Shown here: piece after piece, positions 1-64,000 of the stretch
Numbering within the stretch: the stretch's first letter is position 1
Layout of the letters: the number at the start of each line of letters is the position of its first letter
Assembly: GCF_032854445.1 (NCBI RefSeq)
Contig: NC_088295.1
Location: 6,884,501 to 6,948,500, forward strand
Reading direction: 5' to 3'
DNA length: 64,000 bases
Source of the DNA: Liolophura sinensis
Lineage: Eukaryota > Mollusca > Polyplacophora > Chitonida > Chitonidae
The notes under the pieces: generated by a model
The model's input: only the letters and a program-made list of their open reading frames with translations
Database searches by the model: none
Told to the model about the DNA's origin: nothing
Translations under genes and position numbers: made by a program

Positions 1-990
1 AGAAAAATCAGTCTGCGAAGTACCTTAGCTGCACAGGGTATAAATCTAGCATCACAGAGAAAAATGAAGTCAGTCTGCGCTGTAATTTAGCTGTTTAGGG
101 TTTAAATCTCATACGTCCCTTGTGGGTATGGCCTGCTGCTCTGACAAGGGTATGTCAACATTTTAACCTGCCTGATCAGCCAATGGCAATCAAGAATCAC
201 GGAAGATGTAGGGACAAAGCAAAATACAGCTGTATCCACCTCCCACCCCTCAATAATATTGCACTTTACGCCATATTGTTTACACTACACCAAAGCATGT
301 TATTTGTGAATGAACTCAAAAGTTTATCAGTAACAAAGGCCGAAAGTAAACATTTGGTTTTTGTACGATCAAGCTGGACAACCATAGTTCTGCCGTTAAA
401 AATCAGACAGTATTACATGTACTACATACTGTACCTGGGTTTGAAACTTGTTATGTTTCCTTCTAGTCCGAACAAAATTAGATGTTGAAGGTCTTGAACA
501 AACAATGGTGGGCGTACCCCATCATCATCAAGGTCATCCAAGGTCAAATACAACTTTGGCCTCTCCTGCGGCATTTAAAAATAAGGCATTCAAGTAATAT
601 CAAATACTTGCCTGGTAAATAGTAAAACAGAAACAAAAAGTAACCTGGAAGATTCTCCAGTGTAGATACTAGGTGGCCTCTAGGAAACAAAAAGTGATGG
701 ACGTCATGGTTAGTGTAAGACAGCAAACAAAGCAAGCCAACACCCACCCTCCCCTCCTCTCCCCTCCCTGCATGAATGTTTCCCATTCAAGCAAGACACA
801 TCTTCTTCACCCCCTTTCCTTCCATGATAAACGTTTCCATTTCTGCAGGCCATGTTTTCCTGGCACCCACCACTTCCATGAGAAACGTTTCCCATTCTTG
901 CAGGCTGTGTTTTCCTGACAAAGCTGATATCTGAAATTTTTGTTTTCCTGACAAAATTGATCTATAAAATATTTGTTCCCTATTTCTTAC
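1..990. other. No supported gene; left edge
   Basis: This stretch should hold the next exons or the intron of the minus-strand gene that starts at 1988. A possible minus-strand acceptor lies near 930 and its reading frame stays open for about 40 codons, but this area (about 770-925) is also an imperfect 2-3 copy repeat, so I do not call an exon. Nothing else is supported. Confidence 0.4.
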
Positions 991-1988
991 CGGGTATATG
1001 TGCTTTTATTCCCAAAACTAAGAAAATCCTCTGGTGTCCACAAAATGACCTTTGTAGCGGCCAGATGTTTAGCTTTGTTTTCATTCTTTTGATTCAACGG
1101 AGATTTCTGTGTAAGATTTTGACAGTCATGTGGTAACATGGTGTGCTTCCATCTATAACCACACTGTTCACTCAGCTCCAGCAAAGTCTAGAAAAACGGC
1201 ATGTTATTTCATTTAAGTATTGATTTCTATGCAGTTAATTCTGTGAAGACTAAGTTGTAAGTGCAAAGCCCGTAATTACTCATATTTTTGTTAAACATCA
1301 CTAGTCTATCGAGCTATACGTACCCCGTGTATGTACTGAAGTTATGTAAGTCCATGCTAGTGAATGACCAGTAAGAGTTGTCTCCCATGAGCATGAATGG
1401 CCGTAATGTTTTCATACTTAACTGTTGTGAATAAGGATTGTAGTAAGCTGTTTTACTGTATCTCATCAGTCAATCACACTGTGAATGGCAAGAATAAACA
1501 GAACAGAAAACTGGCACGATGTGCATTGGGTTCAAAATAATTAGATGAGCAATTTCTGCCAGAGTTATAAACTTAAAATCCATAAGGCTTATCAAAACAG
1601 TTTGCTACGCTCAAACATATGCCTTACCATAGAGGCCTTCTTCCACTCACGAACAGCCCTAATTCGTGCCCTTGTTTCTTCGTCCATCTCAGCAGACTTG
1701 TTACCATGGTTACTGACTTCCTCAGTCCTGGCCTGCTTGTCAGGGGTACAGCAAGTTGTGTCTTTTGTCTGAAGATTGCAAGCATTTACATGTAGGCTCA
1801 CTGGTCCTTTGCCTTCTACTGATTTATATTAATGTCTGGAGAGAAGCTATTATACACATTATTTTTCAAAATCTTTATTTACATAACCTGCAACCCCAGA
1901 TTCATACCTTTTCTTTGTCCTGTACAAGCTGTAGAAAGGCAACTGCTTTTCTTTTCTTTGATTCCAGGCGTTGAGCTTTCTTTGACAT
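991..1988 (-). CDS. Unrecognised gene, first three coding exons (3' end outside window)
   Basis: Three minus-strand exons join in phase. Exon 1 codes from an ATG at 1988-1986 to 1908 (27 codons, donor GTATGA). Exon 2 is 1768-1628 (47 codons, acceptor CTTCAG, donor GTAAGG). Exon 3 is 1187-991 (197 nt, acceptor TTCTAG, donor GTAAGA, ending in phase 2). Both internal junctions are phase 0, which is unlikely by chance. The 139 visible residues begin MSKKAQRLESKKRKAVAF: a very basic start, then a charged low-complexity stretch, then a segment with the Trp-containing motif LWTPEDFLSF. There is no signal peptide or membrane segment. I do not recognise the family and assign no function. It is divergent to ERI2, about 5.5 kb away, with two retroelement insertions between them. 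Confidence 0.62.
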
Positions 1989-2047
1989 GGTTAATAATTT
2001 CACGTTTCTTCAGTTTCAATACCTTCAAATCATCCTGGTTACATTAT

Positions 2048-2100
2048 CTGTGTAAAAAAAAAAATAATAATAATAAAAAAAATAAATAAAAAAAATAACT
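2048..2100. repeat. A-rich low-complexity tract
   Basis: Runs of A broken by single T residues, just upstream of the first coding exon of the minus-strand gene. From 2101 to about 2990 I see no gene or repeat that I can support. Confidence 0.8.
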
Positions 2101-2994
2101 GTAAAATAACTGTAAATGTAAGCTAATTCTTTCTGTATTACTGTTATTCTCTGGATACGGGTACATAAAGTTTAAAATATCAGATAATTTAACCTTTTTC
2201 AGATCAACTACAGATCAATTTGTGTTTGATAAATCAAAGTGAGCGCATGCAAGCCAAGTCATGGTCTCAGGTAGTTGATTTCTATTATAGTGGTATTGCA
2301 GCTCCACTCTCAACAGTTAAAATTGTCCACAGCCACAATTACCTCAGTCGTTATTCATGCAGATATTTGCCAGCAGAATAAGTTCAAAGTGAGTCCTACA
2401 TTGGTAGAATTCACTACGCTAGTCTGATATACATTAATGAGATTTTTTGCGTTTTTGGTGATCCAAATTGATTGAAATTACTTCTATACATGAAGTGTCT
2501 GCTGGTAGTGCGTTGTCGCTTTGACAGATGAAAATCCTCACGAGTACAGGTAACTAATTAAAACACTGCAGGTTTCATGCATGGAAGATTTCTCTTTGCA
2601 ACAGAGCTCTTTCTGAAGTCTCATATCAATGAGATCTCAGTGCCGAGATGCACAACACATAACTCATGGTTAGTGGGAGCTGTGCATCACAGAAATTTGT
2701 AAGATGATTATAATGATCAACTTTGGATAAAAGTCCTGTTGGCAGAGTGATCTTCTGTGGATGTAAAGTACAGGTTGTGTTTTAGCGATATGATTAAATT
2801 GCTCCTTCAGTGTTTTTTTTTTTGTTTATTTTTTTTTGTAATCCTTTAAAAATGATACACCAAAGGATTGTTTTCATTTTGTATTACAGAGTATATGATA
2901 CGGCTTTAAACAACATTTCATATTTCGGGCCATTGACAGAAAATAATTTCCAACTATCTTCATGTAAGACCTACTTACTGGATTCAAAAATGCT

Positions 2995-3425
2995 GTGGAC
3001 AACCCACACATAGCCCACATGTTGACAACCCACACATAGCCCAAATGTTGACAACCCACACACAGCCCAAATGTCGACCACCCACACATGGCCCAAATGT
3101 CCACAACCCACATACAGCCCAAATGTCCATAACCCACACATGGCCCAAATGTCCACAGCCCACATACAGGCCAAATGTCAGCAACCCACACATAGCCCAA
3201 ATGTCAATAACCTACACATAGCCCAAATGTCGACTACCCACACATAGCCCAAATTTCGACAACCTACATATAGCCCAAATGTCAACAATCCACACACAGC
3301 CCAAACGTCGACAACCCACACATAGCCCAAATGTCGACTACCCACACATAGCCCAAATGTTGACAACCCACACATAGCCCAAATGTCGACAACCCACACA
3401 TAGTCCAAATGTCAACAACCCACAT
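2995..3425. repeat. 26-bp minisatellite
   Basis: About 16 head-to-tail copies of a 26-bp unit containing ACACATAGCCCAAATGT, with scattered substitutions. Because the unit has few stop codons on the minus strand, several overlapping Trp/Gly/Cys-rich reading frames appear there. They are repeat shadows and not genes. No gene boundary is visible next to this array. Confidence 0.9.
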
Positions 3426-4689
3426 TAATGTTTTTGCTATTATATAAATCTGACATTCATGTTACCACTCAGTTTCGTGGAATGTCAGAATTTTAAAATT
3501 GCGCACTGAGTTCATCGATATGGACAAATGGATTGTTAGCAGGCCAAGTACAGCACACCGTCTGACACGTCATTATCAGCTGTAAGTTTGTCAGAAAACT
3601 TCGGACTCTACCCATCCCCTGAAAACAGTAGAAGAAGTTCCGTGTCAGAAGTTGTGACTGAACGAGATGTCTGAACTAACACCTCGTGTGTCCTATGCCT
3701 TGGGCACAGAGGTCCCGCACCATGGAGAAAACTCACCAGACTGAAATGGAATGTCGATTCCCTGAATATATCATCAGTCAACCAAGCACCCTTTAAAGTG
3801 TTCTGGTTATTGTATGAGTAAGTGTCAGCCAAATTTACCGTCTATATGTCAAGTTAACAAGAAAGTAAAATCCATTCATCTAACACACATGGGCGCAGCC
3901 ATGTTTTCTTTGCAGTCATTACAACAATATAACGGCATACAGATACGGCAAGCTTCAGAAACTAAACAGGCGAATATGCACAGAAATTCAAAACTTTAAA
4001 TTATGATGTTTAAATGCATTTAAAATTTTAGCAATTCTGGTTAACTTATGTCATTTTCATATACAGAAATTTCCATAAACATTCTGTTTAGTGAATATAC
4101 ATTTCAGATTTCCGTAATTATATACGTTTTACACTTTTGACATGACGTGCACTCTGAGCGCGTTGTTCAACTTGAAGTAAGTTGAGCATTTATGCTTTTG
4201 AGTTTACGTACCGGTACAGAAAACAGAAACATGTTCTGTTGACCTGTACTGTCGATACTGGTGTCACCATATGCGCCCACCGCAAGGTCTCCTTACGTTC
4301 TTTCATATGTTGTTGATGTTTGGAGTACAAACTCTCCTGTCGCTGTGTATTACAGGCCTGCAGTGTAACCTGATCGCTCTCTAGCCGTGGATAAATGTTT
4401 TCGATTTTTTGTGTGGCCTGGCGCTCGCATGTTCATAGCTTTGAGGGTCTGGCTTCCTCACAAGGACCAGGAGTTGATAAATAACAAGGAGCTAAATGGG
4501 AGTAATGCTGATTTAAGTTTAACGTAGGTTACTGCAGGACAATGAAACTGTATCATATTTGAAGGTTATAGGCACATTGGGATTACCGGTACCATCCCAG
4601 AAAAAATTCCTACCTAAACGCTTTGTTTTTCATTATCCATGCTAAAATAATATTCAAGGCCTGGGTTTATTTCGGTTTATATTTACCTC
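3426..4689. other. Intergenic, no supported feature
   Basis: No exon with paired splice sites, tandem repeat or element was recognised here. Short reading frames lack protein-like character. Confidence 0.5.
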
Positions 4690-4825
4690 CAGTGCTCTAT
4701 TTATTTATTCATTTGGTTGGTGTTTTATGCCTAAGTCCTTACTGAAGAATATTTCACCTATATGACGGCGGCCAGCATAATGGTGGGAGAAAACCGGGCT
4801 GAGCGGAAATCCACGACCATCCGTC
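4690..4825 (-). mobile_element. SINE fragment, 3' part (family A)
   Basis: On the minus strand this matches the other family A copies in the window (20038, 21682, 45227, 62205). Shared blocks are a CCACCATTATGCTGG-like core, a GTGAAATATTCTT block and an A/T-rich tail built on AAATAAATA. The tRNA-like head is missing. This is a 3' fragment of a tRNA-derived SINE of the kind common in molluscan genomes (recognition from memory). Confidence 0.65.
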
Positions 4826-4959
4826 CAGTACTCTAGTAAGGTGACTAAAGAATGTGCTGATGATTGGCTCAGAGCAGCTATGACATCACTTCAAAACTAT
4901 AAATATGTTTGTGAGTTTGTCGCATACACTCAAGTGCCAGTCCGACAGAGAACATAGGC

Positions 4960-5507
4960 TGACAGAGGCATTATTTATGGATAACAATTCCTGGATTTAT
5001 TGTGTTGGTGACGTTTCGATGTAGGTTCTTACATCGTTATCAAACCATATGAACATACAGAGATACAAGACAACATATATACAGTAAGAGAGTGGGTGAT
5101 GTCAACAACAGACAACAATGTAACATAGATAGTAACTTCAGGGTAATGGCTTCAGGGTTTAAGGCGGTCACTGTTTAATCCGATGAGGTCATTGTAGGCG
5201 CTCGGTAGGTGGTACCCGCTGTCTCGGTTAAGCTGTGGATTGTGTCGTCGGATCATGATGGCTTCCAGCAGTTTCCTTCTTTTATAGTCTGACTGGTTGT
5301 TTTGTAAGGTTTGAACTGTGTTCCATTGGAGTTGGTGTTCTGGATGGGCTCTGATGTGGTCACTGAGGGCTGATTTTCCATCTAGTTTGATAACGATGTA
5401 AGAACCTACATCGAAATGTCACCAACACAATAAATCCAGGAATTGTTATCCATAAGTAATGCCTCTGTCAGTCTATACCATCCCAATTCCTAAATGCCTC
5501 TGAAAGA
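4960..5507 (-). mobile_element. Penelope-like element, truncated, with 13-bp target duplication
   Basis: The element is flanked by a perfect 13-bp direct repeat, AGAGAACATAGGC, at 4947-4959 and 5508-5520. Its ends are about 90-bp inverted copies of one sequence, as expected for PLE pseudo-LTRs. Between them, minus-strand 5385-5152 is an open remnant of about 77 codons ending in a stop. It contains the motifs DHIRAHPEHQLQW, YKRRKLLEA and NRDSGYHLP, which resemble the C-terminal end of the GIY-YIG endonuclease region of Penelope elements. The reverse transcriptase is missing, so this copy cannot move by itself. Confidence 0.8.
5005..5047 (-). other. Hammerhead-like hairpin in PLE pseudo-LTR
   Basis: On the minus strand: a 5-bp hairpin (GATGT/ACATC with an 8-nt loop) followed by GAAACGTC and then ACCA, which can pair with TGGT upstream of the hairpin. 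PLE pseudo-LTRs are known to carry minimal hammerhead ribozymes with a GAAAC...GUC core. The CUGAUGA box here reads TTGATAAC, so activity is doubtful. A degenerate copy lies on the plus strand at 5382-5426, with GAAATGTC. Confidence 0.4.
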
Positions 5508-5520
5508 AGAGAACATAGGC

Positions 5521-6324
5521 ATCCAGGGCTATGAATGGCCATGATATGGCTGATATATATTGATAATGTGGTGTTAAGTCATAATCATTCAAGCACTGAA
5601 CGGGCTAACAATTCAAACCACAAAGGGGCTATTTTAAAGACTAGGTGGCTGTCACGTGGTAGAGTGATTTAATTCATTGAAGAGTCTCCGTTGTACAGTG
5701 ATCATCAGAGAAGTGGGTGACTGGGTTAGTGACCAACAAAACCGTCGGCCTAGTTTTTACAACTGCCGCAGACAACAAAATGTTTTGGATTTGTAAAGTT
5801 CAAACTACTGTCGTGTGCTAGAGTGACATCTATTCATTGAAGAATCTTCTTTGACAGTGAGTATCTGAGAAGTGACTCAATGTCCCAAGACAGACAACAG
5901 CCTTGTGTTTGCCTTACCCCTGCCTTCCTGCTTTCACTGATCTGGGGACTGTTTTGACAATAAGAGATCAACAACATTCATCATAGGACCATTTATTCTA
6001 TCTTAACTGAAAATTGTTGGAGATTACTTGCCCACAGCGAACTTGCTCTGTGGATAAAAATCTGCACATGGCAGGTCGGGGAGTTTCACTGAGTTTGTCC
6101 ATTACTTACCAAAGGTTTGGTGGTTTACTGAGGATACTGGTAATCCGTATTCAATCACCCATGAGACTGATAGTCATCAAAAAGCTTTCTTAGGTATGGT
6201 GTTAAATGCCAGTTAATGGGTTCAAAAGGGGTTTGTCATCTGTTTGGGACATTTACTGTGTAAGATGGGGCTTGTATCCATATCCTCCCTTCCTTACTGA
6301 ACTCATTCTACATGAACAGATGAA
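5521..6324. other. Between the two PLE insertions; diverged duplication only
   Basis: No gene is seen. Two similar blocks about 155 bp apart (near 5655-5725 and 5808-5880) share a TTCATTGAAGA core and a GAGAAGTG end. They look like an old tandem duplication. Confidence 0.4.
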
Positions 6325-6337
6325 CAAGATATGAACC

Positions 6338-6670
6338 TATGGCTTCTTTCAGAGGCATTTAGGAATTGGGATGGTATAGATTGACAGGCATTACTTTTAA
6401 CAATAACGATAACAATTCCTGGATTTCCTAGCGCCTACAATGACCTCATTGGATTAGACAGTGACCGCCTTAAACCCTGAAGCCATTACCCTGAAGTTAC
6501 TATCTATGTTACATTGTAGCCTGTTGTTGACACCACTCACTCTCTTACTGTTTATATGTTGTCTTGTATCTCTGTATGTTCATATGGTTTGATAACGATG
6601 TAAGAACCTACATCGAAACGTCACCAACACAATAAATCCAGGAATTGTTATCCATAAGTAATGCCTCTGT
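6338..6670 (+). mobile_element. Penelope-like element, second truncated copy, own 13-bp target duplication
   Basis: Flanked by a perfect direct repeat, CAAGATATGAACC, at 6325-6337 and 6671-6683, different from that of the first copy, so this is an independent insertion. It starts with an inverted pseudo-LTR segment, keeps only the last 17 codons of the PLE reading frame (6430-6480, SAYNDLIGLDSDRLKP then stop), and ends with the forward pseudo-LTR. It is the same family as the copy at 4960 but in the opposite orientation. Confidence 0.8.
6585..6626 (+). other. Hammerhead-like hairpin in second PLE copy
   Basis: Same arrangement as in the first copy: TGGT, TTGATAAC, the GATGT/ACATC hairpin, GAAACGTC, ACCA. 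The short self-complementary ACGT between GAAAC and GTC is what dimeric PLE hammerheads use as stem III. The C3 position of the core is T here, a change expected to weaken or abolish cleavage. Confidence 0.4.
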
Positions 6671-6683
6671 CAAGATATGAACC

Positions 6684-7465
6684 ACTCACATTTGCTCTCA
6701 ATGAAGTACTTGGGAAAACAACTGTCAGAATACTTTGTTTGATAAGTATTCATGTCTAAGGTATGATTGGAAATGATTTTTTTTTTTCCAAGAGTTGAGT
6801 TTAATGCATGAAACAATGAGTCCTGGAAGGTAGGCAGAATTTGGAGGTTTCATGAACTGATGTTGGTTTTTCCCTGTGGCAGTCTTACGTGTGGTGTGTC
6901 ACAGTGAAGATAAGGATGAAGACAACAAAGGAACTAGCCAGGTACCGTATATCTGACACAAACTTATCACAGATCAGTGCGTTGCCTGACTTAGCTCACC
7001 ACGTGCCTCCGGGCTCCCTCCTGCCACCACCTAGTCTTCAGCTTCTTATAATATGCGTATTTGTACTTCATACTCAGGAAAGTTTTCCATTAAATTGAAA
7101 AGGTCTGCACTTTACGCTGGGCACTCCAGTTTTCCCCACTCAAAAAACTGGGGGCCATCACGAACTGTATGTAAGAGAAAAGTCTTGAGTATGGCATTCA
7201 ACAACAACAATCCCTGACCGTCTTGTAGAATGAAACATGCTGCGTTTGCTATCGGAATGTGAAAATCCTGGATGTCTCCGGAACAGACAGATTTGTAGAC
7301 AAATAGCCTGAAGCAAATATACAGTGTATTTACCACTCACTTCAGAGCTCATCTTTCCTTGATGTCTGTATGTCACTTGTAAACATTCCCTGTTTCATAT
7401 ATGTGTCTGTAATACGAATAGATAAAGGACTTGACCAGCCTTTTTTTTTTGTTTGTTACAGAGAA
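6684..7465. other. ERI2 upstream region
   Basis: The promoter or 5' leader of ERI2 should lie here. A strong acceptor (T-rich tract then TTACAG) ends at 7461, five bases before the first usable ATG, so at least one upstream exon exists, but I cannot place it. No TATA box or other element was recognised with confidence. Confidence 0.4.
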
Positions 7466-10400
7466 ATGGGGCTGTTGCGCCGACGATCAAAAGCTGAGGG
7501 TCCTGCGGTGAGAGGCTGTGTTGGTAACAGTGAGTTAAGCAGAGTTTGTCAGAATGAACCCGTTACACAGTTCATGTAGATGTTAACAGTGAGCTAAGCA
7601 ATGCCTCCTCTGTCACAACTTATTTGTTGCTTTAGGTATTGGTAACAGTCAGTTAAGCAGTACTCCTTCAAAGTTTCTGGTCGTAATTAACTTGTTTATA
7701 TTCTGATATCAATGATTTTCTTTTGTGTGAGGAAAAAAAGTAAATGATTAAAGAACTTGTTTGTATTTGAGAATACTGGATTGTACATGTATTAACATGT
7801 TTTTATGTTGTACTGGTAAATGAAGGCAGATGATACTGTTTACATTATTAATGCTGTGCTCTGTTACTATATTTTAGGACAGCTTTTTCAATACTTGGTT
7901 GTGATAGATTTTGAATCAACTTGCTGGAAGGATCAAAAATTCCGCACTCAGGAAATTAGTAAGTTATCACCACACATGGTTTCAGTTATTGTGTTCGAAG
8001 AAACTGAAATCAAATCAGCACATACATGTAAAGATCTTCTAGTGATGGAAGTATCATTGTAGTAAAACCTGCCCTGTGTTTGTCTAATACATATCTCTAA
8101 GCCAGATATCATATGTCAGTTTTGTATTTTATAAGAAATACTTGTGCAGAATCTTTTAATCATTGACACTTTCTTTTGGTGAGGCCTAGAGTATGTGTAA
8201 TTAATTTGTAACGTCCTGTTCCCCCAGTTGAATTCCCGGCTGTGTTACTGAACACTTCTTCTGGAATTTGCGAGTCAGAATTCCACTTCTACGTACAGCC
8301 TTGTGAACAACCTGTGCTGAGTGACTTCTGTAAGCAGCTGACTGGCATTACCCAGGTAAGGTCTGTGTGCTGAGTAACTTCTGTAAGTACCTGACTGGCA
8401 TCACCCAGGTAAGGTCTGTGTGCTGAGTGACTTCTGTAAGTACCTGACTGGCATCACCCAGGTAAGGTCTGTGTGCTGAGTGACTTCTGTAAGTACCTTA
8501 CTGGCATCGCCCAGGTAAGATCTGTGTGCTGAGTGACTTCTGTAAGTACCTGACTGGCATCACCCAGGTAAGATCTGTGTGCTGAGTGACTTCTGTAAGT
8601 ACCTGACTGGCATCGCCCAGGTAAGATCTGTGTGCTGAGTGACTTCTGTAAGTACCTGACAGGCATCGCCAAGGTAAGGTCTGTGTGCTGAGTGACTTCT
8701 GTAAGTACCTGACTGGCGTTGCCCAGGTAAGATCTGTGTGCTGAGTGACTTCTGTAAGTACCTGACTGGCATTACCCAGGTAAGGCCTGTGTGCTGAGTG
8801 ACTTCTGTAAGCAGCTGACAGGCATCACCCAGGTAAGGTCTGTGTGCTGAGTGACTTCTGTAAGTACCTGACTGGCATCACCCAGGTAAGATCTGTGTGC
8901 TGAGTGACTTCTGTAAGTACCTGACTGGCATCGCCCAGGTAAGGCCTGTGTGCTGAGTGACTTCTGTAAGTACCTGACAGGCATCATCCAGGTAAGGTCT
9001 GTGTGCTGAGTGACTTCTGTAAGTACCTGACTGGCATCGCCCAGGTAAGGCCTTTGTGCTGAGTGACTTCTGTAAGTACCTGACTGGCATCACCCAGGTA
9101 AGGTCTGTGTGCTGAGTGACTTCTGTAAGTACCTGACTGGCATCGCCCAGGTAAGGCCTGTGTGCTGAGTGACTTCTGTAAGCAGCTGACAGGCATCGCC
9201 CAGGTAAGATCTGTGTGCTGAGTGACTTCTGTAAGTACCTGACAGGCATCATCCAGGTAAGGTCTGTGTGCTGAGTGACTTCTGTAAGTACCTGACAGGC
9301 ATCGCCCAGGTAAGGCCTGTGTGCTGAGTGACTTCTGTAAGTACCTGACTGGCATCCCCCAGGTAAGGTCTGTGTGCTGAGTGACTTCTGTAAGTAACTG
9401 ACAGGTATCACCCAGGTAAGGTCTGTGTGCTTAGTGACTTCTGTAAGTACCTGACTGGCATTGCCCAGGTAAGGCCTGTGTGCTGAGTGACTTCTGTAAG
9501 TACCTGACTGGCATCACCCAGGTAAGATCTGTGTGCTTAGTGACTTCTGTAAGTACCTGACTGGCATTACCCAGGTAAGGCCTGTGTGCTGAGTGACTTC
9601 TGTAAGCAGCTGACAGGCATCACCCAGGTAAGGTCTGTGTGCTGAGTGACTTCTGTAAGTACCTGACTGGCATCGCCCAGGTAAGGCCTGTGTGCTGAGT
9701 GACTTCTGTAAGTACCTGACTGGCATCACCCAGGTAAGGTCTGTGTGCTGAGTGACTTCTGTAAGTACCTGACTGGCATCACCCAGGTAAGGTCTGTGTG
9801 CTGAGTGACTTCTGTAAGTACCTGACTGGCATCCCCCAGGTAAGATCTGTGTGCTTAGTGACTTCTGTAAGTACCTGACTGGCATCGCCCAGGTAAGGCC
9901 TGTGTGCTGAGTGACTTCTGTAAGTACCTGACTGGCATCACCCAGGTAAGGTCTGTGTGCTGAGTGACTTCTGTAAGTACCTGACTGGCATCACCCAGGT
10001 AAGGTCTGTGTGCTGAGTGACTTCTGTAAGTACCTGACTGGCATCACCCAGGTAAGGTCTGTGTGCTGAGTGACTTCTGTAAGTACCTGACTGGCATCAC
10101 CCAGGTAAGGCCTGTGTGCTGAGTGACTTCTGTAAGTACCTGACTGGCATCCCCCAGGTAAGATCTGTGTGCTTAGTGACTTCTGTAAGTACCTTACTGG
10201 CATCGCCCAGATAAGGCCTGTGTGCTTAGTGACTTCTGTAAGTACCTGACTGGCATCACCCAGGTAAGGTCTGTGTGCTGAGTGACTTCTGTAAGTACCT
10301 GACTGGCATCACCCAGGTAAGGTCTGTGTGCTTAGTAACTTCTGTAAGTACCTGACTGGCATTACCCAGGTAAGGTCTGTGTGCTGAGTGACTTCTGTAA

Positions 10401-13400
10401 GTACCTGACTGGCATCACCCAGGTAAGGCCTGTGTGCTGAGTGACTTCTGTAAGTACCTGACTGGCATCACCCAGGTAAGGTCTGTGTGCTGAGTGACTT
10501 CTGTAAGTACCTGACTGGCATCGCCCAGGTAAGGCCTGTGTGTTTTTAATGACTTCTGTAAGTACCTGACTGGCATCCCCCAGGTAAGATCTGTGTGCTT
10601 AGTGACTTCTGTAAGTACCTTACTGGCATCGCCCAGATAAGGCCTGTGTGCTTAGTGACTTCTGTAAGTACCTGACTGGCATCACCCAGGTAAGGTCTGT
10701 GTGCTGAGTGACTTCTGTAAGTACCTGACTGGCATCACCCAGGTAAGGTCTGTGTGCTTAGTAACTTCTGTAAGTACCTGACTGGCATTACCCAGGTAAG
10801 GTCTGTGTGCTGAGTGACTTCTGTAAGTACCTGACTGGCATCGCCCAGGTAAGTTCTGTGTGCTGAGTGACTTCTGTAAGCAGCTGACAGGCATCACCCA
10901 GGTAAGATCTGTGCACTTAGTGACTTCTGTAAGTACCTTACTGGCATCGCCCAGGTAAGGTCTGTGTGCTGAGTGACTTCTGTAAGCAGCTGACAGGCAT
11001 CACCCAGGTAAGATCTGTGCACTTAGTGACTTCTGTAAGTACCTGACAGGCATCGCCCAGGTAAGGTCTGTGTGCTTAGTAACTTCTGTAAGTACCTGAC
11101 TAGCATCACCCAGGTAAGGTCTGTGTGCTGAGTGACTTCTGTAAGCAGCTGACAGGCATCACCCAGGTAAGGTCTGTGCACTTAGTGACTTCTGTAAGTA
11201 CCTGACTGGCATCACCCAGGTAAGGTCTGTGTGTTGTGACTTCTGTAAGTACCTGACTGGCATCACCCAGGTAAGATCTGTGTGCTTAGTAACTTCTGTA
11301 AGTACCTGACTGGCATCACCCAGGTAAGGTCTGTGTGCTGAGTGACTTCTGTAAGTACCTGACTGGTATCACCCAGGTAAGGTCTGTGTGCTGAGTGACT
11401 TCTGTAAACAGTGAGAAAGTACAAAGGAACAAGGCATCAGTAAATGACACTACAAAATTTTGATACTTGAGAGTTCCTTGGCTTGAAAGGAAGTAGTCAA
11501 CAATGCTTATAAGACTAAGGTGAGGTGTTACATGAAGTTTTTGGGAGATCACATAACCTGCAGATGTAAATATCTGCCACATGTTAGAAATCACATAACC
11601 TGTGAATGTACATATCTGTTTCACATGTTAGAACTCACATAACCTGCAGATGTACATATCTCTGTTATATGTTAGAAATCACATAACCTGTGGATGTACA
11701 TATCTGTGTCACATGTTAGAAACCACATAACCTGCAGATGTAAATATCTGTGTCACATGTTAGAAACCACATAACCTGCAGATGTAAATATCTGTGTCTC
11801 ATGTTAGAAATCACATAACCTGCAGATGTAAATATCTGTGTCACATGTTAGAAATCACATAACCTGCAGATGTAAATATCTGTGTCACATGTTAGAGATC
11901 ACATAACCTGCAGATGTAAATATCTGTGTCACATGTTAGAAATCACATAACCTGCAGATGTAAATATCTGTGTCACATATTAGAAATCTTGTCTTTTACT
12001 TGTTGAAAGTCTTTCTTTAGTGTGGGCCTCTTGATTACTTCCATTCATACATAATCTGAACTCCATCCTATAAAGAATGTCACGACATGATGGCTTTACA
12101 TCACTTGAGAAGTATTTCAAATGTACATTCATGTGCATGGAGTTTGAATACATGTAGCAATAAGGTGGATAAATAATCAAAATTTCAATGTGCAGGAATT
12201 GATGAAGAGAAAAAATGCTATGTGGTTCCCAGTTTTAACGGGACTACATGTGGAAAGTCGAGAGAGTCGGGTGTTATATACTGGTATTTGACTTATAATC
12301 TTGTTCTCATACCTGATCAGGCCCAGGTTGAGGATGGTATTCCTCTGTCTTTGTGTATGAAGAAGTTTGGGCATTGGATAGAGAAACTGAACCGAGAGAA
12401 GAATGTGTTGTTTAACCCTGGGACACCTCATCCTGTGAAGGGGACATTTGTTACCTGGTCAGGTAAGCTATTTAAAAAAAACATTCAGATGTTACATGCT
12501 AGTCAAGCAAACTGACATGCTCTGTGGTACCTGGTGTCATCTTGAGAGAAGGGTAGCCAGCTATAAACTGTATCCAAAACGAGTTGAAAGCAGGTATATC
12601 AGGAACTGTTTCATGGTGTGATGGTTTCATCCCAGAGTGGATGAGTTTCGAGTTTGAATTCTTTTATTGCTAAAAGTTATAGAAATCCTAGTGTAACATT
12701 GGAGACTGATGTTTCATGAAAATGTTTTGGAGTAGATGAACGATGAAGAAAATTGAGGAGCGGAATGTTGGTGAATTACTTGTATAAAGTTCCTGATGGA
12801 AAAGGGTTGTCATTTGTGCCTGCCAAACACCCCAGGACAGAGGATCAGTAACTCTTTTGACAAGTTGTATGACTCAATAGGACTTTTTTTATCTGAAATG
12901 ACAAAAGAATCTGATCTCAGAACTCCTCTATTGCCCTGTTTTCTATGGGAATGGAAAAACACCAGTAACTTACCAATGGTCTCCCCTGAGGCACTCTGGT
13001 TTCTTCCACCATAAAACTGACAGTTGTAATATAGGTGGAACATTATAATAAGTACGTAAATAAGTAAAGTAAGTGTTCAGTAACAAAAGCCAGTGTCCTG
13101 GTGTATCTGATGTTACAGACTGGGATCTCAGCGTATGTTTACAGTATGAGTGTAAGAGGAAGCAGATAATGAAACCTGCCTATCTGAACAGCTGGATTGA
13201 CCTGAGAGCCACATACAGGGTAAGGTTGGTAACTGTGGGCGAGATTTCACTCAGAGTTTCTCCTGAGACTGGTTATCTGTATTGTAAGAGTACTGAATTA
13301 TTCTCTGATAGATTCTGATTTGTTTGATTAAAGAAGACAAAATTAGGCAATTCCTCAATCCATAAAGATGCCCTATTTGGCTCCAAGTTCTTTTAGTTTG

Positions 13401-16400
13401 GCTCCAAGTTCTTTTGGTGCTCTTAGAAAGTGCCCTTTCGGCAGGTTGAGGTTGGCTCTTAGAAGAGCCATTGTGGTCCACTTCTGCAGGCTATTTGTTG
13501 TTGCTAGGCAGTTAGCATGTCCTCCAGAGCTTCAATTCCATAAAGCTGATACCTTAGATCAGCCACCAGGTCAGCCATGGTACAAGCGTATTCTATAAGT
13601 AGCCCCCTCACCCCTAGTGTCACGCCAGCCTGCAGACGGAGATTGTAACGAAATGACTTCTGTGTCTTAGGGCAGGCTGTACTGAAGCTATTCTCATAGA
13701 CATCCAGCTTCTGGTTGAGACATACGATCTGGGCATAGGCATGGTTGAAGCGGAGCTCAGCTTTGTGTAGCTGATCCTCTAGGCTGTGGTTCTCCATGAC
13801 TACTAAGTAATTGTTTGGTGTGTCAGGGAAAATGTAGCAGATGACTTGTCCTGTGGCTTATATACTGGTCATGACATTCAGCAGGGGGGATTTTAGGCCT
13901 GAGTAGAGATCAGGATAGTATTTCCTGGTCTGCTTGGGTTGGGTGGGGGTGGGAGTTAATGGGGAAGGGGAGGGGGGGATTAGGCTAGAGGATAATGTAC
14001 TGTTAGATAAGTACTCACCTGCAGGATTTAGCATGCCCTAATCTGCCTTAATCCACCTTAATCCCATTAATGTCAATCCTTTGAGGATTAATTACTGACC
14101 TCTAAACTGGATTATATTAGTTTGTTCTTTATTTGTGGTGCTAACATATTAAGACCAGGGTGTAGCATATGATATTAAAGACTTAGAGGTAATTGAGAAA
14201 TAACAGACCACCCATCTCCTCAGCTTAGTGCAAGAAAGCACAAGGTTTTAATGTATCCAGTAACTAATTTGATGACAATGTGACAGACGTGTTAACAGTG
14301 TGTTTTCTACATGTAATTTCAACATAACAATGACTGAACATGTAATAGAAGCCTGAAAGTTTTAAAACAACGAACTTGATTACAAGGCAACAGACTTGCA
14401 TTAACAGTGCTTTATCAAATTTCAATATGAAAATGACTGGGCTGCAACATGCGAACGAACTTATAGGACATTTGCCTAAAGTGAGATCTGCTGTTGCAAT
14501 CTGTTTTGTTTTTTTCCAGTTTTTGTTAAAGTGCACAGACTATTTTATTTGAATTCTGTGTAGGATTGTTTTCTGGTTGAATATTGTGAAGCAGAGTAAA
14601 CTTTGAAAAAGGAAACAATGTGCCGACATTAAATGGTGCATGTATACTAAATGTTGCATGTCTAGTAAATGGAGTACGAATAGTACGTGGTGCATGTATA
14701 CTAAATGGTGCATGTCTAGTAAATGGAGCATGAATAGTACGTGGTGCATGTATACTAAATGGTGCGTGTATGGTGTATGGAGCATGAATAGTACGTGGTG
14801 CATGTATACTAAATGGTGCATGTCTAGTAAATGGAGCATGAATAGTACGTGGTGCATGTATACTAAATGGTGCATGTATGGTGTATGGAGCATGAATAGT
14901 ACGTGGTGCATGTATACTAAATGGTGCATGTCTAGTAAATGGAGCATGAATAGTACGTGGTGCATGTATACTAAATGGTGCATGTATGGTGTATGGAGCA
15001 TGATGATCAGAATTTGAAAACAAATACGTGGTTATGTGCTTATAAATAGTTCTTAGCTGACTATTGAGTAGTATTATTCTGTGTTTGTCATTGAAGCCCA
15101 GCAGCAAATCTGTAATACACAGAGGTTTCAATGTATGTTATCAGAATTTCTACAGCCGTAAACCAAATGGATTGAATGGAGCCCTGCAGGACTTGGGGAT
15201 TGAGTTTTCAGGAAGGCAGCACTCAGGTTTGGGGCCATCTTCTGTCTGTCTTCAATATGTGTCTGTACTTCAGTATGCCAACAAGCCGTCTGTTGTTGTT
15301 GCATGTAATCTGGTAAACTTCATTCCTCGACTGCAGTAAAAAAAAAAATAATGTCCCTTTTGTTTATTTTTGCATCTACAATGTGGTCATTTGGAAGAGA
15401 GCCGAAAACTGAATCTGTTGAAATTCTTTGTATCTTATTTTTACTGTCCATCATTGTTGAAAAAGCCTACACCAATAATATGTCTCACGAAAGAAATTAT
15501 TTAATTGTTTTCCAAAGGTTATGCATTTTTCATTGAGATTTTTTATGACCAAAGAAGATATTTGTTACGAGTACAGTAAGTATGTCATGTTTTGTAGGTG
15601 TAGACGATGCTCGAAACACAGCACACCTTGCCTGGCGCATGATGCGTGATGGCTGCATCCTGAATGTCACTAAAACTATAAAGGTAGGATAGCAAAGGTG
15701 GTAATACATCAAAGGAAGCTTTGCTAGCCAACCAGAGAACTATAAAGGTAGGATAGCAAAGGTGGTAATACATCAAAGGAAGCTTTGCTAGCCAACCAGA
15801 GAACTATAAAGGTAGGATAGCAAAGGTGGTAATACATCAAAGGAAGCTTTGCTAGCCAACCAGAGAACTATAAAGGTAGGATAGCAAAGGTGGTAATACA
15901 TCAAAGGAAGCTTTGCTAGCCAACCAGAAAACTATAAAGGTAGGATAGCAAAGGTGGTAATACATCAAAGGAAGCTTTGCTAGCCAACCAGAAAACTATA
16001 AAGGTAGGATAGCAAAGGTGGTAATACATCAAAGGAAGCTTTGCTAGCCAACCAGAGGAGATAGTCTCGCAAACTGTCTGCCGTGACTACAGTTATTTAT
16101 TGTGCTACTTTTGTTGTTAGACATGAACAGAAATGTAGTTCTACAGCACTGTGATATGTACAAACTTGTCATGTTTTGTGTACATGGGGTGAATACCATC
16201 TTGAGCAATCATCTTTATAACTTTATTTCCTCAGTTAACCTTTAATACTTTGTGCTGTGTCATTGTTAGAAATAAAATAGCTTATATTGTTTTACCTGAT
16301 ATTATCACAAACTTAAACTTAGCAAACACTTTTTGTACTCATCTGATGGTGCTTTATGGATGTAAAAATTCTTGTAATAAACCACTTTTATCAAGGATGT

Positions 16401-17884
16401 AAGAGTTGTTTGTTTACTCAGTTTTATTACTCTTTCTTCAGGAGCTGGGCAGAGGGTCCAGTGTGGGGTTGTCAGTGAGCGCACAGGAAAAGAGTCCAGG
16501 CAGAACCAGTGACTTGCAGCCAGCTGACGACATGCAGGATACCTCAGTACTGCAGCTGTTCAAAAGGCCATTACCCCCAGTTACCTCCTGTCTAACCTCC
16601 CCATCTCTCAGATCCCCAGTACGAAAACAGCCCAGAGTCATACCAAACTCTTTGTCAAAATCTTCGACAGACTCCGACATCGGAGCTACATCAGTCAAAT
16701 GTGATAGACGTGCAGAAATTGGCAGGTTCACGGTATCAACACTATCTTCAGAAGAGTCCAGAATATCTGAAAGTACAGTCTTCAAAAAACCCAAATCTCC
16801 TGTATCCAGCAAACCCGTTAACATGCCATTCACTAAGACAACTAGTACAGTGTTACACAGGCCCGATAATACGGTATTCACTAAACCAGCAAGTGCCATG
16901 TCAAGTAGATCCGGGAATGCGGTATTCACTAAACAAGCAAGTACTGTGTCAAGCTCTGTGCCTAGGTGTTCAGAAAATGCAGCATTCTCTAAACCAGCAA
17001 ACGCTGTGTCAAGTAGATCAGTTAATGCAGTTTTCACTAAACCAGCAAGCACTGTGCTGAGTAGATCAGAGAATGCAGTATTCAAAAAACCAGCATGTTC
17101 CATGTCAAATAGATCAGGGGAAACAGTATTCGCTAAACCAGCATGTGCTGTATCAAGTAGATCAGGAAACAAAATATTCACAAATAAAGCACCAGTTTCA
17201 AATACATCTGGTAGCGACAATGTACTCCTCAACAGGATAACAAAACAATACTCTGAACCAAGGTCAGTAGCGGATTTGAAATCCAAGAACATGTTGTTGA
17301 ATGCAAAATTGGTAAATACTCCTGGATGTAAGACTTCAGGCTCTACATCCTGCCTAGAGCTTGACAAGGAAAATCAGGTACCAAGCCTTAAACAACCAAG
17401 CCCATCTTGTGTCAACTCGACTTCTGTTAACAGAAACAGGACTCCAAGTCCTCTGTACAAGGCTCATCAGATGGGTATGGTCACCCCAGTGGCTGCCACA
17501 AGGCCTCTGGGCGAGTCACTCAAATGCTGGAGCTCTGCTAGCATCACCCCACCGCTGTGCCTCTGTGGGAAGCGGTCCAAGCGGCGCCTTGTCCAGTCAC
17601 CAGGACCAAACCAAGGACGATGTTTTTACAGCTGTCCTTCCGGCAGAAGGCCAGATTTGGTACAGAGTAAAAAGTCTGCAGGCTGTCAGTTCTTTAAGTG
17701 GGAAACTATATTATCCAAAGGTCAGACAAAGTTTGCTCCTGCACCATCCAGAAATGCCATGTCCACTGGGTTGTTGAGGCGACACACCAGTATAGTACAA
17801 CCTGACAATCGCCTGACTGCATCATGTAACAAACACCTGAGGAAATCCAATCTGCCAGCCAGACCGTCGCTGCATATGAGGTGA
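7466..17884 (+). CDS. ERI2: ERI1 exoribonuclease family member 2-like (DEDDh 3'-5' exonuclease with GRF zinc finger)
   Basis: Eight coding exons: 7466-7523, 7878-7958, 8228-8355, 12321-12462, 13119-13219, 15145-15226, 15598-15683, 16442-17884; all phases agree and total 706 codons plus stop (human ERI2 is about 690 aa). The exonuclease domain occupies roughly residues 21-225: the DFE motif gives D30 and E32, TWSDWDL gives the second Asp, and HSGVDD gives H196 and D201, so the DEDDh set is complete. A low-complexity Ser/Lys-rich middle carries 48-bp coding repeats. Near residues 599-648 is a GRF-type zinc finger (CLCGKRSKRR ... FYSCPSG ... CQFFKWE) as in vertebrate ERI2. Exon 1 uses donor GTAACA, the only choice that keeps frame; an N-terminal extension from an upstream exon is possible. 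Introns 3 and 7 begin with tandem copies of their own donor. A histone-type gene lies in intron 5 on the other strand. Confidence 0.93.
8310..11410 (+). repeat. 53-bp array made from ERI2 exon 3 end plus donor site
   Basis: About 57 copies of a 53-bp unit begin in the last 46 bases of ERI2 exon 3 and fill the start of intron 3. Each copy keeps the exon end (CTGAGTGACTTCTGTAAG ... ATCACCCAG) and the donor GTAAGG. Most copies also turned exon TCTGTAAGCAG into TCTGTAAGTAC, giving a second donor-like GTAAGT per unit. Some copies keep the original GTAAGCAGCTGAC. Long minus-strand reading frames across the array are shadows. Confidence 0.95.
11549..11988 (+). repeat. 44-bp minisatellite in ERI2 intron 3
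   Basis: About ten copies of a 44-bp unit with ACATAACCTGCAGATGTAA and a TGTCACATGTTAGAA end. It is wholly intronic and not derived from a flanking exon. Confidence 0.9.
13431..13442 (-). promoter_or_regulatory. Candidate histone downstream element
   Basis: On the minus strand, a purine-rich GCCGAAAGGGCA begins about 12 nt after the stem-loop. Histone pre-mRNAs carry a purine-rich element at this distance that pairs with U7 snRNA. The match is by position and composition only. Confidence 0.4.
13454..13469 (-). promoter_or_regulatory. Histone-type mRNA 3' stem-loop
   Basis: Minus strand GGCTCTTCTAAGAGCC: a 6-bp stem with the four-base loop TCTA, matching the loop rule UYUN and the invariant GG...CC stem of metazoan replication-dependent histone mRNAs. 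It is preceded by ACAAT and followed by AACCTC (the usual tail is ACCCA). It sits 34 nt after the stop codon of the 97-aa reading frame, within the usual histone range. SLBP would bind this RNA element. Confidence 0.8.
13504..13797 (-). CDS. Nested intronless 97-aa protein with histone-gene layout, family unknown
   Basis: One uninterrupted reading frame from ATG 13797 (context AGTCATGG, good for initiation) to TAG 13504, antisense within ERI2 intron 5. It starts MENHSLEDQLHKAELRF, looks mostly helical, has three Cys, and has a conserved-looking centre (SFRYNLRLQAGVTLGVRGLL). It is roughly neutral in charge and has no histone fold, signal peptide or zinc motif that I can see. A TATA box lies 60 nt upstream and a perfect histone-type stem-loop 34 nt downstream, so the transcript is predicted to be non-polyadenylated and made in S phase or in the germline. 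I do not recognise the protein. It could be a lineage-restricted family that acquired histone-type processing. Confidence 0.72.
   Translation of the reverse strand: MENHSLEDQLHKAELRFNHAYAQIVCLNQKLDVYENSFSTACPKTQKSFRYNLRLQAGVTLGVRGLLIEYACTMADLVADLRYQLYGIEALEDMLTA
13857..13864 (-). promoter_or_regulatory. TATA box of the nested gene
   Basis: Minus strand TATATAAG, 60 nt before the ATG. A start site about 25-30 nt downstream would give a leader of roughly 30-35 nt, typical of replication-dependent histone genes. Confidence 0.55.
14632..15003 (+). repeat. 18-bp repeat with 108-bp higher-order period, ERI2 intron 5
   Basis: 18-bp monomers of the type GTATACTAAATGGTGCAT, TCTAGTAAATGGAGCAT and AATAGTACGTGGTGCAT alternate in a fixed order that repeats every 108 bp. 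Since 18 is a multiple of 3, several frames on both strands stay open (up to 201 codons). These are not genes. The array ends about 140 bp before ERI2 exon 6. Confidence 0.9.
15674..16057 (+). repeat. 64-bp array spanning the ERI2 exon 7 donor
   Basis: Six nearly identical 64-bp copies. The first begins 10 bases inside exon 7 (AACTATAAAG, exon end 15683) and each copy carries the donor GTAGGA. Near identity indicates recent amplification. The rest of intron 7, 16058-16441, shows nothing further. Confidence 0.95.
16820..17195 (+). repeat. 48-bp coding repeat inside ERI2 last exon
   Basis: About eight diverged copies of a 16-residue unit with consensus close to NAVFTKPASTVSSRSE, in frame, in the disordered region between the exonuclease and the GRF finger. 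One copy is interrupted by a short SVPRC insert. The antisense frame is also open for 309 codons; that is a by-product of the repeat. Confidence 0.85.
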
Positions 17885-18595
17885 TGAAGAATGGGACTTG
17901 CTAGAACTCTCAAAAACAGCAACAACTGTCTTTTTATTGCTTGTTTTGGAATGTACGCAATGCTGACACAAACCCCCAAACAAATAGTTATAAAATTTTT
18001 TGATAAGAATTATACAATGTTATATTCTGCACATGGGATATGATAAACAATGGAAAGAACATTATCTGTGTCAGGTTAGCGAAAGACCAATAATGACTGT
18101 ACTGCTCCATGTGTATGGGGGCTTCTATAAACCTGATTCATTTCAGTCTGTGTAACAGTACATAAATAATATTTTATTAGGACCAAATTGTGTCTTGTTT
18201 TAAAAATATTTACCATGATTACCAGAAATGACCAATTCACAGAGCCAAGGAACAATAGTCTTCTGGACAGAGTTCCATCTCTTCCGAATCATGCAGGAAA
18301 AACCCTGTCTGGTGTTAGGGGTGTAGCTCATTGAGTAAGGTACACAACTCCTGGCTAGAATGCACACAAGTTTCGGCTTTAATCTAGGCTTTTGGACCAG
18401 GAAGTATTACATACCAGGGCCTTGGTGAAAATAAGCAGTACTTGTGTGGCCATCAGTAATATGCCAAAGGGCTAGATGCTTTATTCCACACGCTCCTGCT
18501 TCCTTCATCATCCTATAGGCCAAAAAGTCTTGTATTTGATTCCAGGGCCAAAAATTCCTGTATTAGATACCAGGGCCAAAAAGCACTCTACATAT
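17885..18595 (+). other. ERI2 3' region with a decayed tRNA-like segment
   Basis: Contains the presumed 3' UTR of ERI2. At 18316-18395 a tRNA-like sequence has an A-box-like TAGCTCATTGAGTAAGG and a poor B box (TTTCGGCTTTAATC). It is probably the head of an old SINE and not a tRNA gene. Confidence 0.35.
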
Positions 18596-20036
18596 ACAGT
18601 GTCGATCAGCTATTTGTTATGGTATGATGGGTGTCCCACAACCACTGACCATAAACAAGGGCACAAGTTGATCAGGTACTTATTATGGTATGATATGTGT
18701 TCCCTGACCACAAACCATAAACAAGGGTACATGTTGATCAGGTCCTTGTTATGGTATGATGGGTGTCCCACAACCACTGACCATAAACAAGGGCGCAAGT
18801 TGATCAGGTACTTGTTATGGTATGATGGGTGTTTCCTTGTCACTAACCGTAAACAAGAACACGTGTTGATCAGGTACTGGTTATGGTATGATAGGTGTAC
18901 CCTGACCTACTATATAATAAACCATAAACAGGGACACATCTTGATTAAGTATTCGTTATGGCATGACGGGTGATCCCTGACCAGTAACCATGAACAAGGG
19001 CACATGTCGATCAGCTGTTTGTTATGGTATGATGGGTGTTCCCTGACCACTAACCATAAACAAGGGCATAAGTTGGTCAGATACTTATTATGGTATGATG
19101 TGTGTTTCCTGACCACTAACCATAAACAAGGGTACATGTTGATCAGGTACTTGTTATGGTATGATGGGTGTTCCCTGACCACTAATCATAAACAAGGGTA
19201 CATGTTGATCAGGTACTTGTTATGGTATGATGGGTGACCCCTGACCAATAACCATAAACAAGGGTACATGTTGATCAGGTACTTATTATGGTACGATGTA
19301 TGTTCCCTGACCACTAACCAGAAACAAGGGCACATGTTGATCAGGTACTTGTTATGGTATGATGGGTGTTCCCTGACCACTAATCATAAACAAGGGTACA
19401 TGTTGATCAGGTACTTATTATGGTATGATGGGTGATCCCTGACCAATAACCATAAACAAGGGTACATGTTGATCAGGTACTTGTTATGGTATGATGGGTG
19501 TTCCCTGACCACTAACCATAAACAAGGGCATAAGTTGGTCAGATACTTATTATGGTATGATGTGTGTTTCCTGACCACTAACCATAAACAAGGGTACAAG
19601 TTGATCAGGTACTTGTTATGGTATGATGGGTGACCCCTGACCAATAACCATAAACAAGGGTACATGTTGATCAGGTACTTATTATGGTATGATGGGTGTT
19701 CCCTGACCAATAACCATAAACAAGGGTACATGTTGATCAGGTACTTATTATGGTATAATGGGTGATCCCTGACCAATAACCATAAACAAGGGTACATGTT
19801 GATCAGGTACTTGTTATGGTATGATGGGTGTTCCCTGACCACTAATCATAAACAAGGGTACATGTTGATCAGGTACTTATTATGGTATAATGGGTGATCC
19901 CTGACCAATAACCATGAACAAGGGTACATGTTGATCAGGTACTTGTTATGGTATGATGGGTGTTCCCTGACCACTAACCATAAACAAGGGCACAAGTTGA
20001 TAAGATACTTGTTATGGTGTTCCCTGACCATAAACA
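18596..20036 (+). repeat. 66-bp intergenic satellite
   Basis: About 22 copies of a 66-bp unit containing TTGTTATGGTATGATGGGTG and ACCATAAACAAGGG, lying between ERI2 and survivin. The unit is a multiple of 3 and stop-poor, so open frames of 60-165 codons appear on both strands. They are not genes. The array runs straight into a SINE tail. Confidence 0.92.
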
Positions 20037-20037
20037 G

Positions 20038-20145
20038 GGCACATGCTCATGCTGGCTTCCCCTCTGGGGTCTGCCCGGTTCTTCGTACCATGATGCTGGC
20101 CGACACAATATAAGTGAAAAACACCAATCAAATAAATAAGTACAT
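20038..20145 (+). mobile_element. SINE fragment, 3' part (family A)
   Basis: Matches the CATGCTGGCTTCC, CTGCCCGGTT and ACCATGATGCTGGCC blocks of family A and ends in CAAATAAATAAG. The head is replaced by the upstream satellite. Confidence 0.65.
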
Positions 20146-20276
20146 GCTGTCATCTACGAGTTCTACATCTAGAGTGACGTCCCCTTAACACACTCTTCTA
20201 AATTGGTCGCAGGCGCGTGACATCCCGCCAGGATTTGAAAAAACACAGCATAAAGTTTTCAGAATTGGACTGCAGA

Positions 20277-22558
20277 ATGACAACAATGGAAGATTATTTT
20301 ATGCATTTAACGGAGAAGCGACTAGCGTCCTTTCATAATTGGCCATATCAGGAAGGCTGCTCTTGTACTCCAGACAAGGTTAGTGTCAACTTCTACCAGT
20401 TTTTGACATTCGTTCGGATATGTAGCAACAACAACTACGCTTAATTTTTCCCTTGCCACGGCCAGGAAACGGGTGTCAAACTTGTTTACGCATTGGCTGC
20501 CGAATGTGATCGTTCAGTTTATAGTCCGAGTACACTGACCGGTACATTGAGAAATATTCGGATTAGTATCGATGAACAGATTGGTTGCAACATGAATAAA
20601 CACTGCATTATCCATGACACTTTATTTATACATTATCAGGAGAAAGCATTTTTTAAATCTCATTCATAGGATCGTCTTCCATGTGATACATATACGTTGG
20701 ATCTCAGGATTCTCCTGACTGCTTGTCAGGATATGTACCTACTTCAAGATTAACGCAATACCCGCAACATTATCTGTACAAAGTATATTACTTTTCACCC
20801 AAAGCTACCACCGTTCTTGTTTGATCTAGACTTGCTATTGTATACTATTGCAGATGGCAGAGGCTGGCTTTTTCCATTGCCCAACAGAGCAGGAACCTGA
20901 TGCTGTCAAATGTTTTGTGTGTGGAAAAGAATTGGATGGCTGGGAACCTGACGATGACCCTTGGTAGCTATGCTTTATGCTGTCCTGTTTTTAATTTTAA
21001 TCTTTATGCCCATAGAGGTGTGAGAAAACTCAAAAAGATATATAATATACTGTGATATTGTACTTTCTTGGTTGGTGCATTTGTCTTTTTGCATGTTAAT
21101 AGTTGAATCAAGAAAGACTGACTCCAATGTAAGGTTTGGGAATGCCATAACAGCTGTACGTTGGAAAATTCATTGAAGAGTCTGTACACCCTTTATGTTT
21201 AAAGTCAGCTCAGGTGCATTTACATAACCACAGCATTTCAGTCAGGCTTGCATAATAAATAAATCAAAATATTTTTACCACAAACAAGACTGTAAAATGA
21301 AGTGTTCTTGTACAAGTCTAAAAATACAGTTGGCACTGGAAATAACTGGCAAATTTTCCAGCTGCAACGTTTATTAAAAAGTTACAATGTTATTAACATG
21401 GCAGTTTTGTCCTGTATCAAACATTTGGCCCCTGTCAAAATACTGTTTGGTGCAGGACACTGTCTTTGTCTGGCTGCTTATTTTCCAGGCTTGTTTTGAT
21501 GTTATTTCAGGAAAGAGCACAAGAGCCACTCTCCATCCTGTCCATTTCTGAACTATGACAAACCTGTAGAAAAATTACCAGTGGAGGACTTTTTACACTT
21601 AACAGTTGCAATACAAAAAATATATGCTGTAAGTTATTTTCAATAATTTAGGTGGCATGAACTTTCAAATACGTAATGGGGCCTCCGTGGCCTAGTTGTT
21701 CACATGCTGGCGCGGCACAGTGACCCAAGAGCCTGTATAGGTCTGGCAGCTGGGGATGGTTGTGGGTTTCCTGCGGACTCTGCCTGGTTTCCTCCAACCA
21801 TAATGCTGGCTGCCGTCATAAAAGTGAAACATTCTTGAGAGTGACATAAAAACACCTATCACATAAATGAATCAATACCATAATCCAGTGTGACAAACTC
21901 ACTCAGCAGATTGGTCAGAAAATGTAGTGAGTAGATCTCCGTGTCTGGTTAATGTTTTAAATGGTCATTCAGTTGTTCAAGCTTTAAAGGCACATGTGAC
22001 TGTAAGAGAAAAATGCCGATCGCTTGTGTGTGAGATTAATGGTGGACCAGATTCAGGTGACAGAACTGAATTAGATTTGGTGACAGTGTATTGTCAGAGG
22101 ATACCAAGAATTCATGTCTGCTCTGCAGACATGTTTCAAAAATCTTTTGCCTGTTCAAATTAGGGCCCGAAAAGAGGTTTACAAACATGGCTCTTGCTGG
22201 GAAGCATTAGTGGTCATGGAAGGCTGATTCTGTGGTGTTTCACCAAAGCAAAACCTGTTCATGTACATGTGTGTTTGATTTTAGAAGGGCAAGTATTTCT
22301 TTCCATTCATTTCAGTTCCCCTCTACTGTCAGAAGATACTGTGGTGGAGTTTGTATGTTTGTTATATTTGTTAAATTATCTCCCATTTTGAGGTTGTTTA
22401 TCATTCCAAAGTATTCGGTCCTCCACAAGATATTGTACTCGTAATTTCTTTTTTTCTTTTCTTTTGCACTTCAGACAAAAACATATGATAACATGGTGAA
22501 GGAAGCAAAGGAGAGTGGTGCGGAAACTAGGAAAGAGATGGAAAAATTGGCCAAATAA
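20277..22558 (+). CDS. BIRC5: Survivin (baculoviral IAP repeat-containing protein 5)
   Basis: Four exons: 20277-20378, 20854-20963, 21511-21628, 22475-22558; phases agree, 137 aa (human survivin 142 aa). One BIR domain spans about residues 12-85, with [13 protein letters not shown], then [20 protein letters not shown] and [15 protein letters not shown]. The zinc ligands are C54, C57, H74 and C81. The acidic EPDDDP patch that binds histone H3 phosphorylated on Thr3 in human survivin is present. A basic C-terminal helix rich in Lys and Glu follows, as needed for the chromosomal passenger complex with borealin and INCENP. The start at 20277 fits the family length; an in-frame ATG at 20217 would add 20 residues. 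There is no RING, so it is survivin and not a larger IAP. Its expected roles are mitotic Aurora B targeting and inhibition of apoptosis. Confidence 0.95.
21682..21885 (+). mobile_element. SINE, near full length (family A), survivin intron 3
   Basis: Starts with a tRNA-like head, GGGGCCTCCGTGGCCTAG, followed by the family blocks GGTTGTGGGTTTCC, CTGCCTGGTTTCCTCC, ACCATAATGCTGGCTGCC and GTGAAACATTCTTGAG, and ends in AAATGAATCAATA. Confidence 0.75.
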
Positions 22559-23282
22559 TGTTAGAAATGAGACACAGTTCTGCTTCATGGACATCTGCTA
22601 TCTCTCTGAGTTTTAGATGTTAATTGTGTGCATTTGTGTAATATAAGCTGTTGTGTCCAGCCAAAAGTTACAGTCCACACAACTGGACTACAGTTTTGCT
22701 CATATTCTGAAGCATGCCAATGTGAAATTTAACAGAATGGTCTTCTGAAGTTAATGCCAAAGGAGAAACCATATAACTGCTTAAATATTTAGACCATTTT
22801 TAATTTATCCATAGTTTCTCATGAAAAAAGCTTAGAAAGCAATCATACTGATTGTGATAATTATTCGTTTTCAAGCAAAATATGTGAATCGTCTGTTGTG
22901 ATATGCTGATCTTGCATGTACAGTACTTATTTTGTTTGAAACGTGCCAAAGGGTCATTAGAAATAATTGGCTAACAGTGGGTCTTATGCTTTTGTTAGGA
23001 CTACACTATGTATTTGCCACATCAGAGCCACAGATGTTGTTACAATCTTACCAGATGCTGTTGTCTAATTCTGCATCACTTTTTGACACAGCTGTGACAG
23101 TTTTTCCTTTTGCACATAGCATGTATAATATGTCACAGTCTTTCATTATACTATTCACAGTTTGTATTCTTGTGTGTAAGATCATGTATAATGTTGTAAA
23201 GTATAAAAGAATGTAATTGTATGACTCATCTTGTGTAATGTTATGTCACAATGTCATTAGGGATACCCAGGATGAAACCCAG
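22559..23282 (+). other. Survivin 3' region, nothing else supported
   Basis: Presumed 3' UTR and flank of survivin. No repeat or exon was recognised. Confidence 0.4.
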
Positions 23283-23545
23283 ATCGGGTCTTACCAAAGA
23301 CATTAAAAGTGGTACTTGTTGCTGCCTTGCTTGGCGCTTAGCACTCAGAGGTTAGATCAAGGAAACATGACTGGTTGACCTGGTGTCAGAATAATGTGAC
23401 TGGGTGGGGTGTCATGTGTGGAGTCTTCGGCATGATACTTCTGTGGCTGCAGCACTTTAGTGACATGGACTCACCATGCCACAAGAACACGTATGTTTAC
23501 ATACACTCCTCCTCATCATATTATTGAAAAATTTCTAAGGATGAC
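23283..23545 (+). mobile_element. SINE body fragment (family B)
   Basis: Shares with the copy at 61385 the blocks CAAAGACATTAAAA, GGTTAGATCAAGGAAACA, GACTGGTTGACCTGGTGTCAG and a CCTCATCATAT...GAAAAAT end. Related to the full-length SINE at 27699. The head is absent. Confidence 0.55.
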
Positions 23546-23984
23546 ATCAAAATCCAAACATACGTACATATATACATATCACAGGTCTTAGTTGTATTAC
23601 TGGCAGTGTGTATTGGCCATGGGCTTGCCTTTCTATGCCCACATGAGGTGTTGGTTAAACCTGGTCTTGGACAGGGGAATTTGTAGATTCCCTCGCTCTC
23701 AGTGCTTGTGGGCCATGGTGACAAATAAGCAGTTGACTGTGGTCATGTAGTTGGTTTTGGCATGCAGTGTTCAGACAACCCATTTTGAACCAATTGGGTG
23801 TGCTTATCTGTACCTCACGTGTGATCAGTGACTTACTCTGGGCACTCTGGTTTACTTCACGCATAAAACTGGCTGCAATGGTATTAAGCCTAATTCTACC
23901 GCTGAAGATAATTTAGCAGGGCAGCACCAGTGAAGTTGAAATGTGCTCAACTCACCCAGTCACCGGCAGTATGCAATGCCATGA

Positions 23985-26440
23985 GAGCACTCAAGTTGCT
24001 GGTTCTAGCTGACAACTGCAGGCCACTAGTACTCGTCCACTAGTTCTATTAGAGCACTCAAGTCGCTGGTTCTAGCTGACAACCGCAGGCCATCAGTACT
24101 CATCCACTAGTTCTATGAGAGCACTCAAGTCACTGGTTCTAGCTGACAACTGCAGGCCATCAGTACTCATCCACTAGTTCTATGAGAGCACTCAAGTCGC
24201 TGGTTCTAGCTGACAACTGCAGGCCACCAGTACTCATCCACTAGTTCTATGAGAGCACTCAAGTCGCTGGTTCTAGCTGACAACTGCAGGCCACCAGTAC
24301 TCATCCACTAGTTCTATGAGAGCACTCAAGTCGCTGGTTCTCGCAAACTACAGGCCACCAGTGCTCATCCACTGGGTGTATGAGAGCACTCAAGTCGTTG
24401 GTTCTAGCTGACAACTGCAGGCCACTAGTACTCATCCACTAGTTCTATTAGAGCACTCAAGTCGCTGGTTCTAGCTGACAAACGTAGGTCACCAGTACTC
24501 ATCCACTAACTATGAGAGCACTCAAGTCTCTGGTTCTAGCTGACAACTGCAGGCCACCAGTACTCATCCACTAGTTCTATTAGAGCACTCGAGTCGCTGG
24601 TTCTAGCTGACAACTGCAGGCCACCCGTACTCATCCACTAGTTCTATTAGAGCACTCAAGTCGCTGGTTCTAGCTGACAAACGCAGGCCATCAGTACTCA
24701 TCCACTAGTTCTATGAGAGCACTCAAGTCACTGGTTCTAGCAAACTACAGGCCACCAGTGCTCATCCACTGGGTGTATGAGAGCACTCAAGTCGTTGGTT
24801 CTAGCAAACTACAGGCCACCAGTGCTCATCCACTAGTTCTATGAGAGCACTCAAGTTGCTGGTTCTAGCTGACAAACGCAGGCCACCAGTGCTCATCCAC
24901 TAGTTCTATGAGAGCACTCAAGTCGCTGGTTCTAGCAAACTACAGGCCACCAGTGCTCATCCACTGGGTGTATGAGAGCACTCAAGTCGTTGGTTCTAGC
25001 TGACAACTGCAGGCCACCAGTACTCATCCACTAGTTCTATGAGAGCACTCAAGTCGTTGGTTCTAGCTGACAAACGCAGGCCACCAGTACTCATCCACTA
25101 GTTCTATTAGAGCACTCAAGTCGCTGGTTCGAGCTGACAAACGCAGGCCACCAGTACTCATCCACTAGTTCTATTAGAGCACTCAAGTCGCTGGTTCTAG
25201 CTGACAACCGCAGGTCACCAGTACTCATCCACTAGTTCTATTAGAGCACTCAAGTCGCTGGTTCTAGCTGACAACCGCAGGTCACCAGTACTCATCCACT
25301 AGTTCTATTAGAGCACTCAAGTCTCTGGTTCTAGCTGACAAACGCAGGCCACCAGTACTCATCCACTAGTTCTATGAGAGCACTCAAGTCGCTGGTTCTA
25401 GCTGACAACTGCAGGCCACCCGTACTCATCCACTAGTTCTATTAGAGCACTCAAGTCGCTGGTTCTAGCTGACAAACGCAGGCCATCAGTACTCATCCAC
25501 TAGTTCTATGAGAGCACTCAAGTCACTGGTTCTAGCAAACTACAGGCCACCAGTGCTCATCCACTGGGTGTATGAGAGCACTCAAGTCGTTGGTTCTAGC
25601 TGACAACTGCAGGCCACCAGTGCTCATCCACTAGTTCTATGAGAGCACTCAAGTTGCTGGCTCTAGCTGACAAACGCAGGCCACCAGTACTCATCCACTA
25701 GTTCTATGAGAGCACTCAAGTCGCTGGTTCTAGCAAACTACAGGCCACCAGTGCTCATCCACTAGTTCTATTAGAGCACTCAAGTCGTTGGTTCTAGCTG
25801 ACAACTGCAGGCCACTAGTACTCATCCACTAGTTCTATGAGAACACTCAAGTCGCTGGTTCTAGCTGACAACTGCAGGCCACCAGTACTCATCCACTAGT
25901 TCTATTAGAGCACTCAAGTCTCTGGTTCTAGCTGACAACTGCAGGCCACTAGTACTCATCCACTAGTTCTATGAGAGCACTCAAGTCGCTGGTTCTAGCT
26001 GACAACTGCAGGCCACCCGTACTCATCCACTAGTTCTGTTAGAGCACTCAAGTCGCTGGTTCTAGCTGACAAACGCAGGCCATCAGTACTCATCCACTAG
26101 TTCTATGAGAGCACTCAAGTCACTGGTTCTAGCAAACTACAGGCCACCAGTGCTCATCCACTGGGTGTATGAGAGCACTCAAGTCGTTGGTTCTAGCAAA
26201 CTACAGGCCACCAGTGCTCATCCACTAGTTCTATGAGAGCACTCAAGTTGCTGGTTCTAGCTGACAAACGCAGGCCATCAGTACTCATCCACTAGTTCTA
26301 TGAGAGCACTGAAGTTGCTGGTTCTAGCAATCTACAGGCCACCAGTGCTCATCCACTGGGTGTATGAGAGCACTCAAGTCGTTGGTTCTAGTGGACAGCT
26401 GCAGGTTACCAGTGCTCATCCACTAGGTGTATGAGAACCA
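23985..26440 (+). repeat. 67-bp / 61-bp intergenic satellite
   Basis: About 37 copies with the core GAGAGCACTCAAGTCGCTGG and CTCATCCACTAGTTCTAT. Two main variants alternate: a 67-bp form with TAGCTGACAACTGCAGG and a form shortened to TAGCAAACTACAGG, often followed by CACTGGGTGTAT. Blocks of variants recur in the same order (for example 24655-24985 and 25440-25620), indicating segmental duplication within the array. Confidence 0.93.
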
Positions 26441-27684
26441 GGCTTAAAGTGAAAATTCTTGTGTATTGCGTTGAGCAGCAATGAAATTAGTCACAGTGAT
26501 GTTCAGTATGGTGTATCACTAAGTGTAATTGTACTACACATTGGTATCAGAATTTCAGAATGCAATTACAGTTGTTATTTGTAATAGCTAATGCAGACAG
26601 TGTTCAGAATGTATTTTCAGAATTTCTGACCACAAGCAAGGCTTGGTCATCTATAATTCCAGAAGTCTGAATTTATCCAGTGTTAATTCACATGTTTCGG
26701 AGGTTTCAGAGTCTCACATTTTCTGTCAGAATTGTAGTGCAGTGTTTAAACAGTGGTCTTTTTTTGTCACTCTGGTAATTGTTTGGCATGTACATGTACC
26801 ATCTGGCATCAGCTATCAAGTGTAAATAAAAGTCATCATGGTTTTGAGAAAATTGAACTGCTATTCTGCTTTTATCTTTCTTTGTTACGCTTAAACACAT
26901 ACATTGTATAATAATCGAAAAGTGATACATTCGTAGGGCTATCAACATTTTTCATATTCCTGTACTTTAACTATAGTAATAAATCAAGTTGCAGTAATCA
27001 TGATTGCACAGTGACCAGCCTGTATGGTCTTCGTCGGCAAGAGTTATCCCACTTGAAAGATCAGTTCACCTGTTTGCCGCGTGGTGTGCTGTGCGCCGAG
27101 ATACAGCATGGTTGGTGATCAACAAACAACGATGAGCTGGTACCCCTTGACGCTATTCCAGTAGGTGTTCAGTTTGCAAATTGTGTCAGGCATGTATCCA
27201 AACTCGGGGACACGTATAGCATACAGGGGCGTTTTGGTTCTGGTAATTTGATCGGTTATGAGACTTACGTAACGTGTTACTAGAGGACAGACATTGGTGT
27301 CTGCCGAGTATTTTGTGGAACTTGACAACACGAATCCGCGTGCTGTGACAGGGCTGCAGAGCTGTTAAGCTTACCCCCCACTGCAGAATGTGCAGGAATA
27401 GGGTAATGTAATGTAACATGGGAAAAATAGCCTTTGTGGATTTGTTGAATATTCTCCGTTGACACCAGAGGCCTGTCACAACTTAATAATTTAGGTTCAT
27501 GTAGGCCTACATGATGGCTTCTGGCTATCTGTTACACCACATTTTGATAAATTCTAGTTTTTGACCTTTCTAGCTCAGTCATTATAATTATTACCATAGC
27601 CTATCATTGTGTAGGAGTGTGTATGTTCGTACACCAGAGACTCTGGCCTGGGTACAGTATTGTATTCGGGAATATAATGCAGTG
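26441..27684. other. Intergenic, no supported feature
   Basis: Unique-looking sequence without paired splice signals or protein-like reading frames on either strand. Confidence 0.4.
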
Positions 27685-27698
27685 CTCTTTTCCCTATA

Positions 27699-28064
27699 TA
27701 ACTGGCCCGGATAGCACAGTCGGTAGAGCGTCCACTTCGGGACTGGTAGATCCAGGATCAATCCTTGATCGAGTCACACCTAAGACTTTAAAAGAGGAAG
27801 TTGTAACTTCCTCGCTTGGCGTTCAGCATGAAGAGGATAGTGCAACGACTGGTTGACCTGTATCAGTATAATGGCTCGGGCGGGGCGGCTTGCTTGCCTT
27901 CGGTAAGTCGTCTCAGTGAGGCAGCACTAAATAAAAGAGCGGTGGAAATCCGTCCTGCAACAAGGAGGCACATTACACGTACATGCACCCTAATGATTCC
28001 TTCGTCGTCATATGACTGAAAAATTGTTGAGAACGACGTTAAACCCCAAGCACTCACTCACTCA
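27699..28064 (+). mobile_element. Full-length tRNA-derived SINE with 14-bp target duplication (family B)
   Basis: Bounded by the direct repeat CTCTTTTCCCTATA at 27685-27698 and 28065-28078. The head has an A box (TAGCACAGTCGGTAGAGCG) and a B-box-like GATCCAGGATCAATCC. The tail holds GTCGTCATATGACTGAAAA and ends in a (CACT)n run, as in SINEs widespread in molluscs. The intact duplication suggests a fairly recent insertion. Confidence 0.85.
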
Positions 28065-28078
28065 CTCTTTTCCCTATA

Positions 28079-28734
28079 CCTGTTATCATGTTATCTCTAC
28101 CTCATGGTCTGCTTGTCGGCACCTCATACGAGTGAAGTGCCCGGATGTTAGCGGCCTCGGATTAGTGTTTAACTACAGCATACAGTTGAGACCACAGTCA
28201 GACATTGCGTATTTCCCTGCAAAGCTATGGGGGTGAAATTATTGTCTAAATAACATGGACATTTATACAAAACTCTGTTTCACTGTCCAAAGCTACACCT
28301 TATTGACATTTACAGTTTATTTAAGCATTGTCCAGCATTCTGTAATTCTGCTTATTTTCATGGATTCCAGGTAGCTCTCAAAATATCCATTATTGTTCAT
28401 TTCCCTGTACCTTCTTGTGGTATCTTTTGCCGCTTCATCACTTAGCCGCTGTCGCAAGAAAGTGTGCCGTCTCAAATTTACAGAATACTCTGACAATTGC
28501 GACCACCCTATCCTTCAGTAGAGTGGAAAGCGAGTTTGCATTGAGCCACTTGCACTGTTCCATTAAAATGGCTATTTATTTATAGGCAAAAAGCATTATT
28601 TTGATATTTAGCTGTCCAAACAAAGCTGTGGTTTGCACCAAGATGCTGCACCTGCTTCAGTTCAAATTTTTATCCCCCTGTGTTTTAACAGTCACTTTCA
28701 AATATTTCACACTGCCCATAAACAGTGTTTAACT
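28079..28734. other. Intergenic, no supported feature
   Basis: No exon, element or repeat recognised. Confidence 0.4.
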
Positions 28735-29940
28735 ATGAAATCAATTCCCAGAGCAATAAGTTGTGAAGTATAGTGATGATATTTGATCAATTCCCAGAGC
28801 AATAAGTTGTGAAGTATAGTGATGATATTTGATCAATTCCCAGAGCAATAAGTTGTGAAGTATAGTGATGATATTTGATCAATTCCCAGAGCAATAAGTT
28901 GTGAAGTATAGTGATGATATTTGATCAATTCCCAGAGCAATAAGCTGTTAAGTATAATGATGATATTTGATCAATTCCCAGAGCAATAAGCTGTGAAGTA
29001 TAGTGATGGTATTTGATCAATTCCCAGAGCAATAAGTTGTGAAGTATAGTGATGATATTTGATCAATTTCCAGAGCAATAAGCTGTGAAGTATAGTGATG
29101 ATATTTGATCAATTCCCAGAGCAATAAGCTGTGAAGTATAGTGATGGTATTTGATCAATTCCCAGAGCAATAAGCTGTGAAGTATAGTGATGGTATTTGA
29201 TCAATTCCCAGAGCAATAAGCTGTGAAGTATAGTGATGATATTTGATCAATTCCCAGAGCAATAAGCTGTGAAGTATAGTGATGGTATTTGATCAATTCC
29301 CAGAGCAATAAGTTGTGAAGTATAGTGATGGTATTTGATCAATTCCCAGAGCAATAAGCTGTGAAGTATAGTGATGGTATTTGATCAATTCCCAGAGCAA
29401 TAAGCTGTGAAGTATAGTGATGATATTTGATCAATTCCCAGAGCAATAAGTTGTGAAGTATAGTGATGATATTTGATCAATTCCCAGAGCAATAAGTTGT
29501 GAAGTATAGTGATGATATTTGATCAGTTCCCAGAGCAATAAGTTGTGAAGTATAGTGATGATATTTGATCAATTCCCAGAGCAATAAGTTGTGAAGTATA
29601 GTGATGATATTTGATCAATACCCAGAGCAATAAGCTGTGAAGTATAGTGATGATATTTGATCAATTCCCAGAGCAATAAGCTGTGAAGTATAGTGATGAT
29701 ATTTGATCAATTCCCAGAGCAATAAGTTGTGAAGTATAGTGATGATATTTGATCAATTCCCAGAGCAATAAGCTGTGAAGTATAGTGATGGTATTTGATC
29801 AATTCCCAGAGCAATAAGCTGTGAAGTATAGTGATGATATTTGATCAATTCCCAGAGCAATAAGTTGTGAAGTATAGTGATGATATTTGATCAATTCCCA
29901 GAGCAATAAGCTGTGAAGTATAGTGATGATATTTGATCAG
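28735..29940 (+). repeat. 46-bp intergenic satellite
   Basis: About 26 highly similar copies of a 46-bp unit with GATCAATTCCCAGAGCAATA and GAAGTATAGTGATGATATTT. Copies differ at a few fixed positions (AAGTTGT/AAGCTGT, GATGATATT/GATGGTATT), giving a variant pattern useful for tracing duplications. Confidence 0.95.
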
Positions 29941-30024
29941 TTGGACATAATTTTAGGGGAGGATACCAGACACAAGAGATAAAATTTGTACTGAAGCCAC
30001 AGCAGTGTTTTACTACAGCAAAAG

Positions 30025-30195
30025 GAAGATAAGCGTAAGGTAAGGATAAGTGTAAGCTAAATGTGAGGATAAGTGTAAGGTGGGGGCAAGTGTAAAATTA
30101 GGATAAGTGTAAATTTAGGATAAGTGTAATGTTAAGATAAGTCTTGACTCAAGATAAATGTCCAGTGTAAAGGGAGAATAAGTGTAAGGTGACTT
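30025..30195 (+). repeat. Degenerate short repeat
   Basis: Imperfect copies of a roughly 15-bp unit around GGATAAGTGTAAGGT. Confidence 0.6.
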
Positions 30196-30534
30196 TTCAG
30201 TTTAACTTAAAGGATTAATGCCCAGATTTACTATTTATTTAAAATTTGGTACTGCTGTATATATAATTAAATTCAGTGTAAAAAATATTGATAAGGGGTA
30301 CCTTAATCTTGAGTTATTTGGCACTCAAAGTCACTAGATAATGAGGCTGGTTTTATGCATTTTTTCCACCAACACTTTGAAGTCTCCACTGAATTACATC
30401 ATACAAGTCCAACCTTTACCAGCTGTCAGAGCTTCACCATTTAGGTCAATGTTATAAAAAGCTACAGCAGTGACAACAAGCATATCGCATTTCTCCACAG
30501 AATGGTTTGATGTTCTGCACACAGTTGTAAAAAC

Positions 30535-30744
30535 ATGTCATCTACGAACACAAGGGTTAGTTATTTCAAGTTCCCAGAAGATTTGGTCCTCAGGAAGGAG
30601 TGGATTTACGGCACAAGACGGGAGGATTTTGCATCCACCATGAACAGCTGTATCTGCTTTCACTGTTATGTAGCTGAAAGGCAGGAGAGGAATACAGATG
30701 AATTTCCACAATGGCACCTGCACACAGTAGTTATAAAATACTGT
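30535..30744 (+). pseudogene. THAP-domain-like fragment
   Basis: A 69-residue frame opening with MSSTNTRVSYFKFPEDLVLR then KEWIYGTRREDF and SCICFHCY. The FKFP motif, the Trp, RREDF and the final Cys/His group follow the spacing of the second half of a THAP zinc finger. The N-terminal Cys pair is not visible upstream, and no donor was identified. It may be a lone exon or a relic of a P-element-type transposase. The remaining sequence to 31484 shows nothing I can support; upstream TRPM exons could lie there. Confidence 0.4.
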
Positions 30745-31484
30745 TAATTGAACTGAAAACTAATAAATAGTAAATCTCTGTAGACTAATGCTGGTGTCCA
30801 TATCATACATGTATTTACATGTATACTGTACACAACTATGGGCCCCTACATGGAATGCTGACAATAACATCTTACGGTCATTGTCATTGCATATAGGTAT
30901 CTAGAATCCTTTTGGGAATAGAATGATCTAAAGAATAGTAAGTGAATATTAAAGCGAAATGCACAGTGTAACACAGGATAAAGCTATAACTTATACCTGT
31001 CCTTATAGCCAGTGCAATTGGAAATACCTGAACAAAGATCAAATTCATCATCTGAGAACGCGGAATCTTAAGTCTGGCCAGAGATGTCAGTATAATAAAT
31101 CAGAACTTCAATGTCGTCCACCATGGGTTCAGATTAATGCGCCAGTATATTTGCTTCTGGGTGGCTAAAACCCATCTCGAAAATGACATCGTTTTGATAC
31201 AAATTCCCCAGTTATGTAGGCTGGCTAGATTTGGGTTGGCCACCTGGGACATCACCCGCTGAGTCTTACCACGTGGACCACTGGGGATCAGCTAGGGCAG
31301 TAAAGCTATTTTTTTGGTGGATTTAAAGTCATTATTTCTCCAGGAAACAAATTGTTTAAAGGGAGTATAATCTTTATAATTACGATCACTAGCTGAATCT
31401 GGACACTAATCCTTTAAGTAATTTTCAGTAAACTTTTTTCTTGTGTCTGATTTCCTTATTTTATTTTGTTTGCCGGTGATTTAG

Positions 31485-32593
31485 GCTGAAAAGAGGGACT
31501 GGTAAATGTCATGTCCGTGATGACCAGTACTACAGAAGGAAGCTAGACGTGGCCTCAGAGAGGGGCTTGGACAGCTTGACTGGGATCCAGACTGCTGACC
31601 GACCTTGTACACAGTGGAGGAGATGATGGCTAGCCCTGGCCAAACTCCTCAGAGAAGCTCGCCCAAGTCTCACAGCAGCTCCGACCATGTACAGATGAAT
31701 GAGCTGACGGCCCGCCAGGCCAGCGTAGGCATCAAATGAGTCAGTGGGGAATAGAGTTCCAGAGCTCACCTGTGGACAATGTGGAGACATACTCTACAGT
31801 AACCACGGCACTCAGTGAGGGCAGGACCGAGCCTAACCTGGACAGCAGAGATAGTAGCGCCCCGAGGCAGGAAGAAAAGGAGCCCACCCATGCTGCAGGG
31901 CAAGCGCAGGACAAGTGAAGTGCGCACACCCAGGTATGTCAGCCGTCATAGTAACTACGAAGAGATGCTTGACAAATGGTCACCTATGGACCCCTTTCAG
32001 GGAGAGTATGTTCCCTCTGGAAGAAAAAACTTGTAAGTCTGAACAGATCTGTGTCCTTGAATCATATGATGGCCGTGAAGGGAAAGTTGCATTGCGTCGT
32101 AGCAGGGCGCAAACAGAGGATGGAAATGGAGTAGATAATACAGAGGCGAGCAAAGCACAGCCTCCCACAGACATCAGGACACACAGAAACAAGAGGAAGA
32201 AGAAGAGAGCCAGTAAGTTAGAGACAACTGTACCAGGAACAGGAGCCAGCACAGAGACCTACACCGTTGTAGAGGGGCCTGGGACCTATGAGAACTCTGC
32301 CTGTGAGGCAGAGCCCACAGGCAAACCCTTGAGTGGGTCTCACTCCAAGAAACGCAAGAAACACAAACGTCACTCAGATGTGCCCTGTAGAGAAGTCCGA
32401 CAGCCTGGAGTGCGAATCTGTGAAAAGTAACGGGACATACACAGTGCCGCGCAGTGACTCGCTGTGCTCAGCTGCTAAGTCTGAGCTCCATGTCTCGCCT
32501 CTCAGCTCCATGGAAGAAGAAGAAAAAAAGTCTCCGAGAGAGCTGAGCCGGGCCAACACAGGGCTGTCAGCTGTCAAATCCAGTCAGAACCAG
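31485..32593 (+). CDS. TRPM N-terminal exon, coding in successive frames
   Basis: Acceptor GATTTAG before 31485, donor GTAATT after 32593. The sequence is protein-like throughout but only if the frame changes about five times: near 31610, 31735, 31910, 32028 (in an A6 run) and 32385. The segments encode a Ser/Lys/Glu-rich disordered chain with basic clusters such as [10 protein letters not shown] and acidic MEEEEKKS, ending SSQNQ in the right phase for the next exon. Linking it to TRPM rests on splice phase and direct adjacency; the disordered sequence is not diagnostic. Confidence 0.6.
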
Positions 32594-35500
32594 GTAATTA
32601 TACGAACAGAAGCTTTGACATCTGAAAGACACTGTACAGGTGTAAATTGTACATCAGTTATCTTCAATGTGACAGTTGACATTTTCTGTCACCAGTCATA
32701 TTCAGTGTGGTTTATACATATATGAATATACTTTAGGTTTGTATTGTTTTTGTGGGAAGGAGTAGTTCAGATTTACTTCTTGTTTTGAGTGACATGAATG
32801 GTGTGTTAAGCGATCAAACTTGACACTTCACATCATGTATACCACATACATTTTTTATTCGACATTTGGTAGTATACATGCCTGTATAGACATGTAGTTG
32901 TTCAAGCTGTACGTAAACTGAAGTAGAGCACAGGCATATGTGCCGTTGTTAGGTTAGACAGGAATTTGTTACCACATAAAGTTTTCAGCTTTTTATGGAG
33001 ATGTCTGCTTATAAAGTGCCTTAAAGAATTCTACCCTCTGTCATTTTTACGATCTCCAGATTTACGGCCTTTGCCTTATTTGATCCAAGTCTGTACCAGG
33101 CTGCGCTCACACTTCAGCTGTACAGCAGAATAATAATGTGTTGCCAAAAACATTCAGTAGCTCTGAGAGTTGGTGTCAATCAGTGATTTGTTCAGCTGTT
33201 ATATTTTTCTTTTCACCTGAATGTCGTGAGGCTTGGAGGATTATGGAACATTATAACCAAGTGGCCTGTCCGCCTAGGTATTATTGCAAGTTAGTTTTGG
33301 TAATTTGAAGTGTTATCCGCATGCAACTCTCTGTTGGTAATTTTTGCATTAGAACCAGGGCTTGACTTCTTAAATATGTCGTAGATGTACAATAATTGCT
33401 CATGTATGACAATGATGTAGTATTAGTGACATACAAAATACTTTATGACAAATGTTCAACAAAAATTCTGTATACTGCTTGGTGAAAACTGAGCCCAGCA
33501 GATTAACAACCAAAAGCTTCCACCTTACAGATGCCCTACCAAGAGGTGAAGTATATTTTAATACCCACCGTTCAAGAACAAGAATGTTTCACCTTATGCA
33601 TATAATTTAATACCTATTAACATTTGGTGCCAATATACTTGATGTCTTTGTTTTCAACAATTGAAATGACTGGTGTGTTTTTTTGTCTGTGTTTCAGAAA
33701 GCTTTAGCTGAATTTGTGACGTCCAACATTTTCCAGTGTGAATGTAACCATTATGTCAAGACCTCAGACAAGAATGGCAGGTAAGGCCCTTAAGGGTAGC
33801 AAAATTCTTTCTCTCATATTGATTAATGATATACAGTCATTCAGATCATGTGTGTAGTGTATGGTAACCTGTACAAAAATCAAGGGCGTAAAATTTCATC
33901 ATGGTTTAACTTTTGTTTCACTAAGTAATATTAAGTGCTCTTCCTATTTTTTACATGTGGTATTTACAAATACTTCAATACAAGTGAGTGTCGTAACAAA
34001 TGTTGGGATGTTGTTGACTGCAGAGACTCCTGTAAGTGCGGACGTGCCATGACGTGGCATCTAGAGAGGGGTTTACCTGTGGACATGAACTCTCACAAGG
34101 AGTTTTGGCATCCACAGAATCACACCGAGAAAATACCGTGCGACTCATTCGGGGAGATTTGCTTCCAGGGATTTGGGAATGAGAGCAAAGAGTCACCGGT
34201 AAGACATTTTGAATCTCTCTCTTGTCAAAATCACTTTCTGTTAAGAAACCAAAGTTACATTTTTTTATTTCTAAACCTTTATACTACTCTCGTATAATAA
34301 GTGAGAATTCTTAAGAGTGATGTTGAACTCCATTGAAGTACAAAACAATGACAAACAATTTTTTTTTCTAGGAATCCCCAAGATTAGCCGTGATTTTAAT
34401 AGTGCAAACATGGCTCTTACTCACTTGACTTTATTTATTTGTTCAGTTAATTTTTTAGTTAATTTGGTATTTATTGCAATTTTCAAGAATTATTTCCAGT
34501 GATTAAACTTAAGGCTAGATTGTGTAGAGGGAAAAAATGTAGATCAACACTGGTTATCGTGTGCCTTTTCTCATATTTAGAAGGACATCAGATAAAGTTT
34601 AAATGGATTTTGATGTCACTCACTGTGGTTGTTTCATTCCATGGTCCGGCAATGATAGTACATGTAGAGTTGGTGTTGTGTTTACAGTACCTGAGACTTG
34701 ACCCTTCCACAGACCTGGACAAAGTCTGGACAGTGCTGACCAACTATTGGATGCTGCCCTACCCCACCTTGCTCATATCTGTGACCGGCGGGGCACAGAC
34801 TCTTAACCTCAAATCTCGCATGCAGACTGTGTTCCAGCATGGCTTATACATGCTGCAACCAGCACAGGTAATTTATTATTACTGATCCACACTACAGCCA
34901 GCCTAGGTAATTCATTATTACTGATCCAAACTACAGCCAGCATAGGTAATTTATTATTACTGATCTACACTACAGCCAGCATAGGTAATTCATTATTACT
35001 GATCTACACTACAGCCAGCATAGGTAATTTATTATTACTGATCTACACTATAGCCAGCAAAGGTAATTCATTATTACTGATCCAAACTACAGCCAGCATA
35101 GGTAATTCATTATTACTGATCCAAACTACAGCCAGCTTAGGTAATTTATTATTACAGATCTACACTACAGCCAGCATAGGTAATTCAGTATTACTGATCC
35201 AAATTACAGCCAGCATATGTAATTTATTATTACTGATCCACACTACAGCCAGCATAGGTAATTTCTTATTACTGATCTACACTACAGCCAGCATAGGTAA
35301 TTCATTATTACTGATCTACACTACAGCCAGCACAGGTAATTTCTTATTACTGATCCACACGTCAGCCAGCACAGGAAATTTATTATTACTGATCCACACT
35401 ACAGCCAGCTTAGGAAATTTATTATTACTGATCCACTCTACAGCCAGCATAGGTAATTTATATTTACTGATCCACATTACAGCCAACATAGGTAATTTAA

Positions 35501-38500
35501 TCATTACTGATCCACATTACAGCCAGCATAGGTAATTTAATCATTACTGATCCACACAGCAATTAAGACAGGTAATGTAGTCATTACTGATCCACACTAC
35601 AATTAAGACAGGTAATGTAGTCATTACTGATACACACTACAATTAAGACAGGTAATGTAGTCATTACTGATCCACACTACAATTAAGACAGGTAATGTAG
35701 TCATTACTGATCCACACAACAATTAAGACAGGTAATGTAGTCATTACTGATCCACACAGCAATTAAGACAGGTAATGTAGTCATTACTGATCCACACAGC
35801 AATTAAGACAGGTAATGTAGTCATTACTGATCACACTACAAATCGGCACAGGTAATTCAATCATTGTGACCAGCCCAGGTACTGTAAGGATGCCAACTCA
35901 TAGGACACAGTAATAAGTTTTGATTGATTATAATAATGTGTTTATTAACTGTAATGAAATAAATCACACGTCTATGTTGTACCTGTTGTCAGGAGCATGG
36001 ATCATCACGGGAGGGACGAATGCCGGTGTGATGAAGATGGTCGGAGAAGCAGTCAGGGACTACCTGCTGACCGCAGACACCACAGAACAAGCCAAGCTAG
36101 TAGCCCTGGGCATTGTGTCCTGGGGTGTTGTCGCTAACAAGGATGCCTTGGATGGGGAGGGGGTGAGTTTCTCGTAATCTGTAAGATAGAGGATTTGATT
36201 GTCTTGTTGGACGTGGTTTGTTTCCTGCAGTGCATAACATATAGGATGTGAATACAATGTATGTTGCAGGACAGGCACTTGTTTCAAATAGTGCATAACA
36301 GAGGATGAGATTATGTTGTAGGCCCAGGGCATGATTCCTGTAGTGTGTAACATAGAGGATTGTTATGATTTGTGTTGTAGGTCCGGGGCTTGTTTCCCAC
36401 AGCGTTTAACGTAGAGGATGTGATTATGTTGTAGGTCCAGGGCTTGATTCCCAAAGTGTGTAACATAAAGGATGTGATTATGTTGTAGAACCGGCCCTTG
36501 TTTCCCACATTGTGTAACATAGAGGATGTGATTATGTTGTAGGACTGGGGCTTGTTCCCCACATTGTGTAACATAGAGGATGTGATTATGTTGTAGGACT
36601 GGGGCTTTTTCCCCATAGTGTGTAACATAGAGGATGTGATTATGTTGTAGGACTGGGGCTTGTTTCCCGCAGTGTGAAATGTAGAGGATGTGATTATGTT
36701 ATAGAACCGAGCCTTGTTTCCCACGGTGTGTAACATAAAGGATGTGATTATGTTGTAGAACCGGCCTTGTTTTCCACATTGTGTAACATAAAGGATGTGA
36801 TTATGTTGTAGGACTGGGGCTTGTTTCCCGCAGTGTGAAATGTAGAGGATGTGATTATGTTATAGAACCGAGCCTTGTTTTCCACATTGTGTAACATAAA
36901 GGATGTGATTATGTTGTAGGACTGGGGCTTGATTCCCACAGTATGTAACATAGAGGATGTGATTATGTTGTAGGACTGGGGCTTGATTCCCACAGTATGT
37001 AACATAGAGGATGTGATTATGTTGTAGGTCCGGGGCTTGATTCCCACAGTATGTAACATAGAGGATGTGATTATGTTGTAGGTCCGGGGCTTGTTTTCAC
37101 ATTGTGTAACATAAAGGATGTGATTATGTTGTAGGACTGGGGCTTGTTTCCACATTGTGTAACATAGAGGATGTGATTATGTTATAGAACCGAGCCTTGT
37201 TTTCCACATTGTGTAACATAAAGGATGTGATTATGTTGTAGGACTGGGGCTTGATTCCCACAGTATGTAACATAAAGGATGTGATTATGTTGTAGGTGCG
37301 GGGCTTGATTCCCACAGTATGTAACATAGAGGATGTGATTATGTTGTAGGTCCGGGGCTTGTTTTCCACATTGTGTAACATAAAGGATGTGATTATGTTA
37401 TAGAAACGGGCCTTGTTTTCCACAGTGTGTAACACAGAGGATGTGATTATGTTGTAGGACTGGGGCTTGTTTCCCACAGTGTGTAACATAGAGGACGTGA
37501 TTATGTTGTAGGTCCGGGGCTTGTTCCCCACATTGTGTAACATAGAGGATGTGATTATGTTGTAGGACTGGGGCTTTTTTCCCCATAGTGTGTAACATAA
37601 AGGATGTGATTATGTTGTAGGACTGGGGCTTGTTTCCCGCAGTGTGAAATGTAGAGGATGTGATTATGTTATAGAACCGAGCCTTGTTTCCCACGGTGTG
37701 TAACATAAAGGATGTGATATGTTGTAGAACCGGGCCTTGTTTTCCACATTGTGTAACATAAAGGATGTGATTATGTTGTAGGACTGGGGCTTGTTTCCCG
37801 CAGTGTGAAATGTAGAGGATGTGATTATGTTATAGAACCGAGCCTTGATTTCCACATTGTGTAACATAAGGATGTGATTATGTTGTAGGACTGGGGCTTG
37901 ATTCCCACAGTATGTAACATAAAGGATGTGATTATGTTGTAGGTGCGGGGCTTGATTCCCACAGTATGTAACATAGAGGATGTGATTATGTTGTAGGTCC
38001 GGGGCTTGTTTTCCACATTGTGTAACATAAAGGATGTGATTATGTTGTAGGACTGGGGCTTGTTTCCCACATTGTGTAACATAAAGGATGTGATTATGTT
38101 ATAGAAACGGGCCTTGTTTTCCACAGTGTGTAACATAGAGGATGTGATTATGTTGTAGGACTGGGGCTTGTTTCCCACAGTGTGTAACATAAAGGATGTG
38201 ATTCTGTTTGTAGGACAGGGGCTTGATTCCCGCAGTGTGAAATGTAGAGGATGTGATTATGTTATTGAACCTAGCCTTGTTTCCCACGGTGTGTAACATA
38301 AAGGATGTGATTATGTTGTAGAACCGGGCCTTGTTTTCCACATTGTGTAACATAAAGGATGTGATTATGTTGTAGGACTGGGGCTTGTTTCCCACATTGT
38401 GTAACATAAAGGATGTGATTATGTTATAGAAACGGGCCTTGTTTTCACAGTGTGTAACATAAAGGATGTGATTATGTTGTAGGACTGGGGCTTGTTTCCC

Positions 38501-41500
38501 ACATTGTGTAACATAAAGGATGTGATTATGTTATAGAAACGGGCCTTGTTTTCCACAGTGTGTAACATAGAGGATGTGATTATGTTGTAGGTCCGGGGCT
38601 TGATTCCCACAGTTTGTAACGTAGAGGATGTGATTATGTTGTAGAACCGGGCCTTGCTTCATACATTGTGTAACGCAAAGGGCATGATTATGTTGTAGGA
38701 CTGGGGCTTGTTTCCCACAGTATGTAACATAGAGGATGTGATTATGTTGTAGAACCGGGCCTTGTTTTCCACATTGTGTAACATAGAGGATGTGATTATG
38801 TTGTAGGACTGGGGCTTGTTCCCCACATTGTGTAACATAGAGGATGTGATTATGTTGTAGGACTGGGGCTTGATTCCCACAGTGTGTAACATAAAGGATG
38901 TGATTATGTTGTAGGTTCGGGGCTTGTTTTCCACATTGTGTAACATAGAGGATGTGATTATATTGTAGGACTGGGGCTTGATTCCCACAGTGTGTAACAT
39001 AAAGGATGTGATTGTGTTGTAGGTCCTGGGCTTGATTCCCACAGTTTGTAACATAGAGGATGTGATTATGTTGTAGGACTGGGGCTTGATTCCCACAGTG
39101 TGTAACATAGAGGATGTGATTATGTTGTAGGTCCGGGGCTTGATTCCCACAGTTTGTAACGTAGAGGATGTGATTATGTTGTAGAACCGGGCCTTGCTTC
39201 ATACATTGTGTAACGCAAAGGGCATGATTATGTTGTAGGACTGGGGCTTGCTTCCCACAGTATGTAACATAGAGGATGTGATTATGTTGTAGGTCCGGGG
39301 CTTGTTTTCCACATTGTGTAACATAGAGGATGTGATTATGTTGTAGGACTGGGGCTTGTTCCCCACATTGTGTAACATAGAGGATGTGATTATGTTGTAG
39401 GACTGGGGCTTTTTCCCCATAGTGTGTAACATAAAGTGTGTGATTATGTTGTAGGACCGGGGCTTGCTTCATACATTGTGTAACGCAAAGGGCATGATTA
39501 TGTTGTAGGACTGGGGCTTGCTTCCCACAGTATGTAACATAGAGGATGTGATTATGTTGTAGGTGCGGGGCTTGTTTTCCACATTGTGTAACATAGAGGA
39601 TGTGATTATGTTGTAGGACTGGGGCTTGTTCCCCACATTGTGTAACATAGAGGATGTGATTATGTTGTAGGACTGGGGCTTTTTCCCCATAGTGTGTAAC
39701 ATAAAGTGTGTGATTATGTTGTAGGACCGGGGCTTGATTCCCACATTGTGTAATGTAGAGGATGTGATTCTGTTGTAGGACCGGACCTTGATTCCCACAT
39801 TGTTTAACATAGAGGATATGATTATTGGGGCTTGTTTCTCGCAGTATGTAATGTAGAGGACATGATTATGTTGTAGGACCGGGGCTTGTTTCCCGCAGTG
39901 TATAACATAGAGGATATGAAGGAGCGTGGGAGGATGGCTCCCCTGGATCACAACCACACCCACTTCCTTCTTTTGGACAATGGCACAGAAGGGAAGTTTG
40001 GTCAGGAGATCAAGTTCCGCTCAGCACTGGAGGATTTCATCAGTAACCGTGTGGAAACCGGTGTGGCAGAGGGGCAGAGTGAGTGTCTTACCTTTGCCTT
40101 GGGTGTCTTATTCAAAAGTTTTTGTTACCAGATGTCCACAAACTTCAACTCTTGATTTCTCCAAACCAATGACCTGCTTTATTCATTTCATTGTAAACAG
40201 ATTTGGTGTATTTATATGATATAAAGCATACAGTATATTATATAACACTCTACATTGCAATTCTTTATATTCTTTTTAAAGCGTGCCATTGAGATTAACA
40301 GTGGCATTAACAAGATAGGATTTAATATAGTTTTAGATATAACATATATTAAACACAGAAATTTTAGAGCTGTATGGTAATGTAAATGTCTCTGAAGTGT
40401 AGAGACTCAAGTGTATAAAATATGTTCAGGAATTGAAATATGGTAACAATAAGTTTCAGGTGTAAATCTTAGTAAACAAATGTACCAAATCATAATACAT
40501 GTATGTTTCCCCACTGACCAAAATAGCCCTGGCTGTATGCTCTTCATGCAAACCCCCTGTCTATCCTGCCCACCCTATGAATCACCACAGACACCAGTAA
40601 TGACATGGCTGTATGTTACAGGTGTGAATGTCCCAGTGGTACTGCTGGTTCTAGAGGGAGGACAGAACACGCTCAAGACTGTCTGGGAGTCTGTTCAGCG
40701 TAAAACCCCAGTAGTGGTCATCCAGGGCTCCGGCAGGGCTGCTGATATCATAGCCCAGGGATACAGACTCACCAAGAACCCCTCCAAGTGAGTGCGCTCT
40801 CCCATGGGCTCTGTTATTTAGAAGCTACATGTAACGGTCAAAGCCACATCAGCCAGAGGGCCACAGGCCAATGCTGATGGAGGGCTGATGTGTGAAAAAT
40901 GATTCTATGACTGATATAAAATGTCCATATTTAAATCTTAAGGATGATCTTACTATGTAGAAAATACAGAAGCAAAGTAATTTCAGTGTAGCAGATGTAT
41001 TTTCATCTAAGTTATGCTCCTTCAGAAAACATAATAGATACATGTATATATCCACTGCACTGCAGGATAGAACATAGCTTAGATTGTCTAATTTTTACCC
41101 TATTAAAGTCCATTTTATTCATTTTACGTTGATCTAATATTGGATTTTTTTTTAATGAAAGCAACAAATGATGGTTGATGTAGTTACATCTTCACTTCTC
41201 TTCCCACAATACAGCTGCAATATTTCTGATGTGGCATTAAGCCATAGTCCTTCATTCTGTCTTAATATCTCATCTCTGTAAAATGACATCACTTCCTTCT
41301 CACAGAGATGTGGGATGAATTCTTTCATCCCATCATTTTTTTTAAGTGACATCAACTCTCAGATCATTGATTATTATCACAGAATACATGTGAGAAGACT
41401 TTTTACTTGGATATGTTCTTGTTGCAGTGAGGAAGTGTTGTGTTTGGATATGTTCTTATTGCAGTGAGGAAGTGTTGTGTTTGGATATGTTCTTGTTGCA

Positions 41501-44500
41501 GTGAGGAAGTGATCTGTTTGGATATGTTTTTGTTGCAGTGAGGAAGTGTCGTGTTTGGATATGTTCTTATTGCAGTGAGGAAGTGTTGTGTTTGGATATG
41601 TTCTTGTTGCAGTAGTGAGGAAGTGTTGTGTTTGGATATGTTCTTGTTGCAGCAGTGAAGAAGTGTTCTATTTAAATATGTTCTTGTTGCAGCAGTGAGG
41701 AAGTGTTGTGTTTGGATATGTTCTTGTTGCAGCACTGAAGAAGTGTTCTATTTGCATATGTTCTTGTTGCAGCAGTGAGGAAGTGTTGTGTTTGGATATG
41801 TTCTTGTTGAAGCTGTGAAGAAGTGTTCTATTTGCATATGTTCTTGTTGCAGCAGTGAGGAAGTGTTGTGTTTGCATATGTTTTTGTTGCATTGAGGAAG
41901 TGTTCTATTTGCATGTGTTCTTGTTGCAGCAGTGAAGAAGTGTTCTATTTGCATATGTTCTCGTTGCAGCAGTGAAGAAGTGTTCTATTTGCATATGTTC
42001 TTGTTGCAGTGAGGATGAGTCGCATTTCCCAGCCTCATTTAAAAGACTTTCCATGGCACGGACAAAGCGTGACTTTGTGTGGGGTAATCTAGATGATGCC
42101 ACAATAGAGCGTGAAGCAGGTGAATGTGTCAAACAACTGACGGAGATATTAAAAGACCGACATCTGGTCAGTATGTGTTCTCGAGAGATGGGTATTTTGG
42201 GGGTGGGCAGTGCTCCAGATAAATATATTTTCATGGCAGTACTGTTCTCCTCCAAATTTTAGCAGAGGAGTACTGGCTTATATCTTAGGAGTACTGCCTA
42301 ATCAGAGAAAACCATTCAGTATATTCATTGTTATCAGCATTGTCCTCATGTTTTTGATCCTCATTATTTCTAAAACTCAGGTTCTCCAAATCAGTATTTC
42401 TCCTATATATTCCTGTAACACTGTTTTACTCCCCAGACGAATCCATTTGATGTACACAGTACTTTCTGCTCCCCAAATCAAGATGTGTACCATCAACAAT
42501 ACTGTTTTACTCCCAGATAAATGTTTGTTAGAAACAGTCCTGTTTTACTCCCCAGATCATGTTGTTTGATGTAGACAGTTGTATTTTGCTCCCCAGATCA
42601 AGGTGTTTGATATAGACAGGTCTATTTTTTTCCCCAGATCAATGTATTTGTTATAGACAGTCCTGTTTTACTCCCTAGATCAAGGTGTTTGATATAAACA
42701 GTTCTGTTTTACTCTCCAGATCAATGTGTTTAATATTGACAGTTCTGTTTTACTCCCCATATCAATGTGTTTGACATAGACTCTCTGTTTTACTCCCCAG
42801 ATCAATGTGTTTAATATTAACAGTTCTGTTTTACTCCCCATATCAATGTGTTTGACATAGACTTTCTGTTTTACTGCCCAGATCAATGTGTTTGATGTAG
42901 ACAGTTGTATTTTGCTCCCCAGATCAAGGTGTTTGATATAGACAGGTCTATTTTTTTTCCCAGATCAATGTATTTGTTATAGACAGTCCTGTTTTACTCC
43001 CTAGATCAAGGTGTTTGATATAAACAGTTCTGTTTTACTCTCCAGATCAATGTGTTTAATATTGACAGTTCTGTTTTACTCTCCATATCAATGTGTTTGA
43101 CATAGACTCTCTGTTTTACTCCCCATATCAATGTGTTTGACATAGACTTTCTGTTTTACTGCCCTGATCAATGTGTTTGATGTAGACAGTTCTGTTTTTC
43201 TCTCCAGATCAATGTGTTTAATATTGACAGTTCTGTTTTACTCCCCATATCAATGTGTTTGACATAGACTTTCTGTTTTACTCTCCAGATCAATGTGTTT
43301 AATATTGACAGTTCTGTTTTACTCCCCATATCAATGTGTTTGACATAGACTTTCTGTTTTACTCCCCAGATCAATGTTTTTGATATAGATGATGCTGATT
43401 CTAAGGATATTGACAAGTGCATCCTCTATGCTCTGCTCAAAGGTAATGTTTACACTCTGCTCAAGGGTAGTTTATATACTTCTTTCATCAGGATCGCGTC
43501 ATATGACTGAAAAGTTAAGTACAATGCTAAACCCCAAGCACTCACTCCTTCAGCTGGAACATATTACAACCATTACATTTTCACCTATTATATTAATGTG
43601 ATTGGATCTGTTGTGACACAGTTGAAATGAGGTGTGTTTAAATTGTAATTACTTGTTATTAATAATAATGTTAATGTTTGTTGCTTCTGTGCCACCAAGG
43701 TGTTTAGTGAATTTTGATGCTCCTGTATATCAATGGGTTTACTTCTCAGCAAACAAGGCCAACCCTCAGTCTCAGCTAGCTCTAGCTCTCGCCTGGAATA
43801 GGTCTGACATTGCCAGACAGAAAATCTTCACCCATGGCAACCGAGCTCAGTGGCAGGTAGGTTACCAGTGACACATGTATGTGCTTTAGTGTCCTGTGTC
43901 CCACCTTCCTTACATTGACCTATTTTGTGACAACTTTTGAATGACAGTCTCCTGTAACACACCTGTACAACCGTCTCCTCTAACACCTGTACAACAGTAC
44001 CCAGATGCACATATACAACAGTCTCCTCTAACACCTGTCCAACAGTCTCCTCTGTACAACAGTCTTGTCTTACACACCTGTACAACGGTCTCCTTGCACA
44101 CTTCTGTACAAGTCTTCTGTCACACACCTGTACAACGTTCTCATGTCACACTTCTGTGCAAGTCTCCTGTCATACACCTGTACAGTGGTCTCCTGTCACA
44201 CACCCGTACAAAGGTCTCCTGTCACACACCCGTACATTGGTCTCTTTTCACACTTCTGTACAAGTCTCTTGTCATCCACCTGTACAACGGCCCATGTCAC
44301 ACCTATACAGTGGTCTCCTGTCACACACCTGTATATCTTCAAGCTTCACACATGTTGACAATAGGATATGGGAAAGATCTCCAGACAGATTCACAGGTCC
44401 CACTGTCCTGGTTCTGGTGCCTAATGAAACACCAGATTTTCACATTTTCTTTTGATGACCTGCCATCCGATTAACTTGTTAGGTTGGATACACATGTGTG

Positions 44501-46745
44501 TAGGGTGGGGAAGTTGAAAATGAACATATTGTGAAGGATGAAAGATTCAGGTTTTTGGATTGTTGTTGTTGTAGAAACTGAACCTGTACGATGCAATGTT
44601 CACTGCACTGGTGCAGGACCGTTTGGAGTTTGTGCAGCTGTTCATTGACCATGGTGTTGACCTCAAGCGTCTCTCCATCGTGACACTGTGGAACCTGTAC
44701 GCTAATGTAAGTATACTAGTCTGCAGTGGTAGTGTCCTGTGTGAACTCTCTGCAGGGTTTCCTTCCACCATAATGCTGACAACTGCTGTATAAGCGAAGT
44801 ATATTCAAAGACATTTCACGTTTCAAGCCTTCAGATGCAGGTGCAGGACTTCAGATGGATTGTTGAATTCTCATGTCACAACATTTTCTTTAAAATATGC
44901 TAAATTGAAATAGCAAATTGACTGTCCATTGTCACGGTATTACATTAACATAATAACACTGTTGTATACAATAGAGGATTCTATAGGAACGTGGACTGTT
45001 TGCAGTTGGTACTCCCTGCCAGACAGCACCATTTCCACAGTTTTCATATTTTGACTAGTATAAAATATGTTTTCCTATTCTTTTGCTATATACCCTTTTC
45101 ATTTTGGTAAGCAGCAACAAACCCTGACTGTTGTTTTCCAGATTGATTGGCCTGTTATTCTCACTAGGTTTCAAGCACAACTCTGGTTGTTGTCCTCTGC
45201 CCAATTCCTCAACTCACAAATCTGGTAGGGGCCTCTGTGGCTGTGAGGCTTAGCACGCTATTGCGGCCCAATGCCTCCCACCAGTGCGGTTGCTGTAAGT
45301 TCATGTCCAGTGCATGCTGGCTTTCTCTCTGGACGTACGTGGGAAGATCTGCCAGCAAGATCTGTGGATGGTCATGGGTTTTTCCAAGAGTCTGCCCAGT
45401 TTCGTCCCACCATAATGCTGGCAGCCAAGAGAGATATACTTGAGTACGGCATAAAACACCACTGAAACAGACAAATACATTGTTAGTGTAAACCTTGCTG
45501 CTGTTATATAAAGAGAGATGGTTTTAAGGAGGGGGCAAAAAATTGACTTGTAAAAGTAAAACCGGCTAATGGCTGCATCAGACATACAGATTATGACTTT
45601 TTGTGATACCTTAGTGTTAGTGGTCACTGGATTTAAATCGGACGATCACTGATTAAATTACATCACTGATTAAATTTGCAGGCAGTGAAGGACCCCCCAA
45701 ATAACTGTGCTCAACTTTTGATCATCTGGATTTCCTACTACAATGTAAGTCTGTTTATATATCTCCTACTACAATGTAAGTCTGTTTATATATCTCCTAC
45801 TACAATGTAAATCTGTTTGTATCTCCTACTACAATGAAAGTCTGTTTATATATCTCCTACTACAGTGTAAATCTGTTTATATATCTCCTACTACAATGTA
45901 AGTCTGTTTATATATCTCCTACTACAATGTAAATCTGTTTGTATCTCCTACTACAATGAAAGTCTGTTTATATCTCCTACTACAATGTAAATCTGTTTGT
46001 ATCTCCTACTACAATGTAAATCTGTTTGTATCTCCTACTACAATGAAAGTCTGTTTATATCTCCTACTACAACATAAGTCTTTTGTCAGGACTTTCCACT
46101 GCAGACTTTGTTTATCATTTGCTTAGCAAACAAAACATCTCTTTGCTGAGTTAGTCTGTTACCCAAGATATGGTTTAAGCCTTTTTATGTTGGCAGAAAT
46201 AATAATAACTTCTTGTGCATAAGCCATACTTTTAGAATTACAGATAGCCTAATTCTTGGGACATGTGGTCTGCTCTCTTTAGCTAATATACATATACGTG
46301 TAACTGTAGCAGGAACATTTAGTTCTTAGGTTTCATTTAGTTTTTAGTTTTCACAGGGTTAGTCCATCTAGTGAACAACATATTCATATCTTTGCTTTTC
46401 TGAAAAGCTGGGAGATATTAAAATGTAATTCTTTACTTTAAGCACCACTATAAATATCTGTCCGAAAAATTAGAAGCAATAGTCCAGAAAACAACCTGGA
46501 CTAATTCCTCATGGCTCTGATTGTTTTGGATCTTCTTATTTTAACAGCAAAGTTGGAATGACTACCTGTGCTGCAGAGTTGCAGAAAAGCCAAAGTTTGG
46601 GAAGGACCTTCTGGCAGACGTGGGTAAAGTCATCCAGCAGCTGTTGGGAGAACAGGCCAGTAATATATACGGAGGTAACGTGACTGTCATGCTCATAACC
46701 AAATTATATGTATGTACATACATGTGTGTAACCTGTATAAATTAT

Positions 46746-46784
<39 letters not shown>

Positions 46785-49700
46785 ATACACACACACTTGA
46801 GATTTGCTTAATTATCAACATTGAATAATAGTATGTCTACTATACTACTTCTTTATCTGATGTGAGTGCAAAATGCATTTTGATTTATAACCTGTGGTAT
46901 ATTTTTACATGGTACTTAAAGAGGGTCCTGCTTGAGTGCAAGATTAGCCTGTTTTTGTACGTGACATACCCATCTGTCAGTGGCATACCCATCTGTCAGT
47001 GGCATACCCATCTGTCAGTGGCATACCAATCTGTCAGTGGCATACCAATCTATCAGTGGCATACCCATCTGTCAGTGGCATACCAATCTGTCAGTGGCAT
47101 ACCCATCTGGCAGTGGCATACCCATCTGTCAGTGGCATACCCATCTGGCAGTGGCATACCCATCTGTCAGTGGCATACCAATCTGTCAGTGGCATACTAA
47201 TCTGTCAGTGGCATACCCATCTGTCAGTGGCATACCCATCTGTCAGTGGCATACCCATCTGGCAGTGGCATACCAATCTGTCAGTGGCATACCCATCTGT
47301 CAGTGGCGTGCCTTCTGGCAGTGGCATACCCATCTGTCAGTGGCATACCCATCTGTCAGTGGCATACCCATCTGTCAGTGGCATACCCATCTGGCAGTGA
47401 CATACCAATCTGTCAGTGGCATACTAATCTGTCAGTGGCATACCCATCTGGCAGTGGCATACCCATCTGTCAGTGGCATACCCATCTGTCAGTGGCGTGC
47501 CTTCTGGCAGTGGCATACCCATCTGTCAGTGGCATACCCATCTGTCAGTGACGTGCCTTCTGTCAGTGGCATACCCATCTGTCAGTGGCATACCCATCTG
47601 GCAGTGGCATACCAATCTGTCAGTTCAGTGTTTGACCTGTGGAATACAATGTCAACTGCCGGGCAAATTACAGATGCGCCCAACTTGATGGGAAGTTACA
47701 TGTACATACACACGCTGTTACAAGCTGCTTTAAGGCTTTATTGTGTTGTTGGTTTTACACGGAGTGTAGAATACTTTTTAAGGTTTTTTAAATGTGTTAC
47801 TTTGTGCAGGCAGAAGATTTCTTGTTACTACCTCTTCTCACAAGCCCTCGTTGAAGTGGGAAGGAAAACGCGCAGGTGATGCTACTGATGGTGGTAAGTT
47901 ACCTTTTGGTTTTGTCTGAAAGTGCCGCCATTTATAAACAAATTTTCGTCGTCATATGAAAAATTGTTGAGTACGACATTAAACCTTGAGCACTGACTCA
48001 CTATTAAGGAATACAGTCATATGCCAACAAATACATTGACCATAATTTAACAATAATTTTCCCATTTATATGTATAAACAAATGCCGTCACTGATAGCAC
48101 TTAACTAGATGTAGGTAAACTTTTTGGTGGTAAAAAGTGTGTGTCGAATATTGGTTTGCCTTTGTCCTATCATTTGTGTAGTGATCTGTGTACATTTGGG
48201 TTTTATTATTTATACATCAATGAAATCCCAGTATTCACTGATAAAAATGATATCACTTTTGTTATTACATTTTGCTGTTACCCTGCTGGAGACCTTGAAC
48301 CATGGCTCACAGTTGACCTTGCCTTTAATGTAAAATGAAATTTTTCCTTTTAATGTAAAGATTGCCAAAAAAAAGAGGTAGAAATTCTTCATAGGCTTAA
48401 TTTACGTAAATTCCTATATTGCATTAGCATTAAAACTGTAAAAAGGTTTTGTGAAAGGTAGATATGATAACCCAGTTGATGCCTTGTGCCTCATGGGGTA
48501 GCATTTCCACCTCTCAATGGCACAATTTTTTTGGTATTGTGGAATACAATGTAAATATAGCTGTATATGTACTTCTGATGAGATTCAGGTCTTGTTACAC
48601 ACAACTGCTCCCACTACATATTTTCTCTTAATGCTTTCATCTAGTCTCTTCTTGGGCCAATATGGTGTTTTCTCTTACTGTTATGAGGATCAGTTTGTTC
48701 CCGTCAAGTATTTCCTCTTGCTATAGTGGTGATCTATTTGTTCGCGTCAAGTATTCCCTCTTGCTATAGCGGTGATCTATTTGTTCCCGTCAAGTATTTC
48801 CTCTTGCTGTAGTGGTGATCTATTTGTTCCCCTCAAGTATTCCCTCTTGCTGTAGTGGTGATCTATTTGTTCCCATCAAGTATTTCCTCTTGCTATAGTG
48901 GTGATCTATTTGTTCCCGTCAAGTATTTCCTCTTGCTATAGTGGTGATCTATTTGTTCCCGTCAAGTATTTCCTCTTGCTGTAGTGGTGATCTATTTGTT
49001 CCCGTCAAGTATTCCCTCTTGCTATAGCGGTGATCTATTTGTTCCCGTCAAGTATTTCCTCTTGCTGTAGTGGTGATCTGTTTGTTCCCATCAAGTATTT
49101 CCTCTTGCTGTAGTGGTGATCTATTTGTTTTCGTCAAGTATTTCCTCTTGCTATAGTGGTGATCTATTTGTTCCCATCAAATATTTCCTCTTGCTATAGT
49201 GGTGATCTATTTGTTCCCGTCTAGTATTTCCTCTTGCTGTAGTGGTGATCTATTTGTTCCTGTCAAGTATTTCCTCTTGCTATAGTGGTGATCTATTTGT
49301 TCCCGTGAAGTATTTCCTCTTGCTATAGCGGTGATCTATTTGTTCCCGTCTAGTATTTCCTCTTGCTGTAGTGGTGATCTATTTGTTCCCGTCAGGTATT
49401 TCCTCTTGCTATAGTGGTGATCTATTTGTTCCTGTCAAGTATTCCCTCTTGCTATAGCGGTGATCTATTTGTTCCCATCAAGTATTTCCTCTTGCTGTAG
49501 TGGTGATCTATTTGTTCCCATCAAGTATTTCCTCTTGCTGTAGTGGTGATCTATTTGTTTTCATCAAGTATTTCCTCTTGCTATAGTGGTGATCTATTTG
49601 TTCCCATCAAGTATTTCCTCTTGCTATAGTGGTGATCTATTTGTTCCCGTCTAGTATTTCCTCTTGCTATAGTGGTGATCTATTTGTTCCTGTCAAGTAT

Positions 49701-52700
49701 TTCCTTTTGCTATAGTGGTGATCTATTTGTTCCCCTGAAGTATTTCCTCTTGCTATAGCGGTGATCTATTTGTTCCCGTCTAGTATTTCCTCTTGCTGTA
49801 GTGGTGATCTATTTGTTCCCGTCAAGTATTCCCTCTTGCTATAGCGGTGATCTATTTGTTCCCGTCTAGTATTTCCTCTTGCTGTAGTGGTGATCTATTT
49901 GTTCCCATCAAGTATTTCCTCTTGCTGTAGTGGTGATCTATTTGTTTTCGTCAAGTATTTCCTCTTGCTATAGTGGTGATCTATTTGTTCCCATCAAATA
50001 TTTCCTCTTGCTATAGTGGTGATCTATTTGTTCCCTTGTAGTATTTCCTCTTGCTATAGCGGTGATCTATTTGTTCCTGTCAAGTATTTCCTCTTGCTGT
50101 AGTGGTGATCTATTTGTTCCCGTCAAGTATTCCCTCTTGCTATAGCGGTGATCTATTTGTTCCCGTCAAGTATTTCCTCTTGCTGTAGTGGTGATCTATT
50201 TGTTCCCGTCAAGTATTCCCTCTTGCTATAGCGGTGATCTATTTGTTCCCTTCAAGTATTTCCTCTTGCTATAGTGGTGATCTATTTGTTCCCATCAAGT
50301 ATTTCCTCTTGCTGTAGTGGTGATCTATTTGTTTTCGTCAAGTATTTCCTCTTGCTATAGTGGTGATCTATTTGTTCCCATCAAATATTTCCTCTTGCTA
50401 TAGTGGTGATCTATTTGTTCCCGTGTAGTATTTCCTCTTGCTATAGCGGTGATCTATTTGTTCCTGTCAAGTATTTCCTCTTGCTATAGTGGTGATCTAT
50501 TTGTTCCCGTCAAGTATTCCCTCTTGCTATAGCGGTGATCTATTTGTTCCCATCAAGTATTTCCTCTTGCTGTAGTGGTGATCTATTTGTTCCCGTCAAG
50601 TATTCCCTCTTGCTATAGCGGTGATCTATTTGTTCCCGTCAAGTATTTCCTCTTGCTGTAGTGGTGATCTATTTGTTCCCATCAAGTATTCCCTCTTGCT
50701 ATAGTGGTGATCTATTTGTTTTCGTCAAGTATTTCCTCTTGCTATAGTGGTGATCTATTTGTTCCCATCAAATATTTCCTCTTGCTATAGTGGTGATCTA
50801 TTTGTTCCTGTCAAGTATTCCCTCTTGCTGTAGTGGTGATCTATTTGTTTTCGTCAAGTATTTCCTCTTGCTATAGTGGTGATCTATTTGTTCCCATCAA
50901 ATATTTCCTCTTGCTATAGTGGTGATCTATTTGTTCCTGTCAAGTATTTCCTCTTGCTGTAGTGGTGATCTATTTGTTCCCGTGTAGTATTTCCTCTTGC
51001 TGTAGTGGTGATCTATTTGTTCCCGTCTAGTATTTCCTCTTGCTGTAGTGGTGATCTATTTGTTCCCATCAAGTATTTCCTCTTGCTATAGCGGTGATCT
51101 ATTTGTTCCCGTCAAGTATTCCCTCTTGCTGTAGTGGTGATCTATTTGTTTCTGTCAAGTATTTCCTCTTGCTATAGTGGTGATGTATTTGTTCCCATCA
51201 AATATTTCCTCTTGCTATAGTGGTGATCTATTTGTTCCTGTCAAGTATTTCCTCTTGCTATAGTGGTGATCTATTTGTTCCCGTGTAGTATTTCCTCTTG
51301 CTGTAGTGGTGATCTATTTGTTCCTGTCAAGTATTTCCTCTTGCTATAGTGGTGATCTATTTGTTCCCGTGAAGTATTTCCTCTTGCTATAGCGGTGATC
51401 TATTTGTTCCCGTCTAGTATTTCCTCTTGCTGTAGTGGTGATCTATTTGTTCCCGTCAAGTATTTCCTCTTGCTATAGTGGTGATCTATTTGTTCCCATC
51501 AAATATTTCCTCTTGCTATAGTGGTGATCTATTTGTTCCTGTCAAGTATTCCCTCTTGCTGTAGTGGTGATCTATTTGTTCCCGTGAAGTATTTCCTCTT
51601 GCTATAGTGGTGATCTATTTGTTCCTGTCAAGTATTCCCTCTTGCTGTAGTGGTGATCTATTTGTTCCCGTCAAGTATTTCCTCTTGCTATAGTGGTGAT
51701 CTATTTGTTCCCATCAAATATTTCCTCTTGCTATAGTGGTGATCTATTTGTTCCTGTCAAGTATTTCCTCTTGCTGTAGTGGTGATCTATTTGTTCCCGT
51801 GTAGTATTTCCTCTTGCTGTAATGGTGGATCTATTTGTTCCCGTCTAGTATTTCCTCTTGCTGTAGTGGTGATCTATTTGTTTCTGTCAAGTATTTCCTC
51901 TTGCTATAGTGGTGATGTATTTGTTCCCATCAAATATTTCCTCTTGCTGTAGTGGTGATCTATTTGTTCCTGTCAAGTATTTCCTCTTGCTATAGTGGTG
52001 ATCTATTTGTTCCCGTGAAGTATTTCCTCTTGCTATAGCGGTGATCTATTTGTTCCCGGTCCAGTATTTCCTCTTGCTGTAGTGGTGATCTATTTGTTCC
52101 CGTGAAGTATTTCCTCTTGCTATAGTGGTGATCTATTTGTTCCCGTCAAGTATTTCCTCTTGCTATAGCGGTGATCTATTTGTTCCCATCAAGTATTTCC
52201 TCTTGCTGTAGTGGTGATCTATTTGTTCCGTCTAGTATTTCCTCTTGCTATAGTGGTGATCTATTTGTTCCCATCAAGTATTTCCTCTTGCTATAGTGGT
52301 GATCTATTTGTTCCCATCAAATATTTCCTCTTGCTGTAATGATGATCTATTTTGTTCCCGCCAGGTAATTTCTCTCGACATAATGCCAGTCGAAGGAAAC
52401 AGGGGAAAAAAAAGCAGAAGCTAGACTTTGAGTTTGCAGAGAGAGAATTGTTTATCTGGGCCATATTATTGAATCGCAGGAAGTTAGCGAATCTCTTCTG
52501 GAAGCTTGGCAAAGATCACATTGGTAAGGCTGTATCAATCTTCCTTCAGAGATGGCAGACCTAGCCAACGGCTGATGTAATGAACCTGGAAATGGTAAAT
52601 GACATAAGATTTCATCCATGACCAAGTTACCCATATTGCCTCACTCTGAGAGCTCTGTTTATCTTTTGAAGGTGTTTGGGGGTTTGTTTGAATGCAGGAT

Positions 52701-55700
52701 GATATCCTGCTGGAAAAAAACTGAAGTTTAGAACAATTTTTGTCTGAACAATTAATTTTTCAAACAGTGATGAAGAAATGTTTTGGCTTTTTTACTCTTG
52801 GTCTTAATCTGAACAGTGTTTGATTTTCCAACAGTTGTACTGACAGAGATATTAATGCTGTAACCTATTCAGTCACATTTTGATGTGTGTATATCTTACC
52901 TGACCACAGGGGGAGCATTACTGGCGGCCCTCGCTCCTCAAGAACATGTCTAAAGCAGCTGACGATGAAGAGGAGATAGAGCTGGCTCTGGACCTCATGG
53001 ATCATGCCAAGTAAGACCACATTTTGTTTACTCAGGGAACTTGCCATAGGTCCCAGGTACTCTAGAGTCCTCCGTCAATAAAACTGGCTACCAGTGCAGA
53101 GGTGAAAACTTCTTGAGTATGGTATTACACAGTCAGTTGGAAACAGACCCCTGTTACCTACAAACATCATTAGTTGATAGTTCATCGTGGCTTTGCGTAT
53201 TGTTATGTTTCAGTCCACTTTGAGTCCCTGGCCGTGGCCGTCTTGTCTGAGTGCTATAACAAGGATAAGCGTATGGCTCACATGTTACTGGTGCGAGAAC
53301 TAGACTCATGGGGGAAGACCACGCTATTCTCCCTCGCTGACTCGGGAATGCTCATGGACTTCATGGAGCACACCAGCTGCCAGACCAAACTCAACATGAT
53401 CTGGAAGGGCTGTATGGCCCAGTACACTCCCTCATGGAAGGTCAGTGCACTCCCTCATGGAAAGTCAGTAGGCCTACACATTTTCATAAAAAGTCAGTAC
53501 ACTCCTTCATGGACTGTCTGTACATTCCATAATGGATGTCAGCACCCTTCCTTAGGGAAGGTCAGTACATTCCCACATCGATGGTTATTGCGAAAGCATT
53601 AATCAAAATTAAATTTCTATGTGTAGTGAATCTTATTATTTTAACCCATATAAATGATGAATGCATGGCCACAAGTTTCAAGATTGGTACTTCATTTTGA
53701 AAACATTTAATTATGATACAATTATAATACAACTTCTGCAGTTGTAAAAGTTAAATATGCAGATTTTATGGGACCCAAACATGTTACAGTTCATTTCACA
53801 TGAAATGCATGATGTAGATTGCCAATTGATTTACAGAAAATTTTATGACTTTGAATATGGGTCACCTGAGGAGTCTTCTTCTGGGTATAGTATCTCCTTT
53901 TCTTCATGGCAGCATGTATCCCACGCCCTGATTGGTTGTGATTTCAGATCATTGTGGCTATGTTTATGCCATTGCTTGTGCCGGCCATCAAGTTCACTGA
54001 CAACGATTCCCCGATGGAGGACCTGGATGATGATGAAGATGTCCCTGATGATGAGCCTCAGGAAGAGGTGATAGACACCGACCCAAGGGTCACTCAGTTA
54101 AGTGTCACCACTGCAACAAGGTCGCACCCAATGACCTTCAGGACGATGTTGAGTTTGCCCATGTCAAAGTCCAGGAGTAAGCAGCGCAAGCGGAAGAGGT
54201 TCTTCCATGTGGGACTCCAGGTGGTGATGGTGAGAATGGCAACAATGGGATCAGTCTCATCAGTGCTGTGTACTACTTCTACACGGCTCCTGTGACCAAG
54301 TTTTACTGTAACCTGGTAAGTCTGTGTAAACACTATGTACTAAATTCTACACGGCCCCTGTAACCAAGCTTTACTGTAACCTGGTAAGTCTGTGTGTACA
54401 CTATGTACTAATTCTACACGGCCCCTGTGACCCAGCTTTACTGTAACCTGGTAAGCCTGTGTAAACACTATGTACTAATTCTAGACGACCCCAGTGACCA
54501 AGCTTTACTGTAACCTGGTAAGTCTGTGTATACACTATGTACTAATTCTACACGACCCCAGTGACCAAGCTTTACTGTAACCTGGTAAGTCTGTGTATAC
54601 ACTATGTACTAATTCTACACGGCCCCTGTGACCCAGCTTTACCGTAACCTGGTAAGTCTGTGTATACACTATGTACTAATTCTAGACGACCCCAGTGACC
54701 AAGCTTTACTGTAACCTGGTAAGTCTGTGTATACACTATGTACTAATTCTACACGGCCCCTGTGACCCAGCTTTACTGTAACCTGGTAAGTCTGTGTACA
54801 CACTATGTACTAATTCTAGATGACCCCTGTGACCCAGCTTTACTGTAACCTGGTAAGCCTATGTAAACACTATGTATTAATTCTAGACGATCCCTGTGAC
54901 CCAGCTTTACTGTAACCTGGTAAGTCTGTGTATACACTATGTACTAATTCTAGACGACCCCAGTGACCCAGCTTTACTGTAACCTGGTAAGTCTGTGTAT
55001 ACACTATGTACTAATTCTACACGGCCCCTGTGGACCCAGCTTTACTGTAACCTGGTAAGTCTGTGTATACACTATGTACTATTCTACACGGGCTCTGTGA
55101 CCCAGCTTTACTGTAACCTGATAAGTCTGTGTATACACTATGTACTAATTCTACACGGCCTCTGTGACCAAGCTTTACTGTAAACCTGGTAAGTCTGTGT
55201 ATACACTATGTACTAATTCTAGACGACCCCAGTGACCAAGCTTTACTGTAACCTGGTAAGCCTGTGTATACACTATGTACTAATTCTAGACGACCCCAGT
55301 GACCAAGCTTTACTGTAACCTGTTAAGTCTGTGTATACACTATGTACTAATTCTACACGGCCACTGTGACCCAGCTTTACTGTAACCTGGTAAGTCTGTG
55401 TAAACACTATGTACTAATTCTAGACGACCCCAGTGACCAAGCTTTACTGTAACCTGGTAAGCCTGTGTATACACTATGTTACTAATTCTACACAGCCCCT
55501 GTGACCCAGCTTTACTGTAACCTGGTAAGTCTGTGTATACACTATGTACTATTCTACACGGCCCCTGTGACCAAGCTTTACTGTAACCTTGGTAAGCCTG
55601 TGTATACACTATGTTCTAATTCTAGACGACCCCAGTGACCAAGCTTTACTGTAACCTGGTAAGTCTGTGTAAACACTATGTACTAATTCTAGACGACCCC

Positions 55701-58700
55701 AGTGACCAAGCTTTACTGTAACCTGGTAAGCCTGTGTATACACTATGTACTAATTCTAGACGACCCCTGTGACCAAGCTTTACTGTAACCTGGTAAGTCT
55801 GTGTATACACTATGTACTAATTCTACACGGCCCCTTTGACCCAGCTTTATTGTAACCTGGTAAGTCTGTGTAAACACAATGTGCTACTTCTACACAGCTC
55901 CTGTGACCAAGCTGTACTGTAACCTGGTAAGTCTGTGTATACACTATGTACTAATTCTACACGGCCTCTGTGACCCAGCTTTACTGTAACCTGGTAAGTC
56001 TGTGTATACACTATGTACTAATTCTACACGGGCTCTGTGACCCAGCTTTACTGTAACCTGGTAAGTCTGTGTATACACTATGTACTAATTCTACACGCCT
56101 CTGTGACCAAGCTTTACTGTAACCTGGTAAGTCTGTGTATACACTATGTACTAATTCTAGACGACCCCAGTGACCCAGCTTTACTGTAACCTGGTAAGCC
56201 TGTGTATACACTATTACTAATTCTAGACGACCCCAGTGACCAAGCTTTACTGTAACCTGTTAAGTCTGTGTATACACTATGTACTAATTCTACACAGCCC
56301 CTGTGACCCAGCTTTACTGTAACCTGGTAAGTCTGTGTAAACACTATGTACTAATTCTAGACGACCCCAGTGACCAAGCTTTACTGTAACCTGGTAAGTC
56401 TGTGTATACACTATGTACTAATTCTACACAGCCCCTTTGACCCAGCTTTACTGTAACCTGGTAAGTCTGTGTATACACTATGTACTAATTCTACACGGCC
56501 CCTTTGACCAAGCTTTACTGTAACCTGGTAAGCCTGTGTATACACTATGTACTAATTCTAGACGACCCCAGTGACCAAGCTTTACTGTAACCTGGTAAGT
56601 CTGTGTATACACTATGTACTAATTCTACACGGCCCCTTTGACCCAGCTTTATTGTAACCTGGTAAGTCTGTGTATACACTATGTTCTAATTCTAGACGAC
56701 CCCAGTGACCAAGCTTTACTGTAACCTGGTAAGTCTGTGTAAACACTATGTACTAATTCTAGACGACCCCAGTGACCAAGCTTTACTGTAACCTGGTAAG
56801 CCTGTGTATACACTATGTACTAATTCTAGACGACCCCTGTGACCCAGCTTTACTGTAACCTGGTAAGTCTGTGTACACACTATGTACTAATTCTACACGG
56901 CCCCTTTGACCCAGCTTTATTGTAACCTGGTAAGTCTGTGTAAACACAATGTGCTTCTTCTACACAGCTCCTGTGACCAAGCTGTACTGTAACCTGGTAA
57001 GTCTGTGTATACACTATGTACTAATTCTACACGGCCTCTGTGACCCAGCTTTACTGTAACCTGGTAAGTCTGTGTATACACTATGTACTAATTCTACACG
57101 GCCCCTGTGACCCAGCTTTACTGTAACCTGGTAAGTCTGTGTATACACTATGTACTAATTCTACACGGCCCCTGTGACCCAGCTTTACTGTAACCTGGTA
57201 AGTCTGTGTATACACTATGTACTAATTCTACACGGCCCCTTTGACCCAGCTTTACTGTAACCTGGTAAGTCTGTGTAAACACAATGTGCTACACAGCTCC
57301 TGTGACCAAGCTGTACTGTAACCTGGTAAGCCTGTGTATACACTATGTACTAATTCTACACGGCCTCTGTGACCCAGCTTTACTGTAACCTGGTATGTCT
57401 GTGTAAACATAATGTGCTACTTCTACACAGCTCCTGTGACCAAGCTGTACTGTAACCTGGTATGTCTGTGTAAACATAATGTGCTAATTCTACACGACCC
57501 CAGTGACCAAGCTGTACTGTAACCTGGTAAGTCTGTGTATACACTATGTACTAATTCTAGACGACCCCAGTGACCCAGCTTTACTGTAACCTGGTAAGTC
57601 TGTGTATACACTATGTACTAATTCTAGACGACCCCTGTGACCCAGCTTTACTGTAACCTGGTAAGCCTGTGTATACACTATGTACTAATTCTACACGGCC
57701 CCTGTGACCCAGCTTTACTGTAACCTGGTAAGCCTGTGTAAACACTATGTATTAATTCTAGACGACCCCTGTGACCAAGCTTTACTGTAACCTGGTAAGT
57801 CTGTGTATACACTATGTACTAATTCTACACGGCCCCTTTGACCCAGCTTTATTGTAACCTGGTGAGTCTGTGTAAACACAATGTGCTACTTCTACACAGC
57901 TCCTGTGACCAAGCTGTACTGTAACCTGGTAAGTCTGTGTACACACTATGTACTAATTCTACACGGCCTCTGCGACCCAGCTTTACTGTAACCTGGTAAG
58001 TCTGTGTAAACACTATGTACTACTTCTACACGGCTCCTGTGACCAAGCTTTACTGTAACCTGGTAAGTCTGTGTAAACACTATGTACTACTTCTACATGG
58101 CTCCTGTGGCCAAGCTTAACTGTAACCTGGTAAGTCTGTGTACACCCTGTGTATTAATTCTACACGGCCCCTGTGACCCAGCTTTACTGTAACCTGGTAA
58201 GTCTGTGTATACACTATGTACTAATTCTAGACGGCCCCTTTGACCAAGCTGTATTGTAACCTGGTAAGTCTGTGTAAACGTGATGTACTAATTCTAGACG
58301 GCCCCTTTGACCAAGCTGTATTGTAACCTGGTAAGTCTGTGTAAACGTGATGTACTAATTCTAGACGGCCCCTTTGACCAAGCTGTATTGTAACCTGGTA
58401 AGTCTGTGTAAACGTGATGTACTAATTCTAGACGGCCCCTTTGACCAAGCTTTACTGTAACGTGGTATGTTTGTGTAAACACTGTACTAATTTTATGTGG
58501 CCCCTGTGACCAAGCCTGTGTGAACACTGTATTAATTCTATAAGGCCTCTGTAACCGAGCTTTACTGTAACCTCGTACGTCTGTGTAAACACTATGTATT
58601 AATTCTACACGGCATCTGTGACCAAGTTTGACTGTAACCTGGTATGTTTGTGTAAACACTATATACAACTTCTGCACAGCCCGTCATCAAGTGTTACTGT

Positions 58701-61700
58701 AACTTGGTATTCAAGTCTGTGTAAACTGTGTACTATTTCTACATAACCCCTTCACCAAGTCTTACTTATTCCATTATTGTATTGTTATATATGTAGTATT
58801 GTATTGCTTCTATGCAACGTTGTGGCATCCTTTGTTTGATATGGCATTGTTGTTGCTGTTACAGGTGTCCTACCTGACTTTCCTGGGGATCTTCTCTGTG
58901 TTCATTCTTACTGACTTGAGGCCAGTGACCGAAAGCCAATCTCCCTCCATACTGGAGTACATTACCTGGGGCTGGTCAGCCACATTGGCTGTAGAGGAGA
59001 TCAGACAGGTAAGCTGGTTATAGAGATCAGACAGGTAAACTGATTACAGAGATGAGACAGGTAAGCTGGTTATAGAGGTCAGACAGGTAAGCTGATTACA
59101 GAGATCAAATATGTTAGCTGATAAACCAGATCAGACAGCTGCAGGTAAGCTGGTTATAGAGGTGAGACAGGTAAACTTGTTATAGAGGAGATCAGACAGG
59201 TAAGCTGGTTATAGAGATCAGACAGGTAAACTGATTACAGAGATGAGACAGGTAAGCTGGTTATAGGGGTCAGACAGGTAAACTGATTACAGAGATCAAA
59301 TATGTTAGCTGATAAACCAGATCAGACAGCTGCAGGTAAGCTGCTTATAGAGGTGAGACAGGTACACTCGTTATAGAGGAGATCAGACAGGTAAGGTGGT
59401 TATAGAGGAGATCAGGCAGGTAAGATGGTTATAGAGGACATCAGACAGATGGACCATTTATTAAGATCAGACATGGGAGCTGGTTGTGGAGATCAGACAG
59501 ATTCATGTAGGCTGGTTAGAGATCAGACAGGTGAGCAGGTTATAGAGATCAGGCAAGCTGGTTGTAGAGATCAGACAGGTAAGCTGGTCGTAGAGATCAG
59601 ACATGTCCAGTGATTATAGGATTAGACAGGTAAGCAGGTTGTAGATATCAGACGTACAATGGTTATAGAGATGGTTGCAGAGATCACGCAGGTAAGATGG
59701 TCGTTGTGATCAGACAGATAGGCTGTTTATATAGAGATCAGACAGGTAAGATTGTTATAGAGGGGGTCAGGTAAGTTGGTTATAGAGATCAGTATGTTAT
59801 GTTTGTCTTAGATTTTCACACTGGGCCTCTGTTCCCTACCAGCCAGGACATTCCAGTACAGAGTGCTATGTATGTTTCAGATTTTCACGCGAGACCCACG
59901 CTCTCTGAAGTATAAGATTGCCAGCTGGTTTGGGAGTGAGTGGAATCGCCTTGACCTGGTGATGTACCTATTCCTCATCCTCTCCATTATTCTGCGCCTG
60001 GTGCTGAGGGGCAGCGCGTTTTTTTGGGCACGCCTTACCTACACTATCACCATCACCCTCTTTTTCCTACGCTCCATGCAGTATTTCTACGTCAACAAAA
60101 ACATGGGGCCAAAAGTCATCATGATCAAAAAGATGGTATGTGGTTAAGACGTACAGTGTATACAACACATTTTTAGGATTGTCACAGTCGTGAAAAAACA
60201 TGAACAGTCAGGAATTTGTATAAAAAAAAGTCATGGATTTTTGTTTTGAAATATCTGTGGAAACCCTGCCATTTGTCCATGGAGTTGAAGAAATATCTTT
60301 CAGTTAATTTTTTAAAATGTGCATTACATAATTTGTAATGAGATTTGGGGTTAATTTTTCTGGAGAAGAAGCTATGTATAGATACTGTAAGGAAGATGTT
60401 TTGGGTGCACTGATGGGCATTCATGTTTTACCATTTGTCAGTGAGATATTTGGGTGCACTGATAGGCATTCATGTTTTACCATTTGTCAGTGAGATATTT
60501 GGTCGTACTGATAGGCATTCATGTTTTACCATTTGGCAGTGAGATATTTGGTCGTACTGATAGGCATTCATGCTTTACCATTTGTCAGGGAGATATTTGG
60601 GTGTACTGATAGGCATTCATGTTTTACCATTTGTCAGTGAGATATTTGGTTGTACTGATAGGCATTCATTTTTTACCATTTGTCAGTGAGATATTTGGGT
60701 GCACCAATAGGCTTTCATGTTTTACCAGTTGTCAGTGAGATATTTGGGTGCACTGATAGGTATGCATGTTTTACCATTTGTCAGTGAGATATTTTTTGGT
60801 GCACTGATAGGCATTCATATTTTACCATTTGTCAGTGAGATATTTGGGTGCACTGATAGGCATTCATGTTTTACCATTTGTCAGTGAGACGTTTGGGTGC
60901 ACTGATAGGCATTCATGTTTTACCATTTGTCAGTGAGATATTTGGGTGCACTGATAGGCATTCATGTTTTACCATTTGTCAGTGAGATATTTGGGTGCAC
61001 TGATAGGCATTCATGTTGTACCATTTGTCAGGGAGATATTTGGGTGCACTGATAGGCATTCATGTTGTACCATTTGTCAGTGAGATATTTGGGTGCACTG
61101 ATAGGCATTCATGTTTTACCATTTGTCAGTGAGATATTTGGGTGCACTGATAGGCATTCATGTTTTACCATTTGTCAGTGAGACGTTTGGGTGCACTGAT
61201 AGGCATTCATGTTTTACCATTTGTCAGTGAGATATTTGGGTGCACTGATAGGCATTCATGTTTTACCATGTCAGTGAGATATTTTTGGAGCATATACTGA
61301 ATATACATGTACCAGTAACTACTGTCTATATAGTTTTGTGACGTTAAATTTTCACAGGATAATTAATTTTACATTATTATGTGTGAATTGCCAAAGACTT
61401 TAAAAATGGTACTTGATGCTGCCTTTCATGGCACTCAGCACTGAGAGGTCAGATCAAGGAAACAGGACTGATTGGCCTGGTGTCAGTATAGTGTGACTCA
61501 ATGGGGTGCCATGTCTTGTGGCATGGACTCGCCCTGCCACAAGAAGACACAGTATTTGTACACGCACTGAATGACTCCTCATCACCATATGACTGAAAAA
61601 ATAGACATGACATACGTATGTACACATGGGTGAATTGATTCTCACCTTTTCTCCACTGCTTATTCCTCTGGTTTGTTTCTGTTCCTCTTGCAGTTGACAG

Positions 61701-62628
61701 ACCTGATGTTTTTCTTCTTCATTCTCATCGTGTTTGTCGTCAGTTTTGGTGTTGCCTACACGGCCAACCTCTATCCCAACTCTGAACTCTCCTGGAATGT
61801 GCTAAAGAACGTGGTTTACCTCCCCTACTGGCAGATGTATGGAGAACTCTTCCTCGAGGATGTAGAAGGTACGGTCTAAGCTCCCTTGCCTCCCCTTGTT
61901 AATAACCAGCAGAGCCAGCATGGGCACGTTTTCCCCAAACAGGCTTGGTGCATGTTGAACCTTCCACCACAGCAATTCCACCCAGTTATAAAGAAAACTG
62001 AATTGATACCGCTGCTTAATAAGGAGACAACACTAATGCATACATGCAGTCGTCATGAATTGTCAGAATTGTCATGAAGAGTTGGAAAATTCTGTTTCTG
62101 ATGCTTTAAATGTTTGAAGCCATATAACTTACATACTCCTCGAAGTTTTCTGAATTGCTAACACTATTGAAACAGCTGAGTGTAGCATACATGTACGTGC
62201 ATGTGAGCACATCACAGCCACTCAGGAGCCTCACAGCAATGCAGCCACTGTGAGTTCAAGTCCAGTTCATGCTGTCTTCCTCATTCATCCTGCAGATGGT
62301 TGTTGGTTTCCTCCCCAATCCCCTTGCTCCTCCTTCCATAATACTGGCCACCACCATATAAGTGAAATGTTCTTGAGTATGCATTAGCTCCGGTCAAATT
62401 TTTCAAATTATTATGAAATGTTCAAGTGACTGTAGCCCATTGACTGTAGCCCATTGTGTTTTCAGGTGACATGCCTGATGGTTCATGCTCATACAATTCC
62501 ACGATCTACCACTCTGATGAGGACATAGAAAGGTGTCCACAGAAAACCTGGATCGTCCCAGTCCTAGCTGCAATATACCTGCTTCTCACCAACATTCTGC
62601 TGGTTAACCTGCTAATTGCTATGTTCAG
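31485..62628 (+). CDS. TRPM-family cation channel (TRPM2/4/5/8-like), partial at both ends
   Basis: Twenty-two exons: 31485-32593, 33698-33780, 34024-34198, 34688-34867, 35993-36162, 39899-40078, 40622-40787, 42010-42166, 43370-43442, 43750-43856, 44575-44706, 45682-45744, 46548-46674, 47810-47893, 52365-52523, 52910-53010, 53214-53440, 53948-54315, 58865-59008, 59881-60135, 61694-61868, 62466-62628. Order of parts: disordered N terminus; the TRPM homology region with [24 protein letters not shown] and SGRAADIIA; ankyrin-like helices; then S1 to S6. The Ca-site residues of TRPM2/4/5/8 (EEIRQ in S2 and WNRLD in S3) are present. The window ends just after S6, so whether a NUDT9-H domain (TRPM2) follows is unknown. 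Most introns contain or consist of minisatellites, many of them built from the neighbouring splice site. About nine frame breaks occur; see separate entries. Confidence 0.9.
32594..33697 (+). other. TRPM intron, nothing else supported
   Basis: Ordinary intron sequence between the long N-terminal exon and the first TRPM homology exon. Confidence 0.6.
33698..47893 (+). CDS. TRPM homology region exons (cytosolic half)
   Basis: Thirteen exons. The first two hold a Cys-rich start ([26 protein letters not shown]) then [13 protein letters not shown]. The exon at 34688 has [17 protein letters not shown], and 35993 has [20 protein letters not shown], together resembling the nucleotide-binding SLOG-like fold of TRPM MHR1/2. 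The exon at 39899 has [19 protein letters not shown], and 40622 has [17 protein letters not shown]. Later exons are the helical repeats ([36 protein letters not shown]). Phases match except at 34867/35993 and 36162/39899, where one base is missing each time. The second case sits in a G run and is easily explained by a lost G. Confidence 0.88.
34868..35875 (+). repeat. 39-40-bp array spanning a TRPM donor
   Basis: About 25 copies start in the end of the exon that finishes at 34867 (CAGCACAG). Each carries the exon-like CAGCAYAG and the donor GTAAT. The second third of the array (from about 35560) is a variant with AATTAAGACAGGTAATGTAG. Confidence 0.93.
36195..39915 (+). repeat. 54-bp array spanning a TRPM acceptor
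   Basis: About 68 copies of a 54-bp unit fill the intron up to exon 39899 and include its first 20 or so bases (TGTATAACATAGAGGATATG in the exon, TGTGTAACATAGAGGATGTG in the repeats), each preceded by a pyrimidine stretch and CAG. The unit length keeps frames open on the minus strand (to 313 codons); these are shadows. Larger blocks are also duplicated, for example 39180-39470 and 39465-39740. Confidence 0.95.
40079..40621 (+). other. TRPM intron, nothing supported
   Basis: Unique-looking intron. The next intron, 40788 to about 41394, is similar until the acceptor-type array begins. Confidence 0.5.
41395..42018 (+). repeat. 37-40-bp array spanning a TRPM acceptor
   Basis: About 16 copies with ATATGTTCTTGTTGCAG followed by TGAGGAAGTG, imitating the true acceptor and the exon start TGAGGATGAG at 42010. 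Unit length varies by insertion of an extra CAG before TGAGG. Confidence 0.92.
42421..43395 (+). repeat. About 41-bp array spanning a TRPM acceptor
   Basis: Around 22 copies with TTTTACTCCCCAG followed by ATCAATGTGTTTGATATAGA, copying the acceptor and first 20 bases of the exon at 43370. Later units alternate AATATTGACAG and GACATAGAC variants. Confidence 0.93.
43482..43550 (+). mobile_element. SINE tail fragment (family B)
   Basis: Contains CGTCATATGACTGAAAAG and TAAACCCCAAGCACTCACTC, the 3' end of the element at 27699. Confidence 0.7.
43940..44345 (+). repeat. Irregular minisatellite in TRPM intron
   Basis: Imperfect copies around CACACCTGTACAACGGTCTC with variable spacing of 18-35 bp. 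It does not touch a splice junction. Open frames here are shadows. Confidence 0.8.
44745..44812 (+). mobile_element. SINE fragment (family A)
   Basis: CTCTGCAGGGTTTCCTTCC and ACCATAATGCTGACAACTGC blocks of family A with a following GCGAAGTATATTC. Very short remnant. Confidence 0.5.
45227..45478 (+). mobile_element. SINE, near full length (family A), TRPM intron
   Basis: Head GGGGCCTCTGTGGCTGTGAG, then AGTGCGGTTGCTGTAAGTTC, GGACGTACGTGGGAAGATCT, GGATGGTCATGGGTTTTTCC, ACCATAATGCTGGCAGCC, TTGAGTACGGCATAAAACAC and a short A-rich tail. It is more complete than the copy at 21682. Confidence 0.78.
45731..46078 (+). repeat. 31-bp array spanning a TRPM donor
   Basis: About 11 copies of CTCCTACTACAAT followed by GTAAGTCTGTTTATATAT. 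The first copy is the true exon end (CCTACTACAAT at 45744) and its donor GTAAGT. Later copies change the donor to GTAAAT or GAAAGT. Confidence 0.92.
46750..46795 (+). repeat. (CA)n microsatellite
   Basis: Pure ACAC run followed by a short interrupted ATACACATACAC part, in the intron after exon 46674. Confidence 0.9.
46963..47625 (+). repeat. 19-bp minisatellite in TRPM intron
   Basis: About 34 copies of CATACCCATCTGTCAGTGG with a few variant types (CCAATCTGTC, CGTGCCTTCTG). No stop codon falls in the unit in some frames, giving a 299-codon open frame that is not a gene. Confidence 0.93.
47945..48003 (+). mobile_element. SINE tail fragment (family B)
   Basis: TTCGTCGTCATATG...AAAATTGTTGAGTACGAC and TAAACCTTGAGCACTGACTC; 3' end only. 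Confidence 0.7.
48680..52385 (+). repeat. 43-bp array spanning a TRPM acceptor (largest intron array after the donor array at 54 kb)
   Basis: About 85 copies of a 43-bp unit with CTATTTGTTCCCGTCAAG and TATTTCCTCTTGCTATAGTG. The last copy is the functional acceptor and exon start at 52365 (GTTCCCGCCAG then GTAATTTCTCTCGACATAATG), recognisably the same sequence. In the copies the CAG is usually AAG or TAG. Local homogenisation is strong, with only a handful of variant positions. Confidence 0.93.
52910..53440 (+). CDS. TRPM pre-S1 exons with apparent frame breaks
   Basis: Exon 52910-53010 starts in frame as GGALLAAL but after a single extra base at 52933 continues as [19 protein letters not shown], which is what TRPM2 family members show in one frame. 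Exon 53214-53440 encodes [20 protein letters not shown] then [20 protein letters not shown], clearly TRPM, but its first two bases do not fit the incoming phase; one surplus C near 53215 would explain it. Without correction the protein would stop at TAA 52950. Confidence 0.72.
53415..53590 (+). repeat. Degenerate short array from a TRPM donor
   Basis: Four or five diverged copies of CAGTACACTCCCTCATGGAAG, the exon end at 53440, several still followed by GTCAGT. It is an older or less expanded version of the other junction arrays. The rest of the intron to 53947 shows nothing. Confidence 0.7.
53948..54315 (+). CDS. TRPM exon with S1 and start of S2
   Basis: S1 is [16 protein letters not shown], followed by a very acidic linker ([18 protein letters not shown]) and then [15 protein letters not shown] leading into S2. 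Both flanking junctions are phase 0 but the exon is 368 nt, so one frame change is needed, between about 54080 and 54270. In the frame of the exon end, TAA 54178-54180 is a stop; the upstream frame is open past it. Confidence 0.78.
54255..58725 (+). repeat. 67-bp array spanning a TRPM donor
   Basis: About 66 copies of a 67-bp unit made of the last 51 or so bases of the S1/S2 exon (TACACGGCTCCTGTGACC, TTTTACTGTAACCTG) and the first bases of the intron (GTAAGTCTGTGTA...). Almost every copy retains the donor GTAAGT or GTAAGC. Variants TAGACGACCCCAGTGACC and TACACGGCCCCTGTGACC are interspersed; three near-identical copies at 58240-58440 mark a recent duplication. Confidence 0.95.
58865..59008 (+). 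CDS. TRPM exon: S2 and S2-S3 calcium-site motif
   Basis: Continues S2 as [20 protein letters not shown] and ends LAVEEIRQ. The E and Q spaced three apart match the S2 pair that binds Ca2+ in TRPM2, TRPM4, TRPM5 and TRPM8. 48 codons, phase 0 at both ends, donor GTAAGC. Confidence 0.92.
58985..59800 (+). repeat. About 29-bp array spanning a TRPM donor, with higher-order period
   Basis: Some 25 diverged copies of GAGATCAGACAG followed by GTAAGCTGGTTATA, copied from the exon end at 59008. A larger block of about 170-180 bp (59010-59190 and 59195-59370) is itself duplicated. Confidence 0.92.
59881..60135 (+). CDS. TRPM exon: S3, S4 and S4-S5 linker
   Basis: 85 codons, phase 0. WNRLD opens S3 (N and D complete the calcium site), then [19 protein letters not shown]4 is [19 protein letters not shown], poor in positive charge as in TRPM channels. 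The linker [13 protein letters not shown] is the conserved TRPM form. Confidence 0.95.
60136..60395 (+). other. TRPM intron, nothing supported
   Basis: Short stretch between the donor GTATGT and the 49-bp array. Confidence 0.5.
60396..61281 (+). repeat. 49-bp minisatellite in TRPM intron
   Basis: About 18 copies with GTGCACTGATAGGCATTCAT and GTTTTACCATTTGTCAGTGA. It does not touch an exon. Confidence 0.93.
61385..61600 (+). mobile_element. SINE body fragment (family B)
   Basis: CCAAAGACTTTAAAAATGG, GGTCAGATCAAGGAAACAGG, GCCTGGTGTCAGTATAGTG and CACCATATGACTGAAAAA blocks shared with 23283 and, more distantly, 27699. Confidence 0.6.
61694..61868 (+). CDS. TRPM exon: S5 and pore
   Basis: S5 is [20 protein letters not shown], then [14 protein letters not shown] and the pore helix [20 protein letters not shown]. 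The filter position reads YGE where other TRPMs have FGE or FGQ. The acidic residue and following ELFLED suggest a cation pore that may pass divalent ions (inference). Ends in phase 1, donor GTACGG. Confidence 0.94.
62205..62400 (+). mobile_element. SINE fragment (family A)
   Basis: Degenerate copy with GCAGCCACTGTGAGTTCAAG, ATGGTTGTTGGTTTCCTCC, CCATAATACTGGCC and GTGAAATGTTCTTGAGTATG. Confidence 0.6.
62466..62628 (+). CDS. TRPM exon: post-pore loop and S6
   Basis: [20 protein letters not shown] with two Cys in the outer loop (SCSYN and RCPQK, a likely disulfide as in TRPM2-like channels) and a potential glycosylation site NST, then S6 as [26 protein letters not shown]. Ends in phase 2 at donor GTGAGC; no further exon is visible before the window ends. 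Confidence 0.94.
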
Positions 62629-64000
62629 GTGAGCCATAGTAATACACAGACAGCAGGTAAACATTGTGATGGTTTACATGTACCTTCTAATTGCTGTGCT
62701 CAGGTGAGCCACAATAATACACAGACAGCAGGTAAACATTCTGATGGTTTACTTGTACCTTCTAATTGCTGTGCTCAGGTGAGCTACAGTGATACACAGA
62801 CAGCAGGTAAACATTCTGCTGGTTAACATGCTAATTGCTGTGCTCAGGTGAGCCACAGTGATACACAGACAGCAGGTAAACATTCTGCTGGTTAACCTGC
62901 TAATTGCTGTGCTCAGGTGAGCCACAGTAATACACAGACAGCAGGTAAACATTCTGATGGTTTACTTGTACCTTCTAATTGCTGTGCTCAGGTGAGCCAC
63001 AGTGATACACAGACAGCAGGTAAACATTGTGATGGTTTACTTGTACCTTCTAATTGCTGTGCTCAGGTGAGCTACAATAATACACAGACAGCAAGTAAAC
63101 ATTGTGATGGTTAACCTGCTAATTGCTGTGCTCAGGTGAGCCACAATAATACACAGACAGCAGGTAAACATTCTGATGGTTTACTTGTACCTTCTAATTG
63201 CTGTGCTCAGGTGAGCCACAGTGATACACAGACAGCAGGTAAACATTCTGATGGTTTACTTGTACCTTCTAATTGCTGTGCTCAGGTGAGCCACAGTGAT
63301 ACACAGACAGCAGATAAACATTGTGATGGTTTACTTGTACCTTCTAATTGCTGTGCTCAGGTGAGCCACAGTGATACACAGACAGCAGGTAAACATTGTG
63401 ATGGTTTACTTGTACCTTCTAATTGCTGTGCTCAGGTGAGCTACAATAATACACAGACAGCAAGTAAACATTGTGATGGTTTACTTGTACCTTCTAATTG
63501 CTGTGCTCAGGTGAGCCACAGTGATACACAGACAGCAGGTAAACATTGTGATGGTTTACTTGTACCTTCTAATTGCTGTGCTCAGGTGAGCTACAATAAT
63601 ACACAGGCAGCAAGTAAACATTGTGATGGTTTACTTGTACCTTCTAATTGCTGTGCTCAGGTGAGCCACAGTGATACACAGACAGCAGGTAAACATTCTG
63701 ATGGTTTACTTGTACCTTCTAATTGCTGTGCTCAGGTGAGCTACAATAATACACAGACAGCAAGTAAACATTGTGATGGTTTACTTGTACCTTCTAATTG
63801 CTGTGCTCAGGTGAGCCACAGTGATACACAGACAGCAGGTAAACATTGTGATGGTTGACTTGTACCTTCTAATTGCTGTGCTCAGGTGAGCCACAGTGAT
63901 ACACAGACAGCAGGTAAACATTCTGATGGTTAACATGCTAATTGCTGTGCTCAGGTGAGCCACAGTGATACACAGACAGCAGGTAAACATTCTGATGGTT
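62590..64000 (+). repeat. 75-bp array spanning the TRPM S6 exon donor, runs off the right edge
   Basis: About 18 copies of a 75-bp unit: the last 38 or so bases of the S6 exon (AACATTCTGCTGGTTAACC, CTAATTGCTATGTTCAG) plus intron start GTGAGCCACAGTGATACACA. All copies keep GTGAGC or a close donor. As 75 is a multiple of 3, a 240-codon frame stays open; it is a shadow and is out of the channel's frame. Confidence 0.95.

Follow-up and report, generated by a model that had tools for sequence, protein, structure and literature searches.

The window, by which we mean the whole 64-kb stretch of DNA that was analysed, holds on its minus strand a short gene with an uninterrupted coding region and a 3' end of the kind found in histone genes, while recognisable pieces of a presumed host gene lie on the plus strand. 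The features are as follows.

13864-13857, minus strand: TATA box TATATAAG, read directly from the sequence
13504..13797, minus strand: coding sequence of 97 codons without interruption, for a small non-histone protein with two predicted helices
13454..13469, minus strand: histone-type 3' stem-loop GGCTCTTCTAAGAGCC, based on the sequence, on covariance models and on pairing across paralogues
13417..13440, minus strand: block like the histone downstream element, CGAAAGGG..CTTTCTAAGAGCAC, in the layout of this genome's histone genes
16403..17884, plus strand: frame with a GRF zinc finger (PF06839, E 6.6e-12), a probable ERI2-like exon
7820..8062, plus strand: frame with DFESTC at 7907, which we take to be an exonuclease-like motif

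A preliminary description of this DNA had reported the TATA box, the 97-codon frame, the purine block and, 34 nt past the stop, the stem-loop, and each of these elements was recovered when the minus strand was re-read. The frame begins with an ATG at 13797, which leaves a gap of 59 nt to the TATA box, and ends with the stop TAG at 13506-13504. A longer string around the TATA box, TATATAAGCCAC, was seen again upstream of paralogues that form an array on C6. The stem-loop, located 34 nt 3' of the stop, is made up of a perfect 6-bp stem and the loop TCTA, and 13 nt past it lies the purine block CGAAAGGG (13440-13433), after which the stretch closes with AGCAC at 13417. The gene had also been called intronless; for the coding region, to which this statement applies, introns are indeed absent, with an unbroken frame from ATG to stop in the window gene and in 11 other lineages of its family. 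The placement of the gene antisense within ERI2 was borne out in part: the GRF zinc finger at 16403-17884 on the plus strand agrees with it, whereas the frame with the exonuclease-like motif and one further plus-strand frame gave no Pfam match at E 0.001. Judging from the arrangement of these frames, the gene apparently lies in an intron, antisense between the ERI2-like frames and upstream of the GRF frame, in a host gene that is presumably ERI2. Repeat blocks at 8454-10999, 14526-15137 and 18476-19845 of the window produce long repetitive open frames.

Genes with histone-type ends give mRNAs that mature through U7, lack poly(A) and are coupled to S phase. The 3' end of the window gene was compared with those of histone genes from the same genome, of which 27 3' regions were inspected; a filter identified a stem-loop in 24 of them and none in the other three (L053, L060, and L067). 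After omission of L050 and L059 as near copies, 22 aligned histone 3' ends (H1, H2A, H2B, and H3, presumed types judged by their C-termini) were used to build R1, a covariance model with a 6-bp stem and with zero sequences from the non-histone family in its training set. Across the 64-kb window R1 yielded a single significant match, which is the window-gene site (38.9 bits, E 7.1e-7) and which spans all 60 model positions, with the downstream element and the terminal AGCAC among them. The next and only other match up to E 10 scored 14.3 bits (E 0.68). The E-values of R1 are rough, and that of the window site corresponds to approximately 0.007 once the length of the whole genome (609 Mb) is taken into account. 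The Rfam model of the histone 3' UTR stem-loop (RF00032, Histone3) picked the same site in a 601-nt search (25.2 bits, E 8.9e-5) and aligned the window copy along the whole model, albeit below its gathering score of 34, so that the curated cut-off was not reached; no Rfam model reaches its gathering score anywhere in the 64-kb window. The combination of stem-loop and downstream element, counted among the hallmarks of replication-dependent histone genes in the accessible part of PMC5011920, is thereby confirmed as more than a chance occurrence at the window gene. The purine-rich downstream element is present at histone spacing and the gene fits R1 from end to end, so the histone-type 3' end proposed in the preliminary description stands on a model trained on histones alone.

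A tblastn search of the animal's own genome with the 97-aa window protein had 168 candidates, of which 150 were scored; each of these lies at E < 1e-4, with 30-44% identity to the window protein. By count, three tandem arrays on C10 account for 130 of these matches and one array on C6 for 11; the nine others, among them the window gene, are dispersed. The arrays are located as follows.

C10:21.129-21.291 Mb, plus strand: main C10 array, 108 tblastn matches
C10:21.644-21.661 and 21.756-21.774 Mb, minus strand: two further C10 arrays, 22 matches together
C6:19.464-19.481 Mb: C6 array, 11 matches

The commonest unit spacings in the large C10 array are 1411 and 1422-1425 nt. Copy counts are lower bounds, since a second query added five places (C10:21147688, 21150432, 21167407, and 21277968; C6:19481255). 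The search for homologues covered this one animal genome; comparable entries labelled 'uncharacterized protein' may exist in the proteomes of invertebrates. Two observations concern the edge of the main C10 array: a partial inverted family copy lies at its left edge (C10:21125714-21125932), and a histone-type stem-loop at C10:21126691 has no family frame detected before it. An alignment of twelve lineages spans approximately 90 residues and has a core resembling FRYSLRLKIA..EG.RN.YYEYA..KAD.V..LR, and a DMLT-like C-terminus is common to the window protein and the one at C10:6.85 Mb. The tree of the 12 lineages had no starred branch and placed the window row on a long branch, for which reasons we claim no sister for the window gene. 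From these comparisons the window gene is best read as a divergent copy, outside the arrays, within an unnamed family that would number about 150 copies or more. The preliminary description was right in proposing a protein gene and overlooked the family to which it belongs.

Next to the frames, the stem-loop itself recurs in the family. R1 gave 52 matches of 35.7-53.9 bits over 30 family loci, plus one at 11 bits; the 52 correspond to 51 distinct places, since L020 and L021 overlap, and 50 of the 51 come after a family frame (the exception is C10:21126691). The loci retrieved contain 67 copies or part-copies, and the 54 of them that are followed by 300 nt or more of sequence were testable. A stem-loop was found at most 350 nt downstream in 50 of them and at approximately 480 nt (38.4 bits) in the C9 copy. 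The question of whether homologues share the stem-loop, raised in the preliminary description, can accordingly be answered for paralogues of the same genome, in which it is present in 51 of the 54 testable copies. The 13 uncounted copies sit at locus ends, and two of them are fragments without a stem-loop in the 214 and 293 nt downstream. Counted by lineage, nine of the 12 have the element, and those at C7:11.0, C13:9.97, and C10:6.85 Mb had no stem-loop within about 2.5 kb. Genome-wide, RF00032 scored 75 of 99,534 candidates, 74 of them over the curated cut-off, and 71 of these 74 fall in the main C10 array, where the matches listed reach 37.4-40.4 bits and thus exceed the gathering score that the window copy misses. 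The majority of the main-array matches (67 of 71) begin 35-123 nt past a tblastn family match, and in 61 cases the distance is exactly 80 nt; three of the remaining four follow family copies found separately, which brings the total to 70 of 71, and the one at C10:21126691 follows none. Across 10 distinct sequences every cell of the stem is paired, and two of the six pairs show changes in both partners. Its covariation score was reached by three of 500 shuffles, but as many as 50 equalled the count of pairs altered in both partners and 404 that of additional pair types. Because the related sequences are few and were aligned to the model, covariation of the stem lends modest support to a conserved pairing.

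The three lineages without the element leave some room for a different view, namely that the stem-loop works but serves only some tissues while the mRNAs are mainly polyadenylated. Genes with both signals do exist: the accessible parts of the respective papers describe a hairpin together with a polyadenylation signal in C. elegans histone genes (PMC1924863) and dual processing of H2A.X mRNA (PMC7807067). In the present gene family, however, the downstream element has been retained alongside the stem-loop, including the closing AGCAC-type block, and we regard predominant polyadenylation as unlikely. As for the processing machinery, the RNA-binding domain of SLBP (PF15247) gave two neighboring matches on C6, at 61.1 and 37.4 bits. 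The RF00066 model for U7 had no match over its cut-off in the genome, and a pattern for the U7 pairing 5' end plus Sm site matched six times versus 31 for the reversed pattern. The most promising-looking of the pattern matches, on C6, was rejected as a U7 candidate, since 194 of 200 shuffled versions fold better.

Histone-type ends were also detected elsewhere in the genome. The sequence GGCCCTTYTMAGGGCC occurs 151 times versus zero for the reversed pattern, and among the 100 places listed it is often away from loci with the histone domain PF00125, although some of the 151 sites may be H4 genes. At least five outward-facing pairs of GGCCCTTYTMAGGGCC are separated by 5-7 kb.

C4:5823/12174, C4:52608/59193, C4:1162026/1168704, C4:17779100/17785964, C7:7108258/7113625: outward-facing GGCCCTTYTMAGGGCC pairs

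These pairs possibly mark a mobile or virus-like element. Eight end pieces (L072-L079) were inspected, of which three close with a RING-type frame (L073, L074, and L078), three with another long frame (L072, L076, and L079), and two with nothing recognisable. PF13920 was matched by both of the pieces tested for it with Pfam, L074 and L040, the latter being the locus with the highest score of the R1 search (65.9 bits). The frame of L076 had no Pfam match and a weak match to Vsr endonuclease (E 0.004), and L042 has what we take to be a polymerase-like look. Two further places were recorded: at L080 (C6:47300300-47301665) a very basic, Lys/Arg-rich frame, protamine-like or linker-histone-like, stands ahead of a histone-type stem-loop, and at L041 (C7:54548950-54550200) a histone-type 3' end of 47.4 bits has no recognisable gene in the kilobase upstream.

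Next we analyzed the frames for signs of coding constraint. In all 11 protein-guided comparisons between the window gene and its relatives, agreement is higher at the first and second codon positions than at the third, as exemplified by the C1 paralogue (0.59, 0.67, and 0.39 at the three positions). Synonymous distances are saturated or high in these comparisons, and for this reason we claim no dN/dS for the window gene, which may be a relaxed or decaying member. Between the two C10 array types, dN was 0.036 and dS 0.119. Within them, 17 distinct intact C10A frames carry 14 nonsynonymous and eight synonymous changes, and six C10B frames nine and six, respectively, versus a neutral ratio of approximately 4 to 1. 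Intact frames were extracted for 26 of 39 C10A copies (107 codons) and six of seven C10B copies; the arrays therefore also contain broken copies, as 13 of the 39 C10A frames are not intact. When the flanks of these array types are compared per 50 nt, similarity is mostly 84-98%, and the 3' end therefore does not stand out.

Such features could also be expected if a satellite or a mobile element had once picked up the 3' end of a histone gene, in which case the frames would mostly be relics and the window copy a stranded pseudogene. The very high copy number, the likeness of the array units, the broken C10A frames, and spacers about as similar between the two C10 array types as the frames themselves all fit this reading, and interspersed elements with histone-type ends seem to be present in the genome. 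Nevertheless, open frames of one domain have been kept in 12 divergent lineages, mostly on separate contigs, with the same 3' end in nine of them, and both the constraint at the codon level and the pairing of the stem across lineages count against it. We consider an origin of this kind decidedly unlikely.

The proteins of the 12 lineages are 93-161 aa long with the start codons that we chose. Acidic tails are long in the C1, C7, and C12:30.7 Mb members and shorter in the array members on C10 and C6; some proteins, that of the window gene included, lack them. The predicted pI is below 6.5 in nine of the 12 members, and three are basic (pI 9.7-10.1). A Pfam search of the window member at E <= 10 returned a sole match, DUF7385, with E 0.058 and 13.5 bits versus a cut-off of 28. 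For the 12 members searched at E 1 the best match had E 0.0049 and none was significant; among the matches listed (25 of 27 families) one family was matched by two members and the others by one each, and the histone domain PF00125 was absent. The PDB gave no chain for the window protein by sequence at E 10, and by profile its best match, 7kzm heavy chain alpha (E 0.034), was not significant. A profile comparison with H3 of this genome resulted in a probability of 0.3%, that is, no likeness, in line with the earlier view that the protein is not a histone. Structure prediction, which the preliminary description had proposed, was carried out for the window protein with AlphaFold without an alignment and produced two long helices (3-41 and 47-96) with a mean pLDDT of 67.9, so that the predicted two-helix fold is only indicative. 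None of the 406 matches in a PDB fold search of this single-sequence model reached E 0.001 or better, and nothing is read from that search because helical hairpins match many things. A scan of viral contigs with an array protein identified four stretches that fit a pattern, none of them coding for a relative. That the proteins are extremely diverged histones which inherited their 3' end from a histone gene is highly improbable: they are small, uninterrupted, helical, multicopy and share that 3' end, but they lack PF00125 among the matches listed and any profile likeness to H3, are predicted (with the reserve noted above) to consist of two long helices, and mostly have a low pI.

Taken together, the genome contains a coding family with a common stem-loop and downstream element, organised in arrays, and an SLBP gene. 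On the one hand, the family resembles the H1, H2A, H2B, and H3 genes of the same genome in its stem-loop, downstream element, spacing, uninterrupted coding region, and multicopy clusters, and some members share the TATA box of replication-dependent histone genes. On the other hand, the family protein is not a recognisable histone, and the arrays (C10:21.1-21.8 and C6:19.46-19.48 Mb) are apart from the PF00125 loci (clusters at C1:57.9-58.0 and C7:22.7-23.8 Mb, and others). Judged from genomic sequence, the family probably consists of many genes for small helical non-histone proteins and forms its mRNA 3' ends by an SLBP/U7-type mechanism. SLBP would bind the pre-mRNA of the family genes at the stem-loop, and the downstream element, of the CGAAAG type, would pair with the U7 snRNA. 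Cleavage between the two would leave an mRNA without poly(A), and this mRNA would be made along with DNA replication or stored in oocytes.

What the protein does can be approached by analogy. Nucleoplasmin and NAP1 are acidic-tailed histone chaperones that are abundant in eggs. Some relatives in the family are acidic-tailed like these chaperones, and the window member differs from them in having no acidic tail and no significant sequence or fold match. Since dose and timing would follow those of the histones and some relatives are acidic-tailed, we put forward, as a tentative and somewhat doubtful proposal, that the family protein forms helical dimers associated with chromatin and may act as a chaperone or buffer for histones. 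In this proposal the acidic tail is a hint by analogy, and three of the 12 members are basic. A wider histone-type regulon is possible, although short of probable; it would comprise, in addition to the histones, the roughly 150 or more copies for a chromatin-associated helical protein (a chaperone or buffer, perhaps of eggs and early embryos) together with at least one interspersed element whose outward-facing genes end in the same way.

To our knowledge, descriptions of the histone 3' end generally present it as reserved for histones. Among the open-licence papers listed in our literature searches, none reported a non-histone gene family with a histone-type 3' end, and SLBP has never been implicated in the direct regulation of other genes according to the accessible part of PMC2781718. 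The family, whose mRNAs appear to end in the histone manner, hints at a further protein that the animal produces in time with its chromatin. A conserved and strongly amplified non-histone user would show that the histone 3'-end system can be recruited by other genes, and would offer a natural test of what the histone-type 3' end is for. Such a user would also draw attention to an unknown protein, one perhaps required by cells in step with their histones.
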